Under the pieces are notes generated by a model. The model was given only the letters and a program-made list of their open reading frames with translations, was not told where the DNA came from and did no database searches. DNA of 64,000 bases from Aphrophora alni. Lineage: Eukaryota > Arthropoda > Insecta > Hemiptera > Aphrophoridae. The stretch lies in contig OY740768.1 of the NCBI GenBank assembly GCA_963513935.1, forward strand, positions 68,374,231 to 68,438,230, read 5' to 3'. Of the stretch, positions 1 through 64,000 are shown piece after piece. The translations under genes and the position numbers were made by a program. Numbering within the stretch: the stretch's first letter is position 1; each line of letters starts with the position of its first letter.

Positions 1-1780
1 CGCACACAGTATCGGATCCTTATTTATGTAAAGCAATTAAGCCAAGACAAATAGCACGCACACACGCACAGGAGCACGCACGTCATGCGTTGCCAACATT
101 GTAACTCATTAATTCAGCGTGCGTAGAGCCGTGGTGGATACTTTCCACACATCATCACCATCCACACCACTTCGCGGCTTCGCTACATTATGTTTTCCAC
201 ATAAATAGTATTGTTGAAAGCGGCAAATCATAAAGAACTGAAACACTTTGATCATTTAGGTCACTCTTTTGATTGTACAGTAGGGCACATTCGCATTCAT
301 ATTGTGTTCGAAATGTTCTTAGAAGAGTTGACCTCTTCTCTGAAATAGCTTACATACAGAATTCATAAGAAACATTAAACTTGTCTCTGTAGACATTTAA
401 CATTTCGAAAAAACCACTTCACCTTTTTATACCAAATTGCGAACAAGAAAAATACCCTCTTGTACATGACCAAATCAAACCATCAGAGATCGTCCAGAGT
501 ACTGTGCGTATGGTCTCATATCTCTACAGCCTAAACGAAAGAACGGATTTTTGTTCCATCTCACTTGTCTGTTTGTTTTGAAGTACAGTTTAGTGGTACA
601 GAACGATGTCTAATTTTTAACGTTTGTTTTTCGGCTGTGAAAAAAAATTAAACAAATTTTGTAAAGGAGGGGGGAATTTCCTACCAAAAGAAACACTTGA
701 GAAACAACTTGAAAAAATAATATATTGATAACACTTTTTGTTATGAATATTGAACCAACAAATTTTATAGTAACCAGAGTTTTAACTCTTACTGGAAAAT
801 AAATCTTCGGTAAGTCTTCATTTGCACAGCATCTTCTTATTAATAAATGAGGAAATCTTCAAAATAAACATTAAAAAAGAGTCTTAAATTTTTATTCTTC
901 AATCTTTAAATTATAATCTTTTAGCTAAAATTACTCAGTAATTTTTTTTTTTTTTTAATTTTTTTTCCCCTCTCAATATTGTTGTTAAAAAGATTGTGAA
1001 AGGAAAAAAATTGTATACATTTGTGAAGTATTAGCACAACCATTTCTTTAACGGAACAATCAGTTACTGGTTATTTCCATAAACATTTTCAGGTTGTACT
1101 TTCAGAGACAGAGATTTTATTTAAAGGATACGATAGGACAGTCACTGACCTATTAAGACGCAATTTTCTCCTTAACTTCTACACAAAATAAACCGTCTTC
1201 AAAGTCAAATTGCATATTTAAAGTCTATCAAAACTTGTTTCCAAAATTAGAAAAAGTCTTATAGCTTTGCTAAAAAAACAGTTTTCCCCCTTCAACAAGA
1301 CCCGGTAGCTCATTTTGTGCAGATAAGATCCTAGATTTTATTTTTCGCGAAAAACAAATTAGAGCTTTCGTTAAAAAACAACTTAATTTTAATAGTATAA
1401 CCTGAAAATTACGAAACAAAATCAATATTAATGGAAGTATTGTACTCAGTTTAGCATACAAGAAAACTACCTACTTTTAGTAATTGCACAATTTGAGAAA
1501 TTTGTTTACTATCTTCCAGTTTAAATCTGTAAAATATGTGATCTTTAAAAGTAATAATAATGAAGTATCATCATATAAACAGAATTGTTTGCCAAGTAAA
1601 GGAAGAACGGATGAAATACATTATGAACAGTAATCTTAAAATCAATCCAAATAGAGGAAATCATTTGTCAACGAATGAGAGAACGCATTTTCAATTTCTA
1701 TTTTTGTGAAGTTTCATATATATGTTTAACAGACGCATAGCTTCAACGATGCACTCGTTAATGCATTTCTTAAATTGTAG
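1..1780. other. Non-coding, nothing recognised
   Basis: The first 180 bp are CA/CG-richer (CACACGCACAGG, GCACGCACG). The rest is AT-rich with a T tract near 942-956. No exon, RNA gene or repeat is supported. Confidence 0.5.
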
Positions 1781-1789
1781 ACGCAGCGC

Positions 1790-2160
1790 AAAATTGACGC
1801 AAATAAACTGTTTACGTTCACACATTCGCAGAGTGCGAGTTGACAGACCGGATGTGACAAATCGTTAAAACTGGCAACACAATAGATACAAACCGAATTG
1901 TTATGAACGAAATATTGGTGATTCTCTCCGTGTTGCGGCGGATTCGACTTTCTGAGAATCTCGGGTGGCCGATCCATGCATAATCGAGTGGGCCAAGACT
2001 CGCTGCCAATTCAGAAACCTCCCACTAACTAACAACACTAAATGTATCTCAATTTTGTAAACGGACGGACTGGACGCGACGCGAGTCGGACGTTGACCCA
2101 TCGCTCTAATTACACACTACAAAAGTCACCGCCCTCTCTTCCACCACGAATAGATTATAT
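1790..2160. other. GC-elevated island, candidate regulatory element
   Basis: Complex, non-repetitive sequence with GTGTTGCGGCGGATTCGAC, GGTGGCCGATCCATGCATAA, and GACTGGACGCGACGCGAGTC. Short ORFs overlap on both strands, which argues against a gene. Conservation cannot be tested here. Confidence 0.3.
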
Positions 2161-2294
2161 ATCAGGTAATTATAGATTATTAATTAATATTCAAGATGAG
2201 AAAAATGTTGGGTTAATACAAGTAGCGACCTGCCTGTCGGCATCTTCTGCTACGGCGAATTATTGGGAGCTTCATATTATATATAATTAATCCA

Positions 2295-5200
2295 AAGCAA
2301 AGGCGTTCTAATTTGGTTAATCGATATTTTTCCGTAGTTTTGGTTAACTTAAGTTTTGTATTTCAATCGTTAAAAGTAAGTATAAAAAGATAAAAGTATG
2401 GAGTTCTTATTAAATTGACAATATATTATTGACAGATGTATATTTAGTTTTATCATTATGATTACTCACTATGTAAAGTTAACAATATTTTAAAATTTGA
2501 GACGGTGTCCAATACTATTAAAAAAAAAAAAAGAAGATATCTGCCAAATAAATGTGAATATTTTGGGGTCATGCTGCATGTCTGTTACTAACAATATATC
2601 GGTAATTATCTTAGGACTCATAAGTATCCATGTAACAAATATCTGAAGGACAGTTAAGTCAAACGTTTTGAGTATATGTTATAAACAACCAAATTAATTT
2701 TCTTAATTTCTCTTCGGTTACAAATAATTAAAACAGGCTAAACTGAACTCAAATAAAGCGACAATTTCTCGAAAATCTTGAGATTCGAAGCAAAATATAC
2801 GAAAATGAAAGTTACTTAAGTCTATTCATCTTCAAAATACAAGTTGAAGACTAAAACTAAATAATGACTCATACTAGTTTAGCAATGATTTTAATGAGTA
2901 CCGATTTAAACCTGTGTTGTTTACAAACAAAACCGAAAGTTACGATTTCAACGTTGATACTGTCTGACTGACAGGCAGACGTTAATCTCTCTGGATTAGG
3001 GTTTACTTTCTTTGTTGCGACATTTTCCCTGCTGAGTAAAACCAATAATCACAATAAGGAACATCTCAATACTTCATTTGGACTTTAAGAAACTTTTAAA
3101 TGCAGGCTACGTTTTGCACCATATGTAACCGATTAGCTTTTGAACAAGCTGTATGTTTGTTTCTCAACAACGGCTGAACGAGTTTCAACCAAATTTCTGC
3201 CCAGAAGATGTAAAAATACACTCATTTTAAGTATTTTTTTTTTTTTTTTTTTAATATAGGATTTCTTAAAATTAAAATAAACAAATTGTAGTGAAGCTAT
3301 ACTTTGATTAATTTGTTGCTGCGTGAATTATAATTGGATTTTAATGATGACAAGAATAACCTAAAAGTTCATGTGGTGGACGGGCCTCAAAGTGATTCTC
3401 TAAACCAAGCAAAACTCGAATCTAGAGGATCGCAATACTCTACATAGTTATCACTTCTCTTTAACCCCCTCCCCTCCTCACTATTAACTGAATTCATTCT
3501 GTTGGTGTTTAATTCAATTACTATCGTGAACTTTGTTGAAAACACTGTCGTGATCGAATCATAAAGATTATGCATATCATGTCCTTCAATTTGACTTGCT
3601 AAACAACGCTGAATTCATAAATGAAAATAACTTTAATTTTTATATTTCCTAGGTAATAATATTCTTTTAAAGAAATATATAAAAATTCTACTATGACATT
3701 AAAGACAGCTCAACTTTTGAAAGATTGCTTTAAAAGTTCTTAATGATTTCTATTAAATAAAAAAGGGCAGACAAAATTGATATTTCACATTAATGTCTAG
3801 AAAGATTATTTTATAATGTTTAAACGTAAATAATTGCTTGTAGTATTAATTTATTACGCCACACTATTGGTCATAAACATCAATCTTTATCTGTAATAAA
3901 ACAGTTGTAATAAAGTTAACTACCGTTAGACAAAAACTCACTTTCAGACAATGTGTTGGGTTGTATCTAGCATGTGTTGATATGGGCAGAACGCATTAAA
4001 ACTGCTTTATAGGTTAATTTCCTAAGGGATGAGCTTTGCCTAGAGCTTAACAAGGGCTTTGCATGTCTGACGTTGTGGCCAACACGCAGAGTGGAGAGAG
4101 GTCTTCAGATATGCAACCCGTATCGATCTTATTATTTCGTGATTCCAAGGAGTATCTGATATTCAGAATTCACGTGCTTTGAGTTCATTAAACGAGTTTT
4201 AGAACTGTTGACCTGTGATTGCTTTGAAAAGAAAATTGTTTGAGGTTTTACAAACTGTGTTGAGTTCATCTTCAACTTCTTTGATTTCTGTTTTTATATG
4301 TATCATATTTGATAGACAGAAATGATCTTAACATTTATTTCAAACGGTCAGCGTAATAAAAAACGTTCAATTAGTGTTCCGTATTTATGTAAATACATGG
4401 CATTTGATTTATTCCATAGGTTTGCTATGAAACATCACAACCTTCATACATTTTATTTATGTAACATTTTAATTTTATTGTAGCTTCCACTATTAATTTT
4501 GTATTTAAAGATTGTGGACACAGCACTAATTACAACCCTCTTCCCCTGTCACTGAGCACCAATCACTTTTGTTGTTATTGTTATGACTGACTTTCATACC
4601 CACGAAATGTTAATATGTGATGCAGAATTAAGGTATAAATTGTTAGGATGAACAGCATTTACGAAATAAATAATTTGAGATTTAAAAAAAAAACAAACTA
4701 TGAAAAATTAATATGAATTTCACTGAGGAGAACATAGACAAATATTTTTAACAAAGCCAACTTGAAATAAATATTCACTGATAGGTCTTTGTAAAAAAGT
4801 ATCTTTCTTTAGATAAGTTCATTGGATTTGATTACCCTAGTTTCAATTATAAAAAGTAATATGTTTAGATTAAATATTGGAACAGAATCAAATAATTTGT
4901 ATCATTCCTATATTTTGTAACTTAGTCGGAAAACAGTTTGGGGGTAAATTATAAAAGATTAGGCTATACGGAACTAAAACCATTCTAATAATCAGTATAT
5001 TGGCAAGACTACAAGGTTCTGTGCGTGTTTGAGTTGAGAATGATTTGATTAAGGATCTGACCACGTCTTTCTTCGACGAACTGAATTAAACTAGTCACAC
5101 AAAGACAAGGTATATTCGAAGCCTAATCGTTTCACAATTCACGTTATTTCCAGAATCCATTCACTAAAATACTTACAAATTTCAAACAGGTTATTAATTA

Positions 5201-6630
5201 AATATTGTAAAAAATATAGACTAATTTAGACTAGATTATTAAAACTTTTACAAGGAGGACTATAATAGTTTATTATTACTTTTTGACCGATAACTCTAAA
5301 ACACGCAATTCTGAGAAGAAGACGACAAATACAATTTTTTTATGTTCTTAGATTTTACCTTTGAATAAAATTTGATCTAAATCGTTAAAGCCGATATTGA
5401 GGGAAAGTAAATTTTGAATTTTAGTCTCATGGCAACTATTTCCAAACACTAACTTTATGATGTGATGATTATGTAAATAGATCGTAAAACATACCCAAAC
5501 AAGTCCAAATCGATTCAGTAAGCAGAGAGACAATAGATATCATCGAAAAAAATGTGTAAAAACTCCCAAAACTGATATATCCACAACGATCTGTTGAGAT
5601 TACAATGCTTTTATTATATCTATAAATACTACAAGGTGACTGAAAAGTGTCCCCTCCTACTTTTTCCACGGTTTTAGTCATATCGATTTGGGATCATTAT
5701 GAACCGATTATACCAAAGAACGAACTCGATGTTGAAAATGCTTAATCATGTGTTACATAACAATGACACCATTTAAAAAACTTGACTCAATTCAATATGT
5801 CGGAATAAAAATATTTTCAAAAAATCATAAAACTTATATAGTACTTCATAAAACTTAGTACAGTACTAGGTGTCAGGTTTAAACTTAATTTGGTTCCAAA
5901 CGGATGTGATGAAAATTGTGAACAAATATGAGTGGAGATACTTTCCTAACCATCCGGTAAAATAATATGTGAGAAAGTAAAAAGAGGGTGGACTATTTGC
6001 AATTTCCAGCTTCTTAAAAAGGACAAGGATTTTATGTCCTGTCTTCTATCGTTTACGACCACGTAAAGTTTATGTTGTTCTAACAACGTTTTAATCTCCA
6101 CAAATGAGGTAATTCTGCAGAAGGGAAACTACAAAGGTTTACTTTTAAACCACTTATAAATAATGTCCAACCAATGCAGAAATCAAAATTGTGACATTCA
6201 TTCTACAGTTGTAAACGCGTCTTTTATATGTTTGTACTGCTAGTAGAATATTATTACTTTGAAAGGCATATCGTGTTCACCCTTTTATTTATATAAATGT
6301 TGATATTCATATTATATTATGGTGTTTGAATACAAGGATGACAAATTTTAATCAAGCTAACTATTTCTATTAATCTATAGAGTATAAGATAACGATGTAT
6401 AAATAGGTGTTGATAAAAAAAAAAAAATTTCACATAAATATATTGAGCAAAACTTGGGGTAAATTCGTAATCAATAATAGACTCCGACTATTATAACAAG
6501 AAACTATTGCAACAAGTCGTTGTTAAAACGATAAGTTATCAACTTCAGATGTGTTGGAAACGTATACCTGAAGATGTTGGCTTAGTTATTGAAACGTCGT
6601 CTTGCCGTTGAGGAAATTGAAGTATTTCAT
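2295..6630. other. AT-rich non-coding, little recognised
   Basis: Contains homopolymer tracts (T near 3234-3252, A near 6417) and a modest GC patch at 4020-4120. The fragment at 5655-5690 resembles one near 12600. At 6565-6600, CTGAAGATG and GAAACGTCG lie about 15 bases apart, directly before family A copy 1. Confidence 0.45.
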
Positions 6631-6634
6631 TAAG

Positions 6635-6826
6635 TAAAGGCGAAAACCCTGTCAGCGATCATCACCTTACAGAAGAAATGAATAAAAATAAAATTTTCGA
6701 ATACGCCAATGACATCAGGCTCGGAACAGATCAGAAGTTGGTGAAGATAGACGTTATATGAAAGAGAACATCTAATCAAAGACTATATTAAATATAGTAG
6801 ATATCCTATTGGATCTCTCGGGAATA
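6635..6826 (+). repeat. Dispersed repeat family A, copy 1
   Basis: It shares with the other copies, in order: AAGGCGAAAACCCT, GAATACGCCAATGACATCAGG (degenerate CTCTAATAGCGTCAGG), CAGAAGTTGGTGAAGATAGA, TGAAAGAGAACATCTAATCA, AAGACTA and GGATCTCTCGGGAAT. No ORF is present. Confidence 0.75.
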
Positions 6827-8500
6827 TTAATATCATTAGAGCCTCTGAGGGTAATATTGTACCTTTTGTTTAAACACTATTACATTCAATATTATCGTGT
6901 GAAGTTCTTTAGTTATTTATTTATAATAATTGGTCAAATTTGTACCCTAAAATCAAGGCTTGTTAAATCTTATAATAATTAGTCTACAAATAGAATTTCA
7001 ACTTAGTGGAAAATAATGTCGTAAAATTTACGTTTTATATTGTCTGATTTTCAGAATAATTATTGCACAACTCTAAACAAAAATTAGAACGCAACTTAAA
7101 CCTCATTTCCCAAGTACAAATTCTCAAGGTTATCGACTAGACAAATAGTAAATTCGAGCATACAGGAGTACTGTTGAAAACAAAACCAACAAGATTACAG
7201 ATGGAAAGCAGGTGTTGGACAGATGCGGGATATCGGGTTGCTAAAGGGATGTGCCTAAACTAACCTCAATCTCTGACCTGTTTTCTTATCAATGTTTTAT
7301 AGCGTACGCTTAATTAAATACGTTCCAAAAAACGATAACAATAAACACGCAAAGAATATCGACAACTGCAATTTAATTACATAATGTTATCTGTAAGTTG
7401 GAGTAATAAAATCGTTTTACAGTTGAGTTGTGGGCGAGTCTTGCTGTGTCCAGAGTGTACTCGGTCAAGCTTGGAATCGTGAATTGAATATCAATATTTT
7501 TCGACCGTTCGCTCGCTAGGCTAATCTTCTTTGAAAATAATCAAAATGGACAAGTTATGTTCTTGTATTAGCTTTTTTTTTACTTCTTTTGACAAGAGAT
7601 AAAAATGACCTAAAGAATTGAGGAAGAATAATATTTTCCACCTTTACCATCTACGGTGTTTCTAAATAGCGATTCATCTTTAGTGTCACGATTTCTTAGA
7701 AATAGAAAATACTTCGGAAAGCTTTGATATAATGACGTAAGATTCTTTTATTGTTACCCCCTCCCCCCAACAAACCATTCCCTGCAGGCAATTACGAATA
7801 ATCTATGTCCTCATCTCATTACCATTATTAGTGTGTTATAAATGTAAATAGAAAATAATAATTTTGTAGTTTAATCTTTCAATTTAAAATAATTACGACG
7901 CGCTGGTGTAATTATAAGTGAAACGCATTATCAAGTATTCTTCGTAATTCCGTTTACTGAAGTAATAGCATGGTTTCAAAGCATACACGGGGGGGGTCTG
8001 TTTTAAAATTCAAAACAGTTTCTTATCTACTATTTAAAAATATATACATTGTTATCATGTGTAAAGCGTATTAAAGTTGTTGGACGCCAATATCGCTGTC
8101 ATAATTTGCACTCTGGTATAGTGTTATATTTACAAAACGTTATTTAATGAAAAGTAAACAAACATAAACTTTATCTAAACTTTTGTTAGACCCGGATCCA
8201 ATGACGAAAGGTGAATTTTAAGTTGTTATCAGTAATATTTGCAGTTTCTTTTTATACTACTTATATAAATATCTCAGGTCCCAATGACAAATTATAACTC
8301 TTGACAAAGCAAGTTTGGAAAAACTATTTTACTTGCATAACACTCAATAATATAATTATTTGATACAATTAAATTAGCTAACTAAAATTAACTGACATTA
8401 GATTTTTGGAGAGAACAAATCTCCAAGTTTAGATTATGTCATAAACTACTTGAAGTAAAGGTAAAGCAAATAATCTCTTTATTATAATTAAATTACTAAC

Positions 8501-8503
<3 letters not shown>
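6827..8503. other. AT-rich non-coding, nothing recognised
   Basis: Only a G8 run at 7989-7996 and C-rich CCCCCTCCCCCC near 7757 stand out. Confidence 0.45.

Positions 8504-8539
<36 letters not shown>
8504..8539. repeat. (AT)n microsatellite
   Basis: Uninterrupted AT dinucleotides over 36 bp, directly left of family A copy 2. Confidence 0.97.
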
Positions 8540-8541
<2 letters not shown>

Positions 8542-8550
8542 TTGATGTTT

Positions 8551-8758
8551 AAACGTAAAAAACCTTCCTGTCATCATCACAATATAAAAAAGGAAGAAAA
8601 AATAAAGACTCCTAGATCTTTAATACTCTAATAGCGTAAGTGTCGTAAGAGAACAATAATTGGTCAAGAGAGACTAGAGAGTAAATGATGAAAGAGAGGG
8701 ATCTAATCAAGACTGCAGGAAAAAGTTGTAGATCCAGCTAAAATCACTCGGGATTGTC
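8551..8758 (+). repeat. Dispersed repeat family A, copy 2
   Basis: Contains AAACCTTCCTGTCATCATCA, AATAAAGACTCCTAGATCTT, ACTCTAATAGCGTAAG, TTGGTCAAGAGAGACTAGAG, TGAAAGAGAGGGATCTAATC, GTTGTAGATCCAGCTAAAA and CACTCGGGATT. It is one of the fuller copies, and is preceded by an AT microsatellite. Confidence 0.85.
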
Positions 8759-9109
8759 ACTCCCGTACTCACTATAGTGATCTCATGGCTGTCATCTAAA
8801 AAATAAGATTAATGAAAGATGAACGCTAAATTGGTGTCTTTTCTTAACCTTCATAATCTGTTAGCCCTCTTTTCAAAAGAAAACGACATTCAGAATTTGT
8901 ATGTGTCACTTCTTGGTATATATATAAAGGCCTTCTCCACTTTATAAATTTCCTTTTTTTTTTCTTTCTTTTTTTTTTTTCAAAATTATACTTAATGTAA
9001 TGGCAATTTAGATACTTATACAACATTTAGGCGAAATAGTTTTGGCAATAACCAACCGTTTACATACCCACAGAGGCACTTTACTAAAAGTAGCCTAAAT
9101 AAAGTAGTT

Positions 9110-9370
9110 TATTCCACCTCATGGTTATTGCAGACAAATGTAAAAGAATGCTTTTAACGGAGGTAATGCCATCGCAGCCACAAAGATACCAAACTGGCAA
9201 TAAGAAATATAAGACGAAAGCCTTCAAGAAATACGCCGGATCGGCTTATCCCTTGACCAAATCCCTTGGGCAACTCCCTTCACATTAGACTAAGTGGTGT
9301 ACTGACTGGACAGAGCGGGGGTCGGCAAACTAACCTCACATCGCATCGTAGACAGAAATCATGATAAATT
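9110..9370. other. GC-elevated island, candidate regulatory element
   Basis: Complex sequence with GGAGGTAATGCCATCGCAGC, CGCCGGATCGGCTTATCCC and CAGAGCGGGGGTCGGC, in AT-rich surroundings. No frame is open for long. Confidence 0.25.
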
Positions 9371-10195
9371 GACGTTTTCCCTTGCCAATACTACATAGGT
9401 CTAAGTTTTAATAAAGATTATCCTATGTTTTCTATTTAAGTAAAGCCATTTTTATTAGGAGAGCATTTGTAATCTAGATAATATAGATATGCTACGTGTT
9501 TTTAATTAGGCCTCCACTCTATATCTTTCCAAAATATGATTTAAATAATCAATAACTGTAGCTTATTCTTAAAACATAATTATGTACGCCTACAATACAA
9601 AATAAAAGGTGAAAAAATATAGCACAAACTTTCTGACTTATCCATTCCTAAAAAACAAAACCCAGGATAAAATATATTAAAATAGTCTACTAAATCATCA
9701 ATTTAGGTATTTCTTACTTTGACTATAGACTACTGCAGTTTCGAATGTCACCCATGATCATTGAGCACGTCTGTAATAACACTACTCGTCTACATTTTTA
9801 CACGTGTTTTAAACAATAAACGGCCTCCGAACTGTGTGAAATGTCTTTTGTGTAGTGTTCTATGTTTGTATTTTATTTCTCATTTTGAACGTGACTTTTG
9901 GCTATAAATATTCCACATTTAATTTAAATTTGAACAAAATCTGTAGAGTAAATTTTGAGAAATTATGTCTTTTAAAACGGGTCTATAGCCGAGTTTTTTT
10001 TTTACCAATCACTCACAAACTGCCATTTTTGGCGTCCAATGCCTTTTGTTTGGGTTTTAGAGGCTACACTGGAGGAAAAAAATTATCAACCTATTTCGAG
10101 CAAAACATAATTTTTCGTTTATATAAAATATTACAACATATGAACAAAATATGCTCACATAGTAGATTTGATTAAATCGGTCCATGCATTTAGAT

Positions 10196-10335
10196 TGTAA
10201 AGCACTGCACAGACGTCGGGCATCTTTCCAAAAATCACTTTATGGACTGAGGACCTCAAAACCGATATAGCCGCCAAAAAACTCAACATTAATTTGTTTG
10301 ATTCACCACATAACTTTCTCTATAATATGTGAAAA
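10196..10335 (+). repeat. Dispersed repeat family B, copy 1
   Basis: Shares with the copy at 63205 the ordered phrases AGCACTGCACAGAC, ATCTTTCCAAAAATCAC, GGACCTCAAAACCGATATAG, CCGCCAAAAA and ACATAACTTTCTCTATA. No coding potential is seen. Confidence 0.7.
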
Positions 10336-10339
10336 ACAG

Positions 10340-13300
10340 TATCCGAAATACAGGAGAGCAATTGTGCGCATATGTGTGATAAATCATAAACAGCTAACTT
10401 TACTTTAAACAAAAAAAAACTGAACAAGCACCAATTGTTTGACAATTTCGATGGAGAAGGAACGACAGCTGAGTTCTTAATATGAGAAACATGTTCCGTG
10501 ACACATGTTACAAATAAAACTGGGACAGTAACAGATCCCTCTGGCATTCCGTGCTCAACGAGTTTTTGGCTGACTTTTATGAACGCTGTAAATTTTTAAG
10601 TACTTTGTAAGGCTTGTAAAATCAAGCCAGTGTTCTGTAATGTAATATTTCACTTTAAAAATACTTATATACGATAGTTTATTGAAATTCTATTATATTG
10701 ACAAGTTTGTATGTTTTGTGAATCAAATTTAATTTAAATGTGGTAAATATAATATATACGACTAAACAGCTGTTTTTCATATTATATGTTTTCGAGCGGA
10801 AATTTTTCAATATTTATTGTTATAATAGTTGTCAATGTAAAGTACAATTTTATTAATTAATTTTTCTTATTTATTTTTTAAGGTAACATAAAATTGTATA
10901 TTTTTCATTTCATATAGAAAATATCGAACCATTGTTTATGTAATGTATGTTTTCCCGTGAACTTTCAGCGGCACACATGAAGAACTCCGTTCAAATATTG
11001 AGTTCATAATATTTAAGAGCAAGACTAGAAATTCCCAACTAATTATTTTCTTGACACAGTTGTACATATTGGATGGAATAAATAAATATAATATTCATTT
11101 TTATTAATGACATAGTTGCTATTGTTTCTTCTTTAGATTACAGAAATAACAAAACAAAATCCAATCAAAATTCTATATTTTATTCTCAGTTTTTTACTCT
11201 CGTTTTTTTGGATATTGTATGTAAATTATTTCTTCATTTTAAAGTGTAAAAACACATGCAAACATATACATAATAATTCTTATCTTGTAGAGGATATCTT
11301 GAGTAAACTACCGCTGTAATAAGCCTAACTGATAACAGTGTTGAAGGCAATACAAACTGCACTTTACCTTGTTACAAATACGTGTGAACAAATATTATAC
11401 TATGAAATCCAGTATCACCACATGTTAAGTTGAAATCTGGCAACAAAAAGAGGATTTGATTTGATTAGGCGGGGAAGGAAGATGTCACTATCTGACATGA
11501 GATTATTGACTGAGTGATCGATCTCTTGCAGTGATTGTTGAGCGACCAACTGACAGTATTTTAGATAGTGTTAAATCAATTCTAATTATTTACGAGTTTT
11601 TATTAAAGTTGTTTAGTATTGCGATAGATATTGTGTCAAGTTTGATATCTACAAGACATTGCCAAGAAAGTTATTTAAATGAACTTAGCGTACAATTCAA
11701 AATAATAAGTTTTATTTATTCAAAGCTAAACAGATAATTATTTTGTAAGATAATATACTAAGTATGTGGATGTGAGACAGTATTAAACTAAAATAGTAAA
11801 ACTCATACAAAGTTGTAAGTTTCAAATTTAATAATGGTTTGGGGGTCTAACCCGTCTGTTTATGAAATCGTTAAACATGAAGATAATCAATAAACGCTAA
11901 AATGAAAAGGAAAAACCATTTAAAAAATTATCAGGACCCTGGTATAAACCAAGAACCGATCAGCTGCACGGAAAAACCCACTTCTCCAACTTCATCCCTC
12001 ATACTATTTTTTACGATATTTAAAATATTTGGATGCCTCTTGGATTTTTGTCAAAAATTTTAAATAGTAAAATGATCGCGGGGCACCGGATTAAACATTG
12101 TTTTTCAACAATATATTTAACTATTAAAAAGAACGTTTTAAACTATTTACGACTCATGTTACTGCATAACATTTCTATACACATATCAATGATGGAATTT
12201 GTTTTTATTAGAACAACTTTAAATAATTTTAAAACTATTAGCTCTTACATGTAAGTTAATATGATTTTCTGTTAATATATATTTTTATTGTTATCAGTTT
12301 GAACGGCGAAGACAAACATAAAATACAGGGTGTCACGAATAGTTAAAAAAAGACGAAATATACATTTGATAATATTTAAAAAATAAAATAAAACTACCCA
12401 GTGAATAATTGGATATAGGGATCATGCCATCGGTTTTCACTCTCGTTGAAAATGATGTTAAACTATATCACACGACTATGTTATCATTTAAAAATATTTA
12501 CTCAAATTCAATATGGCGTTCCAAGATAACTTTTATAAATTTCAATTATTCTACAATTTAGTTGAGGGAACGTAGACTTCATTTGTTACGAAATCGACAT
12601 AATGAAAATTGTAGGGGAAAAGTAGGAGGATCGGGTCTTTTAAGCCACCCCATACATACCCCTCTCTTTAGATATTATCCCTCCACTAATAAATAGTAAC
12701 AAGACGCGTATTGACGGAAAAACAATAACATCATTGTTGAATCCCCTTCTCTCCCTCTACGACAAACACTACAATCACGTAATTATAAAATAAATAACTG
12801 TATTCAATATCTAAATATGACGACGAACTACTTCTTAGTAGGCCAACAGTTAGAAACTTTAGTCACAAGTAAAGGGGAGGTGAGTACACGTAATCTATTT
12901 GTATTGGGGGGGGACAATCCGTGTCCTGCACGTTAACGCAGACAGTTAATAAGATGACAAGCATAACACAAAACGTGCACAGCATAGCAGCGGAGCATAG
13001 CGACACAGATGTACGCAGAGTGGACTATTAGACAAACAGATCACAGACTATAATTGTATACACATAATTTCCATTCGGAAAGATTTATTGGTTGAAGACG
13101 ACATGGAAATTGATGACTACTTTGTTTAGTTTGAGAACAGTTAGGCGGAATACGGGTTTGTATTGATTGGCAATCATATCAGTGTGGTATGGTTACTTGT
13201 TTAGAGAGAGCAAAATGTTTTTGTATTGATGGCAGACGAGTGTTATTATATTGTATGAGAGATAAATGTACAAAAACAACTTTTTAACGCACGTGTTTTC

Positions 13301-14120
13301 CACAAATAAATTAATTCATACCTACTTTATGCAACAGGGATTGTGATGTTTTAAGTAGGATATTATGACTGTTATACTGTTTGTAAATATTATATTTCAG
13401 AGAAATAAAATCAACACTTCAACAACATAATAAAAAATAGCTATTTTTAGGTATTTTTCAGTTTATTATCGAATTAGTTCAAGAAATAAACTTATAGATA
13501 AAATCTAACTTTAAAATAATTTTAAGGATGAATAAGAATGTATGACGTTTATTTTAATTAAAAACCTAAATAATTTGACGGTTTTCTGGGAGAAAAACTA
13601 TGTTCGTTGTTTTATTGAATAAATATTCAGTAAAATATAAATCTTGTCTAGTTTGGAAAAAAAGATTTTATAAATACAATAATAGGCGATGAATGCAATT
13701 TAAATTATTACAATTCAGGAATAAATGTGGGAACTTTTGTAAAAATTTAATCACAGAGAAATAAGTCACTAAATTGATCTCATTCTAGTCTTATAGTCCT
13801 AGTTTAAAAAAGTAATTGTATTAGAATAAATAATGAATTCAGATGGTTACAGATTTGGAATAACTATGAAGTTTGGAAGTTTTTAAACTACAGAAAACGT
13901 AGATCAGCAAATTCATTTTATAACAATGTTACAGTCGAATTTATTAACTTTGTCTCTTTAAAATAGTGGATCACTCACCATAAAAAAGGCTGCCTGTATT
14001 GTGATCGAAAATACATTGGCGAAGGATAGTACTGCTTACCTAATGCGTCTGCAACAAAAGAAAAAAACAGTTAAAAATTATATTGCGTTACTGTAACAAT
14101 TTGTTGTTTTAGATTAACTA
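10340..14120. other. AT-rich non-coding
   Basis: Apart from the decayed fragment at 12320-12645 and a G8 run at 12906-12913, a mild GC rise at 12880-13220 is all that stands out. Confidence 0.4.
12320..12645 (-). repeat. Possible decayed transposon fragment
   Basis: It starts ACAGGGTGTCACGAATAG, a type of terminus common in insect repeats. The opposite end, read on the minus strand (CTCCTACTTTT.CC, then TCATTATGTCGATTT), resembles 5655-5690 on the plus strand (CTCCTACTTTTTCCAC, TCATATCGATTT). No coding remnant is seen. Confidence 0.3.
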
Positions 14121-14129
14121 AATGTACTA

Positions 14130-14340
14130 TTTATCGGTTCACGGTATTGGTGGAAGGTCGACTAATAACAGCTTCTGATGCCTTAGCTTCTGGTTAAATG
14201 GTAGAAGGACCCGCCCAAATCACCAGGCACGCGTTGACTACCAGTAATCATGGTTATTAAGGCTCCAGTTTAGATGCCGCGTGCCAACCCTTCAATCACT
14301 ACATCTCGCCTTCACTCGGTGTCAAAATGTATTCACTTTG
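14130..14340. other. GC-elevated island, candidate regulatory element
   Basis: Includes GTAATCATGGTTATTAAGGC (homeodomain-like TAATCA), ACCCGCCCAAATCACC and GATGCCGCGTGCC. It is non-repetitive with no ORF. Confidence 0.3.
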
Positions 14341-15599
14341 TCATTGTTCAAATTGTGGTTGGTCAAAAGTAATAGACAAGAGGGGGGTTTGTGTGTCCTC
14401 AGAGTTGACGGTTTTAAAGTCAATCAAAATTAATTTCAGTAATGAATTCCACTGAGGAAGAACATATGTAGTTCATCAAATCATTTACCATCAGTTGTGT
14501 ATATTAACTATTCACTAAACAGTTTGTCTTCGTTATAATTACAACATTAACAATTCGGTACAAATATTCGCGTATTAATTTAACCAAATTCTTCAACAAT
14601 GAATTTCAAAAAGAACATGATAACATTCGTCAAAGTTTAAATAAAATTATCTATATTATTCTTAGTTTAAGCAGAAAGGCTACATCTATAATTTTGGGAA
14701 AAAGATATCCTAAATGTGTATTATATGTTTGTATTTTTCAGGTAGAATAATAATTGAAAGCAGGTATTATAGATATAATTAAATTTATATAAATTTCTAC
14801 AGTCAAAATTCTATCAACTAAAATAGAATTTTCTCAACTATTTCCAAAAGCCTATTAACATTATTAGCCTATTATATTCTGTAATAATCATTTAAGAAAC
14901 ACAACACATGCGGACATGAGTCTTGTTTTTATTTTGCTTTCATCATTTCATATACATTTTTAGACACAAAATGCACTTATTACAGTGACGTAAACAATTT
15001 ATTTCGAGTAATTGGAGTAGGATTAAGGATGTTAATAAGATGTATTTTCCAAAGGAAACCAATTTCTTAAAATAATTAAGGTTAAATAAATATCAATTTG
15101 TATTTAGTTCTGTTGGGAAATTCCATGAGTAACTAAGATTTTCGTACTAGATAATCTTTACTCTATAATATACATATACGCGCACATTTATGTACGTGGG
15201 AATATACCATATTTTACATTTATAGGGTAATTATGTTTAAATTATTATACAGAAACGTCGTGTGTTTCAAAGGCGTTAAAAGGTTAAATGTATTTTATAA
15301 ATGAGCGTGTTCGTTTGTAGTTACAATTTAACTTTTATTTTTAGGTAGGTTACATATTAATGGGAAAACGTATAACTTATATAGTATGAGCATGAATACA
15401 TTTATTTTTTTAAAGCAAGTAGGCTATGTATTTCATAAAACATATAAAAGAAATGTATTTAAATAATTTATACATTTCACACAAATAGAATCTGTTAAAA
15501 CTGTAAAGTGTGACGAAACTATACAAGTTATTATGTATTCTGTTTGCAATAAAAAAATAAGACTTAACAAGACGGAGATAAATTTTAAAAAAAGAGAGA

Positions 15600-15900
15600 A
15601 TATTGGTGCATGTGAGGAAGAAGGGGGGGGAGAAGAGTCAGGACCGGTCTGATCTCCCATGTGGTGAAGGTTTCGGGACTAGTTTTTTTTCTTCTCTTTT
15701 TTCGTCCTTCTTCTTGTTCTTTCTTTCTCTCTCTCTCTCTCACTCTGAACGTATTCTCGATGACAGACAATGTGGAATGTCGTTAGATGAATACATTGGT
15801 TCGGCCGAGTGGGATTCTAGACAAGCCGAATGTTTAGGGGCCGAACATCCTGTAGACTTCGGACTTATGAAAATGAGATGTGTGGTCACCAGTTGAAGGA
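15600..15900. other. GC/purine-biased stretch with CT microsatellite
   Basis: G8 at 15623-15630, a pyrimidine tract with (CT)n near 15720-15741, then GGTTCGGCCGAGTGGG and repeated GCCGAA. A 97-codon plus-strand ORF spans it, but about a third of it is translated low complexity (Ser/Phe/Leu), and I do not consider it a gene. Confidence 0.4.
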
Positions 15901-18300
15901 AACGATATTTTATTACCAACTACAATACATTTTGTGTTTTGCATTCACTTAATAGTTGCATCTACCTAAAATGGGAGTTCCTCTGATGTCTGATGTTCCA
16001 GACAAAGTCCGTGTCAACGCCTATAATGGATACTTTTATTGTGAGAACGGTTGTAATATGTGCACTAGACATGACAACAGGAGAGTGTAATGATTGTCAA
16101 GGATCATGTGACAGTAGCATGTTTGATACTTCGACTAGATCAAAATGTGTCCTATATATTAAAACATTAAAAATAAATGTAGGGTACACGATGTTAATAA
16201 TGATTGTCTTTATTGAATCCAGTAGACGAATTAAATATTTAAGTTCAAACGATTAAAATATTGTGTATTAAGAAAAAAATGTAATGTATTGTTGTCATAG
16301 TCTATTTGATTGCTGAAAGGAGTATTTATTTTTTAAATTATTTTGAAATAAAAATTAAATTTACAGCTACTCTAAACTACTACTACAACTATCAACATTT
16401 AAGTCTACAAGAAATTGTTTTGACTAAAACTACAATTATGCTGAAGAAACTTACCTGAAAACTTTTAAATATTTATACAAGACAGATCTAGATTGATTTT
16501 ATTGCAAAATTCAAAACTTTTGAAGAAACATACATTGATATAATTCTGTCATTAAAGATTTATTAGTAAAATTAATTTAATAAACTTGTATTTGCATACC
16601 AGTGAATTGTAAAAATGCTAATGAATAACAAAAACAAAATATTCAAGGTGTTGATTAAAATGAAATTGGATTCCAAACTGTTTATGAATATCCTTTCATT
16701 TAGTTAAATAACCTGTTTTATGAACTGAAGAATACACAGAAATGGCAAACTTAAAATAAGTAATATCATAAACGTATTCATTATGTTATGTTAACACAGC
16801 TTTTAAAGTTATGGACACAAAATCCAAAATAAGTTAGTAAAGCTTTTCGACCGCTATTTTATCAAAGTTAACATAAAAGCATAAAACGAAATACGTTAGT
16901 ATTTACTGCAATTAATTGTATTGTGTTGAAGAAATTACACTCTAACTTACGACGTTATTTATATAACATTTATACTTACCTCTAGACAGCAGACCTATTA
17001 TTAAAAATGGGAATTGTTTTCTTATATTTATCTGTAATATCGAAAGATTCTCAGAAACTCACGTGCCTTTCAGATAATGGACATTTAATTGAGGCACCAT
17101 TATTAACCTGAAGATTTATACAAACATATTTTATTATATTACTTGCTCACACATAACAGAGAAAATTTCTGATCGCTATACAAAATGTATGTTCACTTTT
17201 GCATGTAAACAAATAATTTTGAGTATCTGTAGTTGGGGGGGGGGGGATTTCCCATAAGAAAAAACAAAACAAAAATCGTTTCATTCACAAATTCGATTAT
17301 AAAGATTTTAACCAAAGATGAATCAAATATCAAGGATCCAAATATAACCTATTTAGGCATCGTTCGATAAACGACTATTCGAAAGTTATTGTCCTACAGT
17401 AAACATGAACATGTACATCTCTTATTTCAGCTCATTTTGGTTTATTCCAATTAAAAAGTGAGCCAAAAAATTTGTCCGCTCCACTTGGCATATTGGTTTA
17501 TATGATTTACCTTCAAATCTAACTCAACATTTATCTATATCACTGAAGATTTTACATCCTGCTCCTAAGATGGACTCGATGGTTTATTTACACTTTTGAA
17601 CGGGTGACTCTCGAAACCTCTTTTTTGTGAGAAGGTATTTAACACTTATTGTTTTCTACTTTCCGGTTTCGTATATAGGGATGTCAGAAAGTTACGTAAT
17701 GTTTAAGTACTTTTTATTTTTCTTATGATCAGATATTTATGGAAATATTAAACCCTATTTTATTAGTAAACACTGTTTGAAATAGGCTATAAGTAGAGTG
17801 AATATGTTTTTATAATGATTATAATCACTTTAAATTTATTAAATAAATTATGGTATATTTAAATACTTATATTCTTATATCAATATGTAATTGGAATGTT
17901 TTGAATCTTAATACAATTATAATTGAATTATTTATATATGTAGATAGCTATATATCAATTGACGTTAGATTCTGTCGCAGTAAAATATACGAACCCCATA
18001 GAGTTACTAACACCTGAAACAAGAAACTTCTAATCTGATTTATAAGCTCTGAACAAGAGTAATTGCTAAGAATTTCAAATAGAGTCACTTAATTCCGATT
18101 GATACATTCAAGCAAATCGAATCTAACCTGTTCTCTACTATATACAAGACAGTGGTATGTTGTTAACAGCTGGATTGGATGTTTTTTTGTAAACGTTTCG
18201 TGTAAAAACAAAACCAACTCAAACAAAATCTTTTATTGTTTATTTACGTGGATTATATTTGAGGGTGTTTCATTGTAATAAGAAAACTTCATGAGACAAT
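15900..18300. other. AT-rich non-coding, nothing recognised
   Basis: The main oddity is a G12 run at 17235-17246. No exon or repeat family is seen. Confidence 0.45.
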
Positions 18301-18309
18301 TAGATAAGA

Positions 18310-18505
18310 CTCATCCAATATGGCGTTATTCAGTTGCGTTTGATCACTAATGAGCGTAGATGTTGTCAGTTTTTTGTGTATTGTTTGGTGTTCGCGAGTT
18401 GGCTGGGAATGCGATGGAACCGGCTTTGACGAAGGACTCGGTTAACAGTCAACTTCCTGGGCTAAACATCATTTTACTCAGAACCGTTGACACGACAAAC
18501 GAACC
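18310..18505. other. GC-elevated island, candidate regulatory element
   Basis: Contains GTTCGCGAGTTGGCTGGGAA and GGAACCGGCTTTGACGAAGG. It is non-repetitive with no long ORF. Confidence 0.25.
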
Positions 18506-18852
18506 CTTTCACTTTCTAGATCATCAATGATTTGTTCCTTTTAAAACGGTATTCATACAGTTGGTTTAAACAATGAAGTTTTTTAGTAGTATATTAAACT
18601 TCTTTATCGTTGTGACGAACATTATTTTGTTTAAATTAATCATATAATTATGCTTCATAATAATAAATTAGTTAAAAAAGTAATTTACACCTCGAGCATC
18701 ACCTTTTCAATATTATTATTGAACTGAATTATACAGATTAGATTAGATTTAATAAAGAAACAAATACTGTATAATAAAATTAATTTTATACAGAAAGAAA
18801 TTTATACAGAACTTGAACTACATGTCCTTTTGATTTTTTTCTTAATGTTGAA

Positions 18853-19048
18853 GTGAGAAAACACCCCTCAGAAAAAAGAAGGAAGATAAAAGCATAAAAT
18901 AAAGCTATCTAATCTTCGAACACTCTAATAGCGTCAGGGTTGGAAGAAAACAAGAGTTGGTCAACATAGGTAAAATGAAAGAGAGAAATCTAACCGAAGA
19001 CTACATGAAGAAAGATGTACATCCAGCTTGATTCCCTCTGGAATTATA
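18853..19048 (+). repeat. Dispersed repeat family A, copy 3
   Basis: Contains CACTCTAATAGCGTCAGGGT, TGGAAGAAAACAAGAGTTGG, ATGAAAGAGAGAAATCTAAC, GAAGACTACATGAAGAAAG and ATCCAGCTTGATTCCCTCTG. Confidence 0.85.
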
Positions 19049-19249
19049 TGCCTATTAGGTGAGAGAATCTGATAGGATATTTCCTACTGATAAATTATAG
19101 TAATCTATATCTGTTTGAAGAGAACATTAAAAAAACTTAAAACATTTTCCGGAATTATAAAGAACAAATGTACAATCGTGGCGACCATGAAACATACAGA
19201 AAATATAATAAATTCATACTGGTATTCGATATGATTGTGAATGATATGT

Positions 19250-19390
19250 TGTTAAGTTTTGGGAACCAGCTGAAGGAAAAGAGAGAGAGGGGGGTTCCAA
19301 GGTGGTCGAGGGTCGACTGCCAAAGCCGCTTAGCTGGTCTAATCCTTGGGTAATAACCAAGCTAACCCCCTCCTACCCCCACAACGGATT
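19250..19390. other. GC-rich patch with a small hairpin
   Basis: CTTGG and CCAAG flank GTAATAA around 19346-19362, with further pairing of TTAGC and GCTAA outside. It follows family A copy 3 by about 200 bp. The function is unknown. Confidence 0.35.
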
Positions 19391-20054
19391 CAATCACCAC
19401 ACAAAGACATGACAATTACAAATACTAAAGCTTTAGACAAACATTTCAACTTATTGGCTTTAAAGAGTACGGCTTCAGTTCAAGTGAAAGCTGCCAATTA
19501 ACCCAAAAGGCATTTTACAATTACTTCACCCTAATGAACTCAGTTTGAACTTTAGGTTTAAGTCTAACAGGATCTATTTCTTTCGAGGAAAAACAACAAT
19601 TGTGCAAAGTTTTGAAATAGAATTAATGATACGAAATACAATGCATTACGTTTTGGTCTGAATTGTTGTGAGTTTTTATAAGACTACAACGAATTTATTG
19701 CTGTTTATCTTAAACTAAAAGCACAATTAATATTTTTAAATCGTAACACTAAATTAAGTTCTTTTGGAGATATATAAATGTTAATGAAATTTTGATTTTT
19801 GATGTTTTTACGACTGTGGATACAATTGTGTCACTAATTTTTAGTTCAACTTAAGTCAAGTTAAATTGCAAAAAGACGACCGGTAATTTAACTTAAAACT
19901 TATTAAAATCAGTAAACAAAAACAAAAACTATATATTTTTTGTAGAATATCCTCTGTGTAATACCTGTTGCATATATAAAAATGTATACAGAAATACATT
20001 AAATAATTAATACATTTATAAGGAGATGATGTTTCTAGTTTAGACGATAAAAAA

Positions 20055-20096
20055 AGTGTGAATTTGATTTTTATTATTTATAAAAAAATTCACACT
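20055..20096. other. Small AT-rich hairpin
   Basis: AGTGTGAATTT (20055-20065) pairs with AAATTCACACT (20086-20096), and the stem can extend inward through T/A runs. Confidence 0.5.
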
Positions 20097-20580
20097 GTGC
20101 TAATATAGCAAGTGATTTTCATAATAAAATACTGTGTTTTCAATATGAAAATTGTGAATAAATGGGAATGTGGTTTATTTTATGATAAAATATTAAGTTG
20201 AATAAGAGCTTCTAACATAAAAATATTACCACAATAAAAATATAATAAAACATTCAAAATATATTTTATATTACGTATATTTTGAATAGAAATATTTACG
20301 TGTGTACAGACTGCAGAGATAAAATTAAACAATATTATTTTGTTAGTTCGTGTTTCGTGTGCAATTCATGGAAAATCTTTCTTTTTTTTTTTAAATTCGA
20401 GAGTTGGAGCTCACATTCTCTTTAACAAATCATTTCAGTAGAAAAGCATAATAGTCCAAGAAGGAGAGACTAAAGTAATAAATTAATGCTTCCACTCGCA
20501 TGCTGAAAGATAGTAAAGGGAAACTAATAATATTAGTGCTTGTAGTGGATTGTTTAGTCCCCATTATCTACTTCCCCTAT

Positions 20581-20602
20581 CACCACCACCACCACCACCA
20601 CA
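20581..20602. repeat. (CAC)n microsatellite
   Basis: Seven CAC/ACC trinucleotides in a row. Confidence 0.9.
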
Positions 20603-20884
20603 ATATCCATCAGTACGTTTTACTTAGTTATAAATTTAATACATTTTTAGACAATGAAATGACATGAAGGTCTTGAAACACTGATAGAAATTAAAGTTGT
20701 TTTCTTCTTTAACTTTAATTGTAACTTAAAACACTCGGCACATTTTTTTAAATTTCTGACCCTATCATCAGCAAACGAAATGAAGCTTATCTCCCAATTA
20801 TTACTTAGGCTATGTGGGCTTCTATTGGATAAAATCAGCGTGGTAAATTTCATTGGGCGTGACCAAATTAAAAGTTGTGTTTCT

Positions 20885-20995
20885 TAAGTGTGGAGCGAAG
20901 TAGCTCAGTTAGTTTATGCACATCATTATCTTGCTGCAGTTTGGACTAGTGAACAGTGAAAGGTTATGCAGGTTAGAATAGATGGTTGGCACTTC
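20885..20995 (+). repeat. Possible tRNA-derived SINE head or tRNA relic
   Basis: TAGCTCAGTTAG at 20901-20912 matches a tRNA box A. GGTTAGAATAG at 20971-20981 resembles box B (GGTTCGANTCC) but has lost key bases. The 58-bp gap between the two is longer than in most tRNAs, and no cloverleaf is evident. Confidence 0.25.
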
Positions 20996-20999
20996 ACAA

Positions 21000-22190
21000 G
21001 TTACAATGAATTGGCACCGTCTTCAGTATGAATTAAAGTTGGTAAAATGATTTGGAGTTAAATAATTTGAGACTATAGTGCTATCATTTAACGGCCCACT
21101 TTTGCTAGCTTCAAGTGCATCACACTAGTGCATTCTTAACTGAACCCACTAAACTACAACTGTCTGACCTACATATTGAAGCCTAATATTACAGTAATAT
21201 TAATTAGAAAAGTGTTACTAAGATTTTTCAAGACTCTAAAGTAGTTATAGACATTTTAACATCTAGATTCTTAAAAGTACTGCTTTAACAACATTTCTGT
21301 GTTACGTTGTTTTCTGCAGCAACAAACGCCTGGGAATAAGTTGTACAGACTAAGTATCTATTGATCATCTACGTTGCTTAACACAAAGAATGGATTCCCT
21401 CAGGGCAGAATCTATTGCACTCTGTTTTCAATTGCTATTAACAGCATCACCACATGTGTTCAGCCAGTGCGTTGTTCTCTTTTTGTTGATGACTGTGGTT
21501 GATATGTGTTGGCATACAATATGAGAGCTTCTGAACATGCTCTACAACTAACTATATTATATCTTCGAACGTAGGCTTTTTGATTTACCGGGAGCAAATA
21601 ATAGTGCAGCAATTTTTGTTCGCTTCATGAGAAGGACAGTACAGGCAATTCAATATACTGTAGCCTAAGTTTATTGTTTGATAATTGTTACATCACGTGG
21701 ATTCTGCGCATCAAATTTAATTAATCTCTTACAAGACTTTCTAAACATAAGATTTACATAGTTCATTTTTATTATGGTGTTAGTCTAACTGATTAAAGAA
21801 TCAGAATATATTTATAGAGTTGTTATTTGTCTGAGCAACCTTGAAGATCAACGTTTTATTCTTTTAATGAATATTGGGGTACCAATACCCTACAAACAAT
21901 TTTTCGTCATACTGGTTCATAAACAGCTGTTTTCAATACATGCAATAAGATGTTAAAGTTGTTGTTTTTAGTCCTAGGACCTAAAAACATCAGCTGAGGT
22001 CAAGGTCATCAACTGTTACTTCGTTTATACGAATTAATTAACAATCGTAAAGCATCTATAAAAACAACCGATACTCTTGGTTTTAAATAACCGTTAAAAC
22101 AGTTGTGACCATCGATTTGAAGGTAAATAGGTTATAAAATTTTAGTTTTTGTGAAATTGTTTTTTAAATTATTTGCATTATAACGAAATA
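21000..22190. other. Non-coding, nothing recognised
   Basis: Slightly higher GC at 21300-21480, with short broken frames only. Confidence 0.4.
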
Positions 22191-22198
22191 TATAGTTC

Positions 22199-22304
22199 AT
22201 CACTTGGACCAAAAGAAGCTTTTCGATCCTCGCTCATTTTCCAGCCTCGGCTCCGCCTCGAACTTGAACTTATATTGAAAAGCTTCACTTTTGGTCCCAG
22301 TGAT
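22199..22304. mobile_element. Small foldback/MITE-like element with GC-rich centre
   Basis: ATCACTTGGACCAAAAGAAG CTTTTC at 22199-22224 is inverted at 22277-22304, with one substitution and a two-base insertion. The centre has CCTCGGCTCCGCCTCG, very GC-rich for this region. Size and layout fit a short non-autonomous DNA element. Confidence 0.75.
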
Positions 22305-22746
22305 AAAATATACTATTAATTCATTTTTAACATGCGTTAACAAGGCAAAAAGTTTATAGGTCTATATAATCTGCGTTTCTTTATGAAGTCGAGTAGCATT
22401 TTGTACGTATACAATTTTACAACATGCGAATCTTCTGATTTACAAACGTTTTTAATTTAATTCTCTGTAAAACAAATTTTCTAACATTACATCTTTCTCT
22501 AAAACATGACTAGGTACACATCTGTTATTTATACATTATGCTAACAAGATGCAATATTATTATTATCTTATTTTTTTAAGTAATTTAAGAATATTGTTAT
22601 TTCAATGTTTTAATATGGGGTTTTATTCATGTGTATTTGTTATTAATATTATTACATATTTTATTATTTTATTAAAGTTACTTTCTTTTAATTGTTCTTC
22701 TTAAATATTAGACATCCAAGCTTTAGGATGAATATTAATATTAAAT

Positions 22747-22888
22747 TACTGGTTTTATTTTCATTTCTTTTTTTCGCCAAATTAAAAATACAAATGCATA
22801 ATTTGATATTCCGCTCATGACGCAGAAATACAAGTTCTTCAATTTTAAACTAACCTAAAGGAAATTTACAAGTCAAGTATTGTGATAT
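22747..22888 (+). repeat. 142-bp direct repeat, copy 1
   Basis: About 90% or more identical by eye to 24368-24510, from TACTGGTTTTATTTTCATTT through GCATAATTTGATATTC.GCT to GTCAAGTATTGTGATAT. It is either a short mobile repeat or a local duplication. Confidence 0.9.
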
Positions 22889-23136
22889 CAAAAGTCAGAT
22901 TTAAATTAAAACAGTTAAACAATTAGTTATATCACTAGTCTAGTCGCAGCATGCAATGAAAATGGCGCCACGCTGTACGTGTTTTGTTTTTCTACGTAGA
23001 TGTAAACAGTCGGAAACAGCTGGGTTCTAGTCGTCTGACGTCTAGTTTATTGGTTCATCAGCCACCGCTCACCGATCTGTGTTTAACTTTCTTAACAATA
23101 CCGAAAATATATCTTAGCTTAGGACACGTTCTTGAC

Positions 23137-23138
<2 letters not shown>

Positions 23139-23195
<57 letters not shown>
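23139..23195. repeat. (TA)n microsatellite
   Basis: Uninterrupted TA over 57 bp. It reads as Ile-Tyr repeats in a spurious small ORF. Confidence 0.97.
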
Positions 23196-23197
<2 letters not shown>

Positions 23198-23989
23198 TTA
23201 ATTAAAGTTTTTAATACCTAATTTAACTGAATGTCAGTGGAAAGACTGAAAAATAAAATTAAGCACTTTGTATGTTAAAAGTAAAAATAAAGTTATTTTA
23301 ATGCATATTAATTTTGTTTTTGATATTTGTATTATGTATTTTTATGGCTATATTTATTATCTCCCATGATAAATTTAGTGTAAATACGTGATTTATGACT
23401 AGTTTATTTTAATATAATTTGTATTAAATAAATAGTTTTAAAAATGTTTGAGGTTAAATATAATTTATATAAACTAGCTAAAACTAGATGCAAAAAACTC
23501 ACCGAATCACAATTAATCCAAATTTTACAGTTTTTTATCAGTAATAAATAAGAAAGCAATAAAACATATGAATTAATAACTACCGACTAATAAAACTACA
23601 AAAAACTTTCTACTTAAAATGACGATTAGAGGTTATCGAAAAATAAAAACATTTGAACCTAAATCTATTTCTGTTGCAACATAGCGTTAAAATAATAAAA
23701 TGACCGCGCAGAGTTCATCCCCTTTTAAGACGTAAACAATATAAAAATACTGCCAGAAGTGATAATTTTACAACATCATTTAATGAGATGTTCAGACAGC
23801 CGTTAAGAGATCGTTAAACTAGACTCTTCTAGCGGAAGATGACTGGGCAAAACTTTACACATCGACTTATTAGTCTTGTTTCTCTTAACTACAATCGATC
23901 TTAGCCTCGTTAAGATCTCAATTTCAATACGACCAGGAATGATAAATCATTGATAACTGACTGTCTGCCGAAAGATCTCTGATATTTAT

Positions 23990-24140
23990 CAATTGTCTTC
24001 TTTTATGGAACGCTGTATTCAGGTTTAAGACGAGTCTTGGGTTTACGACCCGTGCGTCTGGAGGATCATAAACGGCGTCCCTTGCAGTTTATTAAAGTGG
24101 CCGAAATGGGCTGTTGGGAGTTTGTCCCTTGGTAAACGAT
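23990..24140. other. GC-elevated island, candidate regulatory element
   Basis: Contains GACCCGTGCGTCTGGAGGAT, CATAAACGGCGTCCCTTGCA and GTGGCCGAAATGGGCTG. It is non-repetitive with no ORF. Confidence 0.3.
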
Positions 24141-24367
24141 CATCTGATGGATAAAGTACAAAATAAGGATTCTATATAAATAAAAATCCAACTATGAAAT
24201 TTATATTTGCTTCTATTTGGCAACTAGATACTGTAATTAGATACAATTATATAGTTTTGTTTGATGCTTGATTTCGTATACTCTCTTTATCCCTAATTCC
24301 CTGCTTATAGTAAAAGTACATATTTCCTATAATATAATATATACCTATATGTGTATTATATATAAAA

Positions 24368-24510
24368 TACTGGTTTTATTTTCATTTCTTTTTTTTACCC
24401 AAATTAAAAATACAAATGCATAATTTGATATTCAGCTCATGACGCAGATATATAAGTTCTTCAATTTTAAACTAACCTCAAGGATATTTACAAGTCAAGT
24501 ATTGTGATAT
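24368..24510 (+). repeat. 142-bp direct repeat, copy 2
   Basis: Same unit as 22747-22888, 1621 bp to the right. The flanks of the two copies do not match, which favours a dispersed element over a larger duplication. Confidence 0.9.
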
Positions 24511-24514
24511 AAAT

Positions 24515-25536
24515 AATTTTATATAATACCTATATCAGTTTCTATATATTTACTAGGTAATTAGGGAGGATTTTTTAGTTCTGATTGTTGCTTGTTTTTT
24601 CTCTTCCTACCTATTATTATGTTTTTTATTATATAAAAATCAAAATATTGTATTTGATGAAATTGCATTTATGAAAGGACCATCGGTGTACAATGTCCAC
24701 AATCCTGTTGTTGTTTTATCCTATTTAAAATTATTAAGCAATTAATAAGAACATACAATTTGAAAATTCTAAAATATAAAAAGAAATAGGTTTCACAATA
24801 TAAAAAGAATTATTTACCAGAATTTAGTAAATTTACATTTAATGTCGCTTTATAAGGTTGTATATTCAGTGTGGAATGGAACCGTCATAAAGAAAGTAAT
24901 TATAAAAGAACATTACTCGTTGCCAAATACGGTCTCCAGTGCAAAGTTCCAAAACACCAACAACAATACCGCGGTGAACTTGACTCGTGCAAGTTGAAGA
25001 ACACGACTGAAGAGGGCATTGTTGTACAGTCCTTGAGAGTTTGTCCTTGTGAGTGACGTCACTATCTCTACGTAATACTACTTCAGTGACATCATACTGA
25101 CTACAGACAAACTTTAATTGCAGGAGGTTTGATTTATTTTTATTGTTAATATATTGTGGTCAGATTTCATAGCTAAAGGTATTTTACAATTTGCATAATT
25201 TTAACCTACTCGTTATTCTACTTTTACATGCATTTCCCAAATTAATGAAATATTATTTTAGTGTCATTATTCACGTTCAATATTTAGTGTATTTAATTAA
25301 GAGCTGAATTAGAAACTAATATATTTAAAAAATGTATATCCGTTCAACAGGAATAAAGCTATATGACTGTAAGACCACCAACAAATGATGAGATACTTAC
25401 TATCAATGTTAAGTAAATAAAAAAGGTTGCTATATATATTGATTGAAAGAGAGCAAAGAAACTAAAATATTATTTAATTAATAAGACAACTAGCTCAAAA
25501 TAAAATCCACAAATGAATAAATATATTACCCATTAA

Positions 25537-25539
<3 letters not shown>
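24515..25539. other. AT-rich non-coding, nothing recognised
   Basis: A moderately GC-rich stretch at 24870-25100 ends in GTGACGTCACT, a CRE-like palindrome at about 25053. Otherwise plain. Confidence 0.35.

Positions 25540-25598
<59 letters not shown>
25540..25598. repeat. (AT)n microsatellite
   Basis: Uninterrupted AT over about 59 bp, running into the 56-bp minisatellite. It may have grown out of the TTATATCT part of that unit. Confidence 0.97.
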
Positions 25599-25600
<2 letters not shown>

Positions 25601-26325
25601 TTAATATGTGTAAAATGAGTTTGAAATAGAGGTGGTGCTAAAATAATATTATATATTTAAAATAATTAATTGGGTTTCCAAAAGAGGTGGTGTTAAAATA
25701 ATATTATATCTTTAAAATGTGTAAAGTGATATTGCAATAGAGGTGGTGCTAATATAATATTATATTTTTAAATTGTGTAAAATTATATTGCAATAGAGGA
25801 GGTGCTAAAATAATATTAAACTTTTAAAATGTGTAAAATGAAATTGAAATAGAGGTGAAGCTAAAATAAAATTATATCTTTAAAATGTTTAAAATGAGAT
25901 TGCAATAGAGGTACTGCTAAAATAATATTATATCTTTAAAATGTTTAAAATGAGATTGCAATAGAGGTAGTGCTAAAATAATATTATATCTTTAAAATGT
26001 TTAAAATGAGATTGCCATAGAGGTAGTGCTAAAATAATATTATATCTTTAAAATGTTTAAAATGAGATTGCAATAGAGGTACTGCTAAAATAATATTATA
26101 TCTTTAAAATGTTTAAAATGAGATTGCAATAGAGGTAGTGCTAAAATAATATTATATCTTTAAAATGTTTAAAATGAGATTGCAATAGAGGTACTGCTAA
26201 AATAATATTATATCTTTAAAATGTTTAAAATGAGATTGCAATAGAGGTAGTGCTAAAATAATATTATATCTTTAAAATGTTTAAAATTATATTGCAATAG
26301 AGGTGGTGCTAAAATAATATTAAAA
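25594..26325. repeat. 56-bp minisatellite, about 13 units
   Basis: The unit is about 56 bp: AGGTAGTGCTAAAATAATAT, then TATATCTTTAAAATG, then TTTAAAATGAGATTGCAATAG. The left units are diverged (GTGTAAAATG, one unit with a different middle), while the units from about 25900 are nearly identical. Units with GTACTGCT and GTAGTGCT largely alternate from 25911 to 26247, suggesting a 112-bp dimer. It abuts the (TA)n tract on its left. Confidence 0.95.
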
Positions 26326-26359
26326 GTGATATTTGCATAAGGATGATAAAGATGTCATA

Positions 26360-26760
26360 ACACAGGACGAGTAATCAAAGTTAATCCCTTCATCAGAGAC
26401 CGGCAATTCGTCAAACTTGACACTGCCATACATGTTAATGGGGCGCTAGGATTGAATATTTTTCAAATCACAGATCCCTTGACGATTACCCCTTTTGAAA
26501 AGTGCCTTAAAGTGAGACATTAAAGGGCTGGATTTAATAATGGCGACCACAAGCAGCGCGATTATGCAGATTTCGCACAAGTGACATCGCAGGGTGATAA
26601 CGTGGTGGTAGGGAGGTAGTAGAGGGAGATCAAATTTTCTACCCCATCGGAATTGAATGCGATTAACGTTTCAAACACAGGCTGAGTTTTGTAATCTAAT
26701 GGCCACCTCCTACCCCCTGCTAGTGGGGTGCATCTACCACGACCCAACATTTTTAAATCT
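26360..26760. other. GC-elevated island, candidate regulatory element
   Basis: Complex sequence directly after the minisatellite: GAGACCGGCAATTCGTC, AATGGGGCGCTAGGATTG, CACAAGCAGCGCGATTATGC and CCCCTGCTAGTGGGG (dyad). A 62-codon minus-strand frame crosses it but resembles nothing I know. Confidence 0.35.
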
Positions 26761-27629
26761 CTTCATTTTTTTCGTCCTCACATTTCAGTTTATCTTTCAT
26801 TTTTCAGCGAATTGTTAAAAATAACTTTTTTAACGTTCTGAATCGATTAAATTTAATCACTTTTAAATGACAGCTGACAATACTCGCACCCCAAATGCGT
26901 ACTCGCGACTTTTAAATGATAAACATATTATACAATCATAATTAATTATTAACGTTAATTCCAGTATTATACAACCACTTAACGAGTAGATATGGTAAAG
27001 TTTTTAAATAATAAAATTACATTTTTTTATTGGAATCTAACTATAGAATTTGGGGGTTTGTGGGGATATTGTATACACAATTTAGTCACTTTTAACAGAC
27101 ATATAAACATTGAATGCATATTTTTGTCGAGGGTTTAATCTATATATTCTGTTTTAAAAAAAATAATTAATATATGATAAATATGTACAAATATTTATAC
27201 AAATCACAAATAAAATGTATTCCTCGCCTAACAAATCCACCTCTGAAACAAAATATACCAAAATACACAAGTAGAACGAATATGTATTGCGTAGGTGAAT
27301 TAATCATCATTTTTAAAGATCAGCATTTTACAGTAAAGAATTTTGACATATTTTGGTCTTCTTTCCGATATTTAAAAATAAAGAAAGGTATATATTTTAG
27401 TTAAAGCATATTTTGGTGAGACCTTGCTTTCATTGAGTTTCTTTTTCTGTTTAAGAATAGCCTACCGCCCCGGGGACAAGATAATTTTACTTATTACTTA
27501 TTTAGTAACAGTTTGAAGATGTGTGATGGGGGTTGAGAAAAGAGGGTAGTTAATCAAACTTATTTCTGAGCATTTAAAAAGTGTGCCACACTGAAGCGTG
27601 AATTTAACATTGTTTCAAGTTTCAAGAGT

Positions 27630-27900
27630 GTGAGCCATTATTAAATCATGGAAGTAGATAAGTAAGTGGTAGGAGGGGAAGGACACAATGAGATATCCTT
27701 GTAGTGTGGAGGAGGGGGGGGCTTTAATTAGATTGAAGTCAAGCATCGGAATAGACGGATGCGGGCGCTTGACAGTTGCAGATTCGATTATATCTTCAAT
27801 TTAACCGCAGAGTGACACATTTAAGGTTTCTTTGGTCGAATGGAGGATGGTACCGTATACCGGCATAGAATCTTTGTGATCGGACGTACTGTAGAGTGAA
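27630..27900. other. GC-elevated island, candidate regulatory element
   Basis: Contains GAGCCATTATTAAATCATGG, GCTTTAATTAGATTG and GCGCTTGACAGTTGCAGATT. TGACAG (27770-27775) is a Hth/Meis core, and TAATTA is homeodomain-like. A G8 run lies at 27714-27721. Confidence 0.35.
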
Positions 27901-27904
27901 AATA

Positions 27905-30820
27905 TAGAGTATTTCCTTTTATTGTGGTGTTCTTGTTTTCGTTTTCGTTTTCTCTTAAAAATAAATATTTTGTTAGAATAAGTAGAATACTCGTAGACTA
28001 TTTTTCGTAAACAATTTGATTAAAATGCATAAATTTAAAATGAATTTCAACATACAGTTTGCTGCAAATGTAAAGTTTCAAATATATATCCAAAAGAACA
28101 AAATAACTTAATATTGTCAGTGTAAAAGTATCAATTTAGACTCATGGTCACAAGGCAAATATATCTAAACAAATAGGCTTACGCCCTCCCACCAAGTGAT
28201 CTATTCCTCCACCGCAAGAACTTCTCATGACACGACCAGTCAACAATGGACACGATGTCAACAACTGTGATTGTAGATTTTTCAGTCTTAGTTTTTTGTC
28301 AGAATACATGTGTATGAGGGAGAGAGAGGGGCGTAGCAGTTCGCCTCCTGGAGAGTCTTGATCAGTAATATCTGAGTAAACAGGGTCTTGGTGAAATATT
28401 GTTTTAGAGGGCTGAAGCACCCTGCTGAGGGAGGGGGTTGATCTGTGATTCCGGGGTTGGGTGTGTTGACAACCCTTTCAGCCTAGCACATATATACAAA
28501 CAAACACATCAATCGAGTCGTGGATCCGCTTACAAAGCTATTTTCACTTTCTGTCTCTCTCTTGTTGTCCTCCTAAAAGGATTAAAATATTGTCCAGTGT
28601 TATACAACGTATTTCATTTCGAACTATTCTAAAAAGAAAAAGAAGTTGACCGAATAACAAATTTAAACAAAATTGTTAAGTATTTGTGTAAAGTTTTGAC
28701 TTGTTATCGAAATAAAAATGTATAGTTCTAACTTTAAGTTGAAATAAACGTTCTAGATTGTTTTCAAAGATAGACATCCCAAATATTAAACTTGAAAAAT
28801 CTATTGTAACGTTCATATGATTAGAAAAAGTTTAGTTTTTTACCAAAACTAGAAAAACTGTTGCACAAACTGTTTGATTAAAATTGCAGATCAGCTGACT
28901 CTGCCAGGTATACATCTGCATACAGATATTAAAATATTCATAACCTATAAAATTTATGACTAACACATTATTTAGTACTAAGAAAAGAAGGTATTGTATT
29001 TTAGAGTATTTTCATGATTCTTGACGTATTAAGATTATAGGACACATTAAGACAATTTTCGCAAAGCTACGTATTTATAAAATTTGTTTCGATTTACTTT
29101 TCAAAAAGGTAATTATTTTGATGCTAGGTTGGCGTCCCCGTAAATTTTGAAATGTAATAATTTGTGGCTAATAGTGAAATGAAATATGTAAAATCACAAG
29201 AAAAATAAAATTTGAGATTTGATGCGGGATAGGTGTCCCAAAATTGATGGGATTTTGCTCAATACTACCCGAGGGAAGTGCGTAAATTTATAAAAACAAA
29301 TACGCATTTACATTTTTTAATGAAAGTTAAATATTTGTACATTTTGGAGAGCTGAATTGATTTTCATGTAGGTTTATAGTCCAACATTTCTAATCTATTT
29401 TTTAAAAAAATACACCAATGTTTTAAACAATTTATTTACTAACCTATTTTTATATAACTGGAAGTCTGTACGTTGTTGTACTGCATTTATGGGCTAAAAT
29501 TTAACTATCACTTCTTTCAAATTAGTATTTTTATTTTTCGTAATTTTCACACTATAACTGGTGTTGTAAAAAATAACACTGTTATAGGTAGTTGTTGCGA
29601 TGTGTAAGCGTTTTTAATTTAAAGTTGAAACCTAACTCTTGGACGTGTACACAATGTGAAACTGAATCACCTTGTTGTTCAAAAGACACCTAAAGTTAAT
29701 AGTTATAGAGTGATGAAGCTCAACTCCAATAAGCTAATCTGCACCGTTATGACTGAGACAATCGTTAAATCGCGATTTGTTTTGCTTACAAGAAATATGT
29801 AACGCTACTCAAAGCTATGGTAAGTAAAGACATGCACGGAATTCCTGTCGCCCTCGCCATTATTATAGACCAACAGGGATTTAATAAAACGTGGATAGTT
29901 TTTAATGTAAGTGACTTCCATTTATCCCTTCAATCATGGTTTAGCAATGTTAACTCTATTGTTGCACTTATTACTGGCAATGACAAACCACATAACATAC
30001 TAATAGTCAGGAATATACAATTAACAAGAAAACATTGTCATTCAATTATTGATGCGGTTAAGGTTTTCAGTAGAAATTAAAAATCAAGAAAGTCTGTACT
30101 AAATATTTGTTCAGTCTTAACAGTTATATTACTAAGGCCTTCTATTAGCCTAAACAAAAAATTACCTTTTCTTTTCTAAGTTTTCCTCATTTTTATAGGA
30201 GAAAGTAAGTATATTATAGGGCTCATCTCTTTTGTGAAATTGTTTGATGTTTGTAAATCAAATTTCGGGGGGCTTAAAGAAACAAATTCAAAATTGGGGT
30301 TTCGTGTTTCACAACTAGACCACACAAGGGAATTTTTAGTGAAAACTCCATTCAAATCAGATTAGCTATTTCAGCTCTATAGAAGATACATTTGGTCATA
30401 ATGATATACATTCTATCGAAATAATCTTGAGTTTAAAGCATCAAGTAACCCAATTTTATTTAGAAGTTTCCAGTGTCGCGTTAAACCTTCAAAAGAACAT
30501 TATATGTTATATTTTACGTAAATACTGGTTAGGTTTTTACTCGTCAATTTTATTACGCAATTCTTGACGTTCCTTTAGCCTAAAGGTTGTGCAACACCAA
30601 AGAAATATCTTTAGGTAATATTAACAATTTAATAATTTTTTTTTTTTTACAAACTATGGTGTGGATGTTTATGATCCTTTACTTAAGTTTTTCTTTACGT
30701 TTTAATAGTTTAATGTTTTAACGTTTATGTGAAAAAAATCTGTAATCTAACACATAACCTGTAGAAATATGAGTGTGGTTTGCATGATCACTTTAAGAGT
30801 ACAATTTAGGAGTTCACTAA
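27905..30820. other. AT-rich non-coding, no gene supported
   Basis: GC is higher at 28160-28460, where a 90-codon minus-strand frame exists, and an 87-codon plus-strand frame lies at 29817-30080. Neither shows a motif or family I recognise, and codon content looks random. Confidence 0.4.
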
Positions 30821-30825
30821 ACTGA

Positions 30826-30990
30826 ATAATCCCGATGGATCCTAGCTGTATCTACACCATTTTTCACGTAGTCTTGGGGTAGATCCATCTCTTTAACCTT
30901 TTCCTTCCCTGACGCTATTAGAGTATTCAAAGTTTGGGAACCTTTATTTTATGTTTTTTTCTTATAATGGGATGATAGCCGAGAAGTTTT
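30826..30990 (-). repeat. Dispersed repeat family A, copy 4 (inverted)
   Basis: On the plus strand it reads CCCGATGGATCCTAGCTGTA, TTCACGTAGTCTTGGGGTAG, ATCCATCTCTTTAACC, GACGCTATTAGAGTATTC and AACCTTTATTTTATG. This is the reverse complement of the family order, with a deletion of the GAACAAGAGTTGG part. Confidence 0.8.
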
Positions 30991-31329
30991 ACACTTTTAA
31001 ACAACAAGGAGATAAAATACACAACATGTTTTCTTTTTTCCATTTCCGAATTATAGAAATTGATTATATTGTAAATTTACAACCTTTAATAACACCCCTA
31101 TTTCTTTTATAATAGATTAAAATGCATACTCGTGGTTAGAATAAATCAAGAAATAAAAATTTGTATAAATTATTTTAGTAATTATACAAATTATCTCAGT
31201 AATTAAAAACACTTTACAAAACTTATAAAAAGCCTACAAGCAGATAATATCAGTGGTTTGATGTAAAACATAAAGTGTCGTTGCATCACTTTTATAAAAC
31301 TAATTAAAATAAAAAACTCATTTCAGGGA

Positions 31330-31860
31330 ATAATCGTATTTTCCACAGTCAGGACGTTATCGGAAGGCAAGGCATTCGAGTTGGGGTACATTTTAATTAC
31401 TATTTCTTAGGTTATATCTAAGCGAGATAATGAGTAGGGAGGCCATGCCGCAATCATTGGTCTTTATCTTTTCGTATTGTCATGTTGAGTATACTTTCCC
31501 TCGGTTTAGAATTAAAAGCGGGGAAAGGGATGTTTTTGTAATTAGGGTACAAAAAAGCCTCCAGGCCAGCTTGTAATGTGACACCTCACCCTTCAATTAG
31601 AGTGTATGACAACGTATTTCGTTGCATATAATTGGGTTTTAATGGAACGAACAATTGTAATTTCAGGCGTATAGTTTCCTCACCCTCGGGCTTTCGGTGG
31701 CTCGTGCTGAAGAAGAACACCAAACACTGTAGGCAACCTGACGTGAGTGCATTAAACAAAACTACTGTTGTTATAAAAACAGTAATAGTAAGGTATGCAA
31801 CCGATTTATTGACATGAAATGCCTTTGTTAACCGTTCAATTACTATATGCATAGGCTATT
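31330..31860. other. GC-elevated island, candidate regulatory element
   Basis: Complex non-repetitive sequence: GAGGCCATGCCGCAATCATT, GGTCTTTATC, GCATATAATTGGGTTTTAAT, CTCGGGCTTTCGGTGGCTCG and AACCGATTTATTGACATG. Frames of 61 and 88 codons overlap on opposite strands, which is not gene-like. It reads like conserved intronic DNA, but this is untested. Confidence 0.35.
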
Positions 31861-32654
31861 CTAAGCTGCATACAAAGGGCTAATATATAAAATAAACTAC
31901 TAGTTAAGAACATAGAATCATGTAGGTTCTATATGGAAGATACTATCCGAACCCAATTAAACGGTCGACATTTAATAAATTTGCGAACAATCTTCAACAA
32001 AATTAAATATCTTTAATTTGATTAATACACACTACACAAAAATTCCTGCTTCTACAACCACCGTAATTATATTTGTAATTTGAAATTACAGTATCTTTTA
32101 ACAAATTTGTTAATAAGTCTTATTTTATATACTAGATAACAAACTTTGGTATCTTTGGCTGTATATTTTAAAGCTGCATAAAAATTAACTAATTTGGAAC
32201 TTAGTAAGACCTAAAGGAAATCGTTACTCTAACATTTTATTACTTTAAAAATTGGTTGCAATTTTTAAAATTACGATTTTTTTATTGACAAATTTGTCCA
32301 AAGATGTCGTACTACCTACAGGCCAAATTGAGCAAAATTGGTACCTTTAGAGTATGCTGACAAAAACGCACAAAATGAGCCTAAGATTATGTAAATTACT
32401 AATATGGGTAGGATCGGTGGACATTTCGTAGTTTCTGGTGGTAGCGTTTCCTTAAATTGCATTAGAAAGAGGACAATACTAAGAATTTGTTTATTTAAAA
32501 CTTGTATATTGGTAAAAAAAAGGTAAAGCCCTTACCTTTGGTTTAAAGTAAAATATAAATTACTTTAGGTAGATCGATTAAAATTGCTGTATGTTTTTGG
32601 TATTTATAAAACAAAGTTAAATTTCACCATATTTGTTTTATGTAGGGAAGGGCT

Positions 32655-32830
32655 TGGGAATCCCGTAGGAACCTATATTCAATTTTGAGTTAGATCCCTC
32701 TCTTTCATCTTACCAATTAAGTCTTTCTTGATCAAATCAAAGCGTTATTAGAGTATGAGGGCTTTGGGTCTTTTTTCTAAGCCTTTTTTTTACAAGACCA
32801 TTATGAACGAGAGGTGTTTTGCCTTTAAAC
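32655..32830 (-). repeat. Dispersed repeat family A, copy 5 (inverted)
   Basis: On the plus strand it reads GGAATCCCGTAGGAACCTAT, GAGTTAGATCCCTCTCTTTC, TCTTGATCAAATCAAAGCGT, TATTAGAGTATGAGGGC and AACGAGAGGTGTTTTGCC, matching the family in reverse. It reaches the GTTTAAAGGC end of the element. Confidence 0.8.
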
Positions 32831-35640
32831 AAAGAAAAACCCTTACATCTGTGGTAGCTTGTTTTGTCCATTCAACATTTAATCAAAAACTTTGTTTTTA
32901 CAAGCATACATTTTAAAGACTAAAACATTCACAAAAGTAAGTTATAAATAGTTCACTAGTTAATTATTACACTACGTTCATCCACGTCTTTTCATTTTAC
33001 ATTTATCATTCTTCCTGCAGTATATTATTTTTTCGTTTATTGATTGCTTGCAATTTCCACTTGGTTATCATCCTTGAAAGTTATTATAAACTTCATTCCT
33101 CTACTGTTACGCTAAACATAAGACTGAGATGATATCCCTCCTAGTTACTCGAACCCCACAGGACTTCCATTAAAGACGTCATTTGTTTTAAAGTATTCAG
33201 CAATAAGTACCGTACGAACAACATTTATAACAAGTAGGATCGTCTTTCTTTTTCATTATTTTTCAGTGAGTTTTTCAACATTCGTTACTTGATCTTAAAT
33301 ATTCCGCAGCGATGACACGTATTGTGTCTTTTATCGGTGTCCCTTGGGCGTCGTATAGAGATAAGAACTGAGGAATAATGAAAGAGGGGGAAAGGATGTC
33401 GGTAGGATGAATGGTGAATGTGGATTCCAAGTGTTCATTATCTATTAGTTTAGGAAAACAAAAGTTAAATCCATGTATTCTTATTGTATATAGTATATAA
33501 TAATTTATTGTTAATAATGCTTTGTTTAAATTAATAAAACAATAAACATTATATTCTTCTTATTATACATTTTAATTATGAGTAGTATTTATAAATTTCT
33601 GTCATCATAACAAAAAATGAATTCGCATTGAGATATGACCAGATACCAAATTTAAGAACGATAAAAATCGTTCCACACGTTGTCTTTAGCTGTTTGACGA
33701 CAGACAAACCTTACCAAATTACTGCTATGGTCTCAAGAGACATCAACAACAGATTTTTCGCAACACATAACTTTCTCTATATTAAAGTTCTCTATACGTA
33801 AATGCAAGAAAGTATAAAGACTAAACCATAAGCTCAAATAACTAACTCTTCACCAAAAGCAATTATCTAGATAACCTATCCTATTTAGATCGTCATATTC
33901 AAAGTTTTCACCCAGATAAATTTCTTTTTACATGTTATATCTTTTCTTTAAGTACTGCCCGCATCGAAATGATTAAAACTTGTTCACAGTTCTAGACAAA
34001 AGATGAAATTACAACAATAGGACATGTAGCCTAATCAAAATCAAACGATTCCTGTTGTAAAGATAGGGAACATATTTTCTCTATTTATTTCTGAACCGTT
34101 CTATTACAAACAATCTAAGTAAGAGTCGTGCATACATTAACGCAATTTCGTATTCAAAACGCGTGTCCTTAACGAACGAAAAAACTCGACAGTCATTCTT
34201 ATATTAACTACCCCGATCCCAACACCCCACTAACGTTAGTCATTTCATTCCATTCCATTCCTCACCCTTGTTTCCTTAAAAAAATAAATTTCCCTGTAGA
34301 TATGCATTTATCTTCGCGTCACAAAACATTATTCACTGTAAATATTTTAATTATAGAAGGTTCTACTCGAGAGGGAAAAAAATGATGATTTTAATTAAAG
34401 CAAACGGAGTGTATAAGGGGCGGGAGGGGGAGGGAGAGAACTCGCGTGCTCGAAGTCGATTGCTGAATCATCGTATCTATCATGAATATTAAACGTGTTT
34501 GCTACACTTCAACAACTTTAGTGGCGCTCTTTGTTCTTCGGGGTCTTGGCGTAAGGGGTACTTCTTGACCCTCAGTTGTAACGAAATTGGTAATGTCAAA
34601 ATTCAAGCTTCTTATTATATAGAATTAACAGTGTCTTAAGGGCAAAGGACATGATTAGAGTCTTATTGAACATTTACTGTATCTGTAGAAGATAAACGAG
34701 GAAGTTGTGTTGGAAAATGTCTTTACAAAGCGGCACCAATTTTGCATTCTTGGATAAGCAAAATAAGTCAACAAAAGCTTTTTTAATAAAACATTGTAAA
34801 GGTCTGAATAAAATGTCAGTGAGTTTTTAGAATATGGTAATGATTTTGTTTATAATGTTAGTTTGGATTAGAAAATAGCCAATCGCGGAGGTGAAAACAA
34901 AAGGGATAATTCGTAAACAATATTAAATGAAATACGGCAATAACTTTAAATTTAATAACAAACTTCAATTTTTATAAGATATATAGGCCTATAGCCTATA
35001 TATATATTCTGAAATATTTTCAGAACCGAAGTTATTTACCTCAACTCAGTTAAATTCAATATTTCCAAAACAAATGACGTAATCCGTAAAATTATCCATA
35101 TATACCTGCAAAAGTAAATGCACTACTTACCAATTCGATACGGCCGTGTCATACTCTTCCAAATGAGATTAAATAAACTTGGAAAAATTGAAATTTGTTT
35201 AAATATTTTCATTTCATATACGTTAAAGAATTAGTGAATCAACATAAATTTTTATTACAAGAAAGTATATAGTAGATGCTGATGTTAACGGCCTAAGAGC
35301 TGTTGATCAGACAATTATTAGTAGGCTACCCTTTTAATTTAACTCAATATTTTAGTAAATGTATAACTGTAATAATTTTAAATTCCAAAGACTATACATG
35401 GTATCGTTCTTCTTTTTAAAATTTTTTTTTAAAAACACATATTTTATCCATCGTTAAAATTAAGAAAGGAAAAAGTTTTGAATTTTTTAAAAATCAAAAT
35501 ATAAAATGAGAAAATGGTCAACATTTTATGAATTGATAATTCCGTCAAAACATTCAACTTTGCGTAATTCTAATCGTAAAAAACAAATATATGTTTAACC
35601 ATTTATGACTGTAATGTAACTCATAATAAGTTTTAAAACA
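32831..35640. other. AT-rich non-coding
   Basis: GC is raised at 34400-34570 (GGGCGGGAGGGGGAGGG, then GATTGCTGAATCATCGTATC). A family B tail match lies near 33764. A TATAGGCCTATA palindrome lies near 34982. Confidence 0.4.
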
Positions 35641-35649
35641 ATAATTGGC

Positions 35650-36200
35650 AACACAGTTAGTATTAGGAACCACGTAGTGTTGAAGCAATGGTTGGTTTTG
35701 AGAGGTAAGAGAACTCGCCGCAGATTAGAGTATACGGGATTATATTGGCAATTCAGTAAGGTGCAACAGAGTGTTCCAAATTAGTCCAGAATAGACTCAA
35801 GTGAACGGGAAGAGGCTATACAATTGTCCTATTTCCTTAACGTCCGAGAAGGTTGCACCCCTTTTGTTCCATCAGGAAGGAGTTAAGCAATTTCATTTCC
35901 TCTTTGACACCTTCCCCAACGTCTTGACAGGATCTTATCTCCCTCACTTGAGAACAATTCAAGGGCTCCTCAAGAGCGGGAAATTAGAGTACCCCTCAGC
36001 TACCCCCAACGCCTTTAATTAAACTTCCATTGCTCACCCCCTTATCCAAAGTTTGGCTACAACATGGTACAAGTTGACGCAGTGAATCAACGCCTAAACT
36101 GGATCCGCCAAACAACAAACTTTCCCCAACTCGTTCAAACATTGCTTCTGGCCAAATTAAAATCTCCGAGTAAATAAATGCTGAGTTCTTGTGAAACTGT
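35650..36200. other. GC-elevated island, candidate regulatory element or relic
   Basis: About 45-48% GC by eye, with a 73-codon plus-strand frame at 35801-36022 that has no recognisable domain and no good splice or start context. Confidence 0.3.
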
Positions 36201-38200
36201 CAAACACTTTCTGAACAAACAAAAACATTCATTCTTGCTCTAATAATAATGTCCAACCGAAGCTTACGCGTATATATATACACGGTATTTTATGTTTATT
36301 TGCAGTTTTTCTATCACGTGTTACTTTCTCAAATATACATTATAAGGTAAAAGTTTTGAGATAAATAAAAATATAAAATACAATTTTTCACGGAAAAATA
36401 TGTTTTGAAATTCTGTGAAATGAAATAATATCTTTTGGAATATGTTATTTATGTTTTCCGTGCAGTATGAACCAAACAAGACCAATTAATATTAAATTCT
36501 TTATGTCCGCAAATTTTTCAAAATTCATTTATTTGATAACACAATATGTGAATTACATGCCACAAGATAAAAACTAATTCCATTCTCGATCAAATTTTGC
36601 TGAAATAGTAACCCAACTAATATGTATTGGTCGTTATATCTCCCGAAATTTCTGTTCGAGATTTATTTCTCAAACAGAAGAATTGAGTCTTTTACACGAT
36701 GTTTGACACATTTAAAGTACCCTGCCTTCCGAGATGGTTTCATTTTCATTTTTGACCGATAACTTTTGGGGAGAATAAGTTTTGACTACTTAGGTCTTGA
36801 TTTATTATTTTTTTGTATGTCAATAAAATATAAATTTGTTGATTGTATTTGACCAAAACAAAACATAAATGTTTTAATTAGTACAATATAAAAATAAGAA
36901 GCTGTCCCTTTAGTAGTAAACTCAAGTCAAAAACAATAAAATAATAATTTGAACTTATTAATGTATAACATAACACACTAGATGATATTAACATCATAAT
37001 GTAACATGTATATTAATGTCTGGATATAGCCACTATATCGTTGAAAGGACCTCTTAAGTTAACGATATACATTTATTAAAAACAAAGTAAAAGATTATAA
37101 ATTAATTATTGCTTCATTCGAGGTTATAAGCTTTACCACCAATCAAGGACAATACAATTTAAACTCATATCCATAAAAACTTACGTAGATAATACATTCA
37201 CCCTCATGTGGAATAATAGACCCACAACTCGTACAAAGCTTCCAAATGGTACAGAGATCACTAAAAACTGTGGTTTGGATGTTTGAAACCTAACCTAACT
37301 TTGGTTTTTAATCCAAGTGTTATTGGAACCGCCCATTGCGTATTTCCCTTCTCCCCATTATTTGTATTTTCCACGTCAGTACTTACCCTACACTGCTTTT
37401 GTCCAAGCACTTAGTACCTGGCTAGCATAGTATCTCTCCCCTAGCGAGTCCATTGTACTGAGTAAAGGTGATATACACTGGGATAGACAAACAAACCGAT
37501 TCTGGATATATCGATTTCTCCAGTTCAGTTGCAACTAACGATAGGCTTCCAATGGAAATATTTATATTTTTATTATATATTTAAAGTATCACAAGTAAAG
37601 TGCCATTTTAAGTTAGTGAAATACTCAACAGATAAACACACACACACACACACACACCCCCAACTATTTTAGCAGAAACAAAACCCATAAAATAAAACCA
37701 AACTGTCTGAATTCCAAACTAAATGTTATTATTTAAGTATTAATAATTTTAACAATTTAGAGTAAACCTATATAAAATAAAAGAACAATTAATTTAATTT
37801 TAACCAGACTAGTTTTCACTAGTATTTTCATACACCATTTTCACAGAATTATATTTTTCTAAAAATTAAATTCGTATGCATGTATTGTATTTATTTTGTA
37901 CATATAAGCGCCAAATAGACCTACATAAGTATACACCAAAATGCACGTGTCCACTTATTATGTAACTGATTTCGTTCTGTAGATGCTGATAAATATGTTT
38001 TTTTTAACTATTAATTATTTTTAATGGGTTTATGTAATTGGGACTTTTGAAATAAGATGAATGGAACAGTAATATAATTAATTAATACATAGTTCACATA
38101 ACCTATTCATTACGTAAACATAACTTAAACAATAAACTAGGACTTTATCTTAATATTAGTATTTTGTTATGAAGCTTAGTTTTCTCTACATATTATTAAT
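36200..38200. other. AT-rich non-coding
   Basis: The stretch 36600-36790 (TTTTTGACCGATAACTTTTG) shares a phrase with 5280 (TTTTTGACCGATAACTCTAA), suggesting decayed repeats. A moderately GC-rich patch lies at 37300-37560. Confidence 0.35.
37638..37657. repeat. (CA)n microsatellite
   Basis: About ten CA repeats, followed by a short C run. Confidence 0.9.
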
Positions 38201-38204
38201 TTTC

Positions 38205-38415
38205 TTGTAGATTCGGCGGTTGATTGACCTAGTTGTTTGAACCAACTACCATTCGTACTTTGGTTTACATGACAATGGAGTAGGCCCCCACCCAAACACC
38301 CACCACCCACCGATGCCTGTCACCACCATTGTCAACTTGATGGATGGACGCTAGGACACCCTTCAAAGCGTCTTTCAACCATTACCTCGCTTGTCAATTC
38401 TCGCGTTCCATAATA
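38205..38415. other. GC-elevated island with Exd/Hth-like composite site
   Basis: Begins GGCGGTTGATTGACCTAG. TGATTGAC (38221-38228) matches 8 of 10 bases of the Pbx/Meis composite TGATTGACAG. Later CACCCACCGATGCCTGTCAC contains CTGTCA, a second Meis core. Confidence 0.35.
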
Positions 38416-38419
38416 CTGA

Positions 38420-39800
38420 GAGAGAAAAAAACTGTTAAACGAAAAAGTGAAAATTTGTTCACTTTATTATAAAGTCATTGGACGTTACTGTACAATATTA
38501 GAAAACTAGGCCACGGCAAAGTAGGATATAAGAGAGTTATTTCGTTATCCTATTTACAATATACAAAAAATTTCAGATATAAGTTTAGCTATAATAAATA
38601 CACTCACTATATAAGAGAGAAAGTGTGCTGAGGGTGTCTTTATTGAATCTATTTTGGACCAGTATGTCCAACTACAAAGCTACTGGATGAATTAAAAGTA
38701 ATTTAAGACATTACTACTAACATGCTTAGTTTATGTTAAATTTTAAATACTTATTTTAACAAGTAATGCAAAGTTTTAACATACAAAGAGGAGCTGAGTA
38801 CTTATATATGATTAAATCAACTATGAGCTGATGAATAACTCGGTTAAACCAATTGCAAGTAAGATAAATAAGCAGCCTTCCAACCGCTTGATACGGTAAG
38901 AGGTGTTCTAGTATTTGTTGTCCCTGGTGGAATGCCCAACAATAGAACACACGCTTTTAGCTTCTAATGAATGCCGTGCACAATAGATTCCGAGACCTTT
39001 TCATACAGAAAACGAAAAATGTTGCATTGAAAAAGGACCGATGATGAAACTATTATTATGTGAGGGGTCTTCGCTTTGAATGCCAGGTATCTCCCACTCT
39101 CTCTTTTGCGAAGAGGTTCCTATTCCCCTCCTCCAACTTAGTCTCTGTTGTGATGTAAAGAAGACAGATACAAAGCCTGCTGCTCTACAAAGCTTACTTT
39201 TGTACAGGAATTTTTATTTAGAGTTAAAAGGCACGAGTTGGCAACGTCGCACTTTACTCTGAGGCTTGGAGTTCTGTGTTGAAGCAGCTGTTAACTTAGT
39301 AGGGCTGTTATAGTTTGTATTTTAACATATATAAGTATTATTGTATACGTTTTGATGCTTGTTGTTTTGCAATTCTTAATATTTCCTCCGGCAAATCTTA
39401 TTACGGCCATTAACAAAATAAGAGGGGGGAGGGGTGAATGTTGTATTTTCCAATTTTAACATCATATTTCACGTTAAATTTATGGAACGTTAAGTTTATC
39501 TTTTTGTTCATATTAACAAATTCTTTCAATAAATCTTGTTGAACGAGATCAATTTAGTTTAGGTAAATTTTTCATTAAATAAGGTTAATGAAAAGGAACT
39601 TGCTTCAATCTTTAATGTCAACTTTAAATTACTTATATTTTACTTCTAAATAAAAAAGAAGAAAATGTAAATGTAGTTTGTTTTTTCGTTACACTCTAGT
39701 TTATTTCTTTATTCTCAATATTTCTAGTCGGACTACCCTATATTGTGTACCATCAACCACCAAACCCATAAAGTATGAAGTTATTTGTTAATGATGGAAG
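38420..39800. other. AT-rich non-coding, nothing recognised
   Basis: Short frames on both strands near 38756-39262 show no motif. Confidence 0.4.
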
Positions 39801-39805
39801 TTCAA

Positions 39806-40076
39806 TTTTATTATTATACATTTTTCGGACATTTGCCGTCATTTGTGTGTTAAAAATCAAAACACTACGTTTCGGGAATAAGAATCAATTCCCGTTATCA
39901 AGTGACTAAAAATTAAAGAAACATGAAACTAGGCTTACATAGGCTGTTTCTAGTTTCATGTTTCTTTAATTTTTAGTCACTTGATAACGGGAATTGATTC
40001 TTATTCCCGAAACGTCGTGTTTTGATTTTTAACACACAAATGATGGCAAATGTCCGAAAAATGTATAATAATAAAA
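39806..40076. mobile_element. Foldback element, 127-bp perfect-length inverted repeat
   Basis: The arms 39806-39932 and 39950-40076 pair without a gap and with two mismatches seen (near 39838/40044 and 39869/40013), around a 17-bp centre. The near identity implies a young insertion or gene conversion between arms. No ORF is present and I could not see a clear target-site duplication. In transcribed RNA it would form a long hairpin. The right arm contains a 7-bp stem (CGGGAAT/ATTCCCG) followed by GAAACGTCG. Confidence 0.93.
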
Positions 40077-40219
40077 CATAAAGTATAATATGATAATTTG
40101 CAAATTATTTTGTAACAATATCGTAATCTGTTTTAATACTGATATAACATAACTTGTGTTTAAATAATAATGAACGAAAAGAAAAGCATTTGATGTTGAT
40201 GTTGACAGCATGTTTTAAA

Positions 40220-40420
40220 AGTTCACTTCAAAGTGTCGTGGACAGGACGGGACAAAACGTCGAGCAGCCATGAATCATCAGATGGTTTTATTTAGTCTTG
40301 TCAGTGGATGGTAAACTCTTTAACGACATTTTGACGCTTTTTTAATTATATCAAGATGAGCTGAACGGCGCGACGCTAGCCTCATTAATTAGTCCAGAAT
40401 TTGTGGCGCTTTAAGAATAA
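40220..40420. other. GC-elevated island, candidate regulatory element
   Basis: Contains GGACAGGACGGGACAAAACG, GAGCAGCCATGAATCATCAG and GAACGGCGCGACGCTAGCCT, then CATTAATTAG. It is non-repetitive with no ORF. Confidence 0.3.
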
Positions 40421-40732
40421 ACAAAAACGCAGTGTACACTATATTTAAAACTTTAAAAGTGGACCTATTGTTGGAATAAACACTCATAGAAAGTTTTGTT
40501 TCATTTAATATACTGGTTTTTTACACCGATATAATAATCCCGCCATAAACGTTTTTCGAATAATTAGGATTTTGTTTAGGAGAACTTTTTAATTAGTTAA
40601 AATATTGTAACTAAAATAAAACGTTTTCAAATGAAGGTAACATTTAAACAAAAAAATCAAAGATCCCGTATCCTACAGGATTAAGTTGAAAAATTATAAT
40701 TATTTTTTATAATGTTTTGTTTGAACAAAAAT

Positions 40733-41226
40733 TGTCTCTACATTTACTAAACACGATATTTCGCCCTTATTTTTATAGTTTGACTTGTGTTTAGTATAGG
40801 TATAAATTTTGTGCTTTAATTTAAATTAAATTACTTAGCCTCCAAATTTAATATTAGGGGTCTATTGTCTATACATTTTTACTGAAAAACAATATAACGT
40901 TTTTTGTATGCTTTGTGTCTCTACCATGAAGTTTCATGTTTATTTTATTGTATATTTTGCCTTGTGTTAAGTAGTTTTAAATTTTGTGCTTTTAATTTAA
41001 ATTAAAATACTTAGCTTCCTAATTTAAAATTATTGTCTATACATTTTTACTGAAAAACAATATATATTTTTTATGAATTTTATCTCTACATTGAAGTTTT
41101 ATGTTTATTTTATTGTAGTTTACCTTGTGTTTAGTATAGTTTTAAATTTTGTGCTTTTAATTTAAGTTAAAATACTTAGCATCCAAATTAAATATTATTT
41201 TCTTTACGTTTTTACTGAAAACCAAA
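40733..41226. repeat. Imperfect tandem triplication, period about 163-177 bp
   Basis: The phrases CTTGTGTTTAGTATAG, TTTTGTGCTTTTAATTTAA, ACTTAGC.TCC and TTTTTACTGAAAA recur in the same order, with CTTGTGT at 40784, 40961 and 41124. The copies differ by substitutions and short indels. The array ends in a TATATA-rich stretch. No coding potential is seen. Confidence 0.85.
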
Positions 41227-41229
41227 AAT

Positions 41230-43220
41230 ATTATATATATATATAATTATAATTAAAATATAATATAAATATTATATATATAAACAACACAAAATTAATT
41301 GAATGTAAATTAAATATGAAATTATTTGATCCTCTTCTTAATTAAGTAAACTTAAAAACTTTAGGTTTACTGTATATCAATATTTTATTTTTATTTTATT
41401 CTATAATGTACTTTAATGGTTGTTTAAAAATTAAATATAAATATTAATAATATAGTTTTCTGTGACCCCATTAGTAACAATCAGAAAGAAAGATAAAAAC
41501 AAGAACTGGTCTCAGTCAATATGTCGTGAGGCAATCTCCAGCCTCCTCTCAACTCATATCACACAAGCTCTACTCTAAAAAAAAAAAAACGTGTAAAATA
41601 TGCAAAAAATGAATGCGGGTTTGTAATGGGAACTTACTAATCCTATCTTCACACTAAAAACCACAGCGTTCGTTGACTTGTTATGAAGAAAGAAAACTCT
41701 ATAGTACTATAGTAGAGCAATGTCCTTGGTAAGGATTTCTCCCCACCACACATTTAGACAGACAGACATCTGTCACTGTCAGCGGGAGGGGGAGGCAAGG
41801 AGACTCTATCGCTGCTACTTGGCAATTTTGGTACGGATTTGGTTTATCTTATCATAAAAACACTTGATCATAAAATCGTTAACCGTGAAATATATAGCTT
41901 TATAAAATATGTAACGTTACATACTTAACATATATTTATAGCTGCTATAAATCAATAACGTTTGCTGGTTTATGCAAATTTCTTCTATTTACTTGGAACA
42001 AGCATTTAACCTCAACAGAATATGGTGACAAACATTGGGTTTGTCTTGCACCGTGTTGTTTATTCCAAGACAATAAAAAGTCGTTACACAATATGCGTGA
42101 AGCAAATTAAAAAGTAATAGCTTTATCGCCGGCAAAAATTTACATGTGGAGTTCTCGATGGAACTAATAGAAATGCAGCTTCCAAAATGATGGTTGATCG
42201 TTTTTCTAGCAGCTCTGTTGTTTTTATTAGTTAATATAGTTACTATTCTTATTAGACAAATTTAGGACACATCAAAAATGTAGAGTAATCGCTTGAAAAT
42301 CCTACATGCAGGATTCAGATCATGAATTTTTTGTAAACATTTTTTTTTAACTTACTATCCTCGTATAAAAACCAAATAAAATTAAAATTAGTTTACTAAT
42401 ACTATAAAGTTTAGTAAAAATAACAAAGGTGAATAATTATATTTTTAATGAATTTGTACGTATATCTTTTTTGCTGAAACCAAATCATCAAATTCGATAA
42501 AAAACACTTCAAAAAGTTTTGTGGTGCTACTTAAAACACAAATGCACCATCTATTCAAATTTTGTGGTAATTAGGCAAGTATCCCGCAGACAACAATACA
42601 TACTATTGGCATTCATAGTGTTCTATATAAATAATTGTTTACGTATTTTTACTAACTTAGCTGTTATTATAGTCGTCATTATAGTCTCTTAACTTAAATT
42701 TATGTAATTTTTTGACGCGTGAACAAAAAAAGCAAGGTAAAAGTGAGGTTTTGGGGTAAAAAGAATAAACATAAACGTATGTTTGTCGTAATTCAAAGCT
42801 TGGTAGGGCCTACTCACCTTACGATCGACTCAAGTTTCTTCAAATTTGTTTCAAAGATTTAATATACTTTTGAGTATTCTGTTATCCGAAACGTAATTTC
42901 AGATAAGGAAAAGAAATCACAATAAAATATCCGAATTTAATTACTAATATTGTTTTTAATCGATACTTTTTGTGGAGTTAACAAATAAAATATTGATTAT
43001 AAAACCCGTTACACATTTTCAATTCTTATCTTTTCACTGACAATCTGAAGCATATTAATTACAAACTTAATGAAACCATGAAATTTATCCAACCAATCAT
43101 TTACATAACTAGGGAAACCTTACACAATAAAACGAAATTTAAACAACAAATATATGACGGCAAAAGTATCGTATTAAATTAGCTGTTATTAGCAAATCAA
43201 ATAACAAAAAAAAGGGTCGC
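41230..43220. other. AT-rich non-coding
   Basis: A small GC rise at 41480-41830 is visible. No exon or repeat family is seen. Confidence 0.4.
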
Positions 43221-43286
43221 TCTTGAGTATGGTAATACATAGCAATGTACGGAGAAGCATTGGGGGTGGTGGTGCTCTCCAAGGCA

Positions 43287-43340
43287 GGCGGGCTCGAGTA
43301 CACTTGAAACACACTCACTTGTTGCTACTCGAGAGCCGCC
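43287..43340. other. GC-rich hairpin
   Basis: GGCGGGCTCGAGTA at 43287-43300 pairs with TACTCGAGAGCCGCC at 43326-43340, with a one-base bulge and a 25-base loop. It sits in a 150-bp GC-rich patch. It is too short and too little extended to call a pre-miRNA. Confidence 0.55.
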
Positions 43341-43419
43341 ACAAACATAACATCAACGTCTCCTTTGTTCTTACATCCCCTAAACACTGTGTACACCTAT
43401 CGAGCGTTTTTCAATAACT

Positions 43420-46400
43420 TAGGTGGCGCCAAATTAATTAAAAACATATTTTTAAATCCATTGTCTTTATAAGGATCCATAAGTGGCGACATCAAAAGAA
43501 TAATTAAGTCTTCTTTTACAATCGGTACGCCAATACTTTTAATGATCCTAATAAATTTAATTTAAAACGGACTGTTTAACTTTTTTTTCTCAATTCAACT
43601 ACATTGACACGATTTTTTAAATTGTAAAAAAGAAACACGGTAGACCTTAATGTCAAAACTAAAAACTTTTTTTCAGCAATGTTATATTTACAGAAATGTG
43701 TTGCTAAAGTTGAAGAAATATTGTTTATGTGAATTTATGTATCCATATTTATGCACGTATAAATGTTTGTACAGATAAAAGTCACTTTTATTTGTGTTCA
43801 GTATTTCAATTTCATTTTATGATCACAAATTTATATATTGTGAAGGAATTCTTGTATGCCTTTTATTGAATCGCTAAAACGAATTAAAATTAGGATATCA
43901 CATTTTTTCAAATTCTTAAAAGAATTAACAAGATTCACATAGACATTCATTTAAAAATCAAAATAATATCTTTATTTTAATTAAATAAATACACATACAT
44001 TCGTGTTTACATAAATAAAAAATATCACAATTACTACAGTTTTTGAAAATAATATTACCAACATTAATAAATTTTACGAGAAAATATTGTTTAATTTAAC
44101 TTGATAACGAGCTAAGATGTACACACAACGAACAGGCCTTCGTCATTCAACACAATAGTAAGTAATTAGGCCACTCATCAGATTGGCATTCATTAATATG
44201 TATTCAATCCCAACTATACTTCAATCCACATTGACTCCATCGACTGAAATAGACGTCTGTGACATGTGATTCTTATAATCACTTAATCTAACGGGATTTC
44301 TTATCAACTAAAAAAAGATAAGAAATATATAGAAAATAATTAATCTATACTGTATATTTGTCATTATTGCACTTTTATATTTTTCTTTACAATGTGGATT
44401 TTGTCATTCATTATTTCTGACCCCAACACACACTTTTTAAACCGGATTAATTAAAAATCTCGTACTTGTATTTTTAATTGACATTGATATTACTCTAAGC
44501 TACAATTCAATATATTCCTAATATTAATATAGTTCAACATGAGTATATCACTGAGAGCATTGAGTAAATGTGTAGAGGTTTTCTCCATAGACTGTCAAAA
44601 GATAATTGTACAAAAAAAAGTGTGCATTCTCTTAGGTTTCAAAATAATTCAAATATTCACTTAAACAGAATGAAATCAATCATAAATAAAAATACCAATT
44701 GATAAAACATCACACAACTCATCCTCTTTGAAGTTAGAATACAACTGTTTTATGCTGTTTAGTGTCAAAACAACATCTTATTGAGGTGTTTTCTTGTTTT
44801 GGAACTTGCTGCTTTTCATTATCGGTTTTTGAAATTAAATAATATATTCATAATTACCTGTTTATGATAGTAATCATTAACAGTTTAAACCATCGCAGAA
44901 CATAAAGCTATGAGTATTAATTAAGTCTTCTCAAAGTCTGTACTCTCATAATAATTATGTACAGCGTTGCAACAAATCTGGTTGAGAATTTAAAGTTGTG
45001 CGTTCAGAAAACCGTGAAATAATTTGTGAAATGTTTAAACCGCTGTAGTAAGGGCGTCTTCCCAACTTTGCCATCAACTTAAAAGGTTTCTCCCGACAAA
45101 ACTAAGCACCCTTTCTTTCCCACCATATAATTCGCCTTTAATGCGCCTCCCCTTGTCTATAAATAATACAAAACTTTTACAGTGTCATATTTTTATGTAG
45201 ACTCAATAAAGAATTTCAAGACGTTGAACATTCCCTTCTGCGATATATTTTCAAATTGAAATTGCTTGCAGTTTTCTTTATTTTAAAAGGTTTAAGGAAA
45301 GTGCAGATTTTGTACTTTTAGAGATTCCTACAATTGAACTTTGTGTTATTAAGGGGGGGGGATATGTATTCAGTGTGGGTAGTATACTAAATAAATACTG
45401 TTAACTTTAAAAAAATTGAAATTTAAAAATTAATGTCATTTTTTTAGTTGTCCAAAAATTATCCAAAATTATAAAACTCAACTTATTTTATGTAGACTAC
45501 TTAACGCAAGTATAATGTAACAAAGTTGATATCAAATTGATTACTGTTCAGTTTGAAGCTTGGGAGTTCATCTAAGCCTTTGTAGGTCCATATTATTTCT
45601 TCGCCGAATGGTTTATCCGGTTATAAATATCAATTAATTTGTCAGATTATAGTTTATAGTTAGGTTAGGTGACTAGTGGGCGTAATATACGTGTTGATTG
45701 ATACATCAATGTATTAGAACAAACACCCTTGACATTCTGACTGATATTAATTAACAAAATAATTAAATACTCCTTATCACAATTAATATGCATTCAGTTA
45801 TCCTTTAGCGAAGTATTCACTTTTATTATTATTTTGGAATTCATGTGCACGCCTCCTGGAAATTGGTTTTTACGAAACTGTCGGTAAAAAAACCTACTGG
45901 AGCCTCAACCAGTTATTAATACGATTTTAATAATGCTAGGCGCTAGGTAGCTTAATGGAAAACATTGGCCTATCGTTGTTGCTAACTAATAATTATATAC
46001 TTTATAAGATAATTTAAAGTAAAATTCTAAAGGTTGGTTACTTTCTTTTTCATGAGGGTTAGCGCATTTGATTTTAAATTTGATACTTTAAAGCATAGAG
46101 GTTTTAATTTGATGTTCAATCTGAATAACAAATTAAGGTTGTAAAAACCATCTGCATCTTACCGCTGCTGTATGTATTGTTTTATAAGAATTTAATCTAT
46201 ATTATGATAGATAAGAAATAATCGAAACGTTTACTTACGACTGCATACTAATTTACAAATAAATATGGAAATAGATTTTCATTTCTCAATACTTTGATTT
46301 GTTTTTTAAAAGGAATATATTTATATTTAGGATATTACTTTATAAAATCCACTATTATAATTTAGAGGTGAACAGCGTTCATTGGTTTGCTGATTTGGAG

Positions 46401-46820
46401 ACCTGATTACACAAAATCAGAAAGGGGCACTGTCCTGTTGTGATACAAAATTTAAATTTGGAGCGTACTCAAAACCTCATAAGAGATGCATAAAGTATCA
46501 AATGATATTAAACATTGTAAAATTGTAACAATTTCAGAAAAAATAGAAAAAGTACAAAAATTAATCATATTTCTCAACAAAAATTTCATAAAAAAGCTAC
46601 AAAAATTTCAAATTTGTTATTTATCAGTAGATCTGTTTAACATAATAATATAATTATTTTTATATAAACATCGAGTAAAAACTGTTATCAGTTTAAAATC
46701 TCCCATCCGCTAAAATTCAAAATGCAAAATTTCGTCATGTTTAAATTTTGAACAAATTTTAATGAATCATTTGAGAAAATTTTGCTAATTTTCAAATACT
46801 GTTTTGTTTCCAAAGTTCTA
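43420..46820. other. AT-rich non-coding, nothing recognised
   Basis: A G9 run lies at 45353-45361. The area 46480-46800 is made of short AAATTT-type phrases, typical of decayed repeats. Confidence 0.4.
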
Positions 46821-46829
46821 CATTCAAGG

Positions 46830-47560
46830 CCATTAAGGATGGAGCGTAGAGAATTTGCCTCATTAAACTAAATATCCAAGGTTATTAAATAAACTAAATA
46901 ACTTTACACGCTATTAAATATTCAGTAGACTAAAATAAAATAACTAAGACTAAAAGTCTAGGTCTTCAAAGGAATGAAAAGAGTTTATTCTTGCAGACAG
47001 CACCGAGGCCGAAGGTCAAAATCAGTAATAAAGTACTAAAGCTGGCATGACTTACAAACGTTTATAAGTTGTTTTTTATTTTTCATTAGAGGATTAAAGG
47101 TAAAAGGGATGTAATTTTAATTGCACATTTATGATATACTTATCTTATTCCATGTGATAAAAACAAATTTAATTTACTTATTTTTATCCTTTCGCATATA
47201 TCCGAGGTCAATAAAAAGTGTTGACATTTTCCAGCTGTTTTTCAATTAGGAAAGCAGGAATATAATAACAATAAAATAACTAACACCAATAGCCGCTTCA
47301 GCTAGACATGACAATGTGTGAAATTGGCTTGATAGAAAGCACAAGATAACAATAGTAATTTGTCTAAATCGTCAAGCTGAGCGCGGAGTCTGATGGTCTG
47401 GCTAGTCTCTACCGGGTACTTGGGTCAGCGATAATGATAACCCATGAGCTAGAAGCTTTTAATTAGTGAAGCTGGGTTTCAACAAGTTTATCGGAGGACT
47501 GTAGGTCACGACGGATTACATAATCCAATCAAAATAACTGATAACGCTCTAATCAACCAT
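46830..47560. other. Complex island, candidate conserved regulatory element
   Basis: Mixed-composition, non-repetitive sequence, clearest at 47280-47545: CAATAGCCGCTTCAGCTAGA, CATGACAATGTGTG, GCTGAGCGCGGAGTCTGATG, GCGATAATGATAACCCATGA, CTTTTAATTAGTGAAGCTGG and GGATTACATAATCC (palindrome). It has many homeodomain-like TAATTA/GATTA cores and no ORF. Confidence 0.35.
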
Positions 47561-48524
47561 TTCATATGTTATTGTTTTATGGCTGTTGAAAGCAATTAAA
47601 TTATTAAAACGAAGAGGAAGTTAAAGAATTGTGTTCGAAATTATAAACAATTTGAGTTACATTAAATGGAAAAACTTGATGATAAAATTTAAAAAAATAT
47701 TAATTATAATTTAAACTTATGAATAATTTGTAGATAAAGTATCAGACAAATTTCACGTGTTCCCTGAATAGAATGAAGGAGATAAAAGAAAATGTCCGGA
47801 TTGTTGGAAAAAAAAAGTAAAAAAAAACTCTGTGTTTTATCTGCTAAAACCAATTGAACTTGGATGAAATGAACCCGTTTAACCAGTTTGGAGAAAAAAC
47901 GATTTTTATATCATCGCCTGCACAAAACAAAGTTTTAACGTCATTTTAATAACGTGTAATGAACCAGAATAAACAATTTAATTTTTATAAAGAAGAAAGA
48001 AACATCCATTAGCCAAATTTTGTAATTATTTAGTGAGGGTGTTTGTAAATACGGAGTGTATGTGTACGGTGAATACAGTTTTCATTTATATTACGTAATA
48101 TATATTATTGAAGATGAAAACATTTACTAACCTCTCAGAAGACAAGGGTCTTTGGATTTGATTCCATACAGGATTTATGTCTCAACCGAAGTGGAAAATT
48201 TTTGGGCGGAGAGAAACATTTAAAAGTCATCCCCCCACCCACCTTCACAGACTATTACTAAGGGAAAATAGAATATGAAGATTATAAAGGCTTTTCCTCT
48301 TCAGAGGGAGCACCGACTTAAAACTCTTTGTTCAGCATCACTACTTAAGGGTTCCGAGAAGTTAATTTAAGTATCTAGGCATGTTTCACAGCTCTTGTAA
48401 GGAAGTCATTCTAACGCAGAGTTAATCTTTATGGTTTCATAATTGTTTATTTAATTCTGTTAGGAGATGGGGTTATATTCTAATTTATGTTGTCCTAGTA
48501 GCAAGAAACCTTTATTCTTTGTTG

Positions 48525-48729
48525 TTTAAAGGCGAAAAACCTCTCGGTCATCGTCGCATTATAAAATCAGAAAAGAATATAAAATAAAGACCCCCCCCTT
48601 CTCATAGTTCTCAAATAATTTAATATCGTCAGGGTTGGAAAAGAACAAGAGTTGATCAAGAGAGACATGATAGGATAGAGAGGGAATTAATACAAGACAA
48701 CGTGAAAAAAATTGTAATTCTATTTAGGT
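48525..48729 (+). repeat. Dispersed repeat family A, copy 6
   Basis: Starts GTTTAAAGGCGAAAAACCTC, then AATATAAAATAAAGACCCCC, ATCGTCAGGGTTGGAAAAGA, ACAAGAGTTGATCAAGAGAG and ACATGATAGGATAGAGAGGG. Its left end agrees with that of copy 5 and helps define the element boundary. Confidence 0.85.
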
Positions 48730-50080
48730 CCGTTCGCGATTGCTAAACATGAATTCACTATTGTAAGCCCCTGATGGTAGTAGCAAAACAATAGGAACAT
48801 ATTTTGCATGACCACGACTTATTTCAAAAACTTTTGATACTGAAATTTCACGATAATCTTGTATCTGATTCAAGGAAATACGTAACTGGTGAAATATTAA
48901 AACGATTTTATAAAGACGATTAATCAATTATAACTATTTAATTTTGTTATTTTCAGCTTTTTCTAAAATGCATGTTTCACGTACTTGTGACACTCAGAAG
49001 TACCTTAACGTTATGCTTTTTTCAAAATACTTAAAGTATACAGAAAATAAATTAGTGGGTAAAAAAATCGATGTGGAATGTTTTGATTATCAGTGTTGAG
49101 GTTCCCTGAGTTGAAAAAAAGTGGATTTTGGAGTTTTGTCTCAATGTCATCTTTAGGGTGCTCTTCATTTCAAACATGTGGATTGATTTAAATTAAATTT
49201 TGTATGTGGGCCTATTTTTGCCATATCGCGGGTTGTTTATATACATATTCTTTTTTTTAACAAATTTGGTGTTTTAAAAAAAAACGATTTTATCGATTCA
49301 GTTCTAATGATTTTCATCAAATTTTTCTCAAGTTTACCTTCTAAGGGACTAAAATAATCTATTGGTTTTCATGTCTCCAGAAATACAGGATCGGGAGTTA
49401 TTGGTAAATTTTTTTTTTAAGAAGGGAAAAAAACGAGCTATAAAGATTCAATTTTTCAAAAAAGGTTCTACCAATTTCGTTCAAATTCAGTGATATGTGA
49501 AAATACTCGACCCAAACCCGTGTATAAAATCACAAATAAAAAAAGTTTCATTTCAGGAATAATTGCCAAAATATCAAAAATGAACCTTGATCAGAGCAAT
49601 TTAAAGAGCAATTTTAATCAAATACAATTTAGGCTGAAAACGTGTTTATGGAACAAACACACCAAGTTTAAGCCCTGTTTATATTCGAAGACGTTCTCAA
49701 TTGTACATTTTCTCTTTTTGACTAATAACTACCGAAGTGATATTTTTTAGTGATTTTCGGTTTTTGGGTGTATATGAGTGAGAAAGTTGGTGCAATGTTT
49801 TTGCACAATTTATAATGAATAATCTTCAAAGTGATGAAATATATCATACTTTATATTTATATCGTTCATACTTCATTGTTTGAAGTAAACAAAAATCACA
49901 GAAAATGCAATACCTTGGTGTCAGAAACATTAGTTTATTGTTTTTTTGTTTTGTTTTTAAGTGAGAACGGGATAAAAATATTTTTTCTTTAAATAAAGAA
50001 CATTTTCAAGAGTTGATAATAAAAATTTAAAATAGTAGTTTTTTTTTTATTAGTGAAGTATAGACGAGTTTCAGCCAGGA
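48730..50080. other. AT-rich non-coding, probably decayed repeats
   Basis: Phrases such as TTTTTGCCATATCGCGGGTT and GGATCGGGAGTTATTGGTAA, with A/T tracts. No coding motif is seen in the 86-codon frame at 49490-49750. Confidence 0.35.
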
Positions 50081-50089
50081 AAAGAAAAC

Positions 50090-50345
50090 CAAAGCAATGT
50101 TATGATGAAGTAACTCATGCCTGTGTCGTTATTGATCGCCAATAAATCACAAAGCACACTAATGTAACTGGCGATTTATGTCCGCGCTTTTGTCGCTGTA
50201 AACAACTCTATATACATTACGAATCTATTCGTAATGTTGACAATTATGGCAGTTTGGCCCATAGCGATAAATTTGGAGCAATCACTGTCTGCAAAAATTA
50301 ATCTGTTTTATTGCTGTTAGTTGTCGTAGGGTTGATGAGTGAAGA
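50090..50345. other. Complex island near the exon with 22-bp dyad, candidate regulatory element
   Basis: CATTACGAAT CT ATTCGTAATG at 50215-50236 is a perfect inverted repeat. The surroundings hold GATCGCCAATAAATCACAAA (TGATTTATTG on the other strand, Exd/Hox-like), GGCGATTTATG and GCGATAAATTTGGAGCAATC. It lies about 1 kb downstream of the hth exon donor. Confidence 0.4.
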
Positions 50346-51175
50346 ATGATAACTAAAACAATTTATTGAATAGAATAAAACACTAACGAATATGTTCATG
50401 TAAGGTTTAAAATATAATTGAATTACGATTTAGTATGTTTTAAATAGAAGAAATACTCTCTTCATTAATAGGGAAGAAAACATTTTGTGGTGTAAAAAAT
50501 CTTTATACTTTATACAGTTTTTCTTGACATTTTGTCAGCACGTAAATTTAATTATGAACGCTCGTTCCGAGGCCAGTTAGTAAGATGCATATGAACTTTA
50601 TTTGCTATAGAACTATTTGGTACGAGAAACTGTTTTGTGGGATTTATGGTTTTGTACCTTTTGACAAACCGTGGTAGATTATTCAGACATATGGCTTTGC
50701 TTAACTGGCAAAGCTTTCACAAATTATATCATTGACGCAATGATATATATTTTTCAAATTTCGTACACGTTCATTTCACCTTCTGCCAATATTTACATTT
50801 GGTATTATTGTGTACGTACCATTATTCTTACATCTGTATATGACGTCATTGTCACTGAATAAAAAATGTGCTGTTTTCGTTTTCAATAGTAACAGTTTTG
50901 GCTTGTGTGTAAACGGTAAATAAAATAATTGGGAGCCAAGATGTGAAATTTTAGGATCTAAACGGTTAGTTCTTATATTAGGTATCATTTAAAGTTAAAC
51001 AAAATTTTGATAATGTTATGCACTTCAAAATGTGTGAACTCGGTAAAACAGCACCAGAATTTTACTATTTCCTTCCTTAACGAACCCGACACCACATTGT
51101 AAAACAACGTGATTTGGTGAAAATTTGTCACAAATTGCGACTACTGAATTGGATAATGTTAAGAAATTAGCAAAA

Positions 51176-51181
51176 TTTATT
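51176..51181 (-). promoter_or_regulatory. Possible intronic polyadenylation hexamer AATAAA
   Basis: AATAAA on the minus strand overlaps the TAA that ends the frame read through the hth donor. Together they could make a composite terminal exon. The hexamer is common by chance in sequence this AT-rich, so this is weak. Confidence 0.2.
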
Positions 51182-51247
51182 TTCCTATTATTGAGTAGAT
51201 AACTAGGACTAGGTCTAGCCTTAATGAATAGAAAAGGTGCTGAGGAC

Positions 51248-51253
51248 GTGTAC
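51248..51253 (-). other. hth: 5' splice site (donor) of the hth exon
   Basis: On the minus strand CCAG|GTACAC gives a donor after SDP plus one base. It is a fair match to the CAG|GTRAGT consensus, with C instead of G at +5. If the donor is not used, the frame stays open for 24 codons and stops at 51177-51179. Confidence 0.8.
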
Positions 51254-51386
51254 CTGGATCACTGTGGTCCAAACTTTGCTGGGAGCTGGGTTGCTGGGAG
51301 AGAGGCCCTGGTGTACCCCCAGACCCTGGAGATCTTACGTCGTCGTTACCATGACCTCCGTACGACAAGGACGATGACGGTGGCCT
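51254..51386 (-). CDS. hth: Internal coding exon of homothorax (Meis-class TALE homeobox gene), linker between MEIS domain and homeodomain
   Basis: Homothorax is a nuclear TALE homeodomain factor that binds Extradenticle through its N-terminal MEIS/HM domain, brings it into the nucleus and acts as a Hox cofactor. This exon encodes only the low-complexity linker between that domain and the homeodomain. Seen: 133 bp, 44 codons in phase 0 plus one base, starting RPPSSSLSYGG, then NDDVRSPGSGGTPGPLSQQP and ending LDHSDP. From memory, Drosophila Hth has RPPSSSLSYGG, ARSPG, TPGPLSQQP and SDPD in the same order, and vertebrate MEIS1 has SGGTPGP there. The exon is flanked by TTTGTTTGTTTCAG (acceptor) and CAG|GTACAC (donor), and is much more GC-rich than its surroundings. 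The last base G would join the next exon, which fits the DG expected after SDP. The in-frame ATG just upstream lies in the intron and is not a start. No other exon of the gene was found in the window. Confidence 0.9.
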
Positions 51387-51402
51387 CTGAAACAAACAAA
51401 AC
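51387..51402 (-). other. hth: 3' splice site (acceptor) of the hth exon
   Basis: On the minus strand a T-rich tract with interspersed G, TTGTTTTGTTTGTTTCAG, ends directly before AGG CCA CCG (R-P-P). A possible branch-point A lies in TAGTTAATTG about 20-25 bases upstream. A second AG two bases further in would break the frame match to Hth, so the first AG is preferred. Confidence 0.85.
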
Positions 51403-52399
51403 AATTAACTACTGATAAACGAATTACTTCAAAATACAGTTCAGTAACTGGTCGAAAAATTAAATTATTGTTGATTTACAGTAGTACCTAACGAGTTTGT
51501 ATTTGTATTTAATAAGTGGTGTTCTGATGACTACAGTTCAGATTTATTCATATTATTTTATGTTTTTGTTTGAATACACCGTCTAGAATTGTTGCTAATA
51601 ACATTTTAGAAACACTAAAATGTGTGTAAAGTATGAGTAATATTTATATGTAGAATATGACAATAGCAAAAGTATCAACAAATCACAGTTACTGAAAGTG
51701 CAAAATTAATTTGAGTACTAATATTTATTTAGATTTTATTTAATAACACTATAGGAAATAGAATAAAATGATTACTTCAATAGTTAATAATTTTAAAATC
51801 TTAATTTTCTCTTCCTATGAACTATTATTTATCAAAAAAACTAATACAATTAGAGACAAATAATCAAATTTATTATTCAACCATTCAAAGTCATAAAACA
51901 AAAGTTTTAAATAAATGCTGCACAAACTTCCTGACACACCCATACTCGAAACTAAATACCAATCAAGATCAAAATATACGGGAGGAATTTTCCATAAGAG
52001 AAAAACGCAAAATTCATATAAATAATAATATTCTAACAATTTAAAACAAATATTTGTGAAAATAAGCTCCAAGGGGTCATTTCCATAAAAATAGTCGTTC
52101 CAGAATTGACTGTTAAAAAGTTAAATAAACCATGGGTGCTATTAAAATAAATCAAAGTAAATTAGGATTTACCTGACAGTGGTCAGGTTATTTCAATATC
52201 TTGGAGAAGGTATTTTGAGGAAAAAATGAAAAATACTTTTTGGGGTCCCTGGAGGCAATATTTTAGTAATTTTGAACTTAATAAATATATATAAACAAAC
52301 CACATACTTTGATATACCAAAAATATATTTAAACCAAAAACTTCAGATATGCCCAAAATAAAATCGCATCCAAAAATGTTTTTAAATCAGTCCACAAAT
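51403..52399. other. AT-rich intron between satellite and exon
   Basis: Overlapping frames at 51815-52072 on both strands look random. ACCTGACAGTGGTCAGGT near 52170 is a small dyad with another TGACAG. Confidence 0.4.
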
Positions 52400-53821
52400 T
52401 TGGTAGAGTACTGCCAGACACCGACGGATATCATTTGGTAGAGCACTGTCAGACAGAGACGGATATCACTTGGTAGAGCACTGCCAGACACCGACGGATA
52501 TCACTTGGTAGAGCACTGTCAGACAGAGACGGATATCATTTGGTAGAGCACTGTCAGACAGAGACGGATATCACTTGGTAGAGCACTGTCAGACAGAGAC
52601 GGATATCATTTGGTAGAGCACTGTCAGACAGAGACGGATATCACTTGGAAGAGCACTGTCAGACAGAGACGGATATCACTTGGTAGAGCACTGTCAGACA
52701 GAGACGGATATCATTTGGTAGAGCACTGTCAGACAGAGACGGATATCACTTGGAAGAGCACTGTCAGACAGAGACGGATATCACTTGGTAGAGCACTGTC
52801 AGACAGAGACGGATATCACTTGGTAGAGCACTGCCAGACAGAGACGGATATCATTTGGTAGAGCACTGCCAGACACAGACGGATATCACTTGGTAGAGCA
52901 CTGTCAGACAGAGACGGATATCACTTGGTTGAGCACTGTCAGACAGAGACGGATATCACTTGGTTGAGCACTGTCAGACAGAGACGGATATCACTTGGTA
53001 GAGCACTGTCAGACAGAGACGGATATCACTTGGAAGAGCACTGTCAGACAGAGACGGATATCACTTGGTAGAGCACTGTCAGACAGAGACGGATATCATT
53101 TGGTAGAGCACTGTCAGACAGAGACGGATATCACTTGGAAGAGCACTGTCAGACAGAGACGGATATCACTTGGTAGAGCACTGTCAGACAGAGACGGATA
53201 TCATTTGGTAGAGCACTGTCAGACAGAGACGGATATCACTTGGTAGAGCACTGTCAGACAGAGACGGATATCACTTGGTAGAGCACTGTCAGACAGAGAC
53301 GGATATCACTTGGTAGAGCACTGCCAGACACCGACGGATATCACTTGGTAGAGCACTGCCAGACACCGACGGATATCATTTGGTAGAGCACTGTCAGACA
53401 GAGACGGATATCATTTGGTAGAGCACTGTCAGACAGAGACGGATATCACTTGGTACAGCACTGTCAGACAGAGACGGATATCATTTGGTAGAGCACTGTC
53501 AGACAGAGACGGATATCAATTGGAAGAGCACTGTCAGACAGAGACGGATATCACTTGGTAGAGCACTGTCAGACAGAGACGGATATCATTTGGTAGAGCA
53601 CTGTCAGACAGAGACGGATATCACTTGGAAGAGCACTGTCAGACAGAGACGGATATCACTTGGTAGAGCACTGTCAGACAGAGACGGATATCATTTGGTA
53701 GAGCACTGTCAGACAGAGACGGATATCACTTGGTAGAGCACTGTCAGACAGAGACGGATATCACTTGGTAGAGCACTGTCAGACAGAGACGGATATCACT
53801 TGGTAGAGCACTGTCAGACAC

Positions 53822-54988
53822 AGACGGATATCACTTGGTAGAGCACTGTCAGACAGAGACGGATATCACTTGGTAGAGCACTGTCAGACAGAGACGGATA
53901 TCACTTGGTAGAGCACTGTCAGACAGAGACGGATATCATTTGGTAGAGCACTGTCAGACAGAGACGGATATCACTTGGTAGAGCACTGTCAGACAGAGAC
54001 GGATATCACTTGGTAGAGCACTGTCAGACAGAGACGGATATCACTTGGTAGAGCACTGTCAGACAGAGACGGATATCACTTGGTAGAGCACTGTCAGACA
54101 GAGACGGATATCACTTGGTAGAGCACTGTCAGACACAGACGGATATCACTTGGTAGAGCACTGTCAGACAGAGACGGATATCACTTGGTAGAGCACTGTC
54201 AGACAGAGACGGATATCATTTGGTAGAGCACTGTCAGACAGAGACGGATATCATTTGGTAGAGCACTGCCAGACACAGACGGATATCATTTGGTAGAGCA
54301 CTGTCAGACAGAGACGGATATCACTTGGTAGAGCACTGTCAGACAGAGACGGATATCATTTGGTAGAGCACTGTCAGACAGAGACGGATATCATTTGGTA
54401 GAGCACTGTCAGACAGAGACGGATATCACTTGGTAGAGCACTGTCAGACAGAGACGGATATCATTTGGTAGAGCACTGTCAGACAGAGACGGATATCACT
54501 TGGTAGAGCACTGCCAGACACAGACGGATATCATTTGGTAGAGCACTGTCAGACAGAGACGGATATCACTTGGTAGAGCACTGTCAGACAGAGACGGATA
54601 TCATTTGGTAGAGCACTGTCAGACAGAGACGGATATCACTTGGTAGAGCACTGTCAGACAGAGACGGATATCACTTGGTAGAGCACTGTCAGACACAGAC
54701 GGATATCACTTGGTAGAGCACTGTCAGACAGAGACGGATATCACTTGGTAGAGCACTGTCAGACAGAGACGGATATCATTTGGTAGAGCACTGTCAGACA
54801 GAGACGGATATCACTTGGTAGAGCACTGTCAGACAGAGACGGATATCACTTGGTAGAGCACTGTCAGACACAGACGGATATCACTTGGTAGAGCACTGTC
54901 AGACAGAGACGGATATCACTTGGTAGAGCACTGTCAGACAGAGACGGATATCATTTGGTAGAGCACTGTCAGACAGAGACGGATATCA
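53822..54988 (+). repeat. Satellite block, first copy of a 38-unit segmental duplication
   Basis: The order of variant units (CTGCC/CACAG at 54261 and 54511, CTGTC/CACAG at 54121, 54681 and 54861, plus the CACT/CATT pattern) recurs exactly 1330 bp to the right. By eye the two copies are identical over about 1167 bp. Confidence 0.85.
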
Positions 54989-55151
54989 CTTGGTAGAGCA
55001 CTGTCAGACAGAGACGGATATCATTTGGTAGAGCACTGTCAGACAGAGACGGATATCACTTGGTAGAGCACTGTCAGACAGAGACGGATATCACTTGGTA
55101 GAGCACTGTCAGACACAGACGGATATCACTTGGTAGAGCACTGTCAGACAG

Positions 55152-56318
55152 AGACGGATATCACTTGGTAGAGCACTGTCAGACAGAGACGGATATCACT
55201 TGGTAGAGCACTGTCAGACAGAGACGGATATCACTTGGTAGAGCACTGTCAGACAGAGACGGATATCATTTGGTAGAGCACTGTCAGACAGAGACGGATA
55301 TCACTTGGTAGAGCACTGTCAGACAGAGACGGATATCACTTGGTAGAGCACTGTCAGACAGAGACGGATATCACTTGGTAGAGCACTGTCAGACAGAGAC
55401 GGATATCACTTGGTAGAGCACTGTCAGACAGAGACGGATATCACTTGGTAGAGCACTGTCAGACACAGACGGATATCACTTGGTAGAGCACTGTCAGACA
55501 GAGACGGATATCACTTGGTAGAGCACTGTCAGACAGAGACGGATATCATTTGGTAGAGCACTGTCAGACAGAGACGGATATCATTTGGTAGAGCACTGCC
55601 AGACACAGACGGATATCATTTGGTAGAGCACTGTCAGACAGAGACGGATATCACTTGGTAGAGCACTGTCAGACAGAGACGGATATCATTTGGTAGAGCA
55701 CTGTCAGACAGAGACGGATATCATTTGGTAGAGCACTGTCAGACAGAGACGGATATCACTTGGTAGAGCACTGTCAGACAGAGACGGATATCATTTGGTA
55801 GAGCACTGTCAGACAGAGACGGATATCACTTGGTAGAGCACTGCCAGACACAGACGGATATCATTTGGTAGAGCACTGTCAGACAGAGACGGATATCACT
55901 TGGTAGAGCACTGTCAGACAGAGACGGATATCATTTGGTAGAGCACTGTCAGACAGAGACGGATATCACTTGGTAGAGCACTGTCAGACAGAGACGGATA
56001 TCACTTGGTAGAGCACTGTCAGACACAGACGGATATCACTTGGTAGAGCACTGTCAGACAGAGACGGATATCACTTGGTAGAGCACTGTCAGACAGAGAC
56101 GGATATCATTTGGTAGAGCACTGTCAGACAGAGACGGATATCACTTGGTAGAGCACTGTCAGACAGAGACGGATATCACTTGGTAGAGCACTGTCAGACA
56201 CAGACGGATATCACTTGGTAGAGCACTGTCAGACAGAGACGGATATCACTTGGTAGAGCACTGTCAGACAGAGACGGATATCATTTGGTAGAGCACTGTC
56301 AGACAGAGACGGATATCA
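55152..56318 (+). repeat. Satellite block, second copy of the 38-unit segmental duplication
   Basis: This repeats 53822-54988 at an offset of 1330 bp (38 x 35). The copies diverge at 54989/56319, where the CACT/CATT order shifts, perhaps by loss of one unit. Unequal crossing-over or an assembly duplication would both explain it. Confidence 0.85.
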
Positions 56319-56662
56319 TTTGGTAGAGCACTGTCAGACAGAGACGGATATCACTTGGTAGAGCACTGTCAGACAGAGACGGATATCACTTGGTAGAGCA
56401 CTGTCAGACACAGACGGATATCACTTGGTAGAGCACTGTCAGACAGAGACGGATATCACTTGGTAGAGCACTGTCAGACAGAGACGGATATCACTTGGTA
56501 GAGCACTGTCAGACACAGACGGATATCACTTGGTAGAGCACTGTCAGACACAGACGGATATCACTTGGTAGAGCACTGTCAGACAGAGACGGATATCACT
56601 TGGTAGAGCACTGTCAGACAGAGACGGATATCACTTGGTAGAGCACTCCCAGACACAGACGG

Positions 56663-57260
56663 GTTTATATCTACTTTCTCTACTCTACTAATATGCGAGA
56701 ATATAAAAACAACCTGAATTGTATTAATTGATTAAATAAATTGTTGTTTCCATTGGCACACTATAAAATCTGAACTACTTTTTCACGTTTGATCTTCCAT
56801 ACCTATATCATAATGTCACTTAAAAAGACAACCCACAACTTGAAATCGTAGAAAACAAACAACCTGCGTTATGCAAAGTACATATCTTTCGCGCCCTTCC
56901 CAAAGTACCCAAGATTTGCTCCACTACCGTTGATATTTGAATATTTTTATTTTTCTCCTCTCCCTCCGAACACTTTGTTTATCAACAACTTCAGTACTTG
57001 ACGCAGGGAAAATTCTCTTGCGGTGTTGAAGTCAATTGTGAAGATGTGTCAGATGGTACATTGGGGGGAGTTGGGGTCCCATGGGATCAGACAACACGAC
57101 ACTTCACTCAAGCCTCCCCCCCCCTTCCTTCGGTCACAACCATATCCAAACTTGTCTTTAGGAAAACGTAACGTTTTCTTGATGGGAATTTGCCTTCAAT
57201 GATCATTTATAAAATGCAAAATAAAAAAATTAAACTCTTTTAAACGTATTTTGAATTCAG
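56663..57260. other. Right flank of satellite, moderately GC-rich
   Basis: Contains TTGGGGGGAGTTGGGGTCCC and a C9 run (57116-57124). No ORF or family is recognised. Confidence 0.35.
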
Positions 57261-57272
57261 CTAGAGTATGTT

Positions 57273-57291
57273 TTAGGTTAGGTTAGGTTAG
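57273..57291. repeat. Short interstitial TTAGG stretch
   Basis: Nearly four copies of TTAGG, the usual insect telomere unit. Two-copy versions occur near 45661 and 62301. They support an arthropod origin but are too short to be telomeric. Confidence 0.8.
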
Positions 57292-57779
57292 ATTTGCTTA
57301 ACACATATTTATTAATTTTTTTAAAGAATATGACAAAATCTGATCTATTTCAGTTAATTATTAGCAAAATATCACAAATTTGAAGAAGTGGTCTTTAAAA
57401 ATTAATAGCAACAATGATAAATAATGTAGCTTATTATTACAATTTGTTTAAAAAAAGCAAAAGAAATTTTAAAATTCATTAAATCCTACGTAAATTAAGC
57501 TTTTTCTATTTCAGTGAGAAGTTTTTAAACCAGTTTTTCCATACAGGAACACTACCAATAAATATTATACTGGTTTTACGCTATTAAAATAAAACCAATG
57601 ACGTATATAGGTTATTCAAAGAAAATAATAACAATAAAGAAAACTATTTACAATGAGTAAACTTTAGCCATGCCTAGACTATAAATACTTTAGTAACAGT
57701 GACTTTTATGAAGGATAAAGCTCGTTTCATGTTATTAATTGCCGTTTAAATTACAACAGTTCATTGATTTAAACACAAG

Positions 57780-58000
57780 TCACTCTGGTGGCACACATTA
57801 AGAAAAGTAAACAAGCGGGGTGTAGGCAATTGTTAATTTGGTCCAACTCGGAGTGTATGATGCACTCTAACAAGTTCAACTGACATAAATCATCAACCAG
57901 TCATCCAGTGTTGCCGCATTGCATTACTACATGACCCTTAAGTTAAACTGTTTAATTGTGTTTACTGTATTCAACTTTACTAACGATCGACGCAAAGAGA
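57780..58000. other. Complex island with TALE/Hox-like site
   Basis: TGACATAAATCATCAA at 57881-57896 joins TGACA (Meis/Hth core without the final G) to the reverse complement of TGATTTATG (Exd/Hox type). The rest is non-repetitive with no ORF. Confidence 0.3.
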
Positions 58001-59290
58001 TCTGTCTAATGTTTCTACAACTGGAGTTAACTTAACAAGATTGTATTAATCAAAACCTTGTTTTTGTAAACGAAATGTTCATTTTTATCCGTAGACTATG
58101 CGTTAATAACAATAGCAATCTAAGGTAACAAACGTGAGTAGTGTTTTATTTAATATTTATCTATTAGCTCTCATTAAATCAAAAATAATTATCAAACCTT
58201 TTTACATTCAGCACTATACGATTTATTCCACTATGTAAAAAAAATGAGTTTATGTTTTTTATGGGAAACTCTTAGCAAAGAATTTGATTGTAGTTTTACA
58301 GTACGATAGAAATTAACTGTTTTTATCTTGGTGAACCATTTGAAGGTCATACTTAATCTTAAAAGGAATGTAATACGTGTAGCCGTTATGAAGAAATTGG
58401 TGGAATATTATTTAAAATCTAACCTCTTCTTTTGGTTAGGTCAAACTTGGTAAAATCAAACTTGGTATAAAATAAAATTACTAGGTATGGCATTATATTT
58501 TTATACATTTTCATAAAAAAATTAATCAATGCTAAAAATAACTTCTTCGCAGATAATGAAATAAACAGATAAATTTCCATAAAAAAGTTGTGCAAACTTG
58601 CACAGCTTTTAAACAACCGAAAAAGATGAGTCATTTCCTATATTTATGTGAAACACACTTTTCGTGAAAATAAAGTGTTTCTTGTGGTAATTTGTAATAT
58701 GGTGATTAAATTTTCACAGGTGTTATTCCTTCTATGTAATTATTTTCTTCTTGTTTGAATAACATATCGCATTCCTTCCATTGAGTACTTGGATAGGCCT
58801 ACCTCTCATCATCAGGTAGGAAATCTGCTCCACTATGAACGACCTTGCTATGCAAACATATGACTAACATGTTCATCAAAGTTTCAATAAAACTAATTGA
58901 AATGTCACATCCGTGACGTGAGCCATCACATGACTTGGCGATTTTAAGGTCCTTGCTTCCGAATCCTGATCGCACGTTATTAACATCCTTTTGTTAATGG
59001 TGTGACTTTTTTTAATGTTTCTTTTCTTCGTTTTATTCTCAAAAATAAGAAAAAGAGGAGAAGAATAGTGCTGTTCGGATTTTTTTCTTTTGCAATGTAT
59101 AATTAGTTTCTTGCTCGTACTACAAAACTAAAAGATATAAAGTATTTATTCATCATGTCACTGTCAAAAACACAGTATATGCCAATATTTTTGTTTTGGA
59201 AAGGAAATGTACTAACAAAAACTAAATTTATATAAGGGCTTGCTTCTTCTCTTACATTTTTTAACAAATAACATCAGTTAGAGTTAGATA
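58000..59290. other. AT-rich non-coding, nothing recognised
   Basis: No exon, RNA gene or repeat family seen. Confidence 0.4.
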
Positions 59291-59292
59291 TA

Positions 59293-59486
59293 AAAAATCA
59301 AACACAAGATCTCATAAAAAATACGTTTATTTAATCTAACGCGTTTCAACGACAAAAACCGCCATCCTCAATGATACATGAGCTACAATAACAAAACTAT
59401 AACTATATGAGGATGGCGACTTTGTCGTTGAAACGCGTTTGATTAAATAAACGTAATTTTTGTGAGATCTTGTGTTCGAGTTTTTT
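59293..59486. mobile_element. Foldback element, about 78-bp inverted repeat
   Basis: The left arm 59293-59370 and right arm 59408-59486 pair with a few mismatches and a one-base indel, around a 37-bp centre. The arms contain GAGGATGGCGAC, GTCGTTGAAACGCG, AAATAAACG and GAGATCTTGTGT. The sequence differs from the 39806 element but shares the layout of a short stem followed by GAAACG. Confidence 0.88.
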
Positions 59487-59939
59487 TTTTTATTTAATTT
59501 ATCTCACAAGTCAAAGCTCAATATTTATTTATATTTATCAGTTAGAACTTTAAAATGTTACGTTCCAATTAACAATATAATATTATTTATTAGAAAAATA
59601 TCTTTATTCTAATGAGTATCATAAGGCCATTTTTGTAATTTATGTTTTTTAATAAGGAAATTAGGCTACAAAGGAACTCTTTAAATTTCGTGTTTCTATT
59701 TTTTCCATTATGTAGTGTTTGCTAAAATTTCTGTTTCGTGTAGCGTGTATATGAATTTTAAGAACTACTTTTGAGTTTTCCACTTTAAACAAGTCTTTGG
59801 TTTACTTCTTCGTTATCCTGCTACAATCTTAAGACATAGTTATTTAAAAAAAAAAAAAAAGAACTATTTTTCTTGAAAATATTTTTGTTAACGTAGACTA
59901 AACATATTTATGCATTTTATATTTGCAAACTGAAATTTC

Positions 59940-60130
59940 CCATTAAAAGTGCATTTGTAGGAAGGAGACGCAGGAATGAATGGATGTTGTTAGGTTCGAT
60001 ACTATCTGAGCACCTGTATTGCTCACTAATTAACTATCAGTGTTGATTGCATAGCAACTACTCACCTGTGACCACGCCCTTATACCTTGACCCTGTTGCC
60101 ACATCCCGTACCTGCGACTAACTAACCAAT
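59940..60130. other. Complex island, candidate regulatory element
   Basis: Contains GAGCACCTGTATTGCTCACT, AATTAACTATCAGTGTTGAT, TGCATAGCAACTACTCACCT and GTGACCACGCCC. CACCTG E-boxes occur twice, and ATAGCAAC resembles an RFX half-site. No ORF. Confidence 0.3.
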
Positions 60131-60739
60131 TTCACTTTCAAATATTATAATTATTGGAAATTTTTTGTTACAATTTCAACCGTCAACTAATTGAATTACA
60201 TCTGTGTACACATTTACTATTATATTTATTTTGTACTCATCTGTACTGTTCTTACAAAAGCTTTAAAATTTGTTGAACTTTCACGTTTATTGTGAATAAG
60301 GTTGGTGAACAATGTTATAATCTAAATATCTGTATTATTAACTGTCGTATTGGTTATTAATTATTCTATTAAGGAAATGAAAACGTAAAGGATTGTTATT
60401 ATAAGATATATTCTGTTAGATGTGTATAACGTTTGAATTTAATTTGTTTCAAATTTACATTTTAAAGTTATGACCATTGGAGAAAAACCATTACGTCTGT
60501 GTCAAATCTTATCTTTACGTAACATTTTAAAAGAGCAAAATGTTCAATTACCATGTGACGAGAAAAAGTATCTACAGAAAATAGTAGATAGTTAGGGAAC
60601 TGTAAGTCATACTGACAAAATATACCAATTTAAACAAAGACATTTATTATTTATTTAAAACGACACCCACGCTACAGAAAAGATTTATTATTTATTTTTT
60701 TATAAGTGAGTCCAACACAGTTAATTGTAGTCCTAGTAA

Positions 60740-61020
60740 CCCACTACGGCTATGCCTTCCAGAGTTCCTCCTTGTGAACAATGTTTTTCCAAACCAGACT
60801 GTACCCAAGTATTTTTCAGTTTTGATGTCTCCACGTCGGTGCGTTGGAAGAAACCGGTACTGTCAGATATGGCAACGTACTTTCTATGTTAATTCCCTGT
60901 ACTATGTCATTGCAAGCCTTTATCAGCTAATGATAATGTCCTTTATAGATATGGCGCCGTTTCTAATAAAACCTATGGACTGTACGCACTTAACCTCTTC
61001 AGTATAAGGCAGGTCCAATC
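60740..61020. other. GC-elevated island
   Basis: A 77-codon plus-strand frame (60774-61007) has no recognisable domain. The sequence TATCAGCTAATGATAATGTC is homeodomain-site-like. Confidence 0.25.
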
Positions 61021-61668
61021 ACTTGGTATTCTGTTTGGTTTGCCCAATATATACTTATTGAACATAGGTTAGTTATATTTAGCTCTGTTTTTCTCGCAGA
61101 TCAAGATGATTTGTGGACATTTATGACAAGTAATGAACAAAAATTGAAAGTTTTTCCGGACGTAAATATACACATTTGGATACCACATACAACTTACTTA
61201 AATATTTATTTTAAAACAATTAATTAAACATAAAGTCACGGTATAATTAACTTAAAATTAATACAGCCAAAAGTTCTCTAAAAAGTTACCTTTTACCAGT
61301 ACCTTACAATAATATTACGTTCTAATATTTACTCCTAAATTAACCAATGCTCACCCAATCAATTTTGTTATCTTTCGTTTGATTTTACACTTGTATAAAG
61401 ACAAGCCCGTGCTACTACTGAGCAGGATTAGAAAGATAAGATTAGATGGACTAATGCAATAAGTGGGAAAACATTAAAGATATTTTGAAATATTGTATAT
61501 AATTTCGTTGAGTATTTAAAAAGCAATGAGTGTATTGCTTTAAGCGTTTAATTCAAGAAACATTGTTCTCCTTCTTTCTACTTATTTCTTTTTATCTAAG
61601 TATTTTTATCGCGTTATGTTCTGAAATATGATCTTCAAAGACAATTTCATTTTCCAAAACCCATGCCC

Positions 61669-61741
61669 AATGAAAGAGAAGGATCTAAACAAAGACTACA
61701 TGAAAAAAAAGGAGTAGTCCTAGCTGCAATCTCTAAACAAC
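61669..61741 (+). repeat. Dispersed repeat family A, copy 7 (3' fragment)
   Basis: Only the right half is present: ATGAAAGAGAAGGATCTAAA, CAAAGACTACATGAAAAAAA, GGAGTAGTCCTAGCTGCAA. It faces copy 8 tail to tail. Confidence 0.8.
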
Positions 61742-61751
61742 CTAACTGAAT

Positions 61752-61921
61752 CTACAGTTTATTCATGTAGTCTTTGGATTGATCTCTCTCTTTCGTCTTT
61801 CTTATAAGATCTCTCTTAACCAACTCTTGTTCCTTTCTGATCCTGACACTATTACGGGGTCTTCATATTACGGTCTTTTCTTTTTTTTTTTTAAAGAGAA
61901 AAACCAGGATAGTGTGTTATC
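61752..61921 (-). repeat. Dispersed repeat family A, copy 8 (inverted)
   Basis: On the plus strand it reads ATTCATGTAGTCTTTGGATT, GATCTCTCTCTTTCGTCTTT, AACCAACTCTTGTTCCTTTC, TGATCCTGACACTATTAC, then AGAGAAAAACCAGGATAG, which is the family in reverse. With copy 7 it forms an inverted pair about 10 bp apart. Confidence 0.85.
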
Positions 61922-62369
61922 AGTATTTTGGAACTGCAATTTAAACAATTTTAATTTAAATATTACGAAAAGTTTCATTCGTTTACAGATCCTTAATCCA
62001 AGTTTGAGACAAGGATTGACAAGGATATATTTTTTGCGAAAACTTTTTGTCTAATTTTTTCAAACTGAGGTTGGCCATAAACATCAAATACTGTTTAACA
62101 ACTTATTAACGCAATCTTTTTTTTCTTCCAAATAGGCCTACGTGTTATTATGTAACGCTGAAAATATTTATAGATATTAGTTTGATTGATGACAGTAGAG
62201 TTATTCAACCGTTTCAAAATGACGGTACGATATTACAATTCTTAGCATCATTACAAGAGTTACTGTCACACACTAAATGACAGTTGTTAGTTACATACAA
62301 GGTTAGGTTAGCTAATGTACAAATATCATTACAAACGTGTCGATATTGTTACTGGAACTCAATCATCTA

Positions 62370-62830
62370 CAATTACGTCGGCTTCATTGTCACCAATTCC
62401 GATGATTGATTAAACGACTTCAGACATTGCCGACTACGCGCACCGGCGCACATATAAACTTCAGCGTATTCCTCATATTTGGCATAGTTTGTCATCATCG
62501 ACATAAACCACACGTAGCTAATCGTCCCGGCGTATCGCCAAGTCCGTCCGGTTAATTCTGTGAAATATAAAATAATGATAAAAACACACATACAGACACA
62601 CATTTCTATGGTTAGGTAAAAAGCCACTCGGCCGCTAATGTGGTTTGCATGTCTGTACGCACGGTTCACCGGTTATTGCCTCGTAAACTCCGTATTGCCT
62701 TGTTTTGGATTCTAGCTAACTACCTCAACATTACCGGACAGTTGAGCCAACTTGTAAAGGCAAACGTGGGACATCGGGGGAGATGGGAAGATCTTATCTT
62801 TCTGAAGCAACCTAAATATATTTAATGTTA
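62370..62830. other. GC-elevated island, possible decayed coding sequence
   Basis: A 98-codon minus-strand frame (62373-62669) passes a good-looking acceptor (TTTCACAG, about 62560) and then reads ELTGRTWRYAGTISYVW. I recognise no family, and it is not a MEIS-domain exon. On the other strand a 61-codon frame lies at 62640-62825. Confidence 0.25.
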
Positions 62831-63204
62831 ATAGCATTAAGCAGTCAAGTCTGTGTAGTTATGGCTTAGTCTACTGTTTTCTATTGAGATAGGATATTGC
62901 ATAGTATAATATTGCAATGCAATTGTTTACGTGATTTATAGGTACAACAGATTCGAAAATTTCCAATATCCAATTCGGAAAATAACGTACTATCCAATTT
63001 TATTTCATTTCTATCAAGCATTAGTAGCTTTCTCTGAAATTTTATTGGCATGAGTGATTAAAAAAAACACTTTTTTTTTTGTTTATCAATTATTTCCCCG
63101 AACTTTTTTTTCCACTAGCAATTTTGTAACCGAGTTCGGGTCATTATTAATTTATAAATTTCATTTTTTCACTTAAATAAGAACGAAATCTATGACCATT
63201 CCTT

Positions 63205-63350
63205 TGGGCTGCAGAACACTGCACTGACCATTCCAAAGACCACATTTTTAACTATGAGGATCTCAAAAATGATATATCCGCAAAAACTCTAGCTTGAATT
63301 TTTAACCCATTACGTAACTTTCTCTATAGGCCTACGAGGGATGTAGAGAA
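63205..63350 (+). repeat. Dispersed repeat family B, copy 2
   Basis: Reads AACACTGCACTGACCATTCC, AAAGACCACATTTTTAACTA, GAGGATCTCAAAAATGATAT, ATCCGCAAAAACTC and TACGTAACTTTCTCTATAGG, diverged from copy 1. A tail-only match (CACATAACTTTCTCTATATT) occurs near 33764. Confidence 0.7.
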
Positions 63351-64000
63351 AGTAAAAACAATAATAATAACAAATACTCGTAGTTCTGTCATATGTTTGA
63401 TAAACATCTATAGTTACAAATATACTTATTGTTCAATTTATGTAAGTTTTCAAAAATTGTTATTTTATATATTGTTTTCTATTATTATTAATTTATTCTG
63501 CTTTGGATGTTCTAAAGTACTGCTAGTAAATAAATAACAAAGTATATAAAAATCAAATATTTACCAGTGTGAAAACTTATGAATACTAATCTTATGACAA
63601 ATCAATAACACTGGAAACTGTCATGGACCAAAAACTTAAAACTTTAGTAAAATAATAAATCTACCGATCCAATGGATTATCTTAGTACACGTGGTGAGAG
63701 CATGGCTAAGTTACGCTTTATAAGATGTTTATTTTTGTAACTTTCCAATCCTTTTACAAAAAATATTTTATGTGATACTTATTATAAGTCGTGTGCACAT
63801 TGTTTCCATCAAGTATAAGAATAGTTGTAACTAATTATAAATTTCAAATAAACAGATAAATATTTTGAAGCAGACCAAGTGACTAATAAGGCAAAGACAT
63901 CATGTTTGTTTGTTTTAACTTATGACGTGGTATAGGTTCAAGCTATTATTTAATTGCCTTTCAAATGCTCCAATAAACACAACAGATTTACTCTTACGTC
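63351..64000. other. AT-rich non-coding, nothing recognised
   Basis: No feature supported. Confidence 0.4.

Follow-up and report, generated by a model that had tools for sequence, protein, structure and literature searches.

Tandem DNA bound by Homothorax (Hth) is known from Drosophila embryos, where ChIP found Hth on three subfamilies of the 1.688 satellite. According to the accessible text of PMC4368669, the 260-, 359-, and 361-bp subfamilies contain 3, 7, and 12 predicted Hth sites, respectively, and in hth mutant embryos transcription of these subfamilies is much reduced, together with a reduction of H3K9me3. The hexamer TGACAG, taken as a Meis-type site in the original prediction for the locus described here, is presented in passages of PMC6023610 as a monomer site of Prep/Meis that occurs close to Pbx-Hox sites. 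In the accessible portion of PMC3071676 the words TGACA and TGTCA are absent, and its passages on autoregulation are silent on autoregulation of hth itself.

The locus is a 35-bp tandem array of Aphrophora alni, located in a window of 64,000 nucleotides, the whole stretch of DNA analysed here (contig OY740768.1 of assembly GCA_963513935.1). The 1.688 precedent, absent from the original prediction, makes the strongest case for testing this array.

The array and its host gene

The host gene is homothorax, as originally named, judged from one exon of 133 bp (51254..51386, minus strand; RPPSSSLSYGGHGNDDVRSPGSGGTPGPLSQQPSSQQSLDHSDP) with an AG acceptor, a GT donor, and protein matches. The exon encodes RPPSSSLSYGG...SDP, and across the seven best of 233 proteins the identity of its residues to Hth is 95-100%. 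These include Hth of Clastoptera arizonana (100% over 98%), Laodelphax striatellus and Lycorma delicatula (98% each), Nilaparvata lugens (96%), and two leafhoppers (95%). The grouping of these matches points to an auchenorrhynchan bug or close kin. The search of the window with five Hth relatives (tblastn, E up to 1) returned exon 51254-51386 alone, and a longer tblastn output held only weak, low-identity matches away from the exon, among the matches listed.

In full-length relatives the part encoded by this exon follows the MEIS N-terminal region and precedes the homeodomain. On the hth-sense (minus) strand the array is found 1.0 kb before the exon, on its upstream side. Since the MEIS region of the relatives also comes before this exon, the array would lie in an intron of homothorax, and the preceding exon would fall outside the window. 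Isoform X4 of N. lugens Hth (P0007) possesses an 11-residue insert, ISSSREEMTKL, between STPDV and RPPSS, so that the orthologous intron may contain a small alternative exon. No match to this insert at 6 or more of its 11 residues was found on the minus strand of the window.

Tandem Repeats Finder places the array at 52400..56662, with 121.8 copies of the consensus TTGGTAGAGCACTGTCAGACAGAGACGGATATCAC, 96% matches, and 0% indels. The units are arranged head-to-tail at a constant period of 35, as in a minisatellite or satellite array. Cut in register from 52400, the array comprises 121 complete units of 13 types, with the register unbroken across all of them, and one partial unit. Its G+C content is 48%, compared with 30% in the rest of the window, a contrast which may point to an origin outside the local sequence. 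Two other larger arrays were found in the window, one with a 56-bp unit (25589-26322; 13.1 copies) and one with a 165-bp unit (40775-41232; 2.7 copies). Both have a G+C content of 21%, and both contain zero copies of TGACAG or CTGTCA.

Queries of two units each, one of the consensus and one of CTGCC type, detected no copies of the unit elsewhere in the window; the best match was of 11 bases (E 0.73), and outside the array only chance matches of 10-11 bases appeared at E up to 10. Exact unit patterns had no match in a collection of genome contigs, nor did the first pattern in viral contigs, where the second pattern gave two isolated matches, neither of them in a tandem array within the 151 bases of each. 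The flank ends have in common only AT-rich words of 5-6 bases as candidates for a target-site duplication, and the translated open stretch of the array had no protein relative in the search. A 14-mer of the unit was absent from the searched literature. Judged by title and the start of the abstract, none of the papers containing any of six 12-/13-mers of the unit is about this repeat, and papers on homothorax with satellite or tandem repeats, or on planthopper satellite DNA, describe no such array.

The unit contains TTGGTAGAGC, which we take to resemble a tRNA D arm. A tRNA origin suggested by this likeness is unsupported, with no tRNA detected, and a structured RNA or tRNA-derived repeat was likewise rejected, with no Rfam match at the gathering threshold and none up to E = 10 over 51900-57200. 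An 11-bp palindrome, CTGTCAGACAG, is present in 100 copies on the plus strand, in the commonest unit types, and is absent from both edge units. It is unremarkable, given that 21% of shuffled units hold an inverted repeat with 5-bp arms and a spacer of 0-8.

Motif counts, unit variants, and internal duplication

CTGTCA occurs 111 times on the plus strand of the array and TGACAG is absent from that strand, so that all 111 sites read TGACAG on the hth-sense strand, in one orientation. This agrees with the roughly 110 copies first counted. Eleven of the 122 units have no CTGTCA; ten of them read CTGCC and the last reads CTCCC, the same numbers and variants as originally described. Elsewhere in the window the hexamer is found 2.1 times per 4263 bp on both strands (30 copies over 59,737 bp; 0.018 per 35 bp), which makes the 111 copies a large excess, multiplied by copying. 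The CAGAC boxes of the original prediction are also present, with 139 copies on the plus strand.

A shuffled unit holds the hexamer in 13.6% of dinucleotide shuffles (0.136; 20,000 shuffles) and in 2.2% of mononucleotide shuffles. When a single factor is named beforehand, the odds of the coincidence are thus about 1 in 7 to 1 in 57, depending on the null used. Other words are frequent in the array, including CACTTG/CAAGTG (84) and GATA (121 on each strand). We take CACTTG to be an E-box and equally an NK2-type CAAGTG, and the GATA words to be of GATA-factor type. These words were multiplied alongside TGACAG.

The motif shows no detectable constraint. Position 15 of the unit, the T of CTGTCA, departs from the consensus in 10 of the 121 complete units; among the 35 positions, only position 35 (37/121) and position 22 (20/121) vary more. 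One of the six motif positions segregates, against 7 of the 29 others (Fisher p = 1.0), and with only 8 of 35 positions segregating the test is weak and does not exclude constraint. The same p value was obtained with the 89 units that are left when the second copy of the 32-unit block described below is removed, and with the 13 distinct variants. Of the 726 cells in the motif 10 are non-consensus, as are 71 of the 3509 cells in the rest of the unit. Counting the window of the motif itself, 22 of the 35 circular windows of six bases show no more changes than the motif. A lower variability of CTGTC relative to the rest of the unit, originally suggested as a check, was not detectable in this weak test.

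The first unit (52400..52434; CTGCCAGACACCGACGG) and the last, partial unit (56635..56662; CTCCCAGACACAGACGG), both read on the plus strand, lack the motif. Read at positions 15, 22, and 23, the units fall into an ordered series of C-C-C (4 units), C-C-A (6), T-C-A (11), and T-G-A (100), with one C-G-A. Both end units belong to the C-C type at positions 15 and 22. Under random placement of the 11 motif-less units, the probability that neither end carries the motif is 0.0075. Edge units of tandem arrays are usually the least homogenised. Since the edge units here are without the motif, the founding unit probably had no TGACAG, and the site probably arose later, inside the array, which speaks against the earlier suggestion of a chance core already present in the founder. 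With no outgroup, these edge units are what sets the root direction of the series, and one of them, the last unit, is diverged.

Within the array, a block of 1167 bp (53822..54988, plus strand) recurs identically at 55152..56318 on the same strand, at an offset of 1330 bp or 38 units. The longest identical string of unit variants spans 32 units, whereas 300 shuffles of unit order gave strings of at most 12. Block and string are the marks of homogenisation and segmental amplification, and they would therefore reflect recent, block-wise growth (or a mis-assembly at this place). With such growth, the 111 sites would represent far fewer events. The count in the original prediction holds; the copies are not independent, as the block repeats 1330 bp further on.

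Origin and possible roles of the array

The array is very probably a recently expanded, homogenised, and neutral minisatellite in which TGACAG was spread by copying. An intronic minisatellite would have expanded recently by unequal exchange or replication slippage, which homogenised its units. TGACAG most likely came from a C-to-T change at unit position 15 within an older array of the CTGCC type, and the copying that spread the other bases of the unit would have taken it to 111 of 122 units. Hth may contact these sites passively. Some observations count against this reading. The coincidence is rarer by other nulls (0.022 for mononucleotide shuffling; 0.018 for the density outside the array). 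The derived, motif-bearing type has spread, as selection or drive would also cause. The two other larger arrays have no copy of the hexamer, which is hence no general feature of local repeats.

It is unlikely that repeat number and order are partly an effect of assembly, through a false duplication of a 1.3-kb stretch. The exact 1167-bp duplication inside the array would fit such an error; nevertheless, recent unequal exchange is also expected to yield identical blocks, the register is unbroken over 121 units, and elsewhere in the window the 1-kb flanks have no more than three matches, all short and weak.

A role as a self-targeted sink or heterochromatin element is very unlikely. Here, Hth on 111 sites in its own gene would titrate itself, or promote local transcription of the satellite and H3K9me3, so that hth would be under negative feedback. 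The description of TGACAG as a Prep/Meis monomer site (PMC6023610) and the Hth-dependent transcription of the Hth-bound 1.688 satellites in the fly (PMC4368669), both from partial texts, favour this proposal. So does the homeodomain. The 68-residue Hth homeodomain, used as a query, is found letter for letter in 48 of 120 homologues, and WFINARRR in 98 of the 120, among the matches listed. Homologues without the full 68-residue stretch include a partial sequence (P0001) and an isoform without homeodomain (P0003). The same query matches the solved Meis1/Meis2 homeodomains, with a best E of 5.9e-41. Hth may bind the predicted sites of the array.

However, other evidence argues against self-targeting. 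Besides the lack of detectable motif constraint in the weak test above, the strict Exd/Pbx composite is absent from the array, with 0 copies of TGATTGAC and 0 TGAT/TGAC pairs within 0-2 bases, and a pattern search found 0 Pbx-Hox decamers. A looser form, WGAY(N0-2)WGAY, is mentioned in a passage of PMC3764184; it occurs 118 times in the array against 7.3 times per 4263 bp outside, but falls on AGAC words. According to the accessible text of PMC6023610, Prep as a monomer may also fail to bind the hexamer unless partners such as Hox are present. Among the features of an Hth/Meis autoregulatory enhancer, the array thus has the TGACAG sites (111, on the hth-sense strand) and no strict Exd/Pbx or Pbx-Hox composite. 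For the originally proposed autoregulatory element or sink, the array itself, the number of its sites, and their orientation stand, and a sign of function in the sequence does not.

An extended form of the same idea, drawn by analogy with 1.688, is highly unlikely. A satellite in the intron of hth would have gained and spread an Hth site, Hth bound in cis would seed satellite transcription and H3K9me3, and the gene would read its own dose via an element variable in copy number.

Extremely unlikely is a role of the array, 1.0-5.3 kb before the true acceptor on the hth-sense strand, in providing decoy 3' splice acceptors: the commonest unit on that strand, GATATCCGTCTCTGTCTGACAG, has a pyrimidine-rich tract ending in CAG, and 101 of 121 YAG sites of the array have 11 of 15 upstream pyrimidines (12 of 15 at the true hth acceptor, 10 in C-C-A or T-C-A units, and 9 in all four C-C-C units of founder type), but 8.8% of the 1358 YAG sites elsewhere on the minus strand score equally high, with at least 11, and this reading was noticed post hoc, after the sequence was seen.

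Comparison with known systems

As an array, the locus is ordinary by its sequence features, which give no support to a function of the motif and make a functional reading improbable. It provides a worked case of a conspicuous motif count that would come from copying and not from independent gains. No match to the 35-bp unit was found elsewhere in the window or in the searched genome contigs. Similar to the 1.688-X arrays of Drosophila, described in passages of PMC7214746 as short arrays of related units in introns and active regions, the array is a run of related units predicted to be intronic. Average similarity among the fly units is about 73%, according to the same passages, whereas those of the 35-bp array are nearly identical.

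The array shares the hexamer with Hth/Meis-dependent enhancers, in which TGACAG is found near Pbx-Hox sites according to passages of PMC6023610. Unlike these enhancers, it has no Pbx-Hox decamer or adjacent TGAT/TGAC pair. With the Hth-bound 1.688 subfamilies of D. melanogaster (PMC4368669, and PMC7214746 citing Salvany et al. 2009, both as partial texts) it has in common predicted Hth sites in tandem DNA. In the pericentromeric 1.688 satellite, binding and Hth-dependent transcription were measured, according to passages of PMC4368669, whereas the present array is located in the hth gene and is known from its sequence. If Hth does bind here, the array would be a self-targeted satellite, variable in copy number, in a developmental regulator, and it would link the known binding of satellites by Hth to the control of its own gene.
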